From Hyphomonadaceae bacterium (GTDB lineage Bacteria; Pseudomonadota; Alphaproteobacteria; Caulobacterales; Hyphomonadaceae), in NCBI GenBank assembly GCA_024743315.1, contig JANSWU010000002.1, positions 124,001 through 188,000 on the forward strand: a stretch of 64,000 nt of DNA, written 5' to 3'. Shown here in pieces: positions 1-64,000 of this stretch. The notes below the pieces were generated by a model. That model saw nothing but the letters and a program-made list of their open reading frames with translations. It did no database searches and was not told the DNA's origin. Position 1 is the first letter of the stretch, and each line of letters starts with the position of its first letter. Both the position numbers and the translations under genes were made by a program.

Positions 1-469
1 AGGGCTCATTGCCCTCCCAATCGACAATCCAGGCTTCGATCTGGTCGACATCGTCCGGATCGAACAGGGTATCTTCGCTCAAGGTGCGCCCGATAATGGA
101 TGCCCCGCGCTTGTGGATGAGATCGGGGTCGCCGCTGATCAGATGGTGCCAGTCTGGCAGCGGCTTGCCTTCATGGATCAGCCGGTAAGAACACGACGCT
201 GGCATCCAGCGCAGTTCGGATACGTCTTTCGGGGTCAGAATCACACAATCCGGCACGTGTTGCTTGCGGTTGGGATAGTCGCTGCAGCGACACGTCTCTG
301 CGTCTAGCAGCTTACAGTGCAGGCGGGTCATCGCGATCTCGCCTGTGTCTTCATCTTCCAGCTTGATCAGGCAGCATTTGGCGCAGCCATCACATAATGA
401 CTCCCATTCATCGGGCGTCATCTCTTCGAGCCGTTTGGACTCCCAAAAAGGTGGCTTGCGCTCAGTCAC
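1..469 (-). CDS. YcgN-like UPF0260 family protein (3' end cut by window)
   Basis: The minus-strand reading frame runs off the left edge of the window, so the C-terminus is missing. The predicted protein begins near residue 1 with a PFWE motif, followed by CDGCAKCC (about residues 26-33), then further cysteines in HCKLLDAETCRC and a YPNRK segment. This cysteine pattern is that of the YkgJ/YcgN group (UPF0260), thought to bind zinc or an iron-sulfur centre; no enzymatic role is established. I chose the GTG at 467-469, which overlaps the stop of the upstream YciI-like gene, because the family's N-terminal FWE motif follows directly. An in-frame ATG 18 codons later would remove that motif. Confidence 0.8.
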   Translation of the reverse strand, partial: MTERKPPFWESKRLEEMTPDEWESLCDGCAKCCLIKLEDEDTGEIAMTRLHCKLLDAETCRCSDYPNRKQHVPDCVILTPKDVSELRWMPASCSYRLIHEGKPLPDWHHLISGDPDLIHKRGASIIGRTLSEDTLFDPDDVDQIEAWIVDWEGNEP

Positions 470-761
470 CCTTGGGGCCATCGCCGATCAGCCATTTGAA
501 CGGAATGATTTCCGTTGTCTCAAACAGGCCTGCTTTGGCATATGGGTCTTCTTTTGCCCAAGCCTCAGCGTCTGCGAGACTGTCAAAGGCGATGACAAAA
601 GTGGAGCCTTTCATGGTCTGACCATCTTCTGACAGAACCGGTCCGGCCATCGCGATCTGGTCCCCGAATTGGCCGGCCCATTTCAAATGGGCGTCCCGAT
701 TGGCCAGACGCAGCTCTGTGCTATTGGCCTTGTCGCGAGCATTGATCAGGAACAGGGGCAT
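462..761 (-). CDS. YciI-like protein (YCII domain)
   Basis: A 99-residue protein that is a single YCII domain, the ferredoxin-like fold seen in YciI. It has the N-terminal strand MPLFLINARDK, a central RDAHLKWA helix with the conserved His, then GPVLSEDGQTMKGS and the DPYAKAGLFE stretch typical of the family. Some YCII proteins act in dehalogenation or muconolactone-type chemistry, but for most, including this one, the substrate is unknown. It starts one base after the gpsA stop and overlaps the YcgN-like start by 8 bases, so gpsA, this gene and the YcgN-like gene are probably one transcript. Confidence 0.85.
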   Translation of the reverse strand: MPLFLINARDKANSTELRLANRDAHLKWAGQFGDQIAMAGPVLSEDGQTMKGSTFVIAFDSLADAEAWAKEDPYAKAGLFETTEIIPFKWLIGDGPKGD

Positions 762-762
762 C

Positions 763-1767
763 TCATTCTCCTTTATAGGGGCGGGCGAGCAGGGCCGTAA
801 TGGCGTCTGAAACGGTCATAGTCTCGCTCAAGATCGCATTCACCGCCTCGCAAATGGGCATTTCGACGGCGTGCTTATGCGCCAGGGCCACCAGGGCCGG
901 GGCGGTTGCCACGCCTTCGGTGACGGCGTTCCGCGCCGCCAGGATCTCTTGCGCGCTCTGGCCCTGGCCGAGGGCGAGCCCGAAGCTCATATTGCGCGAT
1001 TGCGGCGACGAACAGGTCAACACGAGGTCGCCGAGCCCGCATAGGCCAGCCAAAGTCTCGGCGCGCCCGCCCATCGCCACGCCGAGGCGCGTCATCTCGG
1101 CAAAGCCTCGGGCAATCAAAGCCGCATGAGCAGACTTTCCGAGGTCCAGCCCTTCAACAATGCCGCAGGCAATGGCGAGTACGTTTTTCACCGCTCCCCC
1201 GACTTCAGCGCCGATCAAATCATTTGTCCAATAGGGGCGGAACCCGGGTTGTCCGATGGCATCCATCAGGGCTTGGCCGAGCGCCTTGTCTTCGCAGGCG
1301 AGGGTGACGGCGGTCGGCAGGCCCTTCGAGACATCGGCGGCGAAGCTCGGTCCTGAGAGCACCGACGGGATGGCGTTCGGCAGGGTCTCGCGCAAGACAT
1401 CCGTCATCAGGCTGAGACTGTCGCGTTCAATGCCCTTGGCGCAGAGTAGGATAGGGGTGCCGTCGGTCACGTGCGGTTTGAGCTGCGTGAATACCGAGCG
1501 GGCGAACTGAGCTGGAACGACCGCGAGCAAAGCGTCGCATCCTGCGAGATCTGCCAGATCCGTGCTCGCGCGCATTTTCGGCAAAGGGACATTTTTGAGA
1601 TAAATCGGATTGCCATGGCCTTGGCTGAGCGCGCTTGCGACGTCTGGCTCGAGCGCCCAAATCGGAATATCCGGGGCGCTGGTCTCGGCTTTGGCATAAA
1701 GCGATGCGGCCAGGGCCGTGCCCCAGGCACCGGCGCCGAGTACGCCAATTCGCGTGTATCCTGTCAC
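763..1767 (-). CDS. gpsA: NAD(P)-dependent glycerol-3-phosphate dehydrogenase
   Basis: GpsA reduces dihydroxyacetone phosphate to sn-glycerol 3-phosphate for phospholipid synthesis in the cytoplasm. The N-terminus has the Rossmann motif [13 protein letters not shown]. Later come the conserved [11 protein letters not shown], the catalytic-lysine region [12 protein letters not shown], and [15 protein letters not shown] and SRN, all hallmarks of the family. The frame is open upstream to a GTG at 1816-1818, but that extension lies in the intergenic dyad. I prefer the GTG at 1765-1767, preceded by a purine-rich GAGAG and giving about 334 residues, the usual family length. It heads the gpsA-yciI-ycgN-like transcript. 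Confidence 0.92.
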
Positions 1768-1787
1768 ACTCTTAACTCTCTGCTGCA

Positions 1788-1819
1788 TGTGAAATTGAAC
1801 AATTTGTTGATCATTCACA
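1788..1819. promoter_or_regulatory. nested dyad, possible TetR operator
   Basis: Outer arms TGTGAA (1788-1793) and TTCACA (1814-1819) enclose AACAATTTGTT (1798-1808), an 11-base palindrome apart from its central base. Both dyads are centred at about 1803. The element sits in the short gap between gpsA and the divergent TetR-family gene, the normal place for an autoregulatory operator. Binding is inferred, not shown. Confidence 0.4.
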
Positions 1820-1840
1820 CTTTTCCACTATTCTATCCGC

Positions 1841-2458
1841 ATGACCGAAAAACTCGATACCCGTGAGCAGATCCTCCATGCCGCTATGGAGCGTATCATG
1901 CACTATGGCTACGCCAAGACGACAATGGCGGAGATTGCCCGCGATTGCGGAATGTCCGCTGGCAACATCTATCGATTCTTCGCCTCGAAGATAGACATTG
2001 CTGAAGCCATGGCGCGCAAACTGAATATGGAGATCAACGCGGCCAATGCGGCTTTGGTCCGGGGCAAAGGCGGTGCGGTCGAGAAAATGCGCCGGTTCCA
2101 TCACAACGCTCTGAAGACCACGTTCGAAAAGCTCGACAAGGACGCCAAGGTGCTCGAAGTCGCCGAAGTGCTGTCGCATGAGCGTCCGACCTTCGCTAAT
2201 GAAGAAATGGCGCAGGAGCGGGTTTATCTGGTGCAATTGCTCGAGCAGGGCATTACCGAAGGCGTTTTCGCGCCGATGGAAAACCCGAATTTTATTGCCG
2301 AGATGATGCAATCGGCGACCATGAAATTCCGCTATCCGCAGCTCTGGTCGCGCCTGACCCTGCCCAAGCTGGAACGGGAGCTGGATGGGGTCATGGATAT
2401 CATCCTGGCTGGGTTAAGCGTTCCTATCAAGACGCGTGAGCTATTGAACGCTGAATAA
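1841..2458 (+). CDS. TetR/AcrR-family transcriptional regulator
   Basis: A 205-residue one-component regulator. Residues 1-55 form a TetR helix-turn-helix: DTREQILHAAMERIMHYGYA, then TTMAEIARDCGMSAGNIYRFF, where the GMSAGNIYRFF recognition helix is very close to the family consensus. The rest is a helical ligand-binding and dimerisation domain without a recognisable inducer signature. It is divergent from gpsA, and a nested dyad lies in the intergenic gap, so autoregulation and possible control of gpsA are plausible. The ATG at 1841 begins just before the first helix. Confidence 0.9.
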   Translation: MTEKLDTREQILHAAMERIMHYGYAKTTMAEIARDCGMSAGNIYRFFASKIDIAEAMARKLNMEINAANAALVRGKGGAVEKMRRFHHNALKTTFEKLDKDAKVLEVAEVLSHERPTFANEEMAQERVYLVQLLEQGITEGVFAPMENPNFIAEMMQSATMKFRYPQLWSRLTLPKLERELDGVMDIILAGLSVPIKTRELLNAE

Positions 2459-2555
2459 TTTTCAAATCATTCATTGATTTTTGTTTTTTAGTCCCTAGAT
2501 TGAGGTCGTGGGCAGCGAATGGTCGCGCTCCACAACGCTAAGAAGGACTAATCCC

Positions 2556-2672
2556 ATGCGTGTTTCCTCCCCAACAGAAGCTCGTACGAGCCTGATCGCA
2601 ACCGCACTCTCTCTTCCACTTGCCGTCATCGGCGCAGTTCTGACCCTCGGTCTGTTTGGAAGCGTGGTTTGA
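2556..2672 (+). CDS. small single-pass membrane protein (38 aa)
   Basis: A short frame beginning MRVSSPTEARTSL, followed by an uninterrupted hydrophobic helix of about 24 residues (IATALSLPLAVIGAVLTLG and onward) that reaches nearly to the C-terminus. A good ribosome-binding site, AGAAGGA, lies at 2541-2547, nine bases before the ATG. A strong hairpin lies 12 bases after the stop. N-terminal polar part, one transmembrane helix and own expression signals argue for a real small protein, but I do not recognise it. Confidence 0.5.
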   Translation: MRVSSPTEARTSLIATALSLPLAVIGAVLTLGLFGSVV

Positions 2673-2684
2673 GCTTGATCGAGC

Positions 2685-2739
2685 GCCCGGCCTGATCCCC
2701 TTGCAGGCCGGGCCGTGATCAATCGAGTTCTGCTCGATT
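2685..2739. terminator. double hairpin between convergent genes
   Basis: A perfect 10-bp stem GCCCGGCCTG/CAGGCCGGGC (2685-2694 and 2704-2713) with a 9-base loop is followed by a second hairpin, AATCGAG/CTCGATT (2721-2727 and 2733-2739). The second stem touches the glmS stop codon. There is no long T run on either side. The position between the convergent small membrane-protein gene and glmS suggests a bidirectional transcription end or transcript-stabilising structure. Confidence 0.55.
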
Positions 2740-4573
2740 ATTCAACCGTGACTGACTTGGCGAGATTTCGCGGTTGGTCGACATCTGTGCCTTTCTCCAC
2801 CGCAATATGATAGGCCAGCATCTGCACCGGTAACGAATACAGGATCGGGGCAACAAACGGATCGCATTCCGGCATTTCAATGCGGTAGGCGGGTGTATCC
2901 CCAGCCTCTTCCAGGCCGCTCTTATCACTGATCAACAAGACATTGCCGCGCCGCGCCGCCACTTCTTGCAGATTAGACAGCGACTTATCAAAAAGCGCGT
3001 CATGCGGCGCAACGAACACCACCGGGGTTTCTTCGTCGATCAAGGCAATTGGGCCATGCTTGAGTTCGCCGCTGGCATAGCCTTCGGCGTGAATATAGCT
3101 GATTTCCTTCAGCTTTAAGGCGCCCTCCAGCGCGATTGGGTAATGTACACCACGCCCGAGATAGATGACATCCCTGGCCTTTGAAAGCTCGCGCGCCAAT
3201 CGGGCAATCGGTTCGTCTTGTGCGAAACTGGTGGCAATCAGGCGCGGAATGCCGCTGAGGGCTTTGACCAGCGTTTTTTCTTTCTCTCGGTCGAGATGGC
3301 CCCGAGCTTTACCCGCCGCGATGGCAGCTGCGGCGAGTGCGCAAAGCTGTGCCGTAAAGGCCTTGGTCGATGCAACGCCAATTTCGGGTCCGGCCAGGGT
3401 TGGCAGCACGAGATCCACTTCCCGGGCAATGGTCGAGGTTGGGACATTCACCACCGCCGCTGTCTTCAAGCCTGCTTCCTTGCAATAGCGGAGCGCTGCA
3501 AGCGTGTCCGCTGTTTCCCCGGATTGACTGACGAAGAGCGCCAGACCGCCTTGGTTGGGCAGGGCCGGCTGGCGATAGCGGAACTCGGAGGCAATGTCGG
3601 TTTTGACCGGCAATCCGGCGATCTGCTCGAACCAGTATTCGGCCACGCAGGTGGCATAATAGGCGGTGCCGCACGCGACCATATGCAAGTGGGTCACCGA
3701 CGCCCAATCAATGGCATTTTCGTCGCCAGGCAGGGTGATGGATTGATCCAGAGCGTCGACATAAGCGCCAATCGTGCGCGCGGTGCTGTCGGGTTGCTCA
3801 AAGATCTCCTTTTGCATGAAATGGCGATAATTGCCTTTCTCGACCGTGGCGCCAGCGGCCTGGACGAGGCTCACAGGGCGTTCGACTTTGTTCCCCGCTG
3901 CGTCGAATATGTCATAGCCATCATGGTGCAAGACGCACCAATCGCCTTCTTCGAGGTAGATCACGCGGTTGGTGAACGGCGCGACGGCCAAGGCGTCAGA
4001 TCCGAGGAACATCTCGTCATCCCCTATCCCGATGACCAGAGGCGATCCTTTCCGCGCGCCGATCAGCAGGTCCTGATGACCTTCGAACAAGATGCCGAGG
4101 GCAAATGCCCCCTCTAATTCCATCAGAGAAGACTGAACCGCTTTAACCGGATCTTTGCCGCTCTTCAGGTGCGATGAAATCAGGTGGGCGATCGTCTCTG
4201 TGTCCGTTTCGGTCTCGAACACATGCCCTTGGCTTTCCAGATCTTGGCGAAGGCGTCGGAAATTTTCGATGATGCCATTATGGACCAGGGCCACTGGTCC
4301 GGAGACGTGCGGGTGAGCGTTTTGCGTGTTGGCGGCCCCGTGGGTTGCCCACCTTGTGTGACCGATTCCGGTCGATCCGCTGATAGGCGTGTCATCGAGC
4401 ACGGCCTGCAAATTGGCGAGTTTGCCAGCGGCGCGACGACGATCGAGTTTGCCATTTGAAAGCGTGGCAATCCCGGCACTGTCATAGCCGCGATATTCCA
4501 GTCGCCGCAACGCTTCCATTGCCCGATTTGCGGCTGAGCCCTGGCGGCTGAGAATGCCGATAATTCCACACAT
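2738..4573 (-). CDS. glmS: glutamine--fructose-6-phosphate aminotransferase
   Basis: GlmS makes glucosamine 6-phosphate from fructose 6-phosphate and glutamine, the first committed step to UDP-GlcNAc for peptidoglycan and lipid A. The 611-residue protein starts MCGIIGIL, so the nucleophile Cys is exposed once Met is removed; an upstream 18-codon extension of the open frame was rejected for that reason. The N-terminal glutaminase domain (GYDSAGIA, TRWATHG) is followed by two SIS domains (FVSQSGETADT, ASTKAFTAQL, YLGRGVHYPIALEGALKLKE). The end, PRNLAKSVTVE, is canonical. GlmM lies 0.9 kb away on the other strand. I saw no glmS ribozyme-like leader. Confidence 0.97.
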   Translation of the reverse strand: MCGIIGILSRQGSAANRAMEALRRLEYRGYDSAGIATLSNGKLDRRRAAGKLANLQAVLDDTPISGSTGIGHTRWATHGAANTQNAHPHVSGPVALVHNGIIENFRRLRQDLESQGHVFETETDTETIAHLISSHLKSGKDPVKAVQSSLMELEGAFALGILFEGHQDLLIGARKGSPLVIGIGDDEMFLGSDALAVAPFTNRVIYLEEGDWCVLHHDGYDIFDAAGNKVERPVSLVQAAGATVEKGNYRHFMQKEIFEQPDSTARTIGAYVDALDQSITLPGDENAIDWASVTHLHMVACGTAYYATCVAEYWFEQIAGLPVKTDIASEFRYRQPALPNQGGLALFVSQSGETADTLAALRYCKEAGLKTAAVVNVPTSTIAREVDLVLPTLAGPEIGVASTKAFTAQLCALAAAAIAAGKARGHLDREKEKTLVKALSGIPRLIATSFAQDEPIARLARELSKARDVIYLGRGVHYPIALEGALKLKEISYIHAEGYASGELKHGPIALIDEETPVVFVAPHDALFDKSLSNLQEVAARRGNVLLISDKSGLEEAGDTPAYRIEMPECDPFVAPILYSLPVQMLAYHIAVEKGTDVDQPRNLAKSVTVE

Positions 4574-4684
4574 ATTCTGTACTCCACGCACGTCTTTGAG
4601 TCGGCTTCTCCTAAACCGACGCTCCAAATTGCGTCATTGCAAATCGTGTTTCGAATTGTGTCTAAGAGTTTGTCCAAATTGAAG

Positions 4685-4708
4685 AAAAAAGGGGGCCATT
4701 TGGCCCCC
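4685..4708 (-). terminator. rho-independent terminator of the lipoprotein gene
   Basis: Read on the minus strand, an 8-bp GC-rich stem GGGGGCCA/TGGCCCCC with a 2-base loop (4691-4708) is followed by six T residues (4685-4690). It lies about 45 bases after the stop of the lipoprotein gene at 4753-5298 and insulates glmS from it. Confidence 0.85.
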
Positions 4709-4752
4709 CTCAAAGTCAATCTAGATTGTGTTGGGCTTAACCCCAGCGCGGA

Positions 4753-5298
4753 TTATGAGCCGCTTGCTGTCATATCGTCTGCACCGGCCGCCCGGCAGCA
4801 GCGAACCTGCATTTCGAGCACGCGGCTATTGAAGCGGCATTGCTCATTGTTTAGCTCACGCAGGAAGGAGAGCCCACCCGCGCGATGTGTGTAGCGGGTC
4901 TGGACACAGCCCATCACTGTGTAACCCGGCTCGCATGTACCGATGTTCGACTTCTGGATCGTCGTGGTTTTGCAATCCAGATCCTTCTCGGACAGGTAAT
5001 TGGCGAGCGAGTAGGCTTCGTCCGCACGGCTTTGAGCGGCGTCTGCAGAAGCTTGCGCCGCAGAAGCGGCTGACATGGCGCTGTCTGCCATCTGGCGCGC
5101 TTCGCCGAGGCTCATATTGGTTTCCGCCAATGCGGTTGAGTTTCCGTCGATCTCAACCTTCAGGCGGCAAACATCTTCAGCCACGCGATCTGGGTTGGCG
5201 CAGTACTCTGCGACTGTCATATCTGAAGGAAGGCCCGTGGCACATCCGGCGAGTGTCGCGGCGAGCATACTGCCCACCAGAAATGTTTTAATACGCAT
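4753..5298 (-). CDS. alanine-rich coiled-coil lipoprotein
   Basis: A 181-residue secreted lipoprotein: MRIKTFLVGSMLAATLAGC is a signal peptide ending in the lipobox LAGC. Residues about 50-95 are an Ala-rich heptad stretch (MADSAMSAASAAQASADAAQ), like the alanine-zipper coiled coils of Lpp and related envelope proteins. The C-terminal third has six cysteines (including CKTTT, TCEPGY, GCVQTRY, QCRF and RCCR), suggesting a small disulfide-stabilised domain. I do not recognise the family. It is monocistronic, with its own terminator. A trimeric coiled-coil stalk carrying a cysteine-rich head is a reasonable inference. Confidence 0.8.
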   Translation of the reverse strand: MRIKTFLVGSMLAATLAGCATGLPSDMTVAEYCANPDRVAEDVCRLKVEIDGNSTALAETNMSLGEARQMADSAMSAASAAQASADAAQSRADEAYSLANYLSEKDLDCKTTTIQKSNIGTCEPGYTVMGCVQTRYTHRAGGLSFLRELNNEQCRFNSRVLEMQVRCCRAAGADDMTASGS

Positions 5299-5454
5299 TT
5301 TGCGTGTCCTCTGTTATCCCCAACGCAAACCTTTATGCAGAAGATATGCCATAGGAGTTTAATACGCCCTTGGAATTCTTCACAAAAGTATGGCATGCGC
5401 CATGTGAGGTTACAAACCATCCTCGATGGGGGCGAAGCAAGGATTTAGCGCATT
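5299..5454. other. divergent intergenic region (lipoprotein/glmM)
   Basis: About 155 bases between two divergent genes; promoters for both must lie here. It contains a short dyad ATGGC-4-GCCAT near 5392-5405 and an AAGGA about a dozen bases before the glmM ATG. I cannot assign a convincing -35/-10 pair and see no RNA gene. Confidence 0.4.
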
Positions 5455-6801
5455 ATGACACGCAAATACTTCGGAACAGACGGAATCCGTGGCACAGCGA
5501 ACACACCTCCAATGACGCCGGAAATTGCTATGCGGCTTGGAATGGCGGCCGGAAAATACTTCCGAACCACGAGTTCACGCCGCCACAGTGTGGTGATCGG
5601 AAAGGATACGCGCCTGTCCGGATACATGATCGAGCCTGCGCTTGTGGCCGGATTTACATCGGTCGGCATGGACGTGACTTTGTTTGGTCCTTTGCCGACC
5701 CCAGGTGTGGCGATGATGACGCGCTCGCTGCGGGCGGATCTCGGGGTCATGATTTCTGCCAGCCACAATAGTTATGAAGATAATGGCATCAAATTGTTCG
5801 GCCCGAACGGCTATAAGCTTTCTGATGAGATTGAGCTGGAAATCGAAAGCCGTATGGATCGGGCGCTGGACGATAAATTGGCCGGCTCAGAAGAGCTCGG
5901 TCGAACCAAGCGGGTTGATGATGCGCAGGCGCGTTATGTCGAGATTGTCAAAGCCAGTTTCCCGCGCCGGATGAACCTGAAAGGCCTGCGCATCTGTATC
6001 GATTGTGCGAATGGCGCTGCTTATAAAGTGGCCCCCGCTGCCCTTTATGAACTCGGCGCAGAGGTCTTTAAAATCGGTGTCGAACCGAATGGCTTCAATA
6101 TCAATCTTGAGGTTGGCTCGACTGACACGCGCGCCTTGAAGGAGGCGGTCCAGACCTATCGCGCGGATATCGGGATTGCCCTCGATGGCGACGCCGATCG
6201 TTGCATTATTATTGATGAACAAGGCCATGAAGTGGATGGCGACCAGCTCATAGGCTTGATTGCGGCACATTGGAAAAAGCGGGGGCAATTGTCCCAACCG
6301 GGCGTTGTGACGACGGTGATGTCCAATCTCGGGCTTGAAAAGCATCTTGAAAAACTCGGGCTCAGCCTGGAACGCACCAAAGTTGGCGATCGTTATGTGG
6401 TCGAGCGGATGCGCGAAGGCGGCTTCAATCTGGGCGGCGAGCAGTCCGGGCATATTGTCATGTCGGATTATTCGACCACCGGGGACGGCTTGATGGCGGC
6501 CCTGCAAGTGCTGGCCGTCATGGTCGAGATGGAAAAACCGCTCTCTGAGATCGCACATGTGTTTGACCCAGTGCCGCAAAAACTGGTCAATGTTCGCTAC
6601 AAGAATGGCGCGCCGCTGGAAGAAGAGTCGGTTAAAGCCGCCATTGCGGATGCCGAGAAAAAGCTCGGCAAAAAAGGGCGCCTGGTGATCCGTAAATCCG
6701 GGACTGAGCCGCTTATTCGCGTGATGGCCGAAGCGACCAATGCCAAACTGATGGATTCAGCGGTGGAGACCGTGGCCGACGCCGTTCGCGCGGTCAGCTA
6801 A
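5455..6801 (+). CDS. glmM: phosphoglucosamine mutase
   Basis: GlmM interconverts glucosamine 6-phosphate and glucosamine 1-phosphate, the step after GlmS on the way to UDP-GlcNAc. The 448-residue length is typical. Visible motifs: [10 protein letters not shown] at the N-terminus, the phosphoserine loop [14 protein letters not shown] with catalytic Ser at about residue 103, the metal-binding DGDADRC loop, GEQSGHIV, and the C-terminal phosphate-binding [12 protein letters not shown]. Its 3' end overlaps the convergent ThiE-like gene by 8 bases. The nearest ribosome-binding site, AAGGA, is somewhat far from the ATG, but no alternative start keeps the KYFGTDG motif. Confidence 0.97.
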
Positions 6802-7411
6802 AGGCCGAGACGGCGCTCAGCCCGGCGCAGGCCGCAATTTGACCCGAATTTGTCGCGGTCACGCCGCCCAGGGCATAGATGGGCAGGGTGTTGCCGTTAA
6901 CCAGCGTTCTAAAGCGCGCCGTGCCGAGCGGTGTGCCCGCGCTTTTGCTTTTTGATGGATACACGCTGGAGACCAGAACCGCATCGATGCCGTATTGCTG
7001 CGCGCGCCAGATCGCCCGGCGCGAATGCGCACTCGCGGTTTGCACGGCGAACTGATCGCGCCATGCGCGTGCCTTAACGAGGCGGACTTCGGGCCAATGT
7101 ACGCCGTCGGCGCCGACGCGCTTCGCCAAGTCAGGATCTGCAGCAATCAACAAAGTCAGGTGACGCCGCTCGGACATGTCCGCGAGGGCATGGGCCATAT
7201 CTGTTCGGTCCGCCGCCCCGAAATGCCGATAGATGATCCCGCAGCCAGCCGGCAGAGTCTCGGCGATGGCGAGCGGGTCCGGGGTGCGGTCCGGGTCGGT
7301 CAGAAACAGGAGCGGGGGAAGATGGGTTGGAAAATGCGATTCCACTTGTCGGATCGCGGCGCGCCACTTGCGGGCCGTTGCGGCTTGGTGTTTCAACCCC
7401 ATGATGAGCAT
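6794..7411 (-). CDS. thiamine phosphate synthase-like protein (ThiE/TenI family)
   Basis: A 205-residue protein with a TIM-barrel pattern like ThiE/Ten[14 protein letters not shown] near the start, GADGVHWPE, a TASAHS turn, [20 protein letters not shown] (matching the pyrophosphate loop) and a C-terminal [11 protein letters not shown]. ThiE joins hydroxymethylpyrimidine pyrophosphate and thiazole phosphate to thiamine phosphate; TenI-like relatives act as aminohydrolase or thiazole tautomerase. No other thiamine gene is nearby and the protein is divergent, so the exact reaction is open. Either ATG at 7411 or the in-frame ATG three codons on could be used. The gene overlaps the divergent yggS start. 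Confidence 0.7.
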
Positions 7412-8063
7412 TGATACACAGCCCCTTCACATCCGCGAAGCCCGCGCACGCATTCTTTCTGAAATTGGAGGGGATGTGACTTTGGTGGCGGCCTCGAAGC
7501 GTCAACCGGAGGAACGGATTGCCGCAGCGCTTGACGCCGGGCAGCGCGTGTTCGGCGAAAACCGGGTGCAGGAAGCCATGGCGCGCTGGACTGACCGCCA
7601 GGCCGAATATCCAGATCTGGAGTTACGCCTGATCGGGCCCTTGCAGACGAACAAGGCAGAGGACGCTGTCACGCTGTTCGATGTGATCGAAACGCTCGAC
7701 CGGGAAAAGCTGCTCAAGGCCTTGATCAAGGCGGTGGCCAAAACCGGCGTGTCGCCGCCCGATCTTCTGATCCAAGTCAATACAGGAGACGAGCCGCAAA
7801 AAGGAGGGGCCAGCGTGGAGGGATTACCAGCTCTGTTGGCCGCCGCCCGCGAGACCTATCCGGGCGAGGTCGCAGGCTTGATGTGTATCCCGCCCGCAGA
7901 CGAGCCAGCCGGGCCGCATTTCGCCCTCTTGAAAAAGCTGGCCGATCAGTTCGACCTGCCAGTCGTGAGCATGGGGATGAGCGGCGATTATGCGCTGGCG
8001 GCCAGGCTCGGTGCGACCCATGTCCGTGTCGGGACGGCCTTCTTCGGAGCCCGCGAGACCTAA
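7401..8063 (+). CDS. YggS-family PLP-binding protein
   Basis: A 220-residue PLP-homeostasis protein with an alanine-racemase-like barrel. VTLVAASKRQPEE carries the PLP lysine; FGENRVQEA, LIGPLQTNKA, LLIQVNTGDEPQKGG, GLMCIPPA and VSMGMSGDYALAARLGATHVRVGTAFFG are all diagnostic. The frame is open for 56 codons upstream, but that region is antisense to the ThiE-like gene. I place the start at the ATG pair 7401/7404, which gives the usual length. No strong Shine-Dalgarno is visible. The gene overlaps its divergent neighbour at the 5' end and a TetR gene by 4 bases at the 3' end. Confidence 0.9.
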   Translation: MMSIDTQPLHIREARARILSEIGGDVTLVAASKRQPEERIAAALDAGQRVFGENRVQEAMARWTDRQAEYPDLELRLIGPLQTNKAEDAVTLFDVIETLDREKLLKALIKAVAKTGVSPPDLLIQVNTGDEPQKGGASVEGLPALLAAARETYPGEVAGLMCIPPADEPAGPHFALLKKLADQFDLPVVSMGMSGDYALAARLGATHVRVGTAFFGARET

Positions 8064-8644
8064 ATGGCGTGTTTGGCGATTAGCGCGTCCAGATGCGTGG
8101 TCACCGCAGTCATGATCAGATCGCGCCAGGCCGCATTCGGGATCAATTCCGTCGCTTCATGATCTTGCAGGCTGACATAGCCATGCGCCAGGGCCCAAAG
8201 CTGCAGCGCCGCCTCGCGTTTCTGTCGCCCGGACAGGGCTTGCGGGAGTACTTTTGAGACCAGGTGGGTGAGGCGATTGAAGGCTTCTTCGCCGACCGCC
8301 GTCGCCGCAGAGGAGGGGGTATAGGTGGGGTCCCCTCGACCGAAGATGAGCTGGTAATGGCCGCGCTGACGGGCCGCGAGGTCAATGTAATTTGACAGCC
8401 CTTGCAGCACTGCGTCGCGCGGTGAGGCGGCATCATCCTCCGCTTCGATGGCGCGCATCACCATTTGAAAGCCTTCAATATAAAGCGCGTCGAGAATGCC
8501 CTGCTTACCGTTGAAGTGATTGTAAATCCCGATGGTCGACAGCCCAGCACGTTTGGAGATGGCGCGGACACTCAAGCCGCTGGCACCTGATTCCGAGAAC
8601 AGGTCTGAAGCCGCTATTAGGATTTTCGCCTTAGATTCAACCAT
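8060..8644 (-). CDS. TetR-family regulator of the adjacent flavoprotein gene
   Basis: The protein has an N-terminal helix-turn-helix (ILIAASDLFSESGASGLSVR, AISKRAGLSTIGIYNHF) followed by a TetR_C-type helical region with LGL-like QGLSNYIDLAARQRGHYQLIFG. I prefer the ATG at 8644 (MVESKAKIL) over the in-frame GTG at 8656. Two 13-base palindromes lie within 50 bases upstream, between this gene and the divergent flavoprotein gene, so it most likely represses both. The ligand would be a substrate or product of that oxidoreductase. Confidence 0.88.
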   Translation of the reverse strand: MVESKAKILIAASDLFSESGASGLSVRAISKRAGLSTIGIYNHFNGKQGILDALYIEGFQMVMRAIEAEDDAASPRDAVLQGLSNYIDLAARQRGHYQLIFGRGDPTYTPSSAATAVGEEAFNRLTHLVSKVLPQALSGRQKREAALQLWALAHGYVSLQDHEATELIPNAAWRDLIMTAVTTHLDALIAKHAI

Positions 8645-8665
8645 GGGTAAATTCACTTGACTTTC

Positions 8666-8680
8666 AATAACGGTGTTATT
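8666..8680. promoter_or_regulatory. TetR operator site 1
   Basis: AATAACGGTGTTATT is a perfect dyad around a 3-base centre (AATAAC/GTTATT). It lies 22 bases upstream of the regulator's ATG and would overlap its promoter. Confidence 0.7.
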
Positions 8681-8688
8681 AGCAGATC

Positions 8689-8701
8689 ATAACACTGTTA
8701 T
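8689..8701. promoter_or_regulatory. TetR operator site 2
   Basis: ATAACACTGTTAT repeats the ATAAC-3-GTTAT dyad of site 1. The two centres are 22 bases apart, about two helical turns, so two dimers could bind on the same DNA face. It lies 34 bases before the flavoprotein ATG. Confidence 0.7.
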
Positions 8702-8734
8702 CAAGTCTGAGATTTTGACGCATAGGAGCCTGGA

Positions 8735-10135
8735 ATGTCGGCAGAGACGATTGAGGTTGATTATTTGATTGTAGGCGCTGGCGCCATGGGCATGGCCTTT
8801 GCCGATATTGTCCTGTCTGAAAGCGACAAGACGGTACTGATCGTTGATATGCACCAGAAGCCGGGGGGGCATTGGAATGATGCTTATCCCTTTGTCACGC
8901 TGCACCAACCGTCCGCCTATTATGGCGTCAGTTCAAAAGAACTCTCGAAAGGTGTGATCGATACGATCGGCTTGAACAAAGGCCTTCAGGATCTCGCCAC
9001 GGGCCCGGAAATCATGGCCTATTTCGACGAAGTGATGCGCTATCAATTCCTGCCGACCGGGCGCGTCACCTATTTGCCCATGTGCAAATATGAGGGCGAT
9101 GGCAAAATCTCGGCGCTGACTTCGGACAAGACCTATACGGTCAAAGCGCGTGAAAAGGTGGTCGATGCGACTTGGCTCAAGACCACCGTGCCATCGACGC
9201 ATGTGCCGAATTTTGAGGTCGCGGATGGGGTCAAAATGATCCCGCTCAATGATCTGCCCAAGGTTATGGAACAGCCATCTCGCTATGTCGTCATTGGCGG
9301 TGGCAAGACCGGGATCGATGCCGTTGTCTGGCTGCTGGAAAACCATGTTGATCCCGATCAGATCCATTGGGTGCGGCCGCGCGATGCCTGGCTGATGCGC
9401 CGCGAGACGACGCAGCCAGATCCGCGCTTTTTCGAGGCGACCATGGGCGCGCAAGCCGCGCAAATGGAAGCGATCGCCACCTCAACCTCGATTGATGACA
9501 TGTTCGACCGGATCGAACAGGCCGGCATCTTTGTCCGTATTGATGAAAGCGTGCGCCCGACCATGTTCCACGGCGCGACGATTTCGGATCCGGAGCTGCA
9601 CGAGCTGCGCAAGGTCAAGAATGTCATCCGCAAGGGTCGGATCCAGCGCATCGAGCCCAATCAGATCATCATGGACGAGGGCACGCTTCCGAATGATCCA
9701 GAGACTCTCTTCGTCGATTGTTCGGCCTGTGCAGTGGGTAATTCGGAAGAGACCACCGTGTTCGAGGGCGATACGATCCGTTTGCAGACTGTACGGACGG
9801 TGCAACCCGTCTTCAGCGCCGCTTTCATCGCGCATATTGAACTGACCCGGGATACCGAAGACGAGAAGAACCGGCTGTGCGCTGTCGTGCCTTTGCCCAA
9901 TCACGCCACGGATTGGATCCGCATGCAGAACGCGTTCATGATGAACCAGTTCAATTGGTCTCAGGAAAAAGATCTGCGCCAATGGCTGCGCGCGAACCGT
10001 CTCGATGGTTATTCGCAGCTGGTTTCAGGTATTCAGGAAGACGAGACGGAAAAACTCGCGATCATGAACCGCTTGCGCGAGCATTCCGTGCCTTCGGTGA
10101 TGAAGCTTCAGGAATATATGGCGCAAATCGCCTAG
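8735..10135 (+). CDS. FAD/NAD(P)-binding monooxygenase-like flavoprotein
   Basis: A 466-residue protein with two dinucleotide-binding motifs: VDYLIVGAGAMGMAFADI at residues 8-25 for FAD, followed by PGGHWNDAYPFVTLHQPSAY, which resembles the FxGxxxHxxxW-type region of class B flavin monooxygenases, and YVVIGGGKTGIDAVVWL near residue 190 for NAD(P)H. The C-terminal part is less conserved. Substrate unknown. AGGAG precedes the ATG by 7 bases. Control by the divergent TetR through two operators suggests an inducible detoxification or catabolic enzyme. The stop overlaps the next convergent small gene by 4 bases. Confidence 0.8.
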   Translation: MSAETIEVDYLIVGAGAMGMAFADIVLSESDKTVLIVDMHQKPGGHWNDAYPFVTLHQPSAYYGVSSKELSKGVIDTIGLNKGLQDLATGPEIMAYFDEVMRYQFLPTGRVTYLPMCKYEGDGKISALTSDKTYTVKAREKVVDATWLKTTVPSTHVPNFEVADGVKMIPLNDLPKVMEQPSRYVVIGGGKTGIDAVVWLLENHVDPDQIHWVRPRDAWLMRRETTQPDPRFFEATMGAQAAQMEAIATSTSIDDMFDRIEQAGIFVRIDESVRPTMFHGATISDPELHELRKVKNVIRKGRIQRIEPNQIIMDEGTLPNDPETLFVDCSACAVGNSEETTVFEGDTIRLQTVRTVQPVFSAAFIAHIELTRDTEDEKNRLCAVVPLPNHATDWIRMQNAFMMNQFNWSQEKDLRQWLRANRLDGYSQLVSGIQEDETEKLAIMNRLREHSVPSVMKLQEYMAQIA

Positions 10136-10332
10136 AGCTCATCCGGCTCGCTGCGATCGACGACATAATAGCCGCGCCGCGGATTGAACCCGATCATATT
10201 GGCGGGTGGATGCTCCGCCGCGTCGACCGCGTCATCATAGGTCTCATAAGGCCCATGCTCGCTCGTCGGGGTGACCAGGTAAAAGCTTCCCAGTTCGGGA
10301 CGCTCAGGCGAATACTCAGTCAGCTGAAACAT
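10132..10332 (-). CDS. small hypothetical protein (66 aa)
   Basis: A short soluble protein, MFQLTEYSPERPELGSFYLV at the N-terminus, then YETYDDAVDAAEHPPANMIG and RRGYYVVDRSEPDEL. AAGGAGG lies just before the ATG (about 10336-10342), supporting translation. It has no signal peptide or membrane segment and I do not recognise a family. Its stop overlaps the flavoprotein stop by 4 bases. The 82 bases between it and the next gene show no terminator. Confidence 0.65.
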   Translation of the reverse strand: MFQLTEYSPERPELGSFYLVTPTSEHGPYETYDDAVDAAEHPPANMIGFNPRRGYYVVDRSEPDEL

Positions 10333-10414
10333 ATGCAGCCTCCTTACGAAGCCCGCCCCGCATTAAGCTTTCGTTGATTCGTGTGGCCGGAATGTGTCAG
10401 CGCAATTGTGGCGC

Positions 10415-11215
10415 CTATCTCGCACAATCCGTTGGAGTATCGGCCGCGACGCGGGCAAAACTCATCCAGCCATAGCCGGAGACGGGGCCATAGGTCTCAA
10501 TATTGGCTTTCACGCCATCAAATACGCGGTCCTGTGGCAGACCGTGCGCGATCCAGGTGTCGAGGATCGGCTCAAGCGCCAGCGTCCCCTTGGCGCGATA
10601 GTCCTGCCGGACCGACCAGAATTGCCACCAGGAATGGAAGCGGATTTTGTAATTTCGATAAGTCGATCCATCCAAGGTCAGGTCGGGCAGCACTTCGGCC
10701 TGGAAATAATCGCCGGTAAAGATCTCGTGCAGCTCTTGCGGCGTCGAACTGGCAATTTCGACAACATAATTCTCATACCAATCATCGCCATTTTGCTTGG
10801 CCGCTTCGTCGCCTTGCCAATTGACGCTGATTTTTGGCCCCGCCCACCAGCGCCCGTCGCCGCTGAGTTCGGTCCCGTATGAGGTGCAGACGGCCAATCC
10901 GCTTTTGGCTTCTGCGACCGATCGAGGTGTATCCTCAAGATCCGTCAGACCGACATCCAGACCACCTTCGGGCGCGTCCTGGGCGACGCTAAAGAACAGC
11001 GTTTGATCCCTGAACTGGCGCGCTTTTGCGCCATTGAATGTGTCGCTCACCCAGGCCGATGAGGACAAGGTACCAAACTCGAAATGCTCGGTGGTCTGAT
11101 TAACGTCGCTGACCGCGATGCCCGGGGCGGATGGCGGCAGCAAAGACGTTTCGTCCGGGGTCATGGCGCACCCTGCTAGCAACAGCAATCCCGATACGGC
11201 TAAGTGTTTTATCAT
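10415..11215 (-). CDS. lipoprotein resembling GH11 xylanases
   Basis: MIKHLAVSGLLLLAGC is a lipoprotein signal, with GGGAGGGA upstream of the ATG at 11213-11215; this start is preferred over one five codons earlier. The mature part resembles the beta-jelly-roll of GH11: YENYVVEI aligns with the family's EYYVVE nucleophile strand, DGSTYRNY with DGSTYDIY, QFWSVRQDYRAKGT with QYWSVRQSKRTSGT, and NIETYGPVSG with ATEGYQSSG, which holds the acid/base Glu. Counting from five codons upstream, the two Glu are at about 153 and 245. The thumb loop before WSVRQ seems absent. Hydrolase activity is inferred only. Confidence 0.6.
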   Translation of the reverse strand: MIKHLAVSGLLLLAGCAMTPDETSLLPPSAPGIAVSDVNQTTEHFEFGTLSSSAWVSDTFNGAKARQFRDQTLFFSVAQDAPEGGLDVGLTDLEDTPRSVAEAKSGLAVCTSYGTELSGDGRWWAGPKISVNWQGDEAAKQNGDDWYENYVVEIASSTPQELHEIFTGDYFQAEVLPDLTLDGSTYRNYKIRFHSWWQFWSVRQDYRAKGTLALEPILDTWIAHGLPQDRVFDGVKANIETYGPVSGYGWMSFARVAADTPTDCAR

Positions 11216-11270
11216 GCGTGTCCCTCCCAAACCTGATCGTCTTTAAGCGCGAGCCGCGACCCTGTCTGCC

Positions 11271-11786
11271 TTATTTGTCAACTATCTCCAGCGTACTCTG
11301 CGCCGTCGCGCGTCCCAACACTTCAAGCATATTCTCCAGGCTCACCGCCACGCAACCCGCCGTCGCGCGGCCATCATCATGCGCAAGGTGAAAGAAAATG
11401 GCGCTGCCTAAGCCTGCCACGACCGGCGCATCATTATGGGCAAGTTCGACAATCAGGTCATACGCATGATCTTCGCGCCAGAGCTGTTCATGGCTGGCGG
11501 CGAAGGGCAGGGTAACGGGGCGATTGTAAAGGGGGTGATCGGCAGCATCGCACCAGCCATCAATTGGTTTCAGCGGCACGACCGGCAGTTCAGTTTTGGG
11601 ACGGTCCAGGCGGTCAGCGCGATAGAAAACCCGTTTCATGCGCCACACACCGATGGGGCTGGCGCCATCCCCCTCGCGTTTCTGCGCGGCCGGAACCATC
11701 CCGCCACGTCCGATGGTGCAAGCGAAATCTAGCCCATCGCCGGAAAACCGACCGGATGACGTGGCGGTGAATGTTTTTTCAGTCAC
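11271..11786 (-). CDS. L,D-transpeptidase-like (YkuD-fold) protein
   Basis: A cytoplasmic-looking YkuD-type protein of about 171 residues. The catalytic signature is FHLAHDDGRATAGCVAVS, with the His and the Cys of the H-x(n)-(S/T)xGC(V/I) motif, here in the shorter variant also seen in proteins annotated as L,D-transpeptidase catalytic-domain family. CTIGRGGMVPAAQKREGDGASPIG contains the usual G-x-x-TPxG-like turn. The ATG at 11808-11810 opens the frame, but AAGGAG inside it is ideally placed for the GTG at 11784-11786, so I chose that. No signal peptide is visible, unusual for a peptidoglycan enzyme. Confidence 0.75.
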   Translation of the reverse strand: MTEKTFTATSSGRFSGDGLDFACTIGRGGMVPAAQKREGDGASPIGVWRMKRVFYRADRLDRPKTELPVVPLKPIDGWCDAADHPLYNRPVTLPFAASHEQLWREDHAYDLIVELAHNDAPVVAGLGSAIFFHLAHDDGRATAGCVAVSLENMLEVLGRATAQSTLEIVDK

Positions 11787-11883
11787 GAACCGCTCTCCTT
11801 TTTGTGACATCAGCTGAAGAAGCGTGTAATGAAGTGTTTGAATTCATTCTCTATCTGCTGACCACAAGACAAGGGAGAAAGTC

Positions 11884-12570
11884 ATGGCGGTGACCAAAAC
11901 CATCCTGCTCGTGGACGATGATAATGAGCTACGCGAGGCGCTCGCGGAACAATTTGATCTTTATGAAGGCTTCAGCGTGCTGCAAGCCGAAAACGCCACA
12001 ACCGGCGTGAAAATGGCCGAAGCCGAACGGACCGACCTGATCCTGTTGGATGTCGATATGCCGGATATGGATGGCCGCGAAGCCTGCAAGCTGATGCGAA
12101 CCCGCGGCGTGCGTGCGCCGATCATCATGCTGACCGGGCAAGATAGCGATGCCGACACCATTCTCGGGCTTGATAGCGGCGCCAATGATTATGTCACCAA
12201 GCCGTTCAAATTCTCCGTCTTGCTGGCCCGCGTCCGAGCTCATTTGCGTAGCTTTGAGCAGAGCGAAGACGCGACCTTTGATGTCGGGCCTTACGAATTC
12301 CGGCCCAGCATGAAGCTCCTGGTCAAGGAAGACGATCGCAAGATCCGCCTGACCGAGAAAGAGACCAATATTCTCAAATACCTCTATCGCGCGGGCGGAA
12401 AGCCGGTCGCGCGCGAGGAGCTGCTTTCAGAAGTCTGGGGTTATAATGCAGCGGTCACGACGCATACGCTGGAGACGCATATTTATCGTCTGCGCCAAAA
12501 GATCGAGCCGGATCCTGCCAATGCGCGGCTTCTGTTGACCGAAGCAGGTGGCTATCGCCTGTCGCCTTAA
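11884..12570 (+). CDS. OmpR-type response regulator (orphan)
   Basis: A 228-residue two-domain regulator. The receiver has the acidic pair DDDN near residue 11, phosphoacceptor Asp at about residue 56 in LLDVDMPDMDG, the switch Thr in MLTGQDS and Lys in YVTKPF. The C-terminal winged helix is OmpR/PhoB type (LTEKETNILKYLYRAGGKPV, REELLSEVWGYNAAVTTHTL, ETHIYRLRQKIEPDP). No histidine kinase is next to it. GGGAGAAAGTC precedes the ATG. Its stop overlaps the convergent FGE gene by 4 bases. Confidence 0.93.
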   Translation: MAVTKTILLVDDDNELREALAEQFDLYEGFSVLQAENATTGVKMAEAERTDLILLDVDMPDMDGREACKLMRTRGVRAPIIMLTGQDSDADTILGLDSGANDYVTKPFKFSVLLARVRAHLRSFEQSEDATFDVGPYEFRPSMKLLVKEDDRKIRLTEKETNILKYLYRAGGKPVAREELLSEVWGYNAAVTTHTLETHIYRLRQKIEPDPANARLLLTEAGGYRLSP

Positions 12571-13520
12571 GGCGTTTCAGGCGCGCGGTCGCGGACAATT
12601 CGAAAGCCGATATGTGAGGTGCCATAAGCCAAGTCCTGGGCCTGGCGCGCCGCGGGTCGGAAACGATAGCAATAAGAGGCGGCGCACAAGTATGAGCCGC
12701 CTTTAATCGTTCCGACAGCAATATTTGGCTGGGCAAAATCGAAGCCGTCCGCACCGGCCAACACCCGGTCATGCTCCGCGTGCGACGGCGCATAGGGCGT
12801 CTCAGTCCATTCCCAGACATTGCCGATCATATCGTGCAGCCCAAAGCCATTGGCGGGAAAAGAGCCAACAGGCGCGATCCCTTCAAAGCCATCATCTTCG
12901 GTATTCACCACCGGAAACACGCCTTGCCACGTATTGGCTTTTTCAATCAGCGCAGACCGTTCCGCCTCCGGCCATGCGAGCAATTCACCCTCCAGTCCGC
13001 CGCGGGCGGCATATTCCCATTCGGATTCGGTCGGCAGGCGCGCTCCGGCCCAGGTCGCATAGGCGGTTGCATCGTCTCGTGTGAGATTGGTGACGGGATG
13101 ATCAGGGAACGCGGCATCCTTGTCGGGTCCGTTTGGATGCCGCCAGGTCGCGCCGTCGACCCAGCGCCACCAATTCAGGTCTCGCGGACGGACGTTTTCC
13201 GGGGGATGAAACACAGCAGATCCGACGGGGAGGTCGACGCCCGGCCCGTTTGTATCGCCGGCTTGCCAGCCTTGTTCCGCGCGAGTCACATAGCCGGTCT
13301 CTTCGACAAATGCGGAGAATTGCGCGACCGTGATTTCAGTTCGGGTGATCTCAAACGCTGTGACGCAGGCCTCATGACGCGGCGCCTCTTCGCGATAGAC
13401 GCGGGTCTCGCCCATCTGGAAACAGGCACCATCTAGGCTGACCCAATCGAGATCATCCGGCGATGCCCATGCGGGTTGGCTGACAGCAAGCACCAAGGTC
13501 AGGGTTAAAAAGCGTATCAC
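12567..13520 (-). CDS. exported formylglycine-generating enzyme (SUMF1/FGE family)
   Basis: FGE oxidises the active-site Cys of sulfatases to formylglycine. Residues 1-19 (MIRFLTLTLVLAVSQPAWA) form a Sec signal peptide. The FGE-sulfatase domain follows: ITRTEITVAQF, RLPTESEWEYAARGG, NGFGLHDMIGNVWEWTE, and KGGSYLCAASYCYRFRPAAR, which keeps both copper-binding catalytic cysteines (about C279 and C284) in the arrangement of characterised aerobic FGEs. Many bacterial SUMF1-fold proteins lack them, so this one is probably active. Its ATG overlaps the sulfatase stop (ATGA), so the pair is translationally coupled. Confidence 0.9.
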   Translation of the reverse strand: MIRFLTLTLVLAVSQPAWASPDDLDWVSLDGACFQMGETRVYREEAPRHEACVTAFEITRTEITVAQFSAFVEETGYVTRAEQGWQAGDTNGPGVDLPVGSAVFHPPENVRPRDLNWWRWVDGATWRHPNGPDKDAAFPDHPVTNLTRDDATAYATWAGARLPTESEWEYAARGGLEGELLAWPEAERSALIEKANTWQGVFPVVNTEDDGFEGIAPVGSFPANGFGLHDMIGNVWEWTETPYAPSHAEHDRVLAGADGFDFAQPNIAVGTIKGGSYLCAASYCYRFRPAARQAQDLAYGTSHIGFRIVRDRAPETP

Positions 13521-15037
13521 GGCGCGTCTGCCTCATAAGTTGCGCGCCAGGCGTCGATATCGGATTTGAAGGCTTCGACCTTATCCGGATGCGCCGCCGA
13601 CATATCGATCAATTGGCCTGGATCATTCTGCAAGTCATAAAGCGCTGTCTCGTTCCTGTCGGGCAACCAGACAAAATGCCAATCGAGATCGCGGCGATAA
13701 TAGCCGCCAAGCGCCGAGCCCATATGATCATTCGTGGCATTGTTGGGGTGACCGCGAAAATCTGTCCCGGCACGATGCTGGGTCATGCGCCCGACAAAAT
13801 AGTCACGTGGCTGGTCGAGTGCGCCGCCGGAGATTTTCGGCTTGAGGGAGTAACCCGGAAGGCCTTCCGGCGCGTCTAGGCCGACATAGTCGAGAATGGT
13901 CGGCAGGATGTCGATGGCGCTGGCCAGGGTCTCGGTATCCCGCATGGCTGTAATCTCGCCCTGCCAATAGAAGATGATTGGGGTGCGAAATCCGGTCTCG
14001 AAGAAGGAGCCCTTGCCGCGCGGGCCGCCATTGGCCAGCGTGATGTGATTGTCGGCATATTCAACATCGCCCGCCTGTTCCCAGCCATTATCGTTGACGT
14101 AGACAATCAATGTATTGTCGAGCAGGCGTTCCTCACGCAGCGTGTCGAGGACCTGGCCGACGCCCCAGTCAAACCAGGCAATGTTGGCATAATAGAGCTT
14201 GGCCGACTCTGACAGGTCGTCGCGATTTTCATAATATTTCCAGAACCGGTCTGGCGCATTCAACGGCGTGTGCGGCAGGGCAGGGCCATACCATAAGAAG
14301 AAGGGCTGCTCGGCACGCTCCTGGATGAAGCTTTCGACCGGCGCCATCGTGGTGCGCCCGATCTCATTGCCGCGCCCACCCATAAAGGTGAAGAACCAGC
14401 GATCGCCAAGATCTGCCGCGTCTTGCCAATCCCAGGTTTCGGTCATGCCATGCGTGAACCCACCATGCGCATAAGACTGTTCCCACCATTTGCCGCTTTG
14501 ATGAGAGACATAGCCAACCTCCGCCAGAAGCCGCGGCAGAGTTTCGAATTGTTCGATGGCTGCGGTCTCATACTGGCGCTTGAGGATGTTTTTTTCACGA
14601 TCCGTGTCGACGCCCGCTGGCAATGGGGTGGATTGAAGTGTTGCCTCAGCGATCTGGTTGGCGCGGCGCTCATATTGGACGGGATAAAGCCCGGTGATCA
14701 GGCTTTGCAGTGTCGGGCGACAATGGTTGGAGGTCGAATGCCCGACTTCGAACAAAGCCCCGCCATTGCCGATAATATCCATGTTCGGGGTTATCACATT
14801 GTCATCGCCCAGAAAGCCGAGATAGGGCCAGCCGAGATCATCCGCGATGATCAATACTACATTGGGCGGACCGTCAGGTCGGCGCGGGATCACAGTACGA
14901 TCAATTTCACCGGCATAGGTGTCTTCATAAACGCCGCCAAAATCGAAAGCTTCCTGCGCGCCGTTATTTGGACCTGACGATTGACAGGCGGCGAAGCCAA
15001 GCAAGGCCAAGCCCGATGCGGCGATACGCAATCTCAT
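13517..15037 (-). CDS. sulfatase, lipoprotein
   Basis: A 506-residue alkaline-phosphatase-fold sulfatase. MRLRIAASGLALLGFAAC looks like a lipoprotein signal. NVVLIIADDLGWPYLGFLGD carries the calcium-binding acidic pair; HCRPTLQSLITGLYP is the formylglycine loop with Cys at about 106. The canonical loop is CxPxR, whereas here Leu stands at the Arg position. HQSGKWWEQ, LWYGPALPHTPLNAP and VYVNDNGWEQ match other active-site segments. GGGAGGA precedes the ATG. The paired FGE is probably its activating enzyme; substrate unknown, perhaps a sulfated algal polysaccharide or sulfate ester. Confidence 0.9.
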   Translation of the reverse strand: MRLRIAASGLALLGFAACQSSGPNNGAQEAFDFGGVYEDTYAGEIDRTVIPRRPDGPPNVVLIIADDLGWPYLGFLGDDNVITPNMDIIGNGGALFEVGHSTSNHCRPTLQSLITGLYPVQYERRANQIAEATLQSTPLPAGVDTDREKNILKRQYETAAIEQFETLPRLLAEVGYVSHQSGKWWEQSYAHGGFTHGMTETWDWQDAADLGDRWFFTFMGGRGNEIGRTTMAPVESFIQERAEQPFFLWYGPALPHTPLNAPDRFWKYYENRDDLSESAKLYYANIAWFDWGVGQVLDTLREERLLDNTLIVYVNDNGWEQAGDVEYADNHITLANGGPRGKGSFFETGFRTPIIFYWQGEITAMRDTETLASAIDILPTILDYVGLDAPEGLPGYSLKPKISGGALDQPRDYFVGRMTQHRAGTDFRGHPNNATNDHMGSALGGYYRRDLDWHFVWLPDRNETALYDLQNDPGQLIDMSAAHPDKVEAFKSDIDAWRATYEADAP

Positions 15038-15179
15038 TCATTCCTCCCGTTCACATATGCCGTGCGGTTTTCCGCAAGCTAAGCGCCGACGCCGTCTCAA
15101 GGCAATTCATTTGCATAGATTTTCATTGGCGCAGGTCTGCGAGCATGTTTGAGTTGCGGCCCGCGATACGGAGACCAAT

Positions 15180-16319
15180 ATGGTGGACGCGTTCAAACAG
15201 GCGCGCAGAGATGCGGACACACTGACTGTGGCGTTTGGCGACGAGTCGATCCCAATGCTGCTGACTTATCGCGGCGTGCGCGCGGCCGCCAAAGACTGGC
15301 AGACCTTCAGTTCCGATGCCCCGTTCAGAGTGCCGATCCCATCCGAAGAGGCCGAGCGCAGTGTGCGCCAACTGCCGATCGAAACCGATCCTCCGGTGCA
15401 TCAGAAATATCGGGCTCTGGTCGAGCCCTTCTTCCGACGTCCGACGCAAGCCGATTATGTGACGCGGATTGAGGGCCTGGTTCGGTCAATTCTGTCTTCA
15501 TGCAGCGCAGCTGACCAAGTCGATGTGGTTCGCGATGTGGCGCTTCCGATCCAGTCGCGCGCACTGACCTATCTGCTGGGCGTGCCGGAATCAGAAGCCG
15601 AGACATGGATTGGCTGGGGCACTCATGTCTTCCGGGACGGGGGTGACTCTGCCGAAAAAGGAGCGGGATTAGAGGGCTATCTGAGAGCTGCGATCGAGGC
15701 GGCAAAAGCTGATGTCGATGTCGAAAACTTCTTCGTCGCGCTGCATGCCATGGCCTATGAGGGGCGCCCTCTTACCGAAGCCGAGAAACTTGGTATGGCC
15801 AATCTGGTTTTTGCAGGGGGGCGCGACACCGTGATCAACTCGATCAGTTTCCTGATGGCCTATTTCGCAGAGCATCCTGACGCCTTGGCGCGCACCGCCG
15901 GGTCGCAAATGTCGATAAACCTGGCGGTCGAAGAAACCATTCGTGTGGTTTCTCCGCTCACGCACATCGGCCGGGTCTGTAAGCACGCGGTGGAATTGGG
16001 TGGCACGCAGGTCCCCTACGGCCAGCGGGTTTCCCTATGTTGGGCGGCGGCCAATTACGATCCCGCGATCTTCTCAAACCCAGAACAGGTCAATCTTGCA
16101 CGGTCGCCCAATCCGCATGTCGGATTTGGCAGCGGCGTGCACAATTGCCTCGGGGCGGGACAGGCGAGAGCGATTTTGCGCAGCCTCATTCGCGTTCTCG
16201 CCGATCTCAAAATCGATATCAGTGTGCGCGACATGGTGCCGGTTCGAGAGCGGTTCGGCGAGATCGAGCGTCAGGTTGGGTATGAGCGTTTGCTAGTGCG
16301 ATTGTTGCGCGCGCCTTAG
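15180..16319 (+). CDS. cytochrome P450
   Basis: A 379-residue soluble bacterial P450. The I-helix oxygen-activation motif is FAGGRDTVINS, the K-helix ExxR is EETIR, and the heme loop is VGFGSGVHNCLGAGQAR with the proximal Cys at about residue 323. Residues 60-75 (PIETDPPVHQKYRALVEPFF) match the C-helix region. No ferredoxin or reductase gene is adjacent. GGAG lies 7 bases before the ATG. The N-terminus is a little short for the family. It is divergent from the sulfatase over a 141-base gap where I see no clear promoter. Substrate unknown. Confidence 0.92.
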   Translation: MVDAFKQARRDADTLTVAFGDESIPMLLTYRGVRAAAKDWQTFSSDAPFRVPIPSEEAERSVRQLPIETDPPVHQKYRALVEPFFRRPTQADYVTRIEGLVRSILSSCSAADQVDVVRDVALPIQSRALTYLLGVPESEAETWIGWGTHVFRDGGDSAEKGAGLEGYLRAAIEAAKADVDVENFFVALHAMAYEGRPLTEAEKLGMANLVFAGGRDTVINSISFLMAYFAEHPDALARTAGSQMSINLAVEETIRVVSPLTHIGRVCKHAVELGGTQVPYGQRVSLCWAAANYDPAIFSNPEQVNLARSPNPHVGFGSGVHNCLGAGQARAILRSLIRVLADLKIDISVRDMVPVRERFGEIERQVGYERLLVRLLRAP

Positions 16320-16326
16320 GCGGCGC

Positions 16327-17361
16327 TCACATTCGGTACGAAATGGTTTGGGAGGCTTCGGAAAAACTGCGCAGCTCATCGAGCACGATAAGTTCCATCT
16401 CCCCGACCCACAGATTGAGACCGCGCCCGGATGCCTCGGGTGAGGCAAGGTCCTCGATCGCCGCGTGATAATCCAGAAAGCGGGCCGAGGACCGTTTGGC
16501 CAGGCGGCCATGATCGAGAATGGCGATTGCAACGGCCGAGATGAAGGTGGCGGAGGCCAGAAAGTCGATCCAATGTCCCCATATCGCCGCATCGGCATAG
16601 AACACTCTCAACAGGAGAGATGTCAGGACGAGACTGGCCCCGGAAAGATACAACATATCCGACAGCGAGGCATAATATCTTTGCCCTCGCCGCAATCGAT
16701 CCACTTCGCTCATTGCGAAACGTTGTTGGTATTTGATCCGTAATTCCGTGTAGGCGGTGCGGGCGGTTTCGAGAATTTGCGGGTTACCTGGCTGGACGGG
16801 GGTGGACGGAGCAACCATCGCGTCGCCCGGGCGAAAAGTGTCCAACACGGATATGCCCGCGTTGAGTTCGTTTTCAATTTCGGCGACGATACGTTTCGAA
16901 AACGCTTCCACTTCGCGTTGCAGGTCTTGTGTGTCGCGCGCCCCCTCAGCCAACGCATAGGCCTGGAATTTTGCTGATCGCAATCGTTCAGTGGCAAATC
17001 GACTGAGCAGCCAGGTCGTCTTTTTCTTTGATGCGAGCAGGTAGAGTTGCAACATAATCCCGAGGGCCGCCAGCAAACCCAAAAACACGCTAAGCCAGAT
17101 CTGGTGCGGAAAATCCGGTATGATCAAGGCATCGGCGAAAGCGTAGATCGAGCTCGCGGTAATCAAGAGTACGGAGAGACGCCCGAACTGGTGATAGGTC
17201 CGCTTCGCTTGAACGGCACGGGCTTCGTAACGGTTGAAAGCCTCATCGATCACCGGATTGATGATCAAAGGCTCGATGCTCACAAAAAGCGCTGACGTTT
17301 CCTGGCTCGGAAAGACATCACGATTGGGCGTCTGAATGGGCAACCCTCCAGAGAAACACAC
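16327..17361 (-). CDS. four-helix membrane protein with SLATT/DUF4231-like features
   Basis: About 340 residues with two helical pairs: residues 61-80 and 86-110, then about 235-255 and 265-290. After the first pair comes TTWLLSRFATERLRSAKFQA, a match in style to the W-x-x-R-x-x-x-E-x-L-R segment after the helices of SLATT/DUF4231 proteins; the second pair is followed by SARFLDYHAAIEDLA. Between them is a charged helical cytoplasmic region. SLATT proteins are predicted pore-forming effectors in nucleotide-signalled conflict systems. Here it is the last gene after the TIR-TPR and small lipoprotein genes. The exact start is uncertain, since a GGAGGG sits just inside the frame. Confidence 0.6.
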   Translation of the reverse strand: MCFSGGLPIQTPNRDVFPSQETSALFVSIEPLIINPVIDEAFNRYEARAVQAKRTYHQFGRLSVLLITASSIYAFADALIIPDFPHQIWLSVFLGLLAALGIMLQLYLLASKKKTTWLLSRFATERLRSAKFQAYALAEGARDTQDLQREVEAFSKRIVAEIENELNAGISVLDTFRPGDAMVAPSTPVQPGNPQILETARTAYTELRIKYQQRFAMSEVDRLRRGQRYYASLSDMLYLSGASLVLTSLLLRVFYADAAIWGHWIDFLASATFISAVAIAILDHGRLAKRSSARFLDYHAAIEDLASPEASGRGLNLWVGEMELIVLDELRSFSEASQTISYRM

Positions 17362-17420
17362 GCGGCACTGCGTGATTTAACGAGCAATACAGAGCTTGAT
17401 GATTGAGATCACACTCGGAC

Positions 17421-17603
17421 CTATCGGCCGGGCGGACGTCCCTTGCCTTGCTCACCGTCTTCATCTTCGGTCGCTTCTGATTGTCCTGCTTCGGCTGCTT
17501 CTGAGACGACCGCTTCTTCAGTGACTTCGTCTGTGGTTGTCGTACAGCCAACGGCGAACAGCGCTGCGGCAAATGGCAATACTAAGGTCCGGATTTTCAT
17601 CAT
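17421..17603 (-). CDS. small acidic lipoprotein (60 aa)
   Basis: MKIRTLVLPFAAALFAVGC is a clean lipoprotein signal with the lipobox AVGC. The mature part is only about 40 residues, Thr-rich directly after the Cys, then very Glu-rich (DEVTEEAVVSEAAEAG), and ends GKGRPPGR. GGGGAGAGAATG precedes the start. It lies 30 bases after the TIR-TPR gene and 59 bases before the membrane-protein gene. Such mini-lipoproteins resemble entericidin-like or tether peptides, but I cannot assign a family. Confidence 0.7.
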   Translation of the reverse strand: MMKIRTLVLPFAAALFAVGCTTTTDEVTEEAVVSEAAEAGQSEATEDEDGEQGKGRPPGR

Positions 17604-17633
17604 TCTCTCCCCGCTTATGTGTTTGCGGTTACC

Positions 17634-19571
17634 TTAAGTAAAACCGAGTTCACTTTGCAAGCGTTGAAAATCCTGACGCTGGTGCAGCGGCAGCAGGAGT
17701 GGGTCAGTAAACAGATAGGTGAGGCCGGCATCGGTCGCCGCCTGTGCGTCTCGCAAGGCTGTCATCGCGGCATCCAGATCGCCCCATTGTGCGAGCACTT
17801 GCGCTTGCTGATACCGGCCTGCCTCGCCATATTCGGCAACCAATTCAGCCATTGCCGTTTCTGCCTCAGCGCGGCGATCGAGCCGGTCATAGCCGATCGC
17901 CAGGCAAGGTAGCCTGAGCAGGGAGGAGGGTTCCTTGAGGCAGGTATCGAGGGCCGTTTGATCGCGATCGAGCTGCAATAAGGAAAGCCCCATCCAGGCA
18001 TGCGAGTCGCTGATATTTTGCTCCAGGCGGACGGCTTGCTGATGGGCGCTGATCGCACTTTCATAGTCGCCAGCGACATAGTGGATAAGACCAGAACTAC
18101 GATGCAGGTTGGAGTTCAGCGGATCCAGTTCCAACGCAAAATCAATGGCGCTGCGGGCCGCTTGGGCTTGGCCAGTCAGCGCCGCATATTCGGCATAGCG
18201 CGCTTGTGTGACGGCGGAGCCGCGGCCAAGCTCGATCGAGCGTTCATAGGGGCCGCGCGCTTCGCGGATCTTCAATTGAGAGTCGAATAGGGACAAGGCG
18301 AGGGCCGAATGCGCCTCATCCAGATCCGGCCCCAGTTCGACCGCTTTTTGCGCGGCTTGAAGGGCCTGATCCTTATACGATTTCGCTTGCACCGGATCAT
18401 CTGAGAAATTGCCAAGTACAGTAAGCGTGGCCGACCGAGCGGCATGCGCGGCCGCGAAATTCGGGTCGAGGCGAATGGCATTATCGAACCGGGCGAGCGC
18501 CAGCAAATCGGTTTCGGTATTGCTGGAGGCTCGATAAATCGTCCAACCCCGAAGATAGGAATCAAAGGCGGCTGGATTGCTGGCCGCCCCAATATTGGTG
18601 TGTCCAAGGGCCGAGGACACGGCGAGCGAAAGCTCAGATGAAATCGCCGAGGTCAGATCCTGTTGGATGTCGAGCAATTGATCGAGGGATTGTTGATACG
18701 TGTCCGACCAGCGGACCTTTCCGGTGGTTCCGTCAATCAGGAAGGATGACACGCGCACAAGATCACTCGACGCCCGCACAGAGCCTTCCACGATAAAAGA
18801 AACCCCGAGTTCGCGCGCGGCTCGGCGGGCTTCCAGTTTTTGGGCCTCGATGGCCTCCGATGTCGAGCGGGCAACCACTTTCAAACCTGGATTGCGGGCC
18901 AGCGTGTTGCGCAATTCGGTCGAAATGCCCGCTGAGAGATAATCCTGATCCGGATCGCCGCTATCATTTTGAAAGGGCAAGACAGCAATGCCGTTTGATG
19001 AAAGTCTGTCGCCGTCGGGCCAGAGAAGCACGGCCGCGCCCACGGCACCGAGTGTTGCGATGCCACCAGCTCCAAGCATCAAGTGGCGCCTCGAAAGGCC
19101 ATGGATTTGGGGCGATTGCGAGACCGGCATGGGGACGAAATCGACCTCATGTAAATCCGAAATCGTATTGATCAGATTGGTCATTTCCGGCGCTGAAGTG
19201 GCACCGCGCCATTTCGATAAATCGATCACCTGAAACTGCTTGAAACCAAGCGGTGGCTCAGAGCCATCTAGCGTGATCGGGACCAGGCAAGATCGCTCGC
19301 GCCCGTTCATGGCCTCGTCCAGCACCCAATGCGACTTGATCGAATCCCTGGACCACAACACGACCACAGCGCGGGCAGACTCCAACGCCTCTCCGGTGGT
19401 TTCGACATATTTGACGCCGCCTTTCAGGACACCATCCCACCAGACCGAGAAGCCAGCCTGTTCGATCGCTCGAATGATTGGCAGGGCTTTTTCTTGATCG
19501 GCGCGAGAATAGCTGAAAAAGACGGAGGTTATCCGGCCATCATTTCCTTCGCGCTCCTCGGTCTCAGACAC
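17634..19571 (-). CDS. membrane-anchored TIR-domain protein with TPR repeats
   Basis: A 645-residue modular protein starting with GTG. Residues 13-145 are a TIR domain: VFFSYSRADQEKA, GFSVWWDG, RAVVVLWSRDSIKSHWVLDE; the Glu at about 86, four residues after Trp, is at the position of the NAD-hydrolysing Glu of catalytic TIRs. Residues 164-184 form one transmembrane helix. Next comes a FlgO/CadC-type segment (GIAVLPFQNDSGDPDQDYLS, FIVEGSVR) as found behind bacterial adenylate-cyclase-like and CadC-like sensors, then TPR-like helices from about 340 to the end. The TIR domain is cytoplasmic, the TPR part periplasmic by inference. Confidence 0.88.
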   Translation of the reverse strand: MSETEEREGNDGRITSVFFSYSRADQEKALPIIRAIEQAGFSVWWDGVLKGGVKYVETTGEALESARAVVVLWSRDSIKSHWVLDEAMNGRERSCLVPITLDGSEPPLGFKQFQVIDLSKWRGATSAPEMTNLINTISDLHEVDFVPMPVSQSPQIHGLSRRHLMLGAGGIATLGAVGAAVLLWPDGDRLSSNGIAVLPFQNDSGDPDQDYLSAGISTELRNTLARNPGLKVVARSTSEAIEAQKLEARRAARELGVSFIVEGSVRASSDLVRVSSFLIDGTTGKVRWSDTYQQSLDQLLDIQQDLTSAISSELSLAVSSALGHTNIGAASNPAAFDSYLRGWTIYRASSNTETDLLALARFDNAIRLDPNFAAAHAARSATLTVLGNFSDDPVQAKSYKDQALQAAQKAVELGPDLDEAHSALALSLFDSQLKIREARGPYERSIELGRGSAVTQARYAEYAALTGQAQAARSAIDFALELDPLNSNLHRSSGLIHYVAGDYESAISAHQQAVRLEQNISDSHAWMGLSLLQLDRDQTALDTCLKEPSSLLRLPCLAIGYDRLDRRAEAETAMAELVAEYGEAGRYQQAQVLAQWGDLDAAMTALRDAQAATDAGLTYLFTDPLLLPLHQRQDFQRLQSELGFT

Positions 19572-19651
19572 CTGTGTTCATCCTTGATTCCGTCACCGTG
19601 ATCTTACACAGAGTTTGAGGAAGTTGTCTGTTTTTATTTCGGTTTTATTGC

Positions 19652-22033
19652 TCACCGTGCCGCCACACGGCATTCCGCAGGCTCGCCAGAGGGACGGTTG
19701 CCTTGAAGGTGCTGATTGATCCAGTCCGTATAGGCAGAGACTTTGGTATAAACGCCCGGCTTGTCATCGAGCTCGCAGCTTTTACGATTGGTGGTCTTGC
19801 CCCATGAGACAATGCCGACAAGCCTGGCGTCTCGGCCGCCCTGGCTGATCAAGGGTCCACCACTGTCACCCTTGCAGGTCTTTTGATAAGAATTGTGAGC
19901 GCAGAAGACGCCATCATGGACGCGTTTGACCCCAGAGCGTGTTGGACCCATGCCATCCAGCGCTGCGCATTCTTCATTGCTCATGACGCGCAGGGTGATG
20001 GTTTGCAGAGTCGCATAAGGTTCGATGCCAGAGGTCGGTTGGGTGCTTCCCCAGCCAAACACGGCGATTTTGTCATAGGGTTCGAGCTTGTCCTCCGGCG
20101 AGGGCAGTTGCAAATAGCTGACTTCCGTCACCGGGATCGTCCGACGGGCATTGGCGCCCGGCCATAATGGCGAACCGGGCGGCGATTTGACGACGTCAAA
20201 CTCCATTTCCAAACCGCCCTTCCGAACATTTGTGATCCGCGCCGTTCCGTCCGTGCTCCAGGTGAGCACGCGGTCATGATCTTCGAGGAAACCGGCCCCG
20301 AGAACGGCTTCGGCATGATAGATGCGATACAGTTCTTTGCCATTGGCGGCGTCCCAAAGCCGTGCGGTCGCATCGGCACTCCAGCTCAGCAGCTTGGTTT
20401 TGTCATCGGAGAAGACCAATTCATACAGCGCTTGTTCGTGATCAATCCGATAGACTTCGTCGCCCGTATTCATGTCCCAGAGCGTCGCGCCCGCTTCGTC
20501 TTTGATCAAAAGCGTATTGGTCTCGGGCATGATCCAGTGGTCTCGGACGGAGAGCTGTTGCGCCATACGGGCAATCAGTTTTCCGCTGTCGAGATCCCAG
20601 ATGCGGATTGTGCCATAATTGGTCCAGGTCAGCAGCCTGTTTTGATCGACCAGCTCGCGGACCTCAATGACTTTTTCGCTGAGACGATCAGTTTTATGAT
20701 CGAGATGGTGGAGAAGCTGGTTGGTTTCAGTATCCCAGATCCAGATTGAAGAGGTGCCGAAGCGCTCCGTGAAGGTCAGCAGTCGGTTTGAATCTGCGAG
20801 CCATTCAACATCGGTGACGAAATTACGGGTCATGACCGGTTCTGGCTGATCGAACACGATCATGTTTTCGAGTTTAGGCAACTCGCCACGCGGATGTGCA
20901 AGTTTGTTCTTGGGCACCCCGGTTTCAGCGTCGAGGCGCCAAACTTGATCCTCTGCCATGACGAAGACGTGTTCATTGTCGAGGATTTTGACACCGGTCA
21001 TTGGAGGCTGGTGGTCGGAAGGTTCAACCACAACACTAACGTTGAAATACCATTTCGGGTGGTCTGCTCCGGCATCCCAAGCCAGGATTTGATCATATTC
21101 ATCAATCCAAACATCGTCGGGAGGAAGGGAGAGCGATTCGATCCGCGCGCCGGTATCCGGCATATGTGTCCATAGGGGGCGGGATTCAAAACGATCTCGT
21201 CGTAAGATCGGTGATTGAGCTGGCAGGACCACACGTTGCATTTCGGAGATCTCAGATTGTGGCACTGGATCCCGAGTGAGTTCAGCGCCGCTGGCGATAT
21301 CCCACCGGCGTTTGGTCATGTCGGCACTCACAGTTTGCAGAACAGTTTCATTCTCCAACAGTGTGGCGACCTGGATTGCCTTAGGCTCGAAGGCTGGCGG
21401 ATAAGGTTTTGGCTTGAGATCGCCGGGCGTTGGAGAAAACCGCACCAGCGCGATGTCGTGCTGATAAACCACGCCTGACGCTCCGCGCTTGCAATCCTTC
21501 GAGCAATAGCAAATCACTTCATCGATCTCGTAGCGGTGACCTTCTCGCGAATCCAAACGGTGCATGCCGACACCGATCTGATACTTTTCGGCGACCATGG
21601 CCTCGTCCACGCAATGCGCTGCGGTCAAGGCCCAGCCGTCACCAATCATGCTGGCGCCGCAATAATGGCGCTCCTCCCAATCGCTGTGTGAGATAATCCG
21701 GTCACCGATGCGATACTGCTCCGGGGCGGTAATCTGCGCTTGAAACTGCGCCGCGCCGCGAATGGCAGCCACACTATTCATGGCGGGCGATGTTCTCGGC
21801 GGACAGCGTCCATCAATGAGGGGAGGGCATCGTTCCAGATGGAGATCATCATACCTTGTGAGCCCGAGACGGTAACCAATGCGCAGCCGTCGGAAAATGC
21901 TTCCTTCCGACGGTGCGTCTGCAAAGCCGCGCATGGTGACCGTTGCGGTCTGAGATTCGTCTTCTGAGGACTGGTGATGTGCGCAGGCCGAAAAAAACAG
22001 GATTGAAGCCGACAATAAAACGCGCCAATCCAT
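19652..22033 (-). CDS. trypsin-like protease lipoprotein split by a WD40-like beta-propeller
   Basis: MDWRVLLSASILFFSAC is a lipoprotein signal; GGGAGGA supports the ATG at 22031-22033 (793 residues). A chymotrypsin-fold protease starts at about 110: CGASMIGDGWALTAAHCV holds the catalytic His (about 140) and YQHDIALVRF the Asp (about 193). About 430 residues of WD40-like repeats then intervene (TKRRWDIASG, SIWIWDTETN, IRIWDLDSG, ATLWDMNTG, ARLWDAANG). The protease resumes at IAVFGWGSTQ and CKGDSGGPLISQGG, with Ser at about 724, and ends PGVYTKVSAYTDWI. The full triad is present. Lys occupies the usual S1 specificity position. Confidence 0.9.
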   Translation of the reverse strand: MDWRVLLSASILFFSACAHHQSSEDESQTATVTMRGFADAPSEGSIFRRLRIGYRLGLTRYDDLHLERCPPLIDGRCPPRTSPAMNSVAAIRGAAQFQAQITAPEQYRIGDRIISHSDWEERHYCGASMIGDGWALTAAHCVDEAMVAEKYQIGVGMHRLDSREGHRYEIDEVICYCSKDCKRGASGVVYQHDIALVRFSPTPGDLKPKPYPPAFEPKAIQVATLLENETVLQTVSADMTKRRWDIASGAELTRDPVPQSEISEMQRVVLPAQSPILRRDRFESRPLWTHMPDTGARIESLSLPPDDVWIDEYDQILAWDAGADHPKWYFNVSVVVEPSDHQPPMTGVKILDNEHVFVMAEDQVWRLDAETGVPKNKLAHPRGELPKLENMIVFDQPEPVMTRNFVTDVEWLADSNRLLTFTERFGTSSIWIWDTETNQLLHHLDHKTDRLSEKVIEVRELVDQNRLLTWTNYGTIRIWDLDSGKLIARMAQQLSVRDHWIMPETNTLLIKDEAGATLWDMNTGDEVYRIDHEQALYELVFSDDKTKLLSWSADATARLWDAANGKELYRIYHAEAVLGAGFLEDHDRVLTWSTDGTARITNVRKGGLEMEFDVVKSPPGSPLWPGANARRTIPVTEVSYLQLPSPEDKLEPYDKIAVFGWGSTQPTSGIEPYATLQTITLRVMSNEECAALDGMGPTRSGVKRVHDGVFCAHNSYQKTCKGDSGGPLISQGGRDARLVGIVSWGKTTNRKSCELDDKPGVYTKVSAYTDWINQHLQGNRPSGEPAECRVAAR

Positions 22034-22195
22034 AATCCGTCCTCCCAAACGCTATGCTTTTGTACCAGTTCGGCCAAATCGGAACAACTCTTCCAGTTTC
22101 GAGGTGCGGTAGGCGCAAATAAGGTGATCGATTTTCGCCAATTCACGCGTTAAAAGGACGCCAGATTCGATGATCACCGATCAAATGGGGGTGTC
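22034..22195. other. divergent intergenic region upstream of the protease cluster
   Basis: About 160 bases between the protease-cluster start and the divergent MFS gene. It must hold promoters for both. A GGTGATC/GATCACC inverted pair with a long spacer is visible near 22120-22177; I cannot identify a firm promoter or RNA gene. Confidence 0.35.
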
Positions 22196-23440
22196 TTGTT
22201 CAAATCACTTGGTGCAATTGCGGCTTTGCTTCTGGCGACGGCGTTTCTCTATGCGGGCAACGGCTTGCAAGGCACCCTGTTGGCGGTGCGCGGGGATATT
22301 GAGAATTTCTCGACAACCACGATTGGTCTCCTGACCTCTGCTTATTTCGCCGGATTTATCGCGGGCTGCCGGATGGGCCCCGGCATGATCAAAAGCGTCG
22401 GGCACATCCGGGCCTTTGTCGCGCTCGCCTCGATCGCGTCTTCGAGTGCGCTGGCGCATGCCTTGATTGTTGAGCCGATCACCTGGGCGGTCTTGCGGGC
22501 GACGACTGGATTTGCCTTTGCCGGGTTGGCCATGGTGCTGGAGAGCTGGATCAATGAGCGCGCGACCAATGCCAATCGTGGTCAATTGCTCTCAATCTAT
22601 CGGATTGTCGACCTCGGCGCGCTGACCATAGGCAATGCGCTGCTGGGTTTTGCCAGCCCGGATAATTTCGTCCTGTTTGCCTTTGTCTCGATCCTGATCT
22701 CGATTGCGCTGGTGCCAGTGGCGCTGACCCGCAGTTCGGCCCCTGCGCCGCTGGCCTCGGCAAAACTGGATCTTGCCAAACTCTACAAAGTGTCGCCGGT
22801 CGGCGCGGCCGGTGCGCTCGCGACTGGTCTCGCCAATGCCGCCTTCTGGGGATTGGCGCCGGTTTTTGTGCAGCGGATTGGCTACGAGACTGCCACCGTC
22901 GGAGCCTTCATGAGCGTTGCCATCATAGGTGGGGCCATCTTCCAGTTCCCGCTTGGCTGGATGTCAGATCGTATTGATCGACGCAAAGTCGTATTTGGAG
23001 CGGTCCTCTTGGGGATCGGCGCGGCCGTCGCGCTCGCCTTATTTGGCGGGGTTTCTCAGATCTCTTTATTTGTCACCGGATTCCTGTTTGGCGGGCTGAT
23101 CATTCCGACTTATGGGCTTTGCGCCGCGCATGCCAATGATCATGCGGAGCCAGGTGAGGCAGTGGCGACCAGCGGCGGCTTGCTTTTGCTGCATGGCCTC
23201 GGCGCGGTTGCAGGGGCTTTCATTGGCGCTGCGATCATGTCCGTCGCGGCGCCAGCTCTGTTTTTCTACATTGCGGTCGTTTACGGGGCCTTCCTGGTCT
23301 TTACGGCACTTCGCATGGTCGCGCGCGAGGCGATTGCAGAGGACGAAAAAGTGGCATTCGTGCCGGCGCCGCGTAGCCCGTCTACCTCCGTCACGCCGGA
23401 TCCGTTGCTAGAGGAAGATTTGGTTGAGCCTGCACCCTGA
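22196..23440 (+). CDS. MFS transporter (YcaD-like)
   Basis: A 414-residue, twelve-helix major facilitator. It starts LGAIAALLLATAFLYAGNGL and carries the YcaD/UMF-type features SAYFAGFIAGCRMGP, VLESWINERATNANRG and, in the second half, FPLGWMSDRIDRRKV, the loop 8-9 MFS motif. The C-terminal tail is cytoplasmic and Pro/Glu-rich. The only in-frame start close to the first helix is TTG at 22196; the Shine-Dalgarno is poor. Substrate unknown; relatives are usually considered drug or metabolite exporters. Confidence 0.85.
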   Translation: MFKSLGAIAALLLATAFLYAGNGLQGTLLAVRGDIENFSTTTIGLLTSAYFAGFIAGCRMGPGMIKSVGHIRAFVALASIASSSALAHALIVEPITWAVLRATTGFAFAGLAMVLESWINERATNANRGQLLSIYRIVDLGALTIGNALLGFASPDNFVLFAFVSILISIALVPVALTRSSAPAPLASAKLDLAKLYKVSPVGAAGALATGLANAAFWGLAPVFVQRIGYETATVGAFMSVAIIGGAIFQFPLGWMSDRIDRRKVVFGAVLLGIGAAVALALFGGVSQISLFVTGFLFGGLIIPTYGLCAAHANDHAEPGEAVATSGGLLLLHGLGAVAGAFIGAAIMSVAAPALFFYIAVVYGAFLVFTALRMVAREAIAEDEKVAFVPAPRSPSTSVTPDPLLEEDLVEPAP

Positions 23441-23531
23441 TGAGGGCTTTGCCTGTCGGCAGGACATCCCTTAACCTGACCGAGAATCGGGTGCGCGTCG
23501 AAAGCGGCCTTGGGTTTGCAGGAGCCATACG

Positions 23532-24518
23532 GTGACAGAGACACATGACCCCCCACTGATCATTGGATTTGCCATCGGCGCGGATGGGGCTGTGCGCGAA
23601 TTGGAATGGTCTGACATATCCAAAGCCGCGGCACTGAAGCCCGGTGAGCGCAGATGGTTGCATCTCAATCGAAAAGTCGACGCGGCACGCGATTGGCTGG
23701 GCGGGCAAGGTGGGCTTGATCCAATGGTGGTCAGCATTCTGTTTCAGGAGGATACCCGCCCCCGTGCCACGCGCCACACGGATGGCATGTTGTTGAACTT
23801 TCGCGGCGCCAATCTGAACCCTGGGGCCGAGCCGACAGATATGATTTCGATTCGGATCTGGGCAACTGAAGACCTGGTGATCACCACGCGCGCCTATTCA
23901 ATCCGCGCTATTGATGATCTGGCTGACGCCTACCGGGCCAACCAGCCGCCTGCGACGCATGGCGAGCTGGTCACATTCATCGTCGATCGCCTAACCTTCC
24001 GGCTTGAGCCGATTGTCGCCCGGCTGGAAGAACAAGCCGACGAATTGGAGGCTGAGTGGCTGGATCAGGATACCCCGCCGCCGAAGCAGAAACTGGCGCA
24101 TTTTCGCCGCTCTGCGCTGTCCCTTCGCCGCTATATTGCGCCTCAGAAAGAAGCGATCTCAGCGCTGATCCGTGAATCGGATGATTTCCTCAGCGATCCG
24201 GCAAAGCTGCGACTGCGGGAAATCCAGGATGTGACCACGCGCTTGTCCGAAGACCTTGATCTGGTGCGTGAGCGCGCTGTGGTGATTCAGGAGCAAATTG
24301 TCGAACAGCGCGGCGAAGCGATGAACCAAAGACTGTTCGTGCTCGCCATCATATCCGCAGTCTTCCTGCCGCTTGGGTTTTTCACTGGCCTGTTCGGGGT
24401 CAATATTGGTGGTATGCCTGGCGTGGAGAGCGCCTACGCATTTGCGATTTTCTGCGCGGCGCTGGTCGGGCTCACGGCTGGCTTGATGTATCTGTTCAAG
24501 AAAGCCGATTGGCTTTGA
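23532..24518 (+). CDS. zntB: ZntB/CorA-family divalent metal transporter
   Basis: A 328-residue protein with a long cytoplasmic domain and two C-terminal helices. The pore signature after helix 1 is GLFGVNIGGMPGVES, the G(M/V)N motif in the ZntB form GVNxGGxPG, followed by a short second helix and FKKADWL. Residues 130-250 are the coiled helical funnel (EEQADELEAEWLD, REIQDVTTRLSEDLDLVRER). Zinc transport is inferred from the GVN-GG-PG variant; magnesium or nickel cannot be excluded. GGAG lies before the GTG start at 23532. Confidence 0.88.
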   Translation: MTETHDPPLIIGFAIGADGAVRELEWSDISKAAALKPGERRWLHLNRKVDAARDWLGGQGGLDPMVVSILFQEDTRPRATRHTDGMLLNFRGANLNPGAEPTDMISIRIWATEDLVITTRAYSIRAIDDLADAYRANQPPATHGELVTFIVDRLTFRLEPIVARLEEQADELEAEWLDQDTPPPKQKLAHFRRSALSLRRYIAPQKEAISALIRESDDFLSDPAKLRLREIQDVTTRLSEDLDLVRERAVVIQEQIVEQRGEAMNQRLFVLAIISAVFLPLGFFTGLFGVNIGGMPGVESAYAFAIFCAALVGLTAGLMYLFKKADWL

Positions 24519-24521
24519 GCC

Positions 24522-24556
24522 AAAAAAGGGGGCCAGTCCCGTAAAGGACTGGCCCC
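24522..24556 (-). terminator. rho-independent terminator
   Basis: An 11-bp perfect stem GGGGCCAGTCC/GGACTGGCCCC with a 6-base loop (24529-24556) is followed on the minus strand by six T residues (24522-24527). It lies 30 bases after the small membrane-protein gene and may also stop zntB transcripts from the other side. Confidence 0.9.
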
Positions 24557-24585
24557 TTGCCGCCTCCCATGCGGCTCCCCCAAAC

Positions 24586-24717
24586 TTACAACAGCGCGAT
24601 CCCGAAGATTGCGAGCATCGCTGCAGCTGCGGATGCGGTCGATACGCCGAGTACAAGCGGCATGTTCTTTTTATTGGCACCCTGACGGGCGTCTTTTTCT
24701 GTCATCTCAATCGACAT
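24586..24717 (-). CDS. small single-pass membrane protein (43 aa)
   Basis: MSIEMTEKDARQGANKKNMP is a charged N-terminus; the remaining residues (LVLGVSTASAAAAMLAIFGI and ALL) form one hydrophobic helix up to the stop. AAGGAG lies 9 bases before the ATG and a strong terminator follows, so it has complete expression signals. It lies 37 bases downstream of dps on the same strand and may be co-transcribed with it. No family recognised. Confidence 0.7.
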   Translation of the reverse strand: MSIEMTEKDARQGANKKNMPLVLGVSTASAAAAMLAIFGIALL

Positions 24718-24754
24718 TAAGTTTGTCTCCTTCAGTTTGGGGTTGGTGTCGGGT

Positions 24755-25261
24755 TTATGATGCCGCGAGGGCTTTCAGCATCCAGGCTGCTTCCTCGTGG
24801 GCACCAATCCGTGCAGTCAAAAGGTCGGCTGTGTAGACGTCCTTCACCTGCTCAGCGGCTTCGACAATCCCGCGCATCTCGTCTGCGACGGTCAAGTGGT
24901 CGCGGGCCAGCGTCTCGAGCATTTGTCCGACGGTCGGGAATTCTGACTGGTCGAGCACTTGGCTGTCACCGACATATCCGGCGAGACCCATTGGGGCCGG
25001 GGCGCCGAGGGTTCGGACACGTTCCGCAATATCGTCAATCGCGGCGGCCAAGTCCTTGTATTGTGTCTCGGTCAGCTCATGGACGCTGATAAACATTGGA
25101 CCCGTGACGTTCCAGTGGAAGCCCTGCGTCTTGTGGTACAGGACATAGGTCGAGGCCAACACTTTGCCGAGTTTTTCGGCGATTTCCGTGCGGTTCTCTG
25201 GCTTCAGCTCTGACTCAATATTCAGGGTCTCATTGCGGGTCATTAGGGCAGAATTTGTCAT
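24755..25261 (-). CDS. dps: Dps-family DNA-protecting ferritin
   Basis: A 168-residue four-helix ferritin-like protein. YHKTQGFHWNVTGPMF and the DDIAERVRTLGAP helix supply the shared His, Asp and Glu ligands of the inter-subunit ferroxidase centre. DHLTVADEMRGIVEAAE and a C-terminal helix HEEAAWMLKALA complete the fold. Dps binds and mineralises iron with peroxide and protects DNA in stress and stationary phase. It is followed by the 43-residue membrane protein and preceded by a MarR-family gene on the same strand, which may sense an oxidant or aromatic compound. Confidence 0.93.
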   Translation of the reverse strand: MTNSALMTRNETLNIESELKPENRTEIAEKLGKVLASTYVLYHKTQGFHWNVTGPMFISVHELTETQYKDLAAAIDDIAERVRTLGAPAPMGLAGYVGDSQVLDQSEFPTVGQMLETLARDHLTVADEMRGIVEAAEQVKDVYTADLLTARIGAHEEAAWMLKALAAS

Positions 25262-25359
25262 AATGTATTCCTTTCGGTTGGCTTTGGCACTCGACGCGTG
25301 AACGCGGAGCGCGCAAAGGCTTGGGGTTGGAGATGCTACCGCCGTCCGGCGCCGGAGTA

Positions 25360-25860
25360 TTAAGTCCGCGCGGTCGTTGCGGTGGTCAGGACCGGTGAAG
25401 CATCAATGTCATCGGCCCGCATCATCTGGGCGAGTTCACTCACCGCAGAGACGATGGTTTGCCGGCGTTTGTCCGCGAGCGCATCGAATGCGTCCGTGAA
25501 GGCCTCTTGCAGCAGAGGCGGCGCCGTATCGAGGGTCTTTTTACCGTCTTTAGTGAGTCGTGAGTGGACAATGCGACGGTCCATTTGACTGCGATAGCGT
25601 TCCACCAATTGCTTCGCTTCGAGGCGATCCAAAATGGTGGTCACCGTGGGCTGGCTCAAACTGACATGCCGAGACAGGGCCCGCGTGGTTACTTCGCCAA
25701 GATCATCGATGGCGCGCAGAACGATCAGTTGCGGTGACGACAATCCTGTCTCACGCGCAAGGCGCTTTGACTGGACGTCCACGGCGCGGATGATTTGCCG
25801 TATGGCAATCAGCACGCGATCGCTTTGCTTCAGTTCGATATCATTGGCCAATGCAGCCAT
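25360..25860 (-). CDS. MarR-family regulator
   Basis: A 166-residue winged-helix regulator: LIAIRQIIRAVDVQSKRLAR, TGLSSPQLIVLRAIDDLGEV, SRHVSLSQPTVTTILDRLEA and the wing RSQMDRRIVHSRLTKDGKK. It closely resembles the MarR gene at 33431-33910, so the two are paralogues. A TATAAT-like box and an inverted repeat lie just upstream of its ATG, suggesting autoregulation. It precedes dps by 98 bases. Confidence 0.9.
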   Translation of the reverse strand: MAALANDIELKQSDRVLIAIRQIIRAVDVQSKRLARETGLSSPQLIVLRAIDDLGEVTTRALSRHVSLSQPTVTTILDRLEAKQLVERYRSQMDRRIVHSRLTKDGKKTLDTAPPLLQEAFTDAFDALADKRRQTIVSAVSELAQMMRADDIDASPVLTTATTART

Positions 25861-25865
25861 GTTTC

Positions 25866-25896
25866 GTTTAGACCTCTTTTCTTTCGTGTTCTAAAC
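25866..25896. promoter_or_regulatory. inverted repeat, possible MarR operator
   Basis: GTTTAGA (25866-25872) and TCTAAAC (25890-25896) are perfect 7-base arms with a 17-base spacer, located between the putative -10 box and the start codon of the MarR-family gene. Such a position fits autorepression. Confidence 0.45.
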
Positions 25897-25922
25897 ATTA
25901 TAGCTCTATGTGGATTTGTCAA
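25897..25922 (-). promoter_or_regulatory. putative promoter of the MarR-family gene
   Basis: On the minus strand TTGACA (25922-25917) is followed 14 bases later by TATAAT (25902-25897). Both boxes match the sigma-70 consensus, but the spacer is shorter than the optimal 17 bases, so the assignment is tentative. Confidence 0.35.
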
Positions 25923-25989
25923 GGGGGCGCTGGAAATTCCTTCCGGCCCCACTATGGTCTTGGGTCAGTGGCTTGGAGATTCGGGAACG

Positions 25990-28356
25990 ATGGGTCGATG
26001 GATTGGATTGGTGCTGCTTGCAGTCATGCTGGCGGTCAGCGCCTTCGCCCAGGATGCTGCAGGTGCTGCAGATCGGTTCAACCGGCTGCAGGCCGAAGTT
26101 GAAGCGGCTAAGGCTGATCTCGCCGCCGCAAGCGACACGTCTGACGTTTCGGCGGCGCGGCTGATTTTGCAAGAGGGGCGGGTTGAGCTGCAGGATTTGC
26201 AGCGCAGTTTCAGGGCGTCCAAATCTCAACTCGAGGTCGATCTTGGCGTGCTCGGCCCAGCACCTGAAAATGGTCAGGAGCCCGAGGCGGTCGCTGATCT
26301 GCGACGGACTTATGCCGACCGAATCGCAGAATATGATCGCCTTAATGTGCTCGCCAGCGCCTTGATGCAGCAAATCGATACGACGCTGGAAAACTCCGCC
26401 CAGCAATTACGAGACGCTTTTCTCTCAAGTCTTCTGTATCGCGCGCCCCCGCCTTATTTGCCTGCAGAACTCAGCGCGGCATCGTCGCAACTGTCGGAAA
26501 AACTGGCGAGCGGTCAGGCCTGGCTCTCTGGTGGAACCCAAAACGAAGCCGGGGCGCCGCAATCCTCCTGGACGCTGCTCTGGGTCCTGGTCGGCAGCGT
26601 TGTCATCATCTTCCTCATCAATGTGCCGATCAAAGACCGGGTCGCGGCGCAGCTCTGGCGGCAATTGCCGCGCCGCGAGATTACGCCCGCTGGACCTTCT
26701 GCGATTGCCCTGACGCGCACATCCACTCGCATCGTTCTCGCCGCCATCAGCGTGTTTGCTGCGCATCGGTTGAGTCTTGAGATCGGGCTGGTGGCCGATA
26801 CCTATCGCAGCACGCTCGACCAGATTGCGCGCGCGGTATTTCTCCTGCTTTGCGCAAACGCCATTTCGCGTGGACTGTTCGCGCCGGACAATGAGCACTG
26901 GCGGACGTTCAAAATGTCGAATGCGACCGCTAAAGGCGCGCATTTCGCTGCCCTCTCGGTGGCCACTTTGTTCGCCATCGACCAGGTCCTGGTGGCGCTC
27001 ATTGGTCGCGGCGACTTCGGCGCTTTGCTGCGGCTGGAAACCTTGGTCGCGGCAATTGTGTTTGGGATTGTCATGATCACTCTGTATCGGCGACTGCAGC
27101 AGATCCGTGAATCGATTGAGGATTCCGCCAGTCTCGAAACCACGGGCCCCGCGAGCCCAAAAGGCGGAACGCGCAAAGCCGTCGCGCAATTGCTGCTCCT
27201 ATTGCCGGCACTTGTCATGGTCGCCGCCAGCCTGCTCGGATATGCAGCGCTGTCGCGCTGGGTGTTCGAGAAGGCGGCCTATTTCGCGCTCTTCCTCGGC
27301 TATGCTTACTTATTACGGAAATTCCTCGGCAGCTGGACCTTGCTCGCGGTCGAGCGGATCACCTTCGGCAAGACCCGAAATGAAGTCCCGGCCGATGATA
27401 TTATCGGCTTTTGGACGCGGTTTTCGGTCGACATTCTGATCGCCATCGGCGCGCTTCCGATCATCCTCGCTATCTTTGGCATGGAATGGACGGAAATTCG
27501 TACACTCGCCCTGAATTTCATGTCCGGGTTCAGCATCGGATCGATCAGCGTGTCGCCGTCAAATCTGATTTACGGGCTGCTTTTGGTGATCGCCATCCTG
27601 ATGATTACGCGCCTGGCGCAGCGGGTGCTTGAAAACCGTATCTTGCCAAAGACCCGGCTCAATCCCGGCATCCGCAATTCGCTCAAAACTCTGGTCGGAT
27701 ATGCCGGACTGCTTTTTGCCTTTTTCACCGGCGTCTCGGCGCTCGGCTTCAATCTCTCAAATCTTGCGATTATCGCTGGCGCCTTGTCGGTTGGCATCGG
27801 CTTTGGCCTGCAGAGCATCGTCAATAACTTCGTCTCCGGGCTGATCCTATTATTCGAACGGCCGATCAAGATCGATGACTGGGTGATCACGGCGTCCGGG
27901 GAAGGGCGGGTGAAAAAGATCAATGTCCGCTCGACCGAGATCGAGACCTTTGATCGCTGTTCGATCATCGTCCCGAATTCGGAGCTGATTTCCTCTTCGG
28001 TTCAGAACTGGACCTATAAGGATGACACTGCCCGCGTGATTGTTCCGGTTGGCGTGTCGTATGATTCAGATCCTGAACAAGTGCGCGAGGTGCTGCTGAC
28101 TTGTGCGCAGAACCATCCGCAAATTCTCGAGGATCCGGAGCCCTTCGTCTATTTTGCCGACTTTGCTGACAGTTCCCTGAACCTCGAATTGCGCGCCTTT
28201 ATTCGCGACGCGAATAATTCGCTCCTGGTGCGCAATGATCTGCGCTTCAAGATCTTCTCGGCGCTGAAAAAAGCCGGCATCGAAATCCCATTCCCGCAGC
28301 GCGACATTCACATTCGTTCGACCGTGAAGGGCGCGCCTGAAACGGGGCTGGAATAA
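25990..28356 (+). CDS. large MscS-family mechanosensitive channel
   Basis: About 788 residues. MGRWIGLVLLAVMLAVSAFA is a signal peptide; the open frame extends 65 codons further upstream, but that part lies over the MarR promoter region. A periplasmic coiled-coil domain (about 25-190, with AAGAADRFNRLQAEVEAAKA) of DUF3772 type is followed by some ten membrane helices. The MscS core comes last: GALSVGIGFGLQSIVNNFVS is the pore-lining helix, then LLFERPIKIDDWV, RSTEIETFDRCSIIVPNSEL and the beta and C-terminal vestibule domains. It probably releases solutes on hypo-osmotic shock. Confidence 0.88.
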   Translation: MGRWIGLVLLAVMLAVSAFAQDAAGAADRFNRLQAEVEAAKADLAAASDTSDVSAARLILQEGRVELQDLQRSFRASKSQLEVDLGVLGPAPENGQEPEAVADLRRTYADRIAEYDRLNVLASALMQQIDTTLENSAQQLRDAFLSSLLYRAPPPYLPAELSAASSQLSEKLASGQAWLSGGTQNEAGAPQSSWTLLWVLVGSVVIIFLINVPIKDRVAAQLWRQLPRREITPAGPSAIALTRTSTRIVLAAISVFAAHRLSLEIGLVADTYRSTLDQIARAVFLLLCANAISRGLFAPDNEHWRTFKMSNATAKGAHFAALSVATLFAIDQVLVALIGRGDFGALLRLETLVAAIVFGIVMITLYRRLQQIRESIEDSASLETTGPASPKGGTRKAVAQLLLLLPALVMVAASLLGYAALSRWVFEKAAYFALFLGYAYLLRKFLGSWTLLAVERITFGKTRNEVPADDIIGFWTRFSVDILIAIGALPIILAIFGMEWTEIRTLALNFMSGFSIGSISVSPSNLIYGLLLVIAILMITRLAQRVLENRILPKTRLNPGIRNSLKTLVGYAGLLFAFFTGVSALGFNLSNLAIIAGALSVGIGFGLQSIVNNFVSGLILLFERPIKIDDWVITASGEGRVKKINVRSTEIETFDRCSIIVPNSELISSSVQNWTYKDDTARVIVPVGVSYDSDPEQVREVLLTCAQNHPQILEDPEPFVYFADFADSSLNLELRAFIRDANNSLLVRNDLRFKIFSALKKAGIEIPFPQRDIHIRSTVKGAPETGLE

Positions 28357-28374
28357 AGTCGGTATGAGTGCGGT

Positions 28375-29937
28375 TTATTCGACCATCGCGCTTTCGACTG
28401 TGTCGAATTTCTGCGCCACTCGCGGTTTGACGGCGCGCCCGAGAAGGCTGACAGCGATCGCGGCAAGCCCCGACAGGAAGAAGCCTGGGATCATTGCATA
28501 GATCACAGATTCCAGAGGCTGAGGTCCGGTCTCGGATGGCAGGATCGGGACATAGAGCCAGACCAGGACCACAAGCGCACCGGTAATCATTCCAGCCAAA
28601 GCGCCGTCACGGGTCAGGCCGCGCCAGAACAGGCAGAGTAGGATGATCGGGCCAAAGGCAGAGCCGAACCCGGCCCAGGCATTGGCGACGAGATCGAGAA
28701 TATTGCTGTTCGGGTTGAAGGCGAGGGCGATTGCCACCAGGCAGACAATTACGGTCGCCAGGCGGCCCACGAAAACGAGTTCTGACTGGCTCGCTTCGCG
28801 CTTGAAAAAAGTCTTGTAGATGTCTTCCGTGATCGAGCTTGAGGAGACCAAAAGCTGCGAGGAAATCGTGCTCATGATCGCGGCCAGGATGGCGGCGAGC
28901 AAGAAACCTGCGACCAGCGGGTGGAACAGGGCCTGGGAAAGCAGGATAAAGATCGCTTCCGGGTCCGTCAGCTCGGCCTGCAACTGATTTTGCTGCACAT
29001 AGGCAACGCCAACATAACCAACCAAGACCGCGCCGATGACTGTGACCAGCATCCAGCTCATGCCAATCCAGCGCGCCACCGCGACGTCTTTGAGGCTGCG
29101 AATGGCCATGAAGCGAACAATGATGTGCGGCTGGCCAAAATAACCGAGGCCCCAGGCGAGCAATGAGATCAGACCGACCACGGTCATCTCGTCGGTCCAC
29201 CAATTAAAGAATTGCGAGCTGCGCACCGCGTCTTCGCCAGCGCTGGCAGCGATATTGGTCGCTTCGAGAATGCTCGACTCGGCACCCGTGATCCCACCGA
29301 TCGCAAAGAAGGCAATCAAGGGCACCAGGACCAAAGCCAGGAACATAATACAGCCTTGGACAAAGTCGGTCAGGCTGACGGCCAGGAATCCGCCAATGAC
29401 TGTGTAGGCCAGCACGACCCCTGCCGTCACGAACAGGCCAAGCTGGTAATTCAGCCCGAAGGCAGACTCAAACAGCTTGCCGCCAGCAACGATGCCAGAC
29501 GAGGTATAGACGGTGAAAAAGATAATGATGACCAGCGCTGAAATCAGCCGCAGCGCGTGCGAGGTGTCATTGAATCGGTTCTCAAAAAAGTCCGGAATGG
29601 TGATCGAATCGTCCGCCATCTCGGTATAGACACGCAAGCGCGGCGCGACGAAGCGGTAATTTATATAGGCGCCGATAACGAGGCCAACGGCAATCCAAGC
29701 GGCGCTAAAACCGCTCACATAAATCGCCCCTGGCAATCCCATCAGCATCCAGCCTGACATGTCTGAGGCGCCAGCTGACAAGGCTCCGACCGCCGGATGC
29801 AGCTGGCGACCGCCGAGCATATATTCGGACACATCGCTAGTGGATTTGCGATAGGCGTAAACGCCAATCATCATCATGATGATGAAATACGCGGCGAGGG
29901 ATATCATTTCAGGCAGGCTGATCGTCATATTTTGCAT
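28375..29937 (-). CDS. putP: sodium/proline symporter
   Basis: A 520-residue SSS-family symporter with about 13 helices. YMLGGRQLHPAVGALSAGAS and DMSGWMLMGLPGAIYVSG match the PutP sodium- and proline-binding helices; later GLGYFGQPHIIVRFMAI and STISSQLLVSSSSITEDIYK are also PutP hallmarks. It brings proline in with sodium, as nutrient or osmoprotectant. It starts 17 bases after proA, so uptake is likely co-transcribed with synthesis. It ends 18 bases from the convergent MscS gene, another osmotic-stress protein. Confidence 0.93.
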   Translation of the reverse strand: MQNMTISLPEMISLAAYFIIMMMIGVYAYRKSTSDVSEYMLGGRQLHPAVGALSAGASDMSGWMLMGLPGAIYVSGFSAAWIAVGLVIGAYINYRFVAPRLRVYTEMADDSITIPDFFENRFNDTSHALRLISALVIIIFFTVYTSSGIVAGGKLFESAFGLNYQLGLFVTAGVVLAYTVIGGFLAVSLTDFVQGCIMFLALVLVPLIAFFAIGGITGAESSILEATNIAASAGEDAVRSSQFFNWWTDEMTVVGLISLLAWGLGYFGQPHIIVRFMAIRSLKDVAVARWIGMSWMLVTVIGAVLVGYVGVAYVQQNQLQAELTDPEAIFILLSQALFHPLVAGFLLAAILAAIMSTISSQLLVSSSSITEDIYKTFFKREASQSELVFVGRLATVIVCLVAIALAFNPNSNILDLVANAWAGFGSAFGPIILLCLFWRGLTRDGALAGMITGALVVLVWLYVPILPSETGPQPLESVIYAMIPGFFLSGLAAIAVSLLGRAVKPRVAQKFDTVESAMVE

Positions 29938-29954
29938 CGGAAGGCTCTTAAGCG

Positions 29955-31217
29955 TTAAGCGCGGGTCTGGCCATCGCCATGAACCAGATACTTGAAGCTC
30001 GTCAATTGCTCCAATCCGACGGGACCGCGGGCATGCAGTTTGCCGGTCGAGATGCCAATCTCGGCGCCCATGCCGAATTCGCCGCCATCGGAGAATTGCG
30101 TCGACGCATTGTGCATGACGACGGCGCTGTCGATCGTTGAGAAGAATTGCGCCGCTGCAGTCTTGTCTTCAGTCATGATCGCATCTGTATGACCTGACGA
30201 GTAAGTATTGATGAGCTCGAGCGCCTGATCCAGGCCATCGACAATGCGGACAGAAACGATCGCATCGAGATATTCGGTCGACCAGTCATCATCACTGGCC
30301 GGGACGAGGCGGGTATCGAGCGCGCAGGCAGCGGCGTCGCCGCGCAATTCGCAATCCGGCATCGCGTCAGCCAAGGCTGGTACCGCGTGGTCAGCAATGG
30401 CGCGATCGATGATGATGCTTTCCGTGGCGCCGCAAATTCCGGTGCGCCGAAGCTTCGCGTTGCGAATGACCGAAACGGCTTTGTCGAGGTCGGCAGCAGC
30501 GTGGATATAGCTGTGGCAATTGCCATCCAAGTGAAGCAGGGTCGGTACCCGGGCCTGATCGCGGACGAGTTCGACCAGCCCGCGCCCGCCACGCGGAATC
30601 ACCAAATCGACATGATCGATCGCGCTGAGCAAGGCAGCGACGGCGCCGCGGTCGGTTGTTTCGACGGTTTGTACCACATCCTTGGACAAGCCCGCCTCGA
30701 CTAGGCCCGCTTGCATACACGCAACGATTTCCCGGGTCGAATGACGGCTTTCTGACCCCCCACGTAGAATGATGGCATTGCCGGATTTCAGGCACAGCGC
30801 GCTGGCATCGGCGCCAACATTCGGGCGCGACTCATAGATCATGCCGATGACCCCGAGCGCGCAGGCAACGCGTTCAATCTTCAGCCCATTCGGGCGGTCA
30901 AACCTTGCGAGTGCCCGCCCCACGGGGTCCGGCAGCTTGGCAATCTCTTCTAGTGCGTTTGCCATGGCTTCGATACGCGCCTCGTCGAGTTTCAGGCGAT
31001 CGATGAAGGCCGCATTCTTCTTGCCCTCCACGCCCGCCACGTCTTTCGCATTGGCGGTCAAGAGTTCTGCTGTGCGCGCGCGCAGTACCGCTGCAGCTGC
31101 GTTCAGCGCCTGGTTCTTCTGGTCGGTACTGGCCACGGAAATCACTTTCGCAGCGGCTTTCGCACGCGCGCCGAGTTCATCAATATGGCCTTGAATTCTG
31201 TCTTCGAGACGAGTCAT
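29955..31217 (-). CDS. proA: gamma-glutamyl phosphate reductase
   Basis: ProA reduces glutamyl 5-phosphate with NADPH to glutamate semialdehyde, the second step of proline synthesis. The 420-residue aldehyde-dehydrogenase-fold protein shows [51 protein letters not shown] and [14 protein letters not shown] with the catalytic Cys. [20 protein letters not shown] and [20 protein letters not shown] near the end are family signatures. AGGAC precedes the ATG. It lies 27 bases after proC and 17 before putP. Confidence 0.97.
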
Positions 31218-31244
31218 CTTTTGTCCTGATTTTATGTGAATGAG

Positions 31245-32024
31245 TTATCGCAGTTCGACAGCGCGCGCATAGGCGGCCTGCGTTGTCGCACTGAGCAATT
31301 CGGTCAGTTGATCATTGTCATTGAGCGCCCGCAGTCCAGCTTCCGTGGTGCCCGCTTTGCTCGTGACCGAATTGCGTAAATCAGCCAGTTCGGTCTCGCT
31401 TTGCAAAGCCATTTCGACGGCGCCAAGCAGCGTGCCGAGCACCAGCTTACGCGAGGTCTGCGGGTCAAAGCCGAGCTGTTTCGCCGCCTCGACATAAGTC
31501 CGCGCAATCTCGAACACATAACCGGGGCCGCTGCCGGCAATCGCGGTGACGCGGTCAAGACCGTCTTCAGTTTCGACCGGGACAAGCTCCCCAGTTGCTG
31601 ACATCAGGGTCTCAACCATCGCCAAGGTGCGGGGGCGGACGTCTTGCGTGGCAAACAGACCACTGACGCCTTTGCCCAGCGCTGCAGGCATGTTTGGCAT
31701 GATACGGATCACCGCGCGCCCATTCGCCAGACGCGCAAGCGATTCGGTTGAGAGTCCGGCGGCCATTGAGAGTATTTCAGAGTCCGGTTTGAGATATTCG
31801 AAATAGGCGGGCAAAATGTCTGCCACGAGCTGCGGCTTGATCGCCACGACCATCAGATCGAAAGAATCGGCCGTCAGTGATTCCGCATCGCGGAGCACGG
31901 TGACCCGCGAGTGGCTGAAATCCGTGGCCGGATCGACGACCGTAAACTGCATAGCCTCATTATCTGCCCAACGCCGCAGCAGCGCCGATCCCATGTTGCC
32001 ACAACCGATCATTAGAATTTGCAT
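31245..32024 (-). CDS. proC: pyrroline-5-carboxylate reductase
   Basis: ProC makes proline from pyrroline 5-carboxylate using NAD(P)H. The start at 32022-32024 (MQILMIGCGNMGSALL) places the Rossmann motif at the N-terminus and has GGAAGG upstream; the open frame's 12-codon extension lacks such a site. LMVVAIKPQLVADIL, RIMPNMPAALGKGVSGLF, AIAGSGPGYVFEIARTYVEA and VTSKAGTTEAGLRALN are diagnostic. It is first in the proC-proA-putP transcript. Confidence 0.95.
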   Translation of the reverse strand: MQILMIGCGNMGSALLRRWADNEAMQFTVVDPATDFSHSRVTVLRDAESLTADSFDLMVVAIKPQLVADILPAYFEYLKPDSEILSMAAGLSTESLARLANGRAVIRIMPNMPAALGKGVSGLFATQDVRPRTLAMVETLMSATGELVPVETEDGLDRVTAIAGSGPGYVFEIARTYVEAAKQLGFDPQTSRKLVLGTLLGAVEMALQSETELADLRNSVTSKAGTTEAGLRALNDNDQLTELLSATTQAAYARAVELR

Positions 32025-32270
32025 ATTGGCCTTCCTATTGTTGCGCAGCACATAGGGCAATTATGCTTTGAGTTCAAATGATAGCATCTGCAACTATTGT
32101 GGTTGAATCGTTCAAAATCGGCAAAACGAGCCATAATGTCGCGGTTTCGAGGAAAAATCACCAAAATTGCAAGCGATACAGAGGTGTCTCTTAAGTTTCG
32201 TGCTCTAAAGGTGTTGCCTGCGCGTGCGATGCCCCCTAAGTCGCGCCTCAAGACATTAAAGGAGTCCGTT
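32025..32270. other. divergent proC/proB control region
   Basis: About 246 bases between the chosen proC and proB starts. The proB frame is open through much of it, so part could be an N-terminal extension, but the region is AT-richer than the flanking genes and its translation has no family resemblance. An ATGCT/AGCAT dyad near 32063-32087 is visible. No confident promoter or leader peptide found. Confidence 0.4.
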
Positions 32271-33434
32271 TTGGCGGGATCGAAACGAATCGTAATCAAA
32301 ATTGGATCGAGCCTGTTGGCGCATTCGGAGCTGCTGACGCCGCGCTGGTCCTTCATTCAGCAACTCCTGGATGATGTGAAAATGCTGCGTGATGAGGGCC
32401 ATGAAGTGATCCTTTGTTCCTCTGGCGCTGTGGCTCTTGGCCTGAACGTGATTGATGAAACCCCGGAAACGGCAGGCCTGCGCGACAAGCAGGCGGCTGC
32501 GGCTTGTGGCATGCCCTTGCTCTTGAATGCCTATAAACAAGTCGCGCACGAATTCGGGTTTGATATCGCCCAGGTCCTCGTCACTTTGCGCGATCTCGAG
32601 GACCGTCGCCGCTTCCTCAACACCAAGAATACAGTGCACCGTCTGCTCGAGGCGGACATTGTGCCGATCGTGAATGAGAATGATTCCATCACAACGGAAG
32701 AAATCCGTGTCGGCGACAATGACCGCCTGGCAGCGAAAGTCGCGCAAATGGTGCAGGCCGACCATCTGATCATCCTTACCTGTGTCGACGGATTATTCAC
32801 CAAAGACCCCTCCGAACCCGGCGCTGAACTGGTGGAGCGGGTGGAAGATGTCACGCCTTATCTCGCCGTCACCGATGGCGTTAGCGATCTTGGAAGTGGC
32901 GGCATGCTGACCAAAATGCAGGCCGCCAATATGGCGCAGAATGCCGGGTGCGAAACGCTGATCGGCAACGGTGAAGCCGAACGTCCTGTCGTGTCGCTGC
33001 TTGATGGCAGCCGGCCACATACAAAATGTGTCGCGCTGACAGAGCCGGTGTCGGCCTGGACTGCCTGGCTCACGGACCGTCTGCAAATGGCCGGTTGTGT
33101 CACCATCTCAGATGAGGCTGCAACCGCTTTGTGTCGCGGTGAGCGCGGTATTGAACGCGACGATATCCTGTCTGTTCAAGGCATGTTTGTGCGCGGTGAT
33201 GTTATTCATGTCTACGACGAGCAGGGCGTGGAACGCGCCCGCGGTTTGGCCAATCTCACAGCAGAAGAAACACTGATTGTGGCGCGAAACCCAGACATCG
33301 CGCCGGCGCAATTGCTCGGCTTTCAGACGCATGCGACGCTGATCAGCCGCAACAATCTTGTTGTGCTCGATGATCGCCACATTCCGTGGGAAGCCCCGCC
33401 TGAAGACCAGGTCGAGTCGATTGCCGCGGCCTAA
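32271..33434 (+). CDS. proB: glutamate 5-kinase
   Basis: ProB phosphorylates glutamate to glutamyl 5-phosphate, the first and feedback-controlled step of proline synthesis. With the TTG at 32271, preceded by AAAGGAG, the protein starts LAGSKRIVIKIGSSLL and has 387 residues. The amino-acid-kinase domain shows VILCSSGAVALGLN, AAAACGMPLLLNAYKQ, RFLNTKNTVHRLLEADIVPI, NENDSIT, GDNDRLAAKVAQ and GSGGMLTKMQAANMAQNAGC. A C-terminal PUA domain (DILSVQGMFVRGDVIHVYDE) follows. It is divergent from proC-proA-putP and overlaps the MarR stop by 4 bases. Confidence 0.95.
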   Translation: MAGSKRIVIKIGSSLLAHSELLTPRWSFIQQLLDDVKMLRDEGHEVILCSSGAVALGLNVIDETPETAGLRDKQAAAACGMPLLLNAYKQVAHEFGFDIAQVLVTLRDLEDRRRFLNTKNTVHRLLEADIVPIVNENDSITTEEIRVGDNDRLAAKVAQMVQADHLIILTCVDGLFTKDPSEPGAELVERVEDVTPYLAVTDGVSDLGSGGMLTKMQAANMAQNAGCETLIGNGEAERPVVSLLDGSRPHTKCVALTEPVSAWTAWLTDRLQMAGCVTISDEAATALCRGERGIERDDILSVQGMFVRGDVIHVYDEQGVERARGLANLTAEETLIVARNPDIAPAQLLGFQTHATLISRNNLVVLDDRHIPWEAPPEDQVESIAAA

Positions 33435-33910
33435 GACCCGTTTGGGGTGATCTCGCCCACTTCAAGGATCGGCGCGGCATCCAGGGTTTCTGCGTCCATC
33501 ATGCTGGCAATCCGCTGCAGGCTCGACACGAGCAGCGTCTGTTCCCATTCTTCCAGCGCTGTGAAGCTGGCCAGAAACTCCTGCTGCAACAATTCGGGGG
33601 CGGCGGAAATCTTCTCTCGACCCTGATCGGTCAGCGCAATTTTAACCGAGCGACGGTCAGATTGACTGCGCTCGCGTGTGACCAGGTCGGCTTTGACAAG
33701 GCGGTCGATAATCGTTGTGATCGTCGCCTGAGACAGGTGGACTTGGCGGGCAATCTCACTTGGCTTTGCACGACCCACTTTGTGCACTTCACGCAGCACG
33801 ATTAATTGCGGCGCGGTCAATCCGGTCTCTTTTGCCAGTTTCTTCGAGTAAAGATCTATCGCCCGCGTAATCTTGCGTAGGGCGGTCAGAAGCTCATGCT
33901 GTGTATTCAT
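33431..33910 (-). CDS. MarR-family regulator (paralogue)
   Basis: A 159-residue winged-helix protein: LLTALRKITRAIDLYSKKLA, TGLTAPQLIVLREVHKVGRA, ARQVHLSQATITTIIDRLVK and the wing RSQSDRRSVKIALTDQGREK. It is strikingly similar throughout to the MarR protein at 25360-25860. Unlike that gene it has no clear inverted repeat upstream. It is convergent with proB and could respond to a different ligand. Confidence 0.9.
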   Translation of the reverse strand: MNTQHELLTALRKITRAIDLYSKKLAKETGLTAPQLIVLREVHKVGRAKPSEIARQVHLSQATITTIIDRLVKADLVTRERSQSDRRSVKIALTDQGREKISAAPELLQQEFLASFTALEEWEQTLLVSSLQRIASMMDAETLDAAPILEVGEITPNGS

Positions 33911-33990
33911 CGCTCTCCGCTACGCAGAACGCACGCAATTGTCTAGCGATGCCAGAGCGTGTTCGCCGGGAAGGTTGAGATACCAATGTC

Positions 33991-34602
33991 TCATGCCGGC
34001 TTCAGACGAGCTCGGCAGCAGGTGGCGGTGACGAGTCCGATCAGTGCGATGGAGACAATCTGAATATAGCGAAACAGCGGGTCGCCATCATGCGGACCGG
34101 GGTTAAGGAGCAGGATGAGCGTCGGCGCGAGCCCGGCGATCGAGCAGCTTCCGAGTCTCTGGGCTCTGACACGCCAGGACGGCTGGGTCGTGGCGTTTAA
34201 AGTAAACCAGCCGACAAGAAGCGCGCTCATGCCAATGCTGAACAGGACGAGATAAGCGAGCTTGCACGTGGCCGTAATCGATAGCGGGGAGAACGCAAAA
34301 AACTCAACTGCCAGCGGCCAGGCATAGACCCGGGCGACCAAGACTTCCCAAGCCGAAATCAGCGCCAAAGCAAGTGCCGCGAAAACCGCCTCAATCCCAA
34401 TCCGTTTCGGCGAGACATGGCGCCAACCAAGCTGGATAAGGCCAGGCAGAGACCGCACAAAGGCTAATTCGTAGGATCGCTTGTAGGGTCGATCCGTGGC
34501 AGATTGCTCGCGTAAATCGCCTGCGATCGCGTCGCCGAGCTCCGGGCCAGCAAAGAAGTAAATCAACCAGTCGCTCCATGACCCTGCCGTTATCCGGGTC
34601 AT
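33991..34602 (-). CDS. membrane protein with ABC-permease 'prefix'-like N-terminus
   Basis: About 203 residues. The ATG at 34600-34602 overlaps the PadR stop (ATGA) and has AAAGGAG before it. Residues 8-35 (WLIYFFAGPELGDAIAGDLR) resemble the short helical prefix domain found ahead of FtsX/MacB-type ABC permeases in PadR-linked operons. Four hydrophobic helices follow (about 65-85, 103-125, 145-165, 180-195). There is no ABC ATPase or FtsX core here, so this looks like a stand-alone relative. Function unknown; translational coupling suggests it works with or is controlled by PadR. Confidence 0.65.
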   Translation of the reverse strand: MTRITAGSWSDWLIYFFAGPELGDAIAGDLREQSATDRPYKRSYELAFVRSLPGLIQLGWRHVSPKRIGIEAVFAALALALISAWEVLVARVYAWPLAVEFFAFSPLSITATCKLAYLVLFSIGMSALLVGWFTLNATTQPSWRVRAQRLGSCSIAGLAPTLILLLNPGPHDGDPLFRYIQIVSIALIGLVTATCCRARLKPA

Positions 34603-34937
34603 GCCTGCGCTCCTTTCAACCATGCCGGAAGACCTTGCATCATGCTGTGCAAGGCGATGGCTGAACGTTCGACTTGGGTTTGGCCCTGCCGCGTCACCCG
34701 GAAAAAGCGTTTCGCCCGCCCGCCGCGGACGGCTGATGCTTCGCCCATCCTCGCTTCGACATATCCTTTCTTCTCAAGGCGATTAAGGGTGGAATAAAGC
34801 GCGCCGACGGAGACATCGCGGCCGGTCCGGTGGTCGATTTCCTCGATGATCGCAACACCATAAGCCGCGTCCCCAAGGCGCATCAGCGCCCCCATTACGA
34901 TCAGCTCAAACTCTCCGAGAAACTTTTCATTTGGCAT
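34599..34937 (-). CDS. PadR-family regulator
   Basis: About 112 residues. FELIVMGALMRLGDAAYGVA and EEIDHRTGRDVSVGALYSTL are the PadR winged-helix core, followed by NRLEKKGYVEARMGEA, the GGRAKRFFRVTRQG wing and a short C-terminal dimerisation helix. The ATG at 34935-34937 (MPNEKFLGE) is chosen over a longer open frame because the PadR core follows directly. An AT-rich inverted repeat lies 13 bases upstream. It is divergent from the esterase-like genes and likely controls its own operon. Confidence 0.9.
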   Translation of the reverse strand: MPNEKFLGEFELIVMGALMRLGDAAYGVAIIEEIDHRTGRDVSVGALYSTLNRLEKKGYVEARMGEASAVRGGRAKRFFRVTRQGQTQVERSAIALHSMMQGLPAWLKGAQA

Positions 34938-34949
34938 TTGACAAATCCA

Positions 34950-34972
34950 TTTATTCTGTTTTGTAAAATAAA
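34950..34972. promoter_or_regulatory. AT-rich inverted repeat, possible PadR operator
   Basis: TTTATT (34950-34955) and AATAAA (34967-34972) flank an 11-base spacer in the 83-base gap between padR and the divergent esterase-like gene. It is the only dyad visible there; six-base AT arms are weak evidence. Confidence 0.3.
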
Positions 34973-35020
34973 TAGCTTGTCCGGTCAATCCGGTTTGTGT
35001 GAACCTCGAAAGGATCAAAA

Positions 35021-36079
35021 ATGAGACGGATGTTTGGCTGGGTGGTCTGGCCTATCTTGGTATTGCTTTGGGGCTGCAGTACAGCGCTCGCGCAAAGTCG
35101 GATCGACCATTTTGCGTTCAGCAGTGACGCATTCGACGGCAATAAAGTTGGCGCTTCATCCGATCGCGCGGTGCAGGTCTATTTGCCCCCATCGTATGAC
35201 CAATCAGAACGCGCTTTCCCCACGCTGTATTATCTTCATTCCTTTTTTGAAGATGAAACCGCATTGTTTGAGACCTATGACGGCAAGGCCCGGCTCGACG
35301 AGGCCATTGCCAGCGGTGCCTTAGACCACGTGATTGTCGTGGCAGCGGATTTCAGCACCCCGGTCGGCGGTGGCTTTTACACCAGTTCTTCGGTCACGGG
35401 CGATTGGCTCAACTTCGTGGCGGTGGATCTCGTTTCCGAAATTGATCAGACTTATCGCACTTTGCCCCAGCCAAGTTCGCGCGGAATTTTTGGCCATCAT
35501 GCTGGCGCGTACGGTGCGATCCGGGTCGCATCGCGACGCCCGGATGTGTTCGGGGCAGTCTATGGCATGCATCCAGTGGCAACCGGGCATGGCAATATTT
35601 TGATGCAATCGCGGCCGGACTGGCAGGCTTTGGAAGACGCGACCTCGCTGGCCGATCTGGACGGAAATTTCCTCAATCAGATTTTCACAATCATCTATCA
35701 GGCCAATTTACCAAATCCGGATCGTCCACCGTTTTACTTCGATCCACCCGCGCGAGTTAAGGACGGCGAGCTGATCATCGACGCGGCGCTGACTGAGGTG
35801 CTGCAACAGAGCTTTTTCCTGGAACGCCATGTTGGTGACTATGCAGAGAATCTGAAATCACTTCGTGCGTTCAAGTTCGATTGGGGACGTCATGACGGCA
35901 ATCAGGATCATGTCTATTCGAACCAATTCTATTCGCGCAAATTGAACGAGTTTGGCATTCCGCACGAAGCCGAAGAGTATAATGGCGGGTGGGGTGATGG
36001 CATGTTCAACTCGGGCGGTCGGATTGAGACTGATGTGTTGCCCTTCTTCCAACGTCATTTGCAGTTTGAGGAACAGTGA
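35021..36079 (+). CDS. esterase-like secreted protein lacking catalytic residues
   Basis: A 352-residue exported alpha/beta-hydrolase-fold protein related to esterase D/Fes-type esterases. MRRMFGWVVWPILVLLWGC is a signal with a possible lipobox, or cleavage follows ALA. RAVQVYLPPSYDQ, FPTLYYLHSFFEDE and DWLNFVAVDLVSEID match the family. The nucleophile elbow, normally GxSxG, reads GIFGHHAGAYGA, so His (about 160) replaces Ser; the usual catalytic-His segment near the C-terminus reads GGWGDGMFN. It is probably not a hydrolase. GAAAGGA precedes the ATG. The next gene is an intact relative. Confidence 0.8.
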   Translation: MRRMFGWVVWPILVLLWGCSTALAQSRIDHFAFSSDAFDGNKVGASSDRAVQVYLPPSYDQSERAFPTLYYLHSFFEDETALFETYDGKARLDEAIASGALDHVIVVAADFSTPVGGGFYTSSSVTGDWLNFVAVDLVSEIDQTYRTLPQPSSRGIFGHHAGAYGAIRVASRRPDVFGAVYGMHPVATGHGNILMQSRPDWQALEDATSLADLDGNFLNQIFTIIYQANLPNPDRPPFYFDPPARVKDGELIIDAALTEVLQQSFFLERHVGDYAENLKSLRAFKFDWGRHDGNQDHVYSNQFYSRKLNEFGIPHEAEEYNGGWGDGMFNSGGRIETDVLPFFQRHLQFEEQ

Positions 36080-36080
36080 G

Positions 36081-37421
36081 ATGAACGATCAAAGCAACCT
36101 TTTTCGATTTTGGATTACCTTTCTGTTCCTGGCGATTTCGCCCCCTTTTGCGATGGCGGGCGAGGTGACTGGACATCGTTTCTACTCGGAAACGCTCGAG
36201 CGCGATTATGCCTATGTCGCATATGCGCCTGACGGATATGAAGCATCGGAAGCGGCATATCCGGTCGTCTATCTGCTGCATGGCTCCCTTGGGGATGAGG
36301 GCAATTGGACCGAATATGGCGAGGCTGAGCGCATTCTCGATCGGCTCATAGAAACTGGCACGATCCCACCGACTTTGGTGATTATGCCAGGTTCACTGAG
36401 TTGGTGGGCGGATGGCTATAACGAGCCGGCGGAAACCGCCTTCATTCAGGACCTGATTCCGCATATCGATGCCAATTGGCGGACGCTGCCAAAGCGCGAG
36501 TCACGGATCATTGGCGGGCTTTCCGCAGGCGGCTTCGGCACCGTCAATCTCGCCATGAAGCATCCTCAGCTTTTCGTGTCGGCGATGGCGTTCTCGCCCG
36601 CATCTTATGCCGGGTTGCCGCCTGAAGGATCGACAGCGTGGACGCATCCGACTTTTCAGGATGCAGATGGTCGATTCGATCCGGAGCTTTGGCGCGCGCT
36701 AAACTATGAGGCGCTGATCGAAGACTATTTTGAGTCCGGAGAAATCGTTCCATTCTACATCAATTCTGGGGATCATGACGGTCTCGACATCGCCTATCAT
36801 GGCGCGGTCTTGTTTCAGCGCCTGCGTGACCACCAGGCCGAGCACGTTGAGTTTCGCGTGATTGATGGGGGACATGAGTGGCCGGTCTGGATCGAGACTT
36901 TGCCCGAAGCGCTGGTCTTCGCGTTCGAATATGCCGAAGTTGAGATCCCACCGCAGACGGAAACCAATGCATTGGCTCGATTTGTTGGCACCTGGACTTT
37001 GCAGGATGACACGTTCCGACAGGTCTGGGATGGAGAAACCGAAGAAGTATTGAATCTTCCCGGCCACAAGACTGAGTGTGAAGAGCTCAATACCAATCAC
37101 AGCCTGCTCTGCGTGGTCGATGCAGGCGCGCTAAAAGGGCAGATTTATTGGGCCGTTTCAGAAGACGGTTCGGCCGTTTCGCACTTATCGCAATTTGGCA
37201 CGGCGCGGATCGGCCAAGGCGGTGGAACGATCGAACAAGATCAGTCGCTGCGACTCCAGATCCGGTTCGAGGATGAGCCGGAAGGGACGTACCGGATTTA
37301 TGAATATAATTGGGTTTCGAACGATGCGTATGACATGGTCGCACGTCAATATGGGACCGACCATACGCCGACTGGCAATTGGTATGGTGGCCGTTTTGTG
37401 CGTGTCGGCACATCGGGTTGA
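36081..37421 (+). CDS. secreted esterase D-like hydrolase with C-terminal beta domain
   Basis: 446 residues starting at the ATG one base after the previous stop, with GAGGA upstream; the frame's earlier methionines lie inside the previous gene. Residues 10-26 are a signal peptide. The esterase domain shows YVAYAPDGYEASEAAYPVVY, LLHGSLGDEGNWTEYG, GGLSAGGFGTVN with nucleophile Ser about 148, NSGDHDGLDIAY with an acidic residue, and DGGHEWPVW with His. From about 300 on there is a lipocalin-like beta-rich extension (FVGTWTLQDDTFRQ). Substrate unknown. Confidence 0.85.
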   Translation: MNDQSNLFRFWITFLFLAISPPFAMAGEVTGHRFYSETLERDYAYVAYAPDGYEASEAAYPVVYLLHGSLGDEGNWTEYGEAERILDRLIETGTIPPTLVIMPGSLSWWADGYNEPAETAFIQDLIPHIDANWRTLPKRESRIIGGLSAGGFGTVNLAMKHPQLFVSAMAFSPASYAGLPPEGSTAWTHPTFQDADGRFDPELWRALNYEALIEDYFESGEIVPFYINSGDHDGLDIAYHGAVLFQRLRDHQAEHVEFRVIDGGHEWPVWIETLPEALVFAFEYAEVEIPPQTETNALARFVGTWTLQDDTFRQVWDGETEEVLNLPGHKTECEELNTNHSLLCVVDAGALKGQIYWAVSEDGSAVSHLSQFGTARIGQGGGTIEQDQSLRLQIRFEDEPEGTYRIYEYNWVSNDAYDMVARQYGTDHTPTGNWYGGRFVRVGTSG

Positions 37422-37595
37422 ATGCCGTCTGACCTAAGGCGCAATTTCAAAAGCACGATGGCATCCATTGGGTTCAAATCGTCGCGTGGATTGGTATAAG
37501 CGAGCGCGTGGCCGGGAGGACTCGGCTGTTTCACCGGAGCGCGCGATCCTGTCTAAGCCTTCCTATCCCTGTGTCTTAATCCATGCGATTCGCAA
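37422..37595. other. intergenic region
   Basis: 174 bases between the esterase gene and dusA. I see no hairpin with a T run, no tRNA-like fold and no convincing gene. The dusA promoter probably lies here. Confidence 0.4.
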
Positions 37596-38585
37596 ATGCT
37601 GAAACAGCCAGACTATAGGTTTTCAGTCGCTCCTATGATGGATTGGACGGATCGGCACTGCCGCGCGTTTCATCGTGTTTTGTCCAAACGCGCCTTGCTA
37701 TGGACCGAAATGGTCACGGCGGACGCCGTCATCCATGGCGATCGTCAGCGCTTGATTGGCTTTTCTGAGGTTGAACATCCGGTTGTCCTGCAATTGGGCG
37801 GTAATGAACCGGACAAGATGGCCGAAGCAGCGCGGGTGGCCGAGGAATTCGGCTATGATGAGGTCAATATCAATTGTGGATGTCCGTCAGATCGTGTGCA
37901 ATCCGGGGCGTTTGGTGCCTGTCTCATGCGCGAACCGCAAACGGTGGCGGCCTGTGTCGCTGCGATGCGAGCGGCGGTGTCTATTCCTGTCACGGTGAAA
38001 TGCCGGATCGCGATCGATGAGGATCCACCCCGCGAAACCCTGTTCAATTTCGTCGATCAGGTCGCGGACGTTGGTTGCGAGGTGTTCACCGTGCACGCAC
38101 GCAAAGCCTGGCTGAAAGGCCTGAGCCCGAAAGAAAACCGGGAAATCCCGCCGCTTGATTATGGTCTGGTCAAAGCCCTGAAGCAGGCCCGGCCCGACCT
38201 GACCATCATCCTCAATGGCGGCATCACATCGCTCTCGGCCAGCGCAGAACATCTATTGGATTTTGATGGCGTGATGCTCGGCCGGGCGGCTTACCAAACC
38301 CCGGCGCTGTTGGGCGCCGTCGACGAAGCCCTGTTTGATCCCGACGCGTCGATCCTCAGCCCATTCGGCGCGGTGCTTGATTATCAGCCCTATATCGAGG
38401 CCCGTCTTGCTGAAGGCGTGCGCCTGTCATCGATGACACGGCACATGCTCGGCTTGTTTAACGGTATGCCGGGGGCGCGGATGTGGCGGCGCGTCCTGAG
38501 TGAGCGCGGACCGAAACCGGGCGCCGGCATCGACGTATTGGAAGAGGCGTTCGATGCGGTTGCCGAAAGAGCTGCCGCTTGTTGA
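37596..38585 (+). CDS. dusA: tRNA-dihydrouridine(20/20a) synthase
   Basis: A 329-residue FMN-dependent TIM-barrel enzyme that reduces uridine in the tRNA D-loop. RFSVAPMMDWTDRHCRAFHR is the DusA-type N-terminus; EVNINCGCPSDRVQSGAFGA contains the catalytic Cys; VKCRIAIDEDPP, FTVHARKAWLKGLSPKENRE and DGVMLGRAAYQTP are DusA-specific and distinguish it from DusB/C. The ATG at 37596 gives the usual length. Confidence 0.95.
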   Translation: MLKQPDYRFSVAPMMDWTDRHCRAFHRVLSKRALLWTEMVTADAVIHGDRQRLIGFSEVEHPVVLQLGGNEPDKMAEAARVAEEFGYDEVNINCGCPSDRVQSGAFGACLMREPQTVAACVAAMRAAVSIPVTVKCRIAIDEDPPRETLFNFVDQVADVGCEVFTVHARKAWLKGLSPKENREIPPLDYGLVKALKQARPDLTIILNGGITSLSASAEHLLDFDGVMLGRAAYQTPALLGAVDEALFDPDASILSPFGAVLDYQPYIEARLAEGVRLSSMTRHMLGLFNGMPGARMWRRVLSERGPKPGAGIDVLEEAFDAVAERAAAC

Positions 38586-38633
38586 TTTCGGCCGCCGCCC
38601 ATAAGGTGGCGTTCTGCAACAAAGGGGAACATC

Positions 38634-39272
38634 GTGGCAGGATTACTTGATCTACTCGCGGGCACGCAAGCACGGCCCGCCAAACAGCAACTCGGTCAGC
38701 AATTTGGCCTGAGCGAAGACATGACCCAGCAAGCCATGGCGGCTCTGATACCGGCGCTCGCGGCGGGATTGAAATCAAATGCCAGCCAACCGGGCGGCGT
38801 TGAAGCTTTGCTGGGCGCGCTGAATAAGGGCTCGCACAGTCGCTATCTGGATGAGCCAAGCCTGCTCGGGCGTCCGGAAACTCGCGATGAGGGCAATGGT
38901 ATTCTCGGACATTTATTGGGGTCAAAGGAGGTGAGCCGGTCCGTCGCCTCACGCGCCTCTGAAAAAACCGGGCTCGATAGCGCTGTGTTGAAACAAATGC
39001 TGCCGATCGTCGCGACTATGGTGATGGGATCTCTGTCCAAGAAAAGCGAAGAGCCCGAGACTGTGTCCCAGCTCGCGGGCTTGCTCGGTGGCGGTCAACC
39101 ACAGCCAAATGATGGCGGGCTTGGCGGCTTGCTCGGCGGACTGCTCGGCAGCGGGCGTCAAAAGCCGGCACAGTCTGATGGTCTCGGCATGCTCGGCGCC
39201 TTGTTTGATGCCGATCGTGACGGGTCAGCGATGGATGACATCTTCGATATGGTTCTAAAAAGTCGGCGATAG
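38634..39272 (+). CDS. DUF937-domain protein
   Basis: 212 residues from a GTG start with AAAGGGG upstream. The N-terminal part (LLDLLAGTQARPAKQQLGQQ, FGLSEDMTQQAMAALIPALA) is the helical DUF937 pattern of YidB-like proteins. The C-terminal half is Gly/Leu-rich (GGLGGLLGGLLGSG) and ends in DADRDGSAMDDIFDM, which resembles a single EF-hand-like acidic loop. Function of the family is unknown. A terminator follows. Confidence 0.8.
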   Translation: MAGLLDLLAGTQARPAKQQLGQQFGLSEDMTQQAMAALIPALAAGLKSNASQPGGVEALLGALNKGSHSRYLDEPSLLGRPETRDEGNGILGHLLGSKEVSRSVASRASEKTGLDSAVLKQMLPIVATMVMGSLSKKSEEPETVSQLAGLLGGGQPQPNDGGLGGLLGGLLGSGRQKPAQSDGLGMLGALFDADRDGSAMDDIFDMVLKSRR

Positions 39273-39313
39273 ACCCACTCTAGCCGACATATCGATTGCC
39301 CAAAATGAGAAAG

Positions 39314-39342
39314 ACGTCCGGCTCAGATGAGTCGGGCGTTTT
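39314..39342 (+). terminator. rho-independent terminator of the DUF937 gene
   Basis: An 11-bp stem, ACGTCCGGCTC/GAGTCGGGCGT, with two G-U pairs and a 4-base loop, followed by four T residues. It lies 41 bases after the stop and just before the next gene's operator. Confidence 0.7.
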
Positions 39343-39366
39343 GCATACGAGGGGAAAGTCGGGTTA

Positions 39367-39386
39367 TATGTAGCGATCGCTACATA
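39367..39386. promoter_or_regulatory. perfect 20-bp palindrome (operator)
   Basis: TATGTAGCGATCGCTACATA reads identically on both strands. It sits 15 bases before the ATG of the membrane-protein gene and 25 bases after a terminator, the place of a promoter/operator. A bound dimer would block transcription start. The cognate regulator is unknown; TetR-type repressors favour such sequences. Confidence 0.7.
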
Positions 39387-39401
39387 AATGGAATCACCCC
39401 G

Positions 39402-39827
39402 ATGACCTCCCACAAAACCCATAAGACCTATCTCAAAGTGTCTGCCTTTCTGGTGATGCTGTTCGGCCCGATTTTCTTTCTCGGGACATTTGATGCCACC
39501 GTCGAACCCATCCGGTTTTCGGCTGATTTTCTGGCCTGGCCAGTGGATGGCGCGCAAACTTATGATCATCCAGACACGCGCTTCATCGGCGCGTTGGCCG
39601 GTGGCTTCCTCTTTGGCTGGGGCGTCTTGATTTGGTTTCTCTCTGGAGACGCCTATGACGCCGCCCCCGAGCCCATTCGCCGGGCCGTGGTGACGGGGTT
39701 TTGCGCCTGGTTTGTGCTCGATAGTGCAGGGTCCATCACCTCCGGACATGGCTCCAATGCGCTGTTCAATATTCTCATTCTGTTTGCATTTGTTGGGCCG
39801 CTTTGGCGTCCGGCGCGCGCCAACTGA
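39402..39827 (+). CDS. membrane protein of unknown function under palindrome control
   Basis: 141 residues from the ATG at 39402. About four hydrophobic segments: VSAFLVMLFGPIFFLG, FIGALAGGFLFGWGVLIWFL, a middle VTGFCAWFVLDSAG and FNILILFAFVGPLW. Between the first two lies a hydrophilic loop with DATVEPIRFSADFLAWP and DHPDTRF. I do not recognise the family. The palindrome directly upstream indicates tight specific regulation. Confidence 0.75.
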   Translation: MTSHKTHKTYLKVSAFLVMLFGPIFFLGTFDATVEPIRFSADFLAWPVDGAQTYDHPDTRFIGALAGGFLFGWGVLIWFLSGDAYDAAPEPIRRAVVTGFCAWFVLDSAGSITSGHGSNALFNILILFAFVGPLWRPARAN

Positions 39828-39938
39828 CCGCTGCGACCACCACGACAGATCGGAGGCTTCCCCCAGCGGGAGGGCTTGTGGTTCGCGAGAAGCCGCATAC
39901 TGTCTCACCCATAGACTAAGATATATGAGGAGACCGCC

Positions 39939-40229
39939 ATGATTGGGGTTGTTGCCACACTCGAAATCCAGGACGGGAAACAAGACGAGTTCGAAACGGT
40001 CGCCAAGGATTTGATGGCGAAAGTCAAAGCCAATGAGCCGGGCTGCACGACCTATCAGCTGTACAAGGCGAAAGGCTCTGACACGACTTACATCTTCATG
40101 GAGCAATACGCGAATGGTGAGGCGCTCAAGGCGCACGGTCAGACGGATTATTTCAAAGCCGCACAGCCTGGGCTTGGTGCTTGCCTCGCCGGGGCGCCAA
40201 AAATCGAAATGTTCGATATCGTCGAATAG
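39939..40229 (+). CDS. ABM-domain (antibiotic biosynthesis monooxygenase-like) protein
   Basis: A 96-residue dimeric ferredoxin-like ABM domain: VVATLEIQDGKQDEFETVAK, VKANEPGCTTYQLYKAKGSD, TYIFMEQYANGEALKAHGQT. This family includes quinol monooxygenase YgiN and heme-degrading and autoinducer-processing relatives, so the substrate is open. GAGGAG lies 8 bases before the ATG. It precedes the acyl-CoA dehydrogenase gene by 9 bases and is probably co-transcribed. Confidence 0.9.
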   Translation: MIGVVATLEIQDGKQDEFETVAKDLMAKVKANEPGCTTYQLYKAKGSDTTYIFMEQYANGEALKAHGQTDYFKAAQPGLGACLAGAPKIEMFDIVE

Positions 40230-40238
40230 GAGCGCAAA

Positions 40239-41462
40239 ATGGACCTCTCATTCACCCCTGAAGACCTCGCCTTTCAGAAAGAAGTTCGCGCCTGGATCGC
40301 GGAGAATTATTCCGAAGACCTGCGGCGCCGCAATGCGCTCTCCAAGAATGGCTATCTCGACAAGGATGGCATGCTGGAATGGCAGCGCAAGCTGGATGAA
40401 AAAGGCTGGTTCGTCGCCAATTGGCCGGAAGAGTTTGGCGGTCCGGGCCTCAGTGCCGGGCAGCGTTACATCCTGAATATGGAAATGGCCGCTGCTGGCA
40501 CGCCGAACACTTCGCCCATGGGCAAGTCTATGGTCGCGCCGGTGATCATGGCCTTTGGCAATGATGCGCAGAAGGCTGAGCATTTGCCGAAGATCAAGCG
40601 ATCCGAGATCTGGTGGTGTCAGGGTTATTCCGAGCCAGGTTCAGGCTCTGACCTGGCGTCGCTTCAAATGAGTGCGGTACGTGACGGCGACGAATATGTG
40701 CTGAACGGGTCGAAGATCTGGACCACGCATGCGCAATGGGCCGATTGGATCTTCTGCCTGGTGCGAACCTCGAAAGAAGGCAAGCCGCAGGAAGGCATCA
40801 GCTTCCTGATCTTCCCAATGGACCTTCCCGGGATCACCGTTTCATCGCTGCCCACTCTGGATGGACCGACGGACAATCAGCAGGAGATCAACCAGGTCTT
40901 CTTCGAAGATGTTCGCGTCAAAATCGACGACGCCCTGGTCGGTGAAGAGAATAAAGGCTGGACCTACGCTAAATACTTGCTGCAATTCGAGCGCGGCAAT
41001 GCCTATGCGCCGGGCCTGAAAAACGCTTTGCAAAAGACCAAGAAGCTCGCCAGTGTCGAGCAATCCGGCGGTGAGCCTTTGCTCAAAGACCCGGACTTCC
41101 AGCGTAAGATCGCGGCGATGGAAATGAAGATCGAAGCCTTGAATGCGACCGAGCTGCGGATCTTCTCGGCTTTGTCGGCAGGCCAGGCGGTCGGGCCAGA
41201 AAGCTCAATGCTGAAATGCGCTGGCTCGGAAGCCCAACAGGCGATTTCTGAGCTTTCATTAGAAGCTGTTGGTGGCTATGCCGCGCCATTTGTACAGGAC
41301 ACATTTGCCGTGGCGCGGGCGGGCGCCAACAGTGATCTCGCGACGCCGGATTATGCTGGCCCCATCGCGCCGAGCTATTTCAATTATCGCAAGACGTCGA
41401 TCTATGCCGGTTCGAACGAGATCCAGCGCAACATCATGTCGAAAATGGTGCTCGGGCTGTAG
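40239..41462 (+). CDS. acyl-CoA dehydrogenase
   Basis: A 407-residue FAD enzyme that introduces an alpha-beta double bond into an acyl-CoA. The N-terminal helical domain starts MDLSFTPEDLAFQKEVRAWI; the beta domain has WWCQGYSEPGSGSDLASLQM and LNGSKIWTTHAQWADWIFCL; the C-terminal domain ends RKTSIYAGSNEIQRNIMSKM. Chain-length specificity cannot be judged; the long middle DGPTDNQQEINQVFFEDVRV resembles enzymes annotated for branched or steroid acyl-CoAs. AGGAG precedes the ATG. It follows the ABM gene closely. Confidence 0.93.
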   Translation: MDLSFTPEDLAFQKEVRAWIAENYSEDLRRRNALSKNGYLDKDGMLEWQRKLDEKGWFVANWPEEFGGPGLSAGQRYILNMEMAAAGTPNTSPMGKSMVAPVIMAFGNDAQKAEHLPKIKRSEIWWCQGYSEPGSGSDLASLQMSAVRDGDEYVLNGSKIWTTHAQWADWIFCLVRTSKEGKPQEGISFLIFPMDLPGITVSSLPTLDGPTDNQQEINQVFFEDVRVKIDDALVGEENKGWTYAKYLLQFERGNAYAPGLKNALQKTKKLASVEQSGGEPLLKDPDFQRKIAAMEMKIEALNATELRIFSALSAGQAVGPESSMLKCAGSEAQQAISELSLEAVGGYAAPFVQDTFAVARAGANSDLATPDYAGPIAPSYFNYRKTSIYAGSNEIQRNIMSKMVLGL

Positions 41463-41527
41463 GGCCTACCCTATTGCGTGAGCGGGCCAAACGAGAAGCC
41501 CGCCGCGCGTAATAAAACGGAGGACAA

Positions 41528-42976
41528 ATGGTCGAGGCAGCGGCGCGCAAAGCGGGAATCTGGACCAAACTTGCCTATGGCTTTGGGGCGGTCGGCGACG
41601 GCGTCAAGAATAATGGCTTTGAGTATTTCCTGCTGCTTTATTACGGTCAGGTCCTCGGCGTAGACTTTGCGCTGGTTGGCGCCGCACTGCTCATTGCGAT
41701 GGTCATTGATGGGTTCACCGACCCGATCGTTGGCTATTGGTCGGACAATCTCCGGACTTCATTCGGGCGCCGCCACCCTTTCATGTATCTCGCCATCATT
41801 CCGGTCGGCATCGCCTATTATTTCGTCTGGAACCCGCCAAGCGGTCTCGAAGGTAATGCGTTGTTTCCCTATTTGCTCGCGATCACCATTGCGGTGCGCG
41901 TGTCCTTCACCTTCTATGACGTGCCCAGCAGCGCGCTGGTGGCCGAGCTGACGGATGATTATGACGAGCGAACCTCGTTCTTGTCGTTTCGATACGTGTT
42001 CGGTTGGATGGGCGGGCTCACAATTGCCGTGTTCGCTCTGCGCTTTTTGCTGGTGCCGACCGAAGAATATGGCAGCGGCTTTTTCAATATTGATGGCTAC
42101 CAGACCTACGGCCTGATCTCTGCCATCGTCATCTGTACCTCAGTCTTTGTTTGCGCCGCGGGTACCCATTCGCATATCCCGCATCTGCGCCAGCCGCCTG
42201 AGGCGCGCAAGATGACGATCGGACGGGTGTTCAGGGAGATTGGTGAAACGCTCTCGAACAAATCCTTCCTCTGGCTCTTCGTCGCCACGCTGTTCGGTTT
42301 CATGGCGTCCGGGGTCGCCGCGACGCTCAATTATTTCATCAATGGGTTCTTCTGGGAATTCACCACCAGCCAGACCGCTCTGCTCACCTTGAGTGTCGCC
42401 GTTTCGGCGATCATGGCCTTGGTGCTGGCACCGATTGTTTCCAGGACAATCGGCAAGAAACGCGGCGCCCTGATCATTGGGGTCTTGGCCTTCTCGATCG
42501 CCCCGATGCCGGTTTTACTCCGCCTCGCGGGCATCATGCCGGCCAATGGCACAGAAATTCTGTTCAACATCATTCTCGGCGTCACCGTCATCGATGTCGC
42601 CCTGATTATCACCTTCCAGATCCTGTCCAGCTCGATGATTGCTGATATCGTCGAGGATAGCGAGCTAAAGACGGGACGCCGGTCCGAGGGGATCTTCTTT
42701 GCGGGCATCCTGTTCATGCGCAAATTGGCGCGCGGCAGTGGCCTGTTCCTGGCCTCGCTGATCCTTGCTGCGGCTGAATTGTCTCGCGAAATGCAGCCCG
42801 GGGAACTCTCGGCTGAAACGCTGACCACGCTGGGGGCGGGGTATGCGTTTGGTCTGCTTGCGCTGTGGACGACAATGATCATCCTCTTGTCCCGCTACAA
42901 AATCAGCCGCGCCGATCATGAAGCCAATCTCGCCGCTTTGGAACGTGGCCGGGCGCAGGTGAATGTGGTTGAGTAG
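41528..42976 (+). CDS. GPH-family (MelB-like) sugar:cation symporter, copy 1
   Basis: A 482-residue twelve-helix MFS protein of the glycoside-pentoside-hexuronide group: KLAYGFGAVGDGVKNNGFEY, DGFTDPIVGYWSDNLRTSFG with the cation-site DP.VG.SD, GRRHPFMYLAIIPVGIAYYF and the loop after helix 10 IADIVEDSELKTGRRSEGIF. GGAGG precedes the ATG. It is followed 27 bases later by a clear paralogue. The sugar is unknown and no glycosidase is adjacent. Confidence 0.9.
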   Translation: MVEAAARKAGIWTKLAYGFGAVGDGVKNNGFEYFLLLYYGQVLGVDFALVGAALLIAMVIDGFTDPIVGYWSDNLRTSFGRRHPFMYLAIIPVGIAYYFVWNPPSGLEGNALFPYLLAITIAVRVSFTFYDVPSSALVAELTDDYDERTSFLSFRYVFGWMGGLTIAVFALRFLLVPTEEYGSGFFNIDGYQTYGLISAIVICTSVFVCAAGTHSHIPHLRQPPEARKMTIGRVFREIGETLSNKSFLWLFVATLFGFMASGVAATLNYFINGFFWEFTTSQTALLTLSVAVSAIMALVLAPIVSRTIGKKRGALIIGVLAFSIAPMPVLLRLAGIMPANGTEILFNIILGVTVIDVALIITFQILSSSMIADIVEDSELKTGRRSEGIFFAGILFMRKLARGSGLFLASLILAAAELSREMQPGELSAETLTTLGAGYAFGLLALWTTMIILLSRYKISRADHEANLAALERGRAQVNVVE

Positions 42977-43003
42977 GGTGGTGGGTTTTTTTGGGAAGTT
43001 GAA

Positions 43004-44452
43004 ATGACGGATGCTGTAGTGACGCCCCCGCACAAGCCCGGGCTGCTGACCCGGATCGCCTATGGCGTTGGCGGTGCGGCCGGCGGGATCAAGAATAATG
43101 GCTTCGATTATGTCCTGCTGCTCTTCTACAGTCAGGTGCTCGGGCTATCGGCTGTCTTGGTTGCCGCCGCCTTGTGGATCGCCTTGATCTTTGATGCCGT
43201 GTCCGACCCTGTGGTCGGCTATTGGTCGGACAATCTAAAAAACAGGCTCGGGCGACGCCATCCGTTCATGTATGCGGCCATGGTGCCGGTGGCGGTTGGC
43301 TATTATTTTGTCTGGAACCCGCCCATCGGTTTGGAGGGTCTAGGCCTGTTCGGCTGGCTGCTCATCCTGACCATCCTCGTGCGCCTGATGTATACGCTGT
43401 TCGAGGTGCCGCAACACGCTTTGTCGGCAGAGCTGTCGCAAGACTATGATGTGCGCACCTCGCTCATGTCCTTCCGTTATTTCTTTGCCTGGGTCGGCGG
43501 TCTGTCGGTTCAAGTCATTCTATTTGCCGTGCTTTTACAGCCGACCGAACAGGACGCGTCAGGATTCTTCTATTTACCCGGCTGGAATGCCTATGGCCTG
43601 CTAGGCGCGAGTTGTATCTTTTTTGCCATTCTGATCACATCGCTCGGCACGCATGGTCAGATCAAGCATCTCATGCCACCGCCGGCACCGCGCGATCTCA
43701 CCCCGTTCAAAGTGGTTGGCGAGATTTGGGAAACCGTCTCTAACCCGTCCTTCCGAGCGCTCTTCATTGCGACCCTGTTCGGCCTGCTGGCGACGGGGGT
43801 TTCAGCGACCTTGAACCAATACATAAATGGCTTCTTCTGGGAGTTCACGACAACGCAGATTTCGGGGCTGACAGCAGCCGTTTTTGCCTCCACCCTTCTA
43901 GCCTTAGTGCTCGCCCCAATTGCCGGAAAGGTGCTGGGCAAGAAGCGGGCAGCCATCACGATCGGGGTGTTTGCCTTTACGATTGCGCCCGCGCCGGTCT
44001 TTGCCCGGCTGCTCGGCTGGTTGCCGGAAAACGGGACCCAGGAACTCTATTACATCATCCTCGTCATCACCGTGATCGATATTGCCTTGATCATCGCTTA
44101 TCAGATGCTGGCCGCAGCCATGGTCGCTGACATTGTTGAAGAGAATGAACTCGCAACCGGTCGCCGCTCCGAAGGGGTGTATTTCGCCGGCATCAGCTTC
44201 ATGCGCAAACTGGCCCAGGGCGTTGGCGTGCTGAGCGCGTCTTTCATCCTTGCCATGGCGTCGATCACGCCCGGCATGCGACCCGAAAATGCCAGCTCAG
44301 ACTCGATCGCGACGCTTGGTCTTGGCTATGCCGCAGCGCTGCTGACGCTGTGGACGCTGATGCTGGTCGCGGTCAGCTTTTATCGCATCAGCCGCGATGA
44401 TCACGAGAAAAACCTGCAGGCCCTGGCGGCCAAGCGGGCCGAACAGGCCTAG
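43004..44452 (+). CDS. GPH-family (MelB-like) sugar:cation symporter, copy 2
   Basis: Also 482 residues and aligned along its whole length with the previous gene: RIAYGVGGAAGGIKNNGFDY, DAVSDPVVGYWSDNLKNRLG, GRRHPFMYAAMVPVAVGYYF, EFTTTQISGLTAAVFA, VADIVEENELATGRRSEGVY. The pair is a tandem duplication that has diverged considerably, so the two probably handle different substrates. There is a weak GGGAAG ribosome site before the ATG. Confidence 0.9.
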   Translation: MTDAVVTPPHKPGLLTRIAYGVGGAAGGIKNNGFDYVLLLFYSQVLGLSAVLVAAALWIALIFDAVSDPVVGYWSDNLKNRLGRRHPFMYAAMVPVAVGYYFVWNPPIGLEGLGLFGWLLILTILVRLMYTLFEVPQHALSAELSQDYDVRTSLMSFRYFFAWVGGLSVQVILFAVLLQPTEQDASGFFYLPGWNAYGLLGASCIFFAILITSLGTHGQIKHLMPPPAPRDLTPFKVVGEIWETVSNPSFRALFIATLFGLLATGVSATLNQYINGFFWEFTTTQISGLTAAVFASTLLALVLAPIAGKVLGKKRAAITIGVFAFTIAPAPVFARLLGWLPENGTQELYYIILVITVIDIALIIAYQMLAAAMVADIVEENELATGRRSEGVYFAGISFMRKLAQGVGVLSASFILAMASITPGMRPENASSDSIATLGLGYAAALLTLWTLMLVAVSFYRISRDDHEKNLQALAAKRAEQA

Positions 44453-44537
44453 CTTTTGCTAATGAAAACAACAATCTAACTGAAATGTCATGTCTGCCTA
44501 ATTGCCTCCGCCAGTGCGCCGGAATAGAGCCATATTC

Positions 44538-45980
44538 ATGACCTATGTTCGCAGCATGACAAAACACGTTTCGAAGTTCCTGGTGGCCGTGGTTGTTCTC
44601 CTGGTCGCCCTTGTGCTCGTGATCGTAAGCCCGCTTTATGGCGCGGCTTCGGCGCAGAGCATCTGGGACAAAGTGGTGCCGCAATCGCAGGCCGAAATTG
44701 AACTCAGCTATGCCCCACTGGTGCGCGAAGTGTCGCCGGCGGTGGTCAATGTCTACACCCAGAAAACGGTGCAACGCCGGATGACCATGCAGGAATTCAT
44801 GTATGGTCGGCGGTTCGGTGGGCCGGACAGCCGCAGTGTTCAAAACTCGCTCGGCTCTGGCGTGATTGTCGGGGAAGACGGCGTCGTCGTGACCAATAAT
44901 CACGTGATTGATGGCGCCGATGAAGTCGTTGTCGTGCTCGCGGATCGGCGTGAATATCCAGCCGAGCTGATCCTCGCGGATGAGCGTACCGACCTCGCTG
45001 TGCTGCGCATTGATACAGAAGGCACGCCGCTGCCAACCCTTGATTATGCCAATACGATTGGCGTTGAGGTCGGCGACCTTGTCCTCGCCGTTGGCAATCC
45101 GTTTGGGGTCGGTCAAACCGTGACCACGGGCATCATTTCGGCGACCGCGCGAACCGATGTCGGCGTATCCGACTATGCCTTCTTCCTGCAAACCGATGCC
45201 GCGGTGAACCCCGGCAATTCTGGCGGCGCGCTGGTTAATACGCGCGGAGAACTCGTCGGCATTAACACGGCCATCTTCTCACGCTCTGGTGGTTCGAACG
45301 GCATTGGCTTTGCGATCCCGTCTGAAATGGTCAAACGGGTCGTCGACGCCGCGGTCAATGAGGGCACATTGGTGCGCCCCTGGCTCGGTCTGAAAGGCCA
45401 ATCCGTGACCTTTGATATTGCCAAGGCGCAAGGCCTGGAACGTCCGGTCGGCGTAATCATTACTGAAGTCTATGATGATAGTCCGGCGGATCGTTCTGAA
45501 TTGCGCCGAGGCGATCTGATCCTCAGCATTGATGGCCGCGAAGTGTTTGACGAGCGCGGCTTGAAATTTCTCGCCGCGACCAAGTCGCCTGGAGAAGATG
45601 TCCTGTTGCGCGTGCTGCGCGGCGGCAATGAGCAAAATGTCCTGGCCCGGCTCGCCCCACCGCCCGGCACCAGTGAAGCTGAAGTTGTCTTGCTCGAAGG
45701 GCGGCATCCGTTCACAGGCGCTGAAGTGGCTGAGCTATCACCGCGCCTGGCCGAGGAGCTCGGCCGCGATCCGTTCGATAGCGGCGTTCTGGTCACCCGT
45801 GTCATGCGCCGTGCCTATGCCCGCCGGATCGTGCGTTCGGGCGATATCATCCAGGCCATTGATGGCCAGCCGATCAAGACGCTCGACGATTTGGATGCCG
45901 CGCTCGATCGCGACTCCGGTCGCTGGGAGATCGAGATTGACCGCAATGGTCGCAGCATCAGTGGGTTCGTGACGCTGTAA
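44538..45980 (+). CDS. HtrA/DegP-family periplasmic serine protease
   Basis: 480 residues from the ATG at 44538. A signal anchor (FLVAVVVLLVALVLVIV) is followed by a trypsin-like domain with triad His about 122 (VVTNNHVIDG), Asp about 152 (ERTDLAVLRI) and Ser about 228 (NPGNSGGALVNT). Two PDZ domains follow (RPWLGLKGQSVTFDIAKAQG, VTRVMRRAYARRIVRSGDII). It degrades or refolds damaged envelope proteins, with DegS-like possibilities given the signal anchor. No heat-shock promoter identified. Confidence 0.92.
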   Translation: MTYVRSMTKHVSKFLVAVVVLLVALVLVIVSPLYGAASAQSIWDKVVPQSQAEIELSYAPLVREVSPAVVNVYTQKTVQRRMTMQEFMYGRRFGGPDSRSVQNSLGSGVIVGEDGVVVTNNHVIDGADEVVVVLADRREYPAELILADERTDLAVLRIDTEGTPLPTLDYANTIGVEVGDLVLAVGNPFGVGQTVTTGIISATARTDVGVSDYAFFLQTDAAVNPGNSGGALVNTRGELVGINTAIFSRSGGSNGIGFAIPSEMVKRVVDAAVNEGTLVRPWLGLKGQSVTFDIAKAQGLERPVGVIITEVYDDSPADRSELRRGDLILSIDGREVFDERGLKFLAATKSPGEDVLLRVLRGGNEQNVLARLAPPPGTSEAEVVLLEGRHPFTGAEVAELSPRLAEELGRDPFDSGVLVTRVMRRAYARRIVRSGDIIQAIDGQPIKTLDDLDAALDRDSGRWEIEIDRNGRSISGFVTL

Positions 45981-45996
45981 GACTCAGCACCAGATC

Positions 45997-46626
45997 TTAG
46001 CTCGCTGGCATTTCCGGACCATGCTCGGCCATCGCCGCATCATCAATCTCTGTTGCTCTGGCAAAAGCCGGGCGGGCATAGACCCGGTCGCGATAGGCTT
46101 CGAGTTCCGGGCTTGGCAGGATGGTGCCAAATTGCAGCCCCCAGCCAACCTGTGATCCAACATAGACATCGGCAGCGGTGAATTGCTCCCCGCATAAGAA
46201 GGGTTCGCGGGACACCGCCTTGATCAGCGTGGCGCGCATCGTGTCGAAATCGCCATAGCCAGACATTTGCTCATGCCCGGCTGTGCTGAGCTGCATCGCT
46301 TTGTTGCTGGTCGCGCTTTCGACCGGGCCCGCGGCAAAGAACAGCCAGCGATAATAGTCGCCGCGATCGCTTAAGGGCGGCGCGAGATTGGCTTCTGGAA
46401 AGGCGTCGGCGAGATACGCGCAAATCGCCGCGCACTCAGTGACGACGGTGTCGCCATGCTTGATCGCTGGCACCTTTCCCATCGGATTGATGGCGAGATA
46501 GTCGGCCCCCTTCATCGTATCGCCATAAGACAGGTAGACCGTGTCATAGTCCGCGCCGGTCTCTTCGAGCATCCAGCGGACGATCCGTCCGCGCGACATT
46601 GGGTTTGTATAGAATGTTAGATCCAC
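45997..46626 (-). CDS. glutathione S-transferase
   Basis: A 209-residue GST. LTFYTNPMSRGRIVRWMLEE has the Ser of the thioredoxin-like active site, NPMGKVPAIKHGDTVVTECA the cis-Pro and gamma-glutamyl-binding ES/EC region, and the C-terminal helices include FLCGEQFTAADVYVGSQVGW with the N-capping box. GGGAGGGA lies 7 bases before the GTG at 46624-46626, so I prefer that start to the longer open frame. Related to beta or nu-type bacterial GSTs; substrate unknown. Confidence 0.9.
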   Translation of the reverse strand: MDLTFYTNPMSRGRIVRWMLEETGADYDTVYLSYGDTMKGADYLAINPMGKVPAIKHGDTVVTECAAICAYLADAFPEANLAPPLSDRGDYYRWLFFAAGPVESATSNKAMQLSTAGHEQMSGYGDFDTMRATLIKAVSREPFLCGEQFTAADVYVGSQVGWGLQFGTILPSPELEAYRDRVYARPAFARATEIDDAAMAEHGPEMPAS

Positions 46627-46716
46627 CGCGTTCCCTCCCATTTGTTCTTTATATGTTCTTGTCATGCCTGGCAAAGCGTGACAAGTGAAATCTTATCAAA
46701 GTGAGGTGACAGAGCT

Positions 46717-48039
46717 ATGGCAGAAGGCATGACCGACTTATTCGCTGCTTCTGACCTGTCTGACTCTGCGCCGCGCCCTCTGGCCGACAAGTTGCGCCCG
46801 CAAGCCTTGGACGATGTGGTCGGTCAGGATCATCTGCTCGGACCGAGTGGGGCTTTGGGGCGGATGCTGGCGACCGGGCAGCTGTCTTCCATCATCTTGT
46901 GGGGCCCTCCAGGCGTCGGCAAGACGACAATCGCCCGGCTGCTGGCGGAAGAAACCGATCTTCATTTCGAAGCGATCTCGGCAATCTTTTCCGGCGTGAA
47001 AGACCTGCGCGCGGTGTTTGAAGCGGCGCAGCGACGGCGCGATCTGGGGCAGGGGACGCTGCTTTTCGTGGATGAGATCCATCGCTTCAATCGCGCCCAG
47101 CAGGATGGCTTCCTGCCTTATGTCGAAGCCGGGACGGTGACGCTGGTCGGCGCGACCACGGAGAATCCGAGCTTTGAACTGAATGGCGCTTTGCTGTCGC
47201 GGTGCGCCGTCCTGGTGCTCAATCGTTTGGACGCAGACGCTGCCGAAACGCTGCTGGGGCGCGCCGAAAGTGAAATGCGGCGCAAACTGCCGCTCGATGA
47301 GCGCGCCCGGTCCGCCTTGATCGATATGGCGGACGGCGATGGCCGTTACTTGCTTAATCTCGCTGAGCAAGCCTTCACCCTCGCGTCCGAAAGCGACGTC
47401 CTCAGTGTCGCGCAATTGTCCGAAGCCTTGCAGAAGCGGGCGCCGGCTTATGACAAGAACCGGGAAGAGCATTACAATCTGATCTCGGCCTTGCACAAAT
47501 CCGTGCGGGGGTCAGATCCGGATGCGGCGCTTTACTGGTTTGCCCGCATGCTGGAAGGCGGCGAGGATCCGCTTTTCATCGCCCGGCGCCTGGTGGTGAT
47601 GGCGAGTGAAGATATCAGTCTGGCTGATCCGACAGCAATGATGGTGGCGGGCGAGGCGGCGCGTGCGTTTGAGCGGCTTGGAGAACCAGAGGGGCTGATT
47701 CCGCTCGCCCATGCCGTGGTGCATCTCGCCACCGCACCGAAATCCAACGCCTCTTATATGGGCCTGAAACGCGCCCGGGCAGCGGCCCGCGAGACCGGGT
47801 CGCTGATGCCGCCAAAACATATTCTGAACGCGCCGACCAAGATGATGAAAGAGCAGGGCTATGGTGATGGCTACGCCTATGATCATGACCAGGAGGGCAG
47901 CTTTTCAGGCCAGAATTATTTTCCCGATGGCATGGAGCGGGTGGATTTTTATCAGCCAAAGGGGCACGGTCGTGAAGGCCCGATCGCAGAACGCCTGGCC
48001 AAATGGCGCGCGATCAGAAAGCAAAAAGGGGAGGAATAA
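46717..48039 (+). CDS. rarA: replication-associated recombination protein A
   Basis: RarA (MgsA) is an AAA+ ATPase that acts at stalled replication forks with SSB. The 440-residue protein begins with a short LFAASDL motif, then PLADKLRPQALDDVVGQDHL, Walker A GPPGVGKTTIARLL, ISAIFSGVKDLRAVFE, Walker B TLLFVDEIHRFNRAQQDGFL, sensor VGATTENPSFELN. The C-terminal tetramer domain ends in YDHDQEGSFSGQNYFPDGME, highly conserved. It overlaps the next gene by one base (TAATG). Confidence 0.96.
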   Translation: MAEGMTDLFAASDLSDSAPRPLADKLRPQALDDVVGQDHLLGPSGALGRMLATGQLSSIILWGPPGVGKTTIARLLAEETDLHFEAISAIFSGVKDLRAVFEAAQRRRDLGQGTLLFVDEIHRFNRAQQDGFLPYVEAGTVTLVGATTENPSFELNGALLSRCAVLVLNRLDADAAETLLGRAESEMRRKLPLDERARSALIDMADGDGRYLLNLAEQAFTLASESDVLSVAQLSEALQKRAPAYDKNREEHYNLISALHKSVRGSDPDAALYWFARMLEGGEDPLFIARRLVVMASEDISLADPTAMMVAGEAARAFERLGEPEGLIPLAHAVVHLATAPKSNASYMGLKRARAAARETGSLMPPKHILNAPTKMMKEQGYGDGYAYDHDQEGSFSGQNYFPDGMERVDFYQPKGHGREGPIAERLAKWRAIRKQKGEE

Positions 48040-48941
48040 TGAGGCAGATGAAAAGGACGATGACAAAAGCCGTGGGCGCAATCACCGCTTTTTTCGCCAT
48101 AGCCGCATGCCAGGGCGTGACGGCGCAGAACGAGATCGAAACGCCGATCGTCTATGATGACATTCCGCCTCACATCACCAAGTGGATGCAGCAGCCGGCA
48201 ATTCTCGTTTTTTCAAAGACCAATGGTTGGCGCCACAATGAAGGGATTGCCGGTGCAGACAAGTTCTTTGTCGAGCTGTCGCGCGAGCGCGGTTATGGCA
48301 TCTTCACCACCGTCAACGCAGCCGTCTTTAATGCCGAGGACTTGGCCCGCTTCGATGTCATCGTCTTTAACAATGCGACCGGCGATACGCTGAGCCCCGA
48401 CCAGGAAGCCGCATTCCAGACCTGGCTGGAAGCGGGCGGCGCGTGGATCGGATTACATGGCTCTGGCGATAACTCACATACTGAATGGGCCTGGTACCAT
48501 CGCTCGCTGATCGGTCCAACGTTCACCGGGCATCCGTTGACGCCACACTTCCATATCGTCCGGGTTGAGACCCTGGACACCGATCATCCGGTCATGGCGG
48601 ACGCGCCGCAAGTCTGGCGCCATGATGATGAGTGGTATTTCTTTGATAGTCACCCGACAGAGTATGGCTTGCGTCCGCTGGCCGGCATTCACGAGACCGA
48701 TTTCAATCCAGAAGGGGCGGATGTTCAAAACCTGGCCAATTGGGCGATGGGAGACACGCCGGCAGAGCACCCGGTGATCTGGGTTGGCTGTCCTGGCGAG
48801 GGCCGCAGTTTCTATTCTGCCCTTGGCCATCTCGATCTGTCTTATGACAGCGAGACCTACCGACAGATTCTCGGCCATGCCTTTGAGTGGGTACAGAAGA
48901 AGACAGATGAGGCTGGCAATGGGTGCCCGGTCCCGGAATAA
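48039..48941 (+). CDS. ThuA-domain lipoprotein
   Basis: 300 residues from the ATG at 48039, overlapping the rarA stop. MKRTMTKAVGAITAFFAIAAC is a lipoprotein signal. The rest is one ThuA domain, a glutamine-amidotransferase-like fold: AILVFSKTNGWRHNEGIAGA, FDVIVFNNATGDTLSPDQEA, GGAWIGLHGSGDNSHTEW, FTGHPLTPHFHIVRVE and EGRSFYSALGHLDLSY. ThuA proteins occur in trehalose or glycoside metabolism, but the chemistry is unclear. The lipoprotein signal places it in the envelope. Confidence 0.88.
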   Translation: MRQMKRTMTKAVGAITAFFAIAACQGVTAQNEIETPIVYDDIPPHITKWMQQPAILVFSKTNGWRHNEGIAGADKFFVELSRERGYGIFTTVNAAVFNAEDLARFDVIVFNNATGDTLSPDQEAAFQTWLEAGGAWIGLHGSGDNSHTEWAWYHRSLIGPTFTGHPLTPHFHIVRVETLDTDHPVMADAPQVWRHDDEWYFFDSHPTEYGLRPLAGIHETDFNPEGADVQNLANWAMGDTPAEHPVIWVGCPGEGRSFYSALGHLDLSYDSETYRQILGHAFEWVQKKTDEAGNGCPVPE

Positions 48942-48943
48942 AA

Positions 48944-50140
48944 GTGACTGAACGCGCGCCCCTGCGAATTTCAAATCGCGATGCCCGGCGGCTTTGGCTG
49001 GACGGGCAGGGGCTGGCGGAGACGCCGACCGGAAAGCTCAATCTCGATGCCCTGATCAAGCAGCTCGGCTTTGTCCAGCTCGACACGATCCAGGTCGTGG
49101 CGCGCGCGCATCACCACATCCTGTGGAGCCGCAATCAGAATTATCGCGAGCCGATGCTCAATAAGGAACTCGCGCATCATCGCAATGTGTTCGAGCATTT
49201 TACTCATGATGCCTCGGTCATCCCAATGGATTTCTATCCGATGTGGCAACGTCAGTTTCGGCGGCTCGAGGCCAAGGTACGCAAATGGGAATGGCATCGC
49301 GGCATGCTCGACGCCGATGGGCGCAACCATATCAAGGACCGCATTCGCGACGAGGGCCCGTTGTGCACCAAAGCATTCGACACCAAGATTGAAGGCGAGA
49401 AAAAGATGTGGTCCCGCCCACCCCACAAATTGGCGCTCGATTACATGTGGTATGCAGGCGAGCTTTCGACCTCGCATCGCGAGAATTTCACCAAATTCTA
49501 TGATCTCAGCGAGCGGGTCATACCGGCCGAGCATTTGTCCAATGTACCCTCTGACGAGATCCAGGTTGACTGGCTCTGCAGCTCGGCCTTGCAGCGCATG
49601 GCGTTTGGCTCTGAAGGCGATATTCAGAGGTTCTGGGATGCGGTGTCGAATGCCGAAGCCAAGGCCTGGGTTTCGGCGCAAGGCTCTAAGCTGGTGCCGG
49701 TCGAGATCGAGACCGCGGATCGCGGCTGCCTCACCGTCTGGGCGCCAGAAGATATTGAAACCCGGTTGATGTCGAGCCCCAGCCCGACAACGCGATTGCG
49801 CATCCTCAACCCCTTCGATCCGGTGGCACGTGATCGAGCCCGGCTGAAACGTCTGTTCGGGTTTGATTATACGGTCGAGATGTTTGTCCCCGCCGCGAAG
49901 CGCCAATGGGGCTATTATGTCTATCCGCTCCTGGAAGGCGATCGCTTTGTTGGCCGAATTGAGGTCAAGGCCGACCGTAAGGCTGGTACGCTGCGGGTGC
50001 TCAACCTGTGGTGCGAACCCAAGGTGAAGTGGACCGAAGCCCGCGCGACGAAACTTGAAGCAGAGCTTGCCCGAATGCTGCGCTTTGTCTGGTTGGAGCA
50101 GGTGATTTGGGAACCAGGCTCACAGAACGGCTTGCTTTGA
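48944..50140 (+). CDS. AlkX/YcaQ-type winged-helix DNA glycosylase
   Basis: 398 residues from the GTG at 48944, three bases after the ThuA stop. It belongs to the HTH_42 family of AlkZ/YcaQ enzymes: LRISNRDARRLWLDGQGLAE, FVQLDTIQVVARAHHHILWS, HHRNVFEHFTHDASVIPMDF, LRILNPFDPVARDRARLKRL and FVGRIEVKADRKAGTLRVLN. The catalytic motif reads QLD (Q-hydrophobic-D), the form of E. coli AlkX/YcaQ, which unhooks DNA interstrand crosslinks, rather than the QxQ of AlkZ. RarA two genes upstream is also a fork-repair protein. Confidence 0.88.
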   Translation: MTERAPLRISNRDARRLWLDGQGLAETPTGKLNLDALIKQLGFVQLDTIQVVARAHHHILWSRNQNYREPMLNKELAHHRNVFEHFTHDASVIPMDFYPMWQRQFRRLEAKVRKWEWHRGMLDADGRNHIKDRIRDEGPLCTKAFDTKIEGEKKMWSRPPHKLALDYMWYAGELSTSHRENFTKFYDLSERVIPAEHLSNVPSDEIQVDWLCSSALQRMAFGSEGDIQRFWDAVSNAEAKAWVSAQGSKLVPVEIETADRGCLTVWAPEDIETRLMSSPSPTTRLRILNPFDPVARDRARLKRLFGFDYTVEMFVPAAKRQWGYYVYPLLEGDRFVGRIEVKADRKAGTLRVLNLWCEPKVKWTEARATKLEAELARMLRFVWLEQVIWEPGSQNGLL

Positions 50141-50185
50141 GAATGATCTTCTTTACGTCAGGAAGCAGACGTTAGGAGGTCGACC

Positions 50186-51469
50186 ATGATGCGAATTGGG
50201 CTTGGTGGGGTGATTGCAATCTGTCTTGCGGGCTGCGCGCCGCAAATGGAGGGCGCCGGCAGCGAGATAACGATCCAGCAAGCGCCGGAGCGGGTGCTCA
50301 GCGAAGCCGATGCCTTTCATGAGTCGATTGCCGTTTTTGACAGCCATCTCGATACGCCGGCTTTGTTTCATAATCCTGAGTATGATTTTTCAGTTCGGGG
50401 TAGCTTCGAAGAAGACGGCACGCATGTGGATCTGCCGCGGATGAATGAAGGCGGGCTGGATGGCGGTTTCTGGGTCATCTTTACGCGCCAGGGCCCGCTC
50501 GATGAAGCGAGCTATGCGGCCGCGCGCACACATGGCCTGATGCGCCAGACGGCAATCCGCGAATTTGCCGCGAAATATCATGACGAAGTTGAGCTCGCTT
50601 TTTCGGCCGATGATGTCGAGGCGATCCTCGAAGCGGGCAAGAAAGTCGTTTTCCAGAGCATGGAAAACTCGTATCCGCTCGGCACGGATGTTACCCTGCT
50701 CGAGCATTTCTATATTGGCGGCCTGCGCATGATCGCGCCGGTTCATTTTGCCAATAATCAGTTTGCCGACAGTGCCACCGATATCAACCAGATCTATGAT
50801 GGTCTGAGTCCGCTCGGCGAAGAGCTTGTGCGCGAAGCCAACCGGCTCGGGCTGGTGCTTGATGGCAGTCATGCCAGCGATGCGACCGTGCGCGATATGA
50901 TGGCGCTATCGACCACGCCAATCATCCTCTCGCATACCGGGGCCAAGGCGATTTATGATCATCCGCGCAACATTGACGATGCGCTGCTTCTGGAACTCGC
51001 TGACAATGGCGGAGTCATCCAGATGAACATTTTTGGCGGCTATCTCGAAGAGCTTATACCGTCACCAGAACGCGTCGCGGCGCTGGAAGTCCTGAATGAG
51101 ACCTATGGCACCAATACCGCCGAGATGGATCCTGAGACGCTGGCTGCTTGGAATGAAGCGCGCACGGAACTGAACCGGCTCTATCCTCGCCCACGGTCGA
51201 CCTATGAAAAATTTATGGAGCACACGTTCCATGTGCTTGAACTGATCGGACCGGAGCATGTTGGGATTAGCGGCGACTGGGATGGCGGCGGCGGGGTCGA
51301 TGGCATGAGCGATGTCTCGATGCTGCAAAAGATCACGCGCGATCTGCTCGGCGCCGGCTATAGCAAGGAAGATGTCGAAAAGATCTGGGGCGGCAATATG
51401 ATGCGGTTGGTCAAGGCGGCTGAAGATGCGCGTGAGTCCGAACTGGTGTCTCCAGACATTCTGAACTGA
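50186..51469 (+). CDS. membrane dipeptidase (peptidase M19), lipoprotein
   Basis: A 427-residue lipoprotein (MRIGLGGVIAICLAGC). The M19 dinuclear zinc site is visible: FDSHLDTPALF supplies HxD, FQSMENSYPLG the bridging Glu, LDGSHASD and ILSHTGAKAIYDHPRN the histidines, and GISGDWDGGGGVDG the Asp. GDWDGGGG shows a renal-dipeptidase-like active site. It cleaves dipeptides, including D-amino-acid containing ones, in the periplasm. TTAGGAGG precedes the ATG. It is 3 bases before the antiporter gene. Confidence 0.92.
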   Translation: MMRIGLGGVIAICLAGCAPQMEGAGSEITIQQAPERVLSEADAFHESIAVFDSHLDTPALFHNPEYDFSVRGSFEEDGTHVDLPRMNEGGLDGGFWVIFTRQGPLDEASYAAARTHGLMRQTAIREFAAKYHDEVELAFSADDVEAILEAGKKVVFQSMENSYPLGTDVTLLEHFYIGGLRMIAPVHFANNQFADSATDINQIYDGLSPLGEELVREANRLGLVLDGSHASDATVRDMMALSTTPIILSHTGAKAIYDHPRNIDDALLLELADNGGVIQMNIFGGYLEELIPSPERVAALEVLNETYGTNTAEMDPETLAAWNEARTELNRLYPRPRSTYEKFMEHTFHVLELIGPEHVGISGDWDGGGGVDGMSDVSMLQKITRDLLGAGYSKEDVEKIWGGNMMRLVKAAEDARESELVSPDILN

Positions 51470-51472
51470 TCG

Positions 51473-52846
51473 ATGGACTGGCTGACAATCACGCCGCCCT
51501 TGCTGGCGATCATTGTTGCGGTTTGGACGCGCAATGTGTTCTGGGCGCTCGGAATTGCGATCTGGCTGAGCGAGACCATCATTGCCGGGTTCAATCCGTT
51601 CATGGGCGCGCTCGGCAGCATAGATCGCGCCGTCGGCGTGTTTGACAGCCCTTACAATACAAGGGTGCTCTTGTTCTGCCTGATTATTGGCGCGCTGATC
51701 GTCTATATGCAGCGCTCGGGCGGGATCAGCGCCATGGTCGAGCGCCTGCAGAATTCTGGTTTTGCTTCAACACCGCGCCGGGCCGGCCTAGTGACCGCGA
51801 TTTGCGGGGTACTGATCTTTGTCGAAACCAATATCAGCCTGCTCACCACGGGTATTCTCGGGCGGCCTTTATTCGACAAGCTGAAGATCAGCCGCGAACG
51901 CCTGGCGTACATTATCGACTCGACCTGTGCGCCGGTCAGCGTGTTGATCCTGTTCAATGGCTGGGGCGCTTACCTGCTCGGTCTTTTGAACGAGAATGGC
52001 GTCGAAGGCGCGACGGGCGTTCTGATGGCGACGATTGCGCTGAATTTCTATGCCTGGATCACCCTGGCGATTGTGTTTGTGACGATTTTTACAAACAAGA
52101 CCATCGGGCCTTTGGCGGCGGTCGAGGCAGGAAATGGCGGTGTTCGCATCGGCGTATCCAGTGGGCCTTTCAATGACGCTCCCGAGCCACCCTCAAACGC
52201 AGTCTACATGGCTATTCCTCTGATCATCATGATTGGCGGAACCATCGGCTTCATGATCTGGACCGGCAATGGCGACATCCGTCAGGGCTCCGGCTCACAG
52301 GCCATTCTCTGGTCCGTGATCCTTGCCACGGTTGCCGCCTTTATGTGTCTGGCGCATTCCAAGCGGGCCAAAGGAGAATTGGTGAAGCTCGGCTTCAAAG
52401 GCATGGGCGACCTGTTGCCTGCGGTGACGATGATCTTCCTTGCTTTAGTGCTTGGGGCGAGTCTCAACGCCGTTGGTATGCGTGAGTTTATTGCCAGCAT
52501 TGCCTCCAGCTTCCCCGCGCCCTGGGTGATCCCGGCAATCTTGTTCGTGGCAGCTGGCATCACATCGTTCACCGCCGGAACCAGTTGGGGCACTTATGGC
52601 ATTCTCGTCCCCGTCGCTGTGCCGCTTGCAGTCGGGGCGGGCGTGCCGCTGCCACTGGCGATTGCCGCGGTTATGGGGGGCGGCGTGTTCGGCGACCATT
52701 GCTCGCCAATCTCGGATACGACCATCATCGCCTCGCTGGCGTCAGGCTGTGATCATATGGAGCATGTACGTACCCAATTGCCGTATGCGCTGGTTGGCGG
52801 CGTCCTCGCCACAGGGTTCTATCTGGCGGCGGGGCTCGCCTCATAG
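51473..52846 (+). CDS. NhaC-type sodium:proton antiporter family protein
   Basis: A 457-residue protein with about eleven helices. ITPPLLAIIVAVWTRNVFWA, CGVLIFVETNISLLTTGILG, DSTCAPVSVLILFNGWGAYL and a C-terminal SFTAGTSWGTYGILVPVAVP plus GGGVFGDHCSPISDTTIIAS are family signatures. The members exchange Na+ for H+ or, in some branches, amino acids or dicarboxylates. The close linkage to a membrane dipeptidase suggests it could take up or expel a product of dipeptide hydrolysis. It overlaps the convergent beta-lactamase gene by 28 bases. Confidence 0.9.
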   Translation: MDWLTITPPLLAIIVAVWTRNVFWALGIAIWLSETIIAGFNPFMGALGSIDRAVGVFDSPYNTRVLLFCLIIGALIVYMQRSGGISAMVERLQNSGFASTPRRAGLVTAICGVLIFVETNISLLTTGILGRPLFDKLKISRERLAYIIDSTCAPVSVLILFNGWGAYLLGLLNENGVEGATGVLMATIALNFYAWITLAIVFVTIFTNKTIGPLAAVEAGNGGVRIGVSSGPFNDAPEPPSNAVYMAIPLIIMIGGTIGFMIWTGNGDIRQGSGSQAILWSVILATVAAFMCLAHSKRAKGELVKLGFKGMGDLLPAVTMIFLALVLGASLNAVGMREFIASIASSFPAPWVIPAILFVAAGITSFTAGTSWGTYGILVPVAVPLAVGAGVPLPLAIAAVMGGGVFGDHCSPISDTTIIASLASGCDHMEHVRTQLPYALVGGVLATGFYLAAGLAS

Positions 52847-54051
52847 GCGGCGATCACGGCATCCATCAAAACCTCTGAAAATGTGTTGAGTGCTGGATGT
52901 TTCGTGCTGCGCGGCGGCGGTGTATCCGGCGTTCCGGTGACCGCATAAGCAAAGCTGATCTCGAGCGCTGGGACATACCAGGCCCCGGAATAGAGCCCAT
53001 AGGCTTCGCCGGGATGCCCCCAGAGTTCATAGCCCGGCCACAAGCTCTCTTCGGCAGGATGCACCTGCACACCCGTGCCAAACTGAGTGAAATAGCGTTG
53101 GTCATGGACGCCATTGGATTCGTCCGCATTAAGCTGCCAGACGGGAGCCACCAGATCAGAGGCGTATTTCAAACGCGCGGCGATGGTCGCGAGATCAATC
53201 AAATTGGCCCGCAAGCCGCCTTGGGGTGAGAACAAGGTCCCATTTGTCCCCGGTTGATAGGTCGCTAAATCAGCGCCATCCTCTTTCAACACGAACGGTT
53301 CCGGATCTCGCAAAATATCGCGATCGTCCATTTGTGAGGCCCAGCCATTGCCATACTCACGGTAGAGCGTGGCCCCTTCGCGTCTTTTCTCCGGACTGAC
53401 ATCGGCCCAATTGAACCCGGCATCCAGGCCCATCGGCTTCAGCACCAGATCTCTCGAGATACGGTCGAACCGACGTTGCGTGGCGGCTTCGAGCGCGGTG
53501 GCGACAATCCCATAAGCCAGGTTGCAATATTCGAAATCAAGATTGTCCTTGAAGGCGTCATAAGTCAGCAAGCTCTCAATCGTGCCGGGGTGGGCCATCC
53601 AATAGACATCTGGATCTTTCATTCCGCCTGTATGGCTGAGCAGCGCTCGCAAGCTGGGTCCGTCCGGGCCTGCTGCTGTCGTTGCCGGATAGAAGGGCAG
53701 CCAGGTGCGCACCCCCGTATCGAGATCAATATCGCCATCTTGGTGGAGCTTGGCAGCGGTCAGCGCAACCACCATTTTCGACACCGAGGCTGCGCGCAGG
53801 GCTGAGCGGACGGTGAATGGACGTGAGCCGACAGACGCTTCTCCCACAGCCGCTTTGGCAATCACAAGATTATCCTTCATCAGGACGATGCCGGCGGCCG
53901 GCGCACGATTGAGTTCCGGACCGTCAATCAAGCCTTGGAGCAAGGTTTCGGGTGAGGGCGACGCACTGCATGACGCGGCGAGCAGAGCGCCCGCGGGCAA
54001 GCTCGCGAGCAAGCCCCGTCGGGTCAGATCGAGCGAATGACGGACGCTCAT
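52819..54051 (-). CDS. serine beta-lactamase-fold hydrolase, Tat-type lipoprotein
   Basis: A 410-residue class-C-like serine hydrolase. The signal LTRRGLLASLPAGALLAASC has twin arginines and a lipobox-type Cys, so Tat export and lipidation are likely. SVSK (in AASVSKMVVALTAA) supplies nucleophile Ser and Lys, and EYCNLAYGIV the YxN motif; GHPGEAYGLYSG stands at the KTG-like place. Family members include esterases, D-aminopeptidases and penicillin-binding relatives, and beta-lactam hydrolysis should not be assumed. Its ATG is at 54051, one base before the dienelactone hydrolase stop. Confidence 0.88.
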   Translation of the reverse strand: MSVRHSLDLTRRGLLASLPAGALLAASCSASPSPETLLQGLIDGPELNRAPAAGIVLMKDNLVIAKAAVGEASVGSRPFTVRSALRAASVSKMVVALTAAKLHQDGDIDLDTGVRTWLPFYPATTAAGPDGPSLRALLSHTGGMKDPDVYWMAHPGTIESLLTYDAFKDNLDFEYCNLAYGIVATALEAATQRRFDRISRDLVLKPMGLDAGFNWADVSPEKRREGATLYREYGNGWASQMDDRDILRDPEPFVLKEDGADLATYQPGTNGTLFSPQGGLRANLIDLATIAARLKYASDLVAPVWQLNADESNGVHDQRYFTQFGTGVQVHPAEESLWPGYELWGHPGEAYGLYSGAWYVPALEISFAYAVTGTPDTPPPRSTKHPALNTFSEVLMDAVIAAYEASPAAR

Positions 54052-54756
54052 CTAGCCGAGCACTTCGGCGAGGAAATCCTGACAGGCGGCGAAACTGCGT
54101 CGATCCGCACCAGCATCATAGACGGTGCCAAAATCGGGATTGGCAGCAGCCGGATTGGTGAAGGCATGCATGGTTGCGCCATAGGCGTGCAGCTGCCAAT
54201 CGGCTTTGGCTTCCGTCATCTCGCGCGAGAAATCCATGACATCATCTGGCGTCGCCATCGGATCCTCCCAGCCATGCAGCGCCAGCACCTTTGGACCAAT
54301 CTTGTCATCTGTATTGCCGGGTGCGCCAAATAGGCCGTGGAAGCTGACAACGCCCTCAACGCTCATATTCTTGCGCGCCATATCAAGTACACTGAGGCCG
54401 CCAAAGCAGAAGCCGATGGCGGCGGCCTTGTCGACCCCCGCCTCGTTCTTGGCGACGTCGAGGGCATGGGCGAGCCTTGATTGCAGCTCTTCGCGATTGC
54501 TCGCCAGAGGCGTCATCAGCGCTTCGCATTCCTCATTGGTTTCGCCGCGTTTCCCTTTGCCATAGACGTCAATCGCAAAGCCAGCATATCCCCATTCAGC
54601 GAGGAGCTTGGCTTTGTCTTGTTCAAACTGCGATTGTCCGCCCCAGGCATGGGCGACGAGGACGACGCCTTTCGGGGCACTGGCCGGCAGGGCGAGGAAG
54701 CCTTCATAGGTCTGGCCGCCTTGTTCATAATCTACGACTCGAGTGGTCACGGTCAT
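54052..54756 (-). CDS. dienelactone hydrolase-family protein
   Basis: A 234-residue alpha/beta hydrolase. VVDYEQGGQTYEGFLALPAS, VVLVAHAWGGQSQFEQDKAK, AAIGFCFGGLSVLDMARKNM with Cys as nucleophile in GxCxG, VLALHGWEDPMATPDD with the acidic residue, and ATMHAFTNPAAANPDFGTVY with the His fit the DLH family. The substrate may be a lactone or small ester; no aromatic-degradation genes are adjacent. AGGAGCGACCC precedes the ATG. It is first in a two-gene unit with the beta-lactamase-fold gene. Confidence 0.92.
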   Translation of the reverse strand: MTVTTRVVDYEQGGQTYEGFLALPASAPKGVVLVAHAWGGQSQFEQDKAKLLAEWGYAGFAIDVYGKGKRGETNEECEALMTPLASNREELQSRLAHALDVAKNEAGVDKAAAIGFCFGGLSVLDMARKNMSVEGVVSFHGLFGAPGNTDDKIGPKVLALHGWEDPMATPDDVMDFSREMTEAKADWQLHAYGATMHAFTNPAAANPDFGTVYDAGADRRSFAACQDFLAEVLG

Positions 54757-54857
54757 GGGTCGCTCCTGCTTTCTAAGTCAATGTTTCCTACGGTTTAGCG
54801 AAGCGCCGATTGCTTTCAAGGCTTGCAAAGGCGATTTTGAGCGCGCAGATCAGGCGA

Positions 54858-55784
54858 ATGAATTCAGTGATTATTGATTGCGATCCTGGCCTCGACGATG
54901 CCGTCGCCTTGCTCGCGGCTTTCGGTGCTTCAGAAATTGATGTTCTGGCGATCACAACGGTGGCCGGCAATGTCAAAGGCCCGCAAACGGCCGTGAATGC
55001 CCGGATCATCCGCGAAGCGGCTGGGCTTGGCGATACGCTGCCGGTTTGCGCGGGCGCGCCACGGCCCTTATTGCGTGATCCAGTGACCGCCGAAGACTTT
55101 CATGGCTCAACCGGCTTGGGCAATCTTCCATTCCCGGACCCACAAATCGAATTGTCCAAGACGCATGCGGTGAACATGATTGTGCAAACCTGCCAAACGG
55201 CGCAGGACGCTTCGATCACCCTGGTCGTGACCGGTCCGATGACCAATGTCGCGTTGGCTTTGACCATGGCGCCGAACATTGCGCGTGGGCTTAAAGAAAT
55301 CATTCTGATGGGCGGGGCGGATACGGAAGGTGGCAATATCACGTCCTTTGCGGAGTTTAACGTGTTCGCGGACCCGCACGCCGCTGCGATTGTTTTCAAT
55401 TCTGGTATTCCCATCCGCTGCCTCAGCCTCGACGTCACGCATTTTGTACGGGCGACAGCTGAACGCGTGGCGCAGGTTCGTGCGGTCGGGACCGTCCCGG
55501 CCAGCATCGCAGGCGACCTATTGGAAGCCTCATGCAAGTTGGAATTCTCAGCCAAAGGCGACCGTGATGCGCCACTGCACGATCCGACGACGATCCTGGC
55601 CGTCACCAAACCGGATTTATTCACAGGGCGAACGACGCGGGTTGAGGTGATCACCGAGCCGGGCGAACAGTTTGGGCGGACAATCCCGCATTTTGATCCG
55701 GACGGTCCCGTTCTCTGGTACGAGCAAGCTGACGATGCCGGAGCCTTTGATGAGCTCTGTCGGCTTCTGGGAGGCGTTGCATGA
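54858..55784 (+). CDS. nucleoside hydrolase (IunH-like)
   Basis: 308 residues starting MNSVIIDCDPGLDDAVALLA, which has the calcium-binding DxDxxxDD motif of inosine-uridine-preferring nucleoside hydrolases. TTVAGNVKGPQTAVNARIIR, HGSTGLGNLPFP, LVVTGPMTNVALALTMAP, ILMGGADTEGGNITSFAEFN and LHDPTTILAVTKPDLF follow. It releases ribose and a base. The open frame continues 16 codons upstream, but the first good start is the ATG at 54858. Overlap of the stop with the ribokinase ATG makes the pair a pathway. Confidence 0.94.
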   Translation: MNSVIIDCDPGLDDAVALLAAFGASEIDVLAITTVAGNVKGPQTAVNARIIREAAGLGDTLPVCAGAPRPLLRDPVTAEDFHGSTGLGNLPFPDPQIELSKTHAVNMIVQTCQTAQDASITLVVTGPMTNVALALTMAPNIARGLKEIILMGGADTEGGNITSFAEFNVFADPHAAAIVFNSGIPIRCLSLDVTHFVRATAERVAQVRAVGTVPASIAGDLLEASCKLEFSAKGDRDAPLHDPTTILAVTKPDLFTGRTTRVEVITEPGEQFGRTIPHFDPDGPVLWYEQADDAGAFDELCRLLGGVA

Positions 55785-56653
55785 GTGTTTCAATCGGCGT
55801 TCTTGGCTCGATCAATCTTGACCTGGTTGCCAGCGGTGCGCCCTTGCCGAAAGCTGGTGAGACTGTCACCGGTGCACGCTTCGCCCAACACCCAGGCGGG
55901 AAGGGCGCCAATCAGGCGCTCGCCGCCCGGCGACTTGGCGCAGAGGTCCAGATGATTGGCTGCGTCGGCGATGATGCTTTGGCAGAATCAGCCATGCGAT
56001 TACTGCGCGAAGATGGCGTCGACGTATCGGGTGTGATGAGTGAGATTGGCACGGCCACGGGGGTTGCTCTGATTGCGGTCTCCCCAGAGGGCGAAAACCA
56101 GATCACGGTGGCCAGCGGCGCGAATGAGCGGGTCGGTGCGGCCGACGCCGCAGGTCTGGAAGAATGTCAAACCGTCCTGTGTCAGCTCGAAGTGCCGATC
56201 CCGGCGGTCGAGGCGTGCCTGCAACGTGCGCAAGCGCTTGGCGCGCGTTTCATTGCCAACCTGGCGCCCGCCAAGCCGGTGCCTGAGGCGCTGCTAGCGT
56301 CTGCGGATGTGCTAATCGTGAATGAGATTGAGGCGGATTATTACGGTCAAGCGCTGCATCAAGGGAGTGGGCTCGTTGTTTTGACTCTGGGCCGGGAAGG
56401 TGCGGTCTTGCTAAAAAGCGGCGAAGAGCTGGCGCGGGTGCCCGCATTCGAGGTTCAGGTGGTCGATACGACCGGCGCCGGCGATACGTTTTGCGGCGCA
56501 TTGGCCGTGGCGCTGTCTGAAAACATGTCACCAGAGGCCGCGCTCCGTTTTGCTTCTGCGGCCGCAGCACTTGCAGTGACCAAGCCCGGAGCACAACCGA
56601 GCTTGCCGACCCGGGCAAAAGTCGATGCTTTCTTGGCGGATCGGGGCTTATGA
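55781..56653 (+). CDS. rbsK: ribokinase (PfkB family)
   Basis: A 290-residue sugar kinase. GVLGSINLDLVASGAPLPKA and HPGGKGANQALAARRLGAEV are ribokinase signatures; GANERVGAADAAGLEECQTV and VVDTTGAGDTFCGALAVALS carries the anion hole and catalytic Asp of the PfkB family. It would phosphorylate the ribose freed by the nucleoside hydrolase, with which it overlaps by 4 bases (ATGA). The 3' end overlaps the GNAT gene the same way. Confidence 0.93.
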   Translation: MSVSIGVLGSINLDLVASGAPLPKAGETVTGARFAQHPGGKGANQALAARRLGAEVQMIGCVGDDALAESAMRLLREDGVDVSGVMSEIGTATGVALIAVSPEGENQITVASGANERVGAADAAGLEECQTVLCQLEVPIPAVEACLQRAQALGARFIANLAPAKPVPEALLASADVLIVNEIEADYYGQALHQGSGLVVLTLGREGAVLLKSGEELARVPAFEVQVVDTTGAGDTFCGALAVALSENMSPEAALRFASAAAALAVTKPGAQPSLPTRAKVDAFLADRGL

Positions 56654-57273
56654 GTGACCTCCCGCTGACCCGGCTTGCGCTAAGTGACGCGCGTGAACAA
56701 GAGATTCGAGAGGCCGTGCGCGCGGCGACCGGCATTCCGTTCGAGATCGCCCCGAGCCGGCGGGCCGAGCTCGAAGACGCCGACGCATTGCATGCTTTTT
56801 TGAGCGATCCGGCGATCCATGGACCGATCTATAATTTGCCCAAACCGCTGACGGTCGAGAGCGTTCGCAGCTTCATCGCGGAAAAACGCGAGGCGCAGGC
56901 ACGCGGGGAGGGCCTGCTCTTTCTCCGATTAGACGAGCACGGCGATGTGATCGGCTATTCAGAGTTTGATATCTGGCCGCAATGGGGCGCGGGGGATCTT
57001 GGCGGTGCGTTGCGCGTAGATCAGCAGGGCAAACGCGCCGGTGTGGCCGGCGCCAAACGTAGCTTTACCTGGATGTTCGAAGCCTTGAAGCTGGACCTCA
57101 TCGTCGCCACTGGGGCGCTCGACAATATCCGTACCGCGCGCATGCTGGATGGTCTCGGCCTTGAGCGAAAAGGCGAGATTGTCAGCGAACGACCGGATGG
57201 CTCTCAGCGGCGTTCCCTGGTCTGGGAAGTCACCCGGGACGCCTGGATTTCGCAACACGCTCGCGTTGACTAG
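56650..57273 (+). CDS. GNAT-family N-acetyltransferase
   Basis: A 207-residue GNAT protein of the RimJ/RimL type. AELEDADALHAFLSDPAIHG, LLFLRLDEHGDVIGYSEFDI for strands 2-4, then GGALRVDQQGKRAGVAGAKR, which occupies the acetyl-CoA-binding V-x-x-x-x-R/Q-G-x-G-x-A/G region, and LIVATGALDNIRTARMLDGL with the N-x-x-x-x-x-L-x-x-L-G motif. It is coupled by ATGA to the ribokinase gene, so possibly an enzyme acting on the same sugar or nucleoside. Its substrate is unknown. Confidence 0.8.
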   Translation: MSDLPLTRLALSDAREQEIREAVRAATGIPFEIAPSRRAELEDADALHAFLSDPAIHGPIYNLPKPLTVESVRSFIAEKREAQARGEGLLFLRLDEHGDVIGYSEFDIWPQWGAGDLGGALRVDQQGKRAGVAGAKRSFTWMFEALKLDLIVATGALDNIRTARMLDGLGLERKGEIVSERPDGSQRRSLVWEVTRDAWISQHARVD

Positions 57274-58211
57274 GACCGGATCAGGCCAATTTCACGCAAC
57301 CGTTCCATCAGATAGTCCTGCGCGGTAATCGGCGGCTCAGCCTGACCGCCTTCCTCAAGACATTGCGGTAAGGCCTCGATCAGGACGTCCTGATTGAAGT
57401 GCAGGAAGAAGGGCGTCGAATAGCGCGGGAAGCGCGAACGTTCCGGCGCCGGGTTGAGCACGCGGTGCGTGGTCGATGGCAGCACCCCGCCGGTCAAGCG
57501 TTGCAACATATCTCCGCAATTGATCACCAGGGACCCGGCAGGTGGGTTCACATCGAGCCATTCACCCGATCGATGCAAGGCCTGCAGGCCAGCTTCCTCA
57601 GCGCCGAGCAAGAGCGTGATGACATTGATGTCTTCATGCGCCCCTGCGCGGACCGTGCCTTGTGGCGGGGGATTGGCCTGCGGCGGATAATGCAAGAGAC
57701 GCAGGATTGAATTGCCATACTGGACTTTGTCATCAAACCAGGTCTCGGGCAGGCCAAGATGCAGCGCAACGGCGCGCAGGAGTTGCGCCCCGAACGCATC
57801 CATAGCCTCGTAGAAATCCCGGGTCGCTTCGTCGAACTCTTCGACTTCCGGAACCGCTGGGGTCTGTTTCATTGTGGCGCGATACGGACTGTCTTCCGGC
57901 AAGGCGCGTCCCGTGTGCCAGAACTCTTTCAGATCGGCAGCTTTTGCGCCTTTGGCATTCTCGGTTCCGAACGGCGTGTAGCCGCGCTGACGACCGCCTG
58001 CGGCATCATGATACTTTTCTTTGATCTCTTCGGGCAATTCAAAGAAGGCTTTCGACGCGTTGACGGCGCGATCAATGATGCCTTGCGGGATCGGATGATC
58101 GCTGATCACAGCAAAGCCGGTTTCCCGGAAAGAGCGGCCAAGCGCATCCGCGAAGGCAGCTTTCTCATCAGGCCATTGCTGGAATGAAATGGGTTTGAAA
58201 AAATCAGTCAT
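57270..58211 (-). CDS. 2-oxoglutarate/Fe(II)-dependent oxygenase, isopenicillin N synthase-like
   Basis: A 313-residue DIOX-type oxygenase. N-terminal GFAVISDHPIPQGIIDRAVN and AFFELPEEIKEKYHDAAGG belong to the DIOX_N domain. The jelly-roll core has the HxD...H iron triad: AHEDINVITLLLGAE and STTHRVLNP, followed by RFPRYSTPFFLHFNQDV with the Arg for 2-oxoglutarate. It hydroxylates or desaturates an unknown small molecule. Its stop overlaps the GNAT stop by 4 bases. Confidence 0.92.
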   Translation of the reverse strand: MTDFFKPISFQQWPDEKAAFADALGRSFRETGFAVISDHPIPQGIIDRAVNASKAFFELPEEIKEKYHDAAGGRQRGYTPFGTENAKGAKAADLKEFWHTGRALPEDSPYRATMKQTPAVPEVEEFDEATRDFYEAMDAFGAQLLRAVALHLGLPETWFDDKVQYGNSILRLLHYPPQANPPPQGTVRAGAHEDINVITLLLGAEEAGLQALHRSGEWLDVNPPAGSLVINCGDMLQRLTGGVLPSTTHRVLNPAPERSRFPRYSTPFFLHFNQDVLIEALPQCLEEGGQAEPPITAQDYLMERLREIGLIRS

Positions 58212-58231
58212 GGCGCTCTCATACGCCGGGC

Positions 58232-58266
58232 AAAAAAATAGGGGAAGTCCGGAACCTCCCCTATTT
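58232..58266 (-). terminator. rho-independent terminator
   Basis: On the minus strand, AATAGGGGA/TCCCCTATT (9 bp, extendable by A-T pairs) with an 11-base loop is followed by seven T residues at 58232-58238. It lies about 30 bases after the glycine-zipper gene and 20 bases before the oxygenase start. Confidence 0.88.
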
Positions 58267-58294
58267 ATGTTTTTGATAGGCGCGATCGGGCGGC

Positions 58295-59089
58295 CTAATA
58301 GTCCGGTATCACTTGCGGCATTTGCCAGCGGCCATCCTCAGTCTGGCAAACCTCAACCGGTTCGCGGATGATCGTGCCATCCGGCAAGCGGGTTTCGCGG
58401 CGCACAGTCGTACATTCGCCCGGCGCCGTCTGGGCTTCAGGGGCACCGGCCAGACCCTCATCAGGTTCGGTCGGGTAGGCTGGCGTGCTAGGATAGGCCG
58501 GGGTGCTGGGATAGGCGGTCGTCGTCGCCGTCACGCGCTGGGATTGCTGCAGCTCCGGGTTTTCCCAGGCTGGTCCCGTCGGCGAACGGGTTGGCGCATA
58601 CTGATCGCCCCAATTGCTGCTTCCGGCGCGGTGATAGCTGTTTGACGGGGCATAGCTATAGGTGCGGGCACAATTGGTGGAATCGCCCGCCAGTTCACTG
58701 CCGACAGCGGCGCCCAGCAGGCCGCCAATGACGGCCCCGGCAATCTCGGCGCCATCATCCCCGCGATCATGATAGAAACCGCGCGGGCCGCGGCGGTAGC
58801 CACGATAGCCATGATAGCCGCGATAGCCCCTATAACCGCGATAGCGGTTGAAACCATTGTCCGGTTCAAGCTCACCGCCAATCGCTGCGCCAATCAGGCC
58901 ACCAGCGACAGCCCCAACGACGCCGCCTGCGAGGCGGTCATTGCTGCGTTGGCGTTCACAGGCAACACTGGCCACGGTGGGCTGCGCCGAATGATAGGTG
59001 CCCATGGAATGATAGCCATCGTGATCGGCCGACGCCATTGGCACGGCGCACAAGGCCGTTGCCGCCAGGAATAAACTCGTTCGGATCAT
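58295..59089 (-). CDS. secreted glycine-zipper 2TM-domain protein
   Basis: 264 residues from the ATG at 59087-59089, with GGAGAT upstream; the open frame runs much further up but without family signals. Residues 1-21 are a signal peptide. Two glycine-zipper segments, GGVVGAVAGGLIGAAIGGEL (about 55-74) and AGAVIGGLLGAAVGSELAG (about 117-135), flank RGY repeats. A Pro-rich AYPSTP repeat precedes a C-terminal RRETRLPDGTIIREPVEVCQ module common in these envelope proteins. It may associate with or span the outer membrane. Function unknown. Confidence 0.85.
   Translation of the reverse strand: MIRTSLFLAATALCAVPMASADHDGYHSMGTYHSAQPTVASVACERQRSNDRLAGGVVGAVAGGLIGAAIGGELEPDNGFNRYRGYRGYRGYHGYRGYRRGPRGFYHDRGDDGAEIAGAVIGGLLGAAVGSELAGDSTNCARTYSYAPSNSYHRAGSSNWGDQYAPTRSPTGPAWENPELQQSQRVTATTTAYPSTPAYPSTPAYPTEPDEGLAGAPEAQTAPGECTTVRRETRLPDGTIIREPVEVCQTEDGRWQMPQVIPDY
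58472..58516 (-). repeat. AYPSTP tandem repeat
   Basis: Three successive AYP(S/T)(T/E)P units in the glycine-zipper protein, encoded by near-identical 18-base copies; two are exact at protein level, the third is degenerate. Confidence 0.75.
58793..58840 (-). repeat. RGY tandem repeat
   Basis: Five RGY/HGY triplets (RGYRGYRGYHGYRGY) lie between the two glycine-zipper helices. They are basic and aromatic and would sit outside the membrane. The 9-base DNA units are similar but not identical. Confidence 0.75.
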
Positions 59090-59234
59090 GGACAGATCTC
59101 CTATCGGTTGAGGGGCATCCGCCCTCAAGTGTCCCATTTTGCAAGAATGCTGCCTGAACCAATCTGAATGGAAGCTGAAGGGCGCGGCGAGTTTGACACT
59201 GGACGATCCGGCTGACTGGGCCCATCTTGCCTGA

Positions 59235-60311
59235 ATGGGCATTATCAATGACGCGATCAAAACGGCCGGACGCGCAAGATATACCGCGGCGCAAGGGATA
59301 CGTTCCGCCTGGTATGGCGGACAATATGCGCTGGCGAGGCGGCGTTCTGCCGGCTTCAATCGTCCTGGTGAGCCAGTTTTCAAGCCGCAGAATAAGCCAG
59401 ATCTGAAGGCACTCCGCAAAGCCTATTTCGAGCTGTTTCGCCGCGACCGCGAAAATATCGAAGCCGGCCTGTATCCGGACCCGGTCAGCCGCGACCTGCG
59501 CTTGCGCGATCTGCCAAAGGCGGTGCAGCGCGCGCAAAACTTCCTGAGCGATGTCGCGGAGGTCGATCGCCGCCGCCTTGATCGCAATGGCACCGAAGTG
59601 CGCGACAGCGAAGCGGCAGATCCGAAACGGTTCCCGACCTATTATCGGCAGAACTTCCATTATCAAACCGATGGTTGGCTCAGCGAAGACAGTGCCGAGA
59701 TTTACGACCACCAGGTCGAAGCGCTGTTCACGGGTGCGGCCGACGCGATGCGCCGGGCTGCCTTGGCAGAGCTTGTGCGTGAGCTTCAGGGCCATGACCA
59801 GCGCGACATTCAGGTTCTCGACTTGGCCTGTGGCACCGGCCGATTCATGGGCCAGATCATGCGGGCGATGCCGAAGCTGCAATTAACAGGACTTGACCTG
59901 TCGCCGCCCTATGCCGAGGCCGCGCGCAAGAATGTCCGGCATTGGCGCCACGTCGATGTGGTCGAAGGCCAGGCTGAGGCGCTACCGTTTGAAGATGAGC
60001 AGTTTGATCATCTCATATCGATTTATCTGTTCCATGAATTGCCGCCGCGGGTGCGCCCCAAAGTCATTGCTGAAGCCGCGCGGGTCTTGAAGCCTGGCGG
60101 CACCTTTATCATCGCGGACAGTCTGCAATTCGGTGACAATGAGGGCGTGGACGGGTTTCTCGAATACTTCCCGGAAGGCTTTCATGAGCCCTATTATAAA
60201 GGCTATCTGAGCTGGGCTTTTGATCCGCATATGAACAAGGTCGGGTTCACGTCTGAGCATCAAAACCTGGCCTTTCTGACCAAGGTTCGGGTATGGCGCA
60301 AAGACGCCTAG
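59235..60311 (+). CDS. class I SAM-dependent methyltransferase
   Basis: A 358-residue protein. The first 170 residues are a family-specific helical region (PDLKALRKAYFELFRRDREN, RFPTYYRQNFHYQTDGWLSE, SAEIYDHQVEALFTGAADAM). The Rossmann methyltransferase domain follows: IQVLDLACGTGRFMGQIMRA motif I, LQLTGLDLSPPYAEAARKNV, VEGQAEALPFEDEQFDHLIS, and ARVLKPGGTFIIADSLQFGD. UbiE/lipid-type methyltransferases look like this; substrate unknown. It starts ten bases downstream of a stop in another frame with only a weak Shine-Dalgarno. Confidence 0.88.
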   Translation: MGIINDAIKTAGRARYTAAQGIRSAWYGGQYALARRRSAGFNRPGEPVFKPQNKPDLKALRKAYFELFRRDRENIEAGLYPDPVSRDLRLRDLPKAVQRAQNFLSDVAEVDRRRLDRNGTEVRDSEAADPKRFPTYYRQNFHYQTDGWLSEDSAEIYDHQVEALFTGAADAMRRAALAELVRELQGHDQRDIQVLDLACGTGRFMGQIMRAMPKLQLTGLDLSPPYAEAARKNVRHWRHVDVVEGQAEALPFEDEQFDHLISIYLFHELPPRVRPKVIAEAARVLKPGGTFIIADSLQFGDNEGVDGFLEYFPEGFHEPYYKGYLSWAFDPHMNKVGFTSEHQNLAFLTKVRVWRKDA

Positions 60312-60320
60312 GAGATAGAT

Positions 60321-61133
60321 ATGGCGAATAGAAAACTGATGTTGATCACCGGTGCTTCGGCCGGAATCGGTGAGGAATTTGCGAAACAATATGCCGAGAT
60401 TGGATGGGATCTGGCGCTGACCGCCCGCCGCGCCGACCGGCTGGAAAAACTGGCCCGCGATCTCGAGGAGAAACACAAAATCGCAACCATCGTGATCTCG
60501 CAGGATCTGGCCCGTGCCAATAGCGTCGATACGATCCTGAAAGAGATTAAGGAAGCTGGCCGTCATGTCGACGGCGTTGTCAACAATGCTGGCTATGGCC
60601 TGCCTGGGACTTTCTTTAACACCAAATGGAAAGACCAGGCGGCGTTTTTGCGAGTGCTTTACACAGCGCCAATTGAGCTGACACACAAAGTCTTACCCGG
60701 CATGGCTGAGCGCGGCTTTGGGCGCATCATCAATGTCGCCTCTTTGGCCGGTTACACGCCGGGCTCAAACGGGCACACGCTCTATGCCAGCGTCAAATCG
60801 GGGATGATCAAGTTCTCGGAAAGCATCAATGCCGAAGCCAAGGCAGCAGGGCATGACAATGTGCATTGTACGGCGCTCTGCCCGGGATTCACATGGTCGG
60901 AGTTTCACGATGTGAATGGCACGCGTGAGAAAACCAATGAAATGCCGGATTGGATGTGGATGGAAGCCGAACCCGTCGTCGAGGCTGGCATCAATGCCTG
61001 CGAAGCCGGGCATCCCGTTGTCGTGCCCGGGGCTGTCAATAAGGGCCTGGCGACGTTGAGCCGGATCTTGCCGGAACCGATTGGGCGGGCTCTGGTCGGT
61101 GCGCAGTCCAAGCGCTTCCGCAATGCCGATTAG
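60321..61133 (+). CDS. short-chain dehydrogenase/reductase
   Basis: A 270-residue SDR: LITGASAGIGEEFAKQYAEI is the TGxxxGIG cofactor motif, with ALTARRADRLEKLARDLEEK indicating NADP(H); VVNNAGYG follows, then INVASLAGYTPGSNGHTLYA with the catalytic Ser and YASVK with Tyr and Lys. ALCPGFTWSEFHD follows. Substrate unknown. It is 9 bases after the methyltransferase gene with GGAGATAG before the ATG, so the two are likely co-expressed. Confidence 0.93.
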   Translation: MANRKLMLITGASAGIGEEFAKQYAEIGWDLALTARRADRLEKLARDLEEKHKIATIVISQDLARANSVDTILKEIKEAGRHVDGVVNNAGYGLPGTFFNTKWKDQAAFLRVLYTAPIELTHKVLPGMAERGFGRIINVASLAGYTPGSNGHTLYASVKSGMIKFSESINAEAKAAGHDNVHCTALCPGFTWSEFHDVNGTREKTNEMPDWMWMEAEPVVEAGINACEAGHPVVVPGAVNKGLATLSRILPEPIGRALVGAQSKRFRNAD

Positions 61134-61197
61134 CTCGCAGCTTGCAGTTGCGCCTGAAGCGCTCTACCTGACAGAAAACAATAACGGAGTCTGAGCT

Positions 61198-61506
61198 TTG
61201 CAAAGTCTGCTCTTCGCCATTCATAATTATTTTGTCTCGCCGATCCTGACGATCTTCTTCATCGCGCTTTTGGTCTATGTCGTGCTGGGCTGGCTGATGA
61301 TTGGCGGCGTCGTCGACAATCGCAATCAGACGGTCCGTTCGATCTATCAGTTCCTATATTCGATCATCGAACCGGTGGCGCGGCCGATTCGTCGTGTGGT
61401 GCCGCCTTTGGGCAACCTCGACTTATCGGTCTTGATCATCGCGCTATTGATCCCCTTCCTCCGTGATTATTTGATCCCCCGGATCATTTTACTGATACCG
61501 TTCTAA
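61198..61506 (+). CDS. YggT-family membrane protein
   Basis: A 102-residue protein from a TTG start with GGAGTC upstream. Two hydrophobic segments: ILTIFFIALLVYVVLGWLMI and LSVLIIALLIPFLRDYLI, with the conserved IIEPVARPIRRVVPPLGNLD between them. YggT proteins are implicated in osmotic or cell-division-linked membrane functions in some bacteria and chloroplasts; role here unknown. Confidence 0.9.
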   Translation: MQSLLFAIHNYFVSPILTIFFIALLVYVVLGWLMIGGVVDNRNQTVRSIYQFLYSIIEPVARPIRRVVPPLGNLDLSVLIIALLIPFLRDYLIPRIILLIPF

Positions 61507-61587
61507 AAATTTCCCGCATCGAGGGTGACGAATCCGCCGCCTCGCTCTAAGGGCTGACGCTCAAACGAGGTTGGGAGGCAATGGCCG

Positions 61588-62475
61588 ATGGCTGCAAGCG
61601 TGATTTCAGGCAAAGAGGTTGCTGCGGATGTCCGGGCTAGCGTGAAGGCGGCGGTTGAGACCCTACCTGGTCAGCCCACGCTCGCGGTCGTGCTGGTCGG
61701 CGAAGACCCGGCCAGTCAGGTCTATGTCCGCAACAAGGTCAGGCAAACCGAAGAGTGCGGCATGCGCTCGGTCCACCATCACTTGCCGAAGGATGCGACC
61801 CAGTTCGAAGTCGAAAACCTGATCGCCGATCTCAATGCCACTGATGAGGTGGATGGCATCCTGTTGCAATTGCCCTTGCCGAAAGGCCTGAATGAGGCGG
61901 CAGCGATCGAAAAGATTGACCCGGCCAAGGATGTCGATGGTCTGACCGAGGCCAGCGCGGGACGCCTCACGCTTGGCAAGCCCGGCTTGCGACCCTGCAC
62001 GCCCACGGGCTGTGTGATCCTCGCCAAGCGCGCGCTCGGCGAAGATCTGTCCGGAAAGCATGTTGTGGTGATTGGCCGGTCTATCCTCGTCGGCAAGCCT
62101 GCGGCGCTACTCTTCCTGGCGGAGAATTGCACGATTTCGATTGCGCATTCGCGCACGGCGGACTTACCGGCCCTGTGCCGAGAGGCAGATATTCTCGTGC
62201 CGGCCGTGGGCCGCCCGGAAATGGTCAAGGGCGATTGGCTGAAGCCCGGCGCTTGCGTGATCGATGTTGGCATCAACCGGGTGCCGGCGCCGGAAAAAGG
62301 CGAGGGCAAGACCAAATTGGTGGGTGACGCGGATTTTGACAGCTGTTCAGAGGTGGCTGGATCGATCACGCCGGTGCCGGGTGGGGTCGGACCGATGACC
62401 ATTGCCTGCCTGTTGCGAAACACCGTCCTCGCGGCGTGTGCGCGGCGCGGTTGGGACGCACCGGACGGCTTGTGA
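61588..62475 (+). CDS. folD: bifunctional methylenetetrahydrofolate dehydrogenase/cyclohydrolase
   Basis: FolD interconverts methylene-, methenyl- and formyl-tetrahydrofolate. The 295-residue protein has [20 protein letters not shown] and K ([10 protein letters not shown]) of the catalytic Yxxx[64 protein letters not shown] and [20 protein letters not shown], all diagnostic. GGGAGG precedes the ATG at 61588. The stop overlaps the HNH gene start (GTGA). Confidence 0.96.
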
Positions 62476-62723
62476 GCCAATCCTACCAACTCTCAACCGG
62501 CGCGCTGACGCAAACGCTCTGGCATGCCCAGAGTGGGAAATGTGCCCTCTGCGGTCGACCCATGCTGCGCAATCGTTTTGAAGCTCCGCATGCACAGGTC
62601 TGGGCCAAATCTCGGGCCACGCTGGATCATATCCAGCCGCGCTCGAAGGGCGGAGCAGATACGGTCGAGAACTTGCAGCTGGCGCATGCGCGCTGCAACA
62701 AGATCAAAGGCAATCAGATCTAG
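62472..62723 (+). CDS. small HNH endonuclease
   Basis: 83 residues from the GTG at 62472, which overlaps the folD stop by 4 bases. The protein is a single HNH domain with zinc-binding CALCGRP, the [20 protein letters not shown] catalytic core and ARCNKIKGN at the C-terminus with the second Cys. It resembles McrA-like or phage-type HNH nucleases, but nothing mobile is adjacent. The role is unknown. Confidence 0.85.
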
Positions 62724-63533
62724 CTATTTGGCAATCTCGTCAGGGATCGCCTGATCCATGCTGCGGGCAGGCTCGCAACACGGGCCGCCCACTTGCTTGG
62801 CGGGGACGCCCGCGACGGTGCATTGCGGCGGCACATCTTTCAGGACCACTGAGCCAGCGGCCACTTTGGCCTCGTCGCCGATGCGGATATTGCCGAGCAC
62901 TTTTGCGCCAACTGAGAGCAGGACACCCTTGCCAATTTTTGGATGCCGGTCGCCAATCTCTTTGCCGGTGCCGCCCAAGGTCACGCCATGCAGAAGCGAG
63001 CAATTGTCTCCGACCACAGCGGTTTCACCAATGGTGATGTCGGTTGCGTGGTCGAGCATGACGCCCTGACCCATAGTTGCGGCTGGATGAATGTCGACAG
63101 CAAACAGTTCGCTGGCGCGCGACTGGAAATGAAACGCGAGGGTTTCGCGGCCCTGCTTCCACAAATGATTGGCCACGCGGTGGGTCTGCAAGGCAAGGAA
63201 GCCTTTGAAGAACAGGAAGGGCTGCAACATGCCGCGGCAGGCAGGGTCGCGCTCAAGCGTCGCCTGCATGTCAGCTTCGGCCGCTTCGACCAAAGCGTGA
63301 TTGGCATCATAAGCATTCGCAATGACCTGCCGAACTTGTTGCGCGCCCATTTCAGGCCCGGCCAGCTTTTCCGCCAAGTGAAAGGCGAGGGCCTGGCAGA
63401 TGGTTTCGTGGCTCAAAATCGCGGCATCAATATAGCTCGCCATAGTCGGCTCATCGGCAGCCGCTGCGCGGGCTTCAAAGCGCAAGCGCGTCCAAACCGG
63501 TGGGGGCGCTCCGATATCGGGATTATAGTCCAT
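62724..63533 (-). CDS. cysE: serine O-acetyltransferase
   Basis: CysE acetylates serine from acetyl-CoA, the entry to cysteine synthesis. A 269-residue protein: an N-terminal helical domain (DAAILSHETICQALAFHLAE, DPACRGMLQPFLFFKGFLAL) followed by a left-handed beta-helix of hexapeptide repeats: FAVDIHPAATMGQGVMLDHA, TDITIGETAVVGDNCSLLHG, VTLGGTGKEIGDRHPKIGKG. The catalytic His-Asp pair is HATD. GGGAGG precedes the ATG. It abuts the HNH stop. Confidence 0.95.
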   Translation of the reverse strand: MDYNPDIGAPPPVWTRLRFEARAAAADEPTMASYIDAAILSHETICQALAFHLAEKLAGPEMGAQQVRQVIANAYDANHALVEAAEADMQATLERDPACRGMLQPFLFFKGFLALQTHRVANHLWKQGRETLAFHFQSRASELFAVDIHPAATMGQGVMLDHATDITIGETAVVGDNCSLLHGVTLGGTGKEIGDRHPKIGKGVLLSVGAKVLGNIRIGDEAKVAAGSVVLKDVPPQCTVAGVPAKQVGGPCCEPARSMDQAIPDEIAK

Positions 63534-63608
63534 GAGCCGGGTCCTCCCTTCGGCGTCTCCCGTAAATGGAGCCCTAACGCCGAGACTTCAAGTCAAACCT
63601 TGGTGAAG

Positions 63609-64000
63609 TTAGTTTTTCTTAGGATGCAGAAAGCGGATCGCAAACTCGCCGGTGACCGCCCGAACCACTTCGCCGCGCAGCGATCCAACGCGGACATGCT
63701 CGCCAACGATCGGAACCGGGCCATCAAACTCAAACGCCGCGCCGGTGAGCGAAATATCGATCACCCGGCATTGGATTTTGGTTCCATTGGTGCGGGTAAC
63801 CAGGGCGGGCCCACCGGCGGCCTTGCGCGGGGCCGAGCGTTCATCTTCGAGATTGTATTTCTTGTGATTGAGCAGCCAGACCAGCCGGTCCGCGAGTTTG
63901 TCTTTCTTGTGCTGCGGCGTCAGGAATCTCACCGCAAAGCCGTCGTCGGTGATCCGCGTGACTTTCGACGCCACTCGCCCGAGATCATCAAAATAGCAAA
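63609..64000 (-). CDS. tandem PilZ-domain protein (5' end beyond window)
   Basis: The frame stays open through the right edge, so the N-terminus is missing; the visible 130 residues begin within YFDDLGRVASKVTRITDDGF, a PilZ-like segment. A second PilZ domain follows, with CRVIDISLTGAAFEF (the D-x-S-x-x-G motif) and VGSLRGEVVRAVTGEFAIRF. The RxxxR of the second domain may be RSAPR in DERSAPRKA. It could bind cyclic di-GMP. A GTG at 63974 could be taken as a start, but continuity of the PilZ pattern upstream argues against it. Confidence 0.78.
   Translation of the reverse strand, partial: CYFDDLGRVASKVTRITDDGFAVRFLTPQHKKDKLADRLVWLLNHKKYNLEDERSAPRKAAGGPALVTRTNGTKIQCRVIDISLTGAAFEFDGPVPIVGEHVRVGSLRGEVVRAVTGEFAIRFLHPKKN

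Follow-up and report, generated by a model that had tools for sequence, protein, structure and literature searches.

The window analyzed in this study, a stretch of 64,000 nucleotides from a marine-type Hyphomonadaceae bacterium, encoded a serine protease of the S1 family whose two beta-barrels are separated in the chain by a WD40-type beta-propeller, and the gene for this protease was paired with a gene encoding a predicted TIR membrane receptor. Both the architecture and the gene pairing are firm results. The catalytic triad was conserved throughout the group of proteases that share the layout, and protease and receptor sequences diverged in a correlated manner. The occurrence of the protease beside a TIR membrane-protein gene in the relatives examined suggests that the bacterial cell envelope contains a protease-receptor system of a kind not described before.

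The protease gene (positions 19652..22033, minus strand) was a single open frame of 793 codons plus a stop, with the ATG at 22033 and the stop codon at 19654-19652, and encoded a protein of 793 aa; an alternative TTG start is possible at 22048. All of its features given below are on the minus strand. The protein began with a hydrophobic N-terminal export signal, judged by eye (21974..22033), with a cysteine at residue 17, through which it is possibly a lipoprotein with a non-canonical lipobox. The first beta-barrel (residues 95-205; 21419..21751) contained His140 in the motif LTAAHC (21614-21616) and Asp193 in HDIALVRF (21455-21457), and the second (residues 637-776; 19706..20125) contained VFGWGSTQ, Ser724 in KGDSGGPL (19862-19864), and Lys718 (19880-19882), which corresponds to specificity position 189 when numbered by alignment to GDSGG. 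Approximately 430 residues, most of them forming the WD40-type propeller (residues 218-615; 20189..21382), separated Asp193 from the second barrel with Ser724. The coordinates and the four motifs agreed fully with those listed in an earlier note on this DNA.

The intact protein matched the Pfam Trypsin profile (PF00089) at 131 bits, against a cut-off of 20.6. The protein was also split into an N half, a middle part, and a C half, and each piece was searched apart. The N half alone matched positions 23-97 of the Trypsin profile (E 1.9e-12) and the C half alone matched positions 103-220 (E 1e-25), both above the cut-off. Together, the two halves therefore cover the protease profile past position 23, of which nothing was lost or repeated at the insert. 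The middle 425 residues matched WD40 propeller profiles (best E 2.5e-17), with no profile reaching its own curated cut-off (PF00400, 21.4 of 27 bits), and the propeller was assigned from these matches and from the strands of a structural model. The His, Asp, and Ser residues of the triad were present in order with the GDSGG context, as were the paired cysteines of the S1 family, and Pfam gave no alpha/beta-hydrolase match, which assigns the catalytic domain to S1 and not to S9. On the other hand, the Arg-Ile-Val-Gly-Gly activation site was absent from the window protease, and the Ile-Val-Gly-Gly end was missing in all seven propeller-containing sequences inspected. Two separate genes or a frameshift were ruled out, since the window and the relatives each had a single open frame. 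The GC content of the protease gene, the receptor gene, and the SLATT-like gene described below was 0.55-0.58, compared with 0.577 for the window, and offered nothing striking in favor of a foreign origin.

The insert was located between positions 97 and 103 of the Trypsin profile, which is the linker that joins the two barrels. This linker follows the back of the enzyme in known S1 structures. The earlier note had placed the insert in a surface loop after the Asp strand, from where a target bound by the propeller could be held against the active site. A propeller that faces the active site is less likely because the insert is in a linker that runs behind the enzyme. A closed propeller, the ends of which are adjacent, could occupy the linker without separating the barrels, and the sequence suggests that both barrels pack into one fold. 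At the level of sequence, the layout shows that an entire propeller can be accommodated between the two barrels of an S1 chain.

Structure prediction for the full chain was a check proposed in the same note. The AlphaFold2 model of the window protein was based on an alignment of 11 rows and had a mean pLDDT of 69 and a pTM of 0.61. It contained 28 strands, which were grouped by hand into seven blades of four strands each, spanning residues 220 to 613 (220-256, 347-379, 405-445, 455-490, 496-531, 536-572, and 577-613), with a low-confidence stretch at residues 266-346. In the protease halves, most blocks of ten residues had a pLDDT of 70-91 and some of 55-69. Among the matches listed, the window model resembled WD40 proteins of the PDB only loosely (TM of at most 0.44, rmsd of at least 10 A). 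The model of a related protein, L042 (pTM 0.66), matched solved propellers, among them an eight-bladed designed protein, with TM values as high as 0.76, and a ring-like structural match thus holds for the L042 model only and not for that of the window. By title, the 50 PDB matches listed for the window model or for L042 were propeller-type proteins or complexes containing them, and none was a chain with both folds.

Homologues with the same insertion, which the earlier note had proposed to search for, were found: the layout was shared by ten loci with nine distinct sequences. These loci were obtained from 200 and 398 whole genomes and from a named genome collection, in which a query with the single protein gave no match and a query with the alignment gave matches. 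Besides the window, they comprised a Henriciella MAG (L016/L026), a Hyphomonas MAG (L017/L027), a Marinicaulis MAG (L018/L028), Hyphomonas BRH_c22 (L021/L029), and an Alphaproteobacteria MAG (L020/L042), each of which is one contig under two names, the last a near-copy of BRH_c22; three loci from the same order as the window (L019, L135, and L136); and Aurantiacibacter marinus KCTC 23554, a cultured strain of Erythrobacteraceae (L025). The recurrence of the layout in ten loci, including one isolate genome, ruled out an assembly artefact or chance, and the claim that a propeller lies inside the protease is upheld by WD40 profile matches between two Trypsin-matching halves and by triad residues that were kept in 10/10 members. 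The spacing from the His motif to GDSGG was bimodal, with 133-201 residues in 94 of the 104 distinct proteases in the loci compared and 437-678 residues in the other 10; one protein with long spacing, L057, was rejected as an insert since it consisted of two tandem proteases, the sole such case among the 10. In a draw of 385 genomes from the class (E of at most 1e-25), no match to both halves was found besides that of the window itself, and in a draw of 398 genomes from the phylum the sole match to both halves other than the window was G812, a relative without the interruption. No match to both halves was found among 72,556 plasmid records (E of at most 1e-15).

In the receptor tree, the ten propeller rows were on one side of a branch, except that the plain row L034 was placed among them. 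The protease tree was less resolved, and its odd plain row was L098, a long branch. Owing to this one plain row in each tree, the insert needs two changes on both. A single propeller clade was not rejected (AU p of 0.08 for the receptor tree and 0.35 for the protease tree); therefore, the insert may have been gained once, whether or not a loss followed, or gained twice. A TIR-like start was recognized by eye in 6 of the 12 other WD40 loci inspected, and L121, from the window's order, encoded a TIR-WD40 protein with very similar blades ("LTWSxDGTARLWD"). The propeller may have been drawn from a local pool of TIR-WD40 proteins.

Position 189 forms the floor of the specificity pocket and is Asp in trypsin. 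Lys was found at this position in all ten propeller members, in place of the Asp that defines the trypsin type, which predicts a cleavage preference unlike that of trypsin. Within the best 80 of at least 272 proteases, Lys189 occurred in 11, all of which were linked to the receptor gene, and the 25 receptor-linked proteases in this set had Lys (11), Ser (8), Asp (5), or Gln (1) at position 189. Lys189 is thus not needed for the pairing, given the 14 linked proteases with Ser, Asp, or Gln. An acidic juxtamembrane loop of the receptor accompanying Lys189, and a basic loop accompanying Asp189, were considered and gave no pattern in the readable rows, and no juxtamembrane cleavage motif that matches residue 189 was found in the receptors. 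An open-access literature search returned no report on Lys189.

The partner gene (17634..19571, minus strand; 645 aa) was located 80 bp downstream of the protease gene and encoded a TIR domain, an Arg-Arg pair followed by a membrane anchor, a TolB/FlgO-like part, and TPR repeats. The TIR_2 match (70.1 bits, cut-off 28) and the TPR match in Pfam were above their cut-offs, whereas the TolB-like label derives from a weak match to TIGR02800 (E 8.7e-5, below cut-off). Glu86 in WVLDEA, an instance of the WVxxEA motif, was conserved in 28/28 aligned TIR rows, two of them identical; these rows represent 28 of 34 loci, as six without a recognizable start were omitted. We take the glutamate of WVxxEA to be the catalytic residue of TIR NADases. 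The anchor was predicted by hydropathy at residues of about 164-184, after SRRHLM (19020..19082, minus strand), and the Arg-Arg that immediately preceded it in most receptors fits an N-inside orientation. The TIR domain is therefore probably cytosolic, with the TolB/FlgO-like and TPR parts in the periplasm. ThsB models of PADLOC matched the partner TIR only weakly and partially (E 0.001-0.006), and no ThsA-like gene was found among the part of the neighbours that was scanned with Pfam.

The pairing of the protease and receptor genes was well supported. The TIR/TPR partner adjoined the protease in 10/10 propeller loci with a gap of 78-1379 bp; in L020/L042, the contig ended within its TIR part, and the 1.4 kb gap between the two genes in L021/L029 contained a transposase-like fragment. 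The genes were convergent in nine of the ten loci and co-directional in the window, and the outer flanks differed between most of the loci. The partner was also present beside uninterrupted relatives of the protease, including those of sphingomonads and Lysobacteraceae. Among the best 80 of at least 272 protease-similar loci, which were fetched with the protease alignment alone, 25 had the partner (only its TPR part in L047), including 18 of the 19 rows L025-L043, where the exception, L031, was a contig of 4.9 kb. In the reverse direction, a protease adjoined 12/13 receptor homologues at E < 1e-100 (200 relatives, that of the window included) and 0/5 weaker homologues with fetched surroundings. 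Receptor copies were also found by themselves: a second copy in G190 (L173, 7184-9190), a close homologue, had no protease homologue within 16 kb; a copy on a Novosphingobium plasmid had no protease within 6 kb; and, by tblastn, L173, L175-L178, L180, and L201 contained a receptor and no protease homologue. Protease and receptor distances were strongly correlated (Mantel r 0.894, with 0/9999 permutations as high) over 33 rows that remained after one duplicate had been dropped. Shared descent alone can explain this correlation.

The third gene of the window cluster (16327..17361, minus strand; 344 aa) encoded a SLATT/DUF4231-like multi-TM protein with Pfam matches below curated cut-offs (DUF4231, E 1.9e-4, 22.3 vs. 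24.7 bits; SLATT_3, E 0.05, 14.3 vs. 26.3 bits), and the SLATT profile matches of the L025 and L136 proteins were likewise below the cut-offs. Five of the ten propeller loci contained a SLATT-type gene, which was of the window type in four, with homologues adjoining the protease in L019, L135, and L136, and SLOG-SLATT-like in L025. No SLATT homologue was found in the other five, of which L018 and L020 end near the receptor. A caspase-like gene was present in the clusters of L020/L021 and L074. In L020 (6635-12550) and L021 (10182-16255), the propeller protease was accompanied by another S1 protease, which has a DUF4384 domain, and by a caspase-like (C14) protein with a hydrophobic start. In L074, a Sphingomonas MAG (5707-10786), genes for a caspase-like protein, an uninterrupted S1 protease, and a TIR-TPR receptor lay consecutively on the same strand. 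L169 (6179-10927) and its relatives L170-L172 and L174 encoded the receptor together with two S1 proteases that are uninterrupted, with only one of the two proteases listed whole in L172; a SLOG-SLATT-like gene was found in four of these five loci (L169-L172, not L174). The second protease of L169 had ADSGG in place of GDSGG, so that the oxyanion glycine was altered.

Within the window's family, L196 (5797-8399) and L197 (4304-6903) contained a window-type SLATT gene directly beside a different TIR gene, which in L196 was fused to a formylglycine-generating-enzyme (FGE-sulfatase) domain according to Pfam. This arrangement suggests a TIR-SLATT unit that is independent of the protease. By tblastn, L198 and L199 contained a SLATT-like gene and no TIR homologue. 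Genes near the window locus included MFS- and CorA-like genes (by eye) and a mechanosensitive channel, and the region is not obviously a defence island. Elsewhere in the window (41528-45980), two adjacent MFS_2 sugar transporters of 482 aa each were followed by a protease with Trypsin_2 and PDZ domains (DegP-type).

In our leading reading, to which we assign a probability of approximately 0.4, the exported protease would feed or activate the TIR receptor that spans the membrane, and the propeller, mounted at the rear, would serve for recognition or docking. The protease and the single-pass membrane receptor would form a conserved two-gene unit with a recurrent further member, which would be a multi-TM protein of the SLATT-like type or, at certain loci, a caspase-like protease. 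The propeller would bind a periplasmic ligand, which may then be the trigger, or the receptor itself, in which case the two proteins would be in contact. The protease would then cleave the outer part of the receptor or a receptor ligand, and the signal would pass inward to the cytosolic TIR enzyme, which would convert NAD into a nucleotide signal. The response would be executed by the SLATT-like protein or the caspase, possibly in defence or under envelope stress. A bolder form of this idea, which we consider doubtful, is that bacteria possess a counterpart, in plan, of the Toll pathway of animals: an exported trypsin-type protease, steered by its propeller as a built-in sensor, would activate a transmembrane TIR receptor by cleaving it, NAD-derived nucleotides would act on a membrane pore or a caspase, and the propeller would have come from the TIR-WD40 pool.

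Somewhat more doubtful still is that the propeller serves as a substrate-capturing exosite of a protease for envelope quality control or nutrition, in which case the receptor would report on the protease or use its peptides and would have no immune role. The export signal judged by eye, the intact triad, and a WD40 platform of a kind typical of protein binding all fit such an enzyme, as does the rear mounting of accessory domains that is usual in modular S1 proteases; however, the company of TIR, SLATT-like, and caspase genes would then be unexplained. It is also conceivable, and on balance unlikely, that the protease acts as a negative control, trimming or degrading the periplasmic part of the receptor and thereby keeping the TIR domain off until it is freed by loss of the protease, for example through a phage inhibitor. 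The pairing of the genes and their correlated divergence fit this possibility equally well, and the convergent genes in 23 of the 25 linked loci (best 80 of at least 272) suit partners that are expressed separately, although the genes are co-directional in the window, L034, and L074. That the pairing reflects mere shared ancestry of neighbouring genes, the products of which do not cooperate, appears improbable. Part of the sampled loci came from related families, and common descent predicts a correlation of distances; in contrast, the pair persisted across Hyphomonadaceae, Parvularculaceae, Erythrobacteraceae, Sphingomonadaceae, and Lysobacteraceae and was kept despite changed flanks and, in three loci, a changed orientation. 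Least probable of all is gating of the protease by the propeller, in the manner of prolyl oligopeptidase, so that only substrates that are small or unfolded gain access. Serine proteases of family S9 are indeed known to have a propeller nested in their chain, but the insert is in the linker between the barrels, which in known S1 folds is remote from the catalytic cleft, and uninterrupted relatives have the same partner, which makes gating unnecessary for the module.

A functional pairing would mean that bacteria run a pathway in the envelope from a protease to a TIR receptor, and the origin of protease-triggered TIR immunity could then be tested in a cultured marine isolate. Independently of the partner, a propeller between the S1 barrels provides a natural template for tethered, targetable proteases.

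The view of the earlier note that no described family has this layout held up in Pfam, NCBIfam, PADLOC, the PDB titles listed, and the open-access literature. No model of the layout was present in NCBIfam, PADLOC, or Pfam, none of the 50 and 60 PDB matches listed had it by title, and no report of a propeller inside a trypsin domain was found in the open-access literature; for a propeller between the S1 barrels, the databases and literature searched thus gave no earlier report. According to the accessible parts of two related studies, trypsin-like proteases, TIR, SLATT, and propellers recur in conflict systems, where SLATT was predicted to act as a pore that responds to nucleotides (Kaur et al., 2020; PMC7159879), and in nuclease-protease pairs the protease is reported to activate its partner (PMC12799240). 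As far as those parts extend, the systems described have MoxR-vWA, GTPase, or NucA cores, fusions, and MBL nucleases, without a propeller inside the trypsin domain and without the receptor pair of the window. Thoeris and other TIR systems share with the window a TIR domain with the conserved glutamate, and the SLATT-like and caspase-like neighbours recall their signalling from TIR to effector; the window receptor differs in being membrane-anchored, with a TolB-like/TPR exterior, and in being paired with an exported S1 protease. With the S1 family (PF00089), the window protease has in common the triad, GDSGGP, the paired cysteines, and the profile from position 23 to the end, and it differs by the linker propeller of approximately 400 residues, by Lys189, and by the lack of an Ile-Val-Gly-Gly end. 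In S9 prolyl oligopeptidase, a beta-propeller is also nested within the serine protease chain, where the catalytic domain has an alpha/beta-hydrolase fold. The nested propeller is therefore shared, whereas the window protease has the two-barrel S1 fold and a WD40-type propeller at another site, and the two enzymes are unrelated. Among the PDB sequence matches listed for the C half, plasma kallikrein, urokinase, and tryptase ranked best. In plasma kallikrein and urokinase, accessory domains are mounted behind the protease, close to the interdomain linker; these domains precede the protease in the chain, whereas that of the window protein is inside the protease itself.
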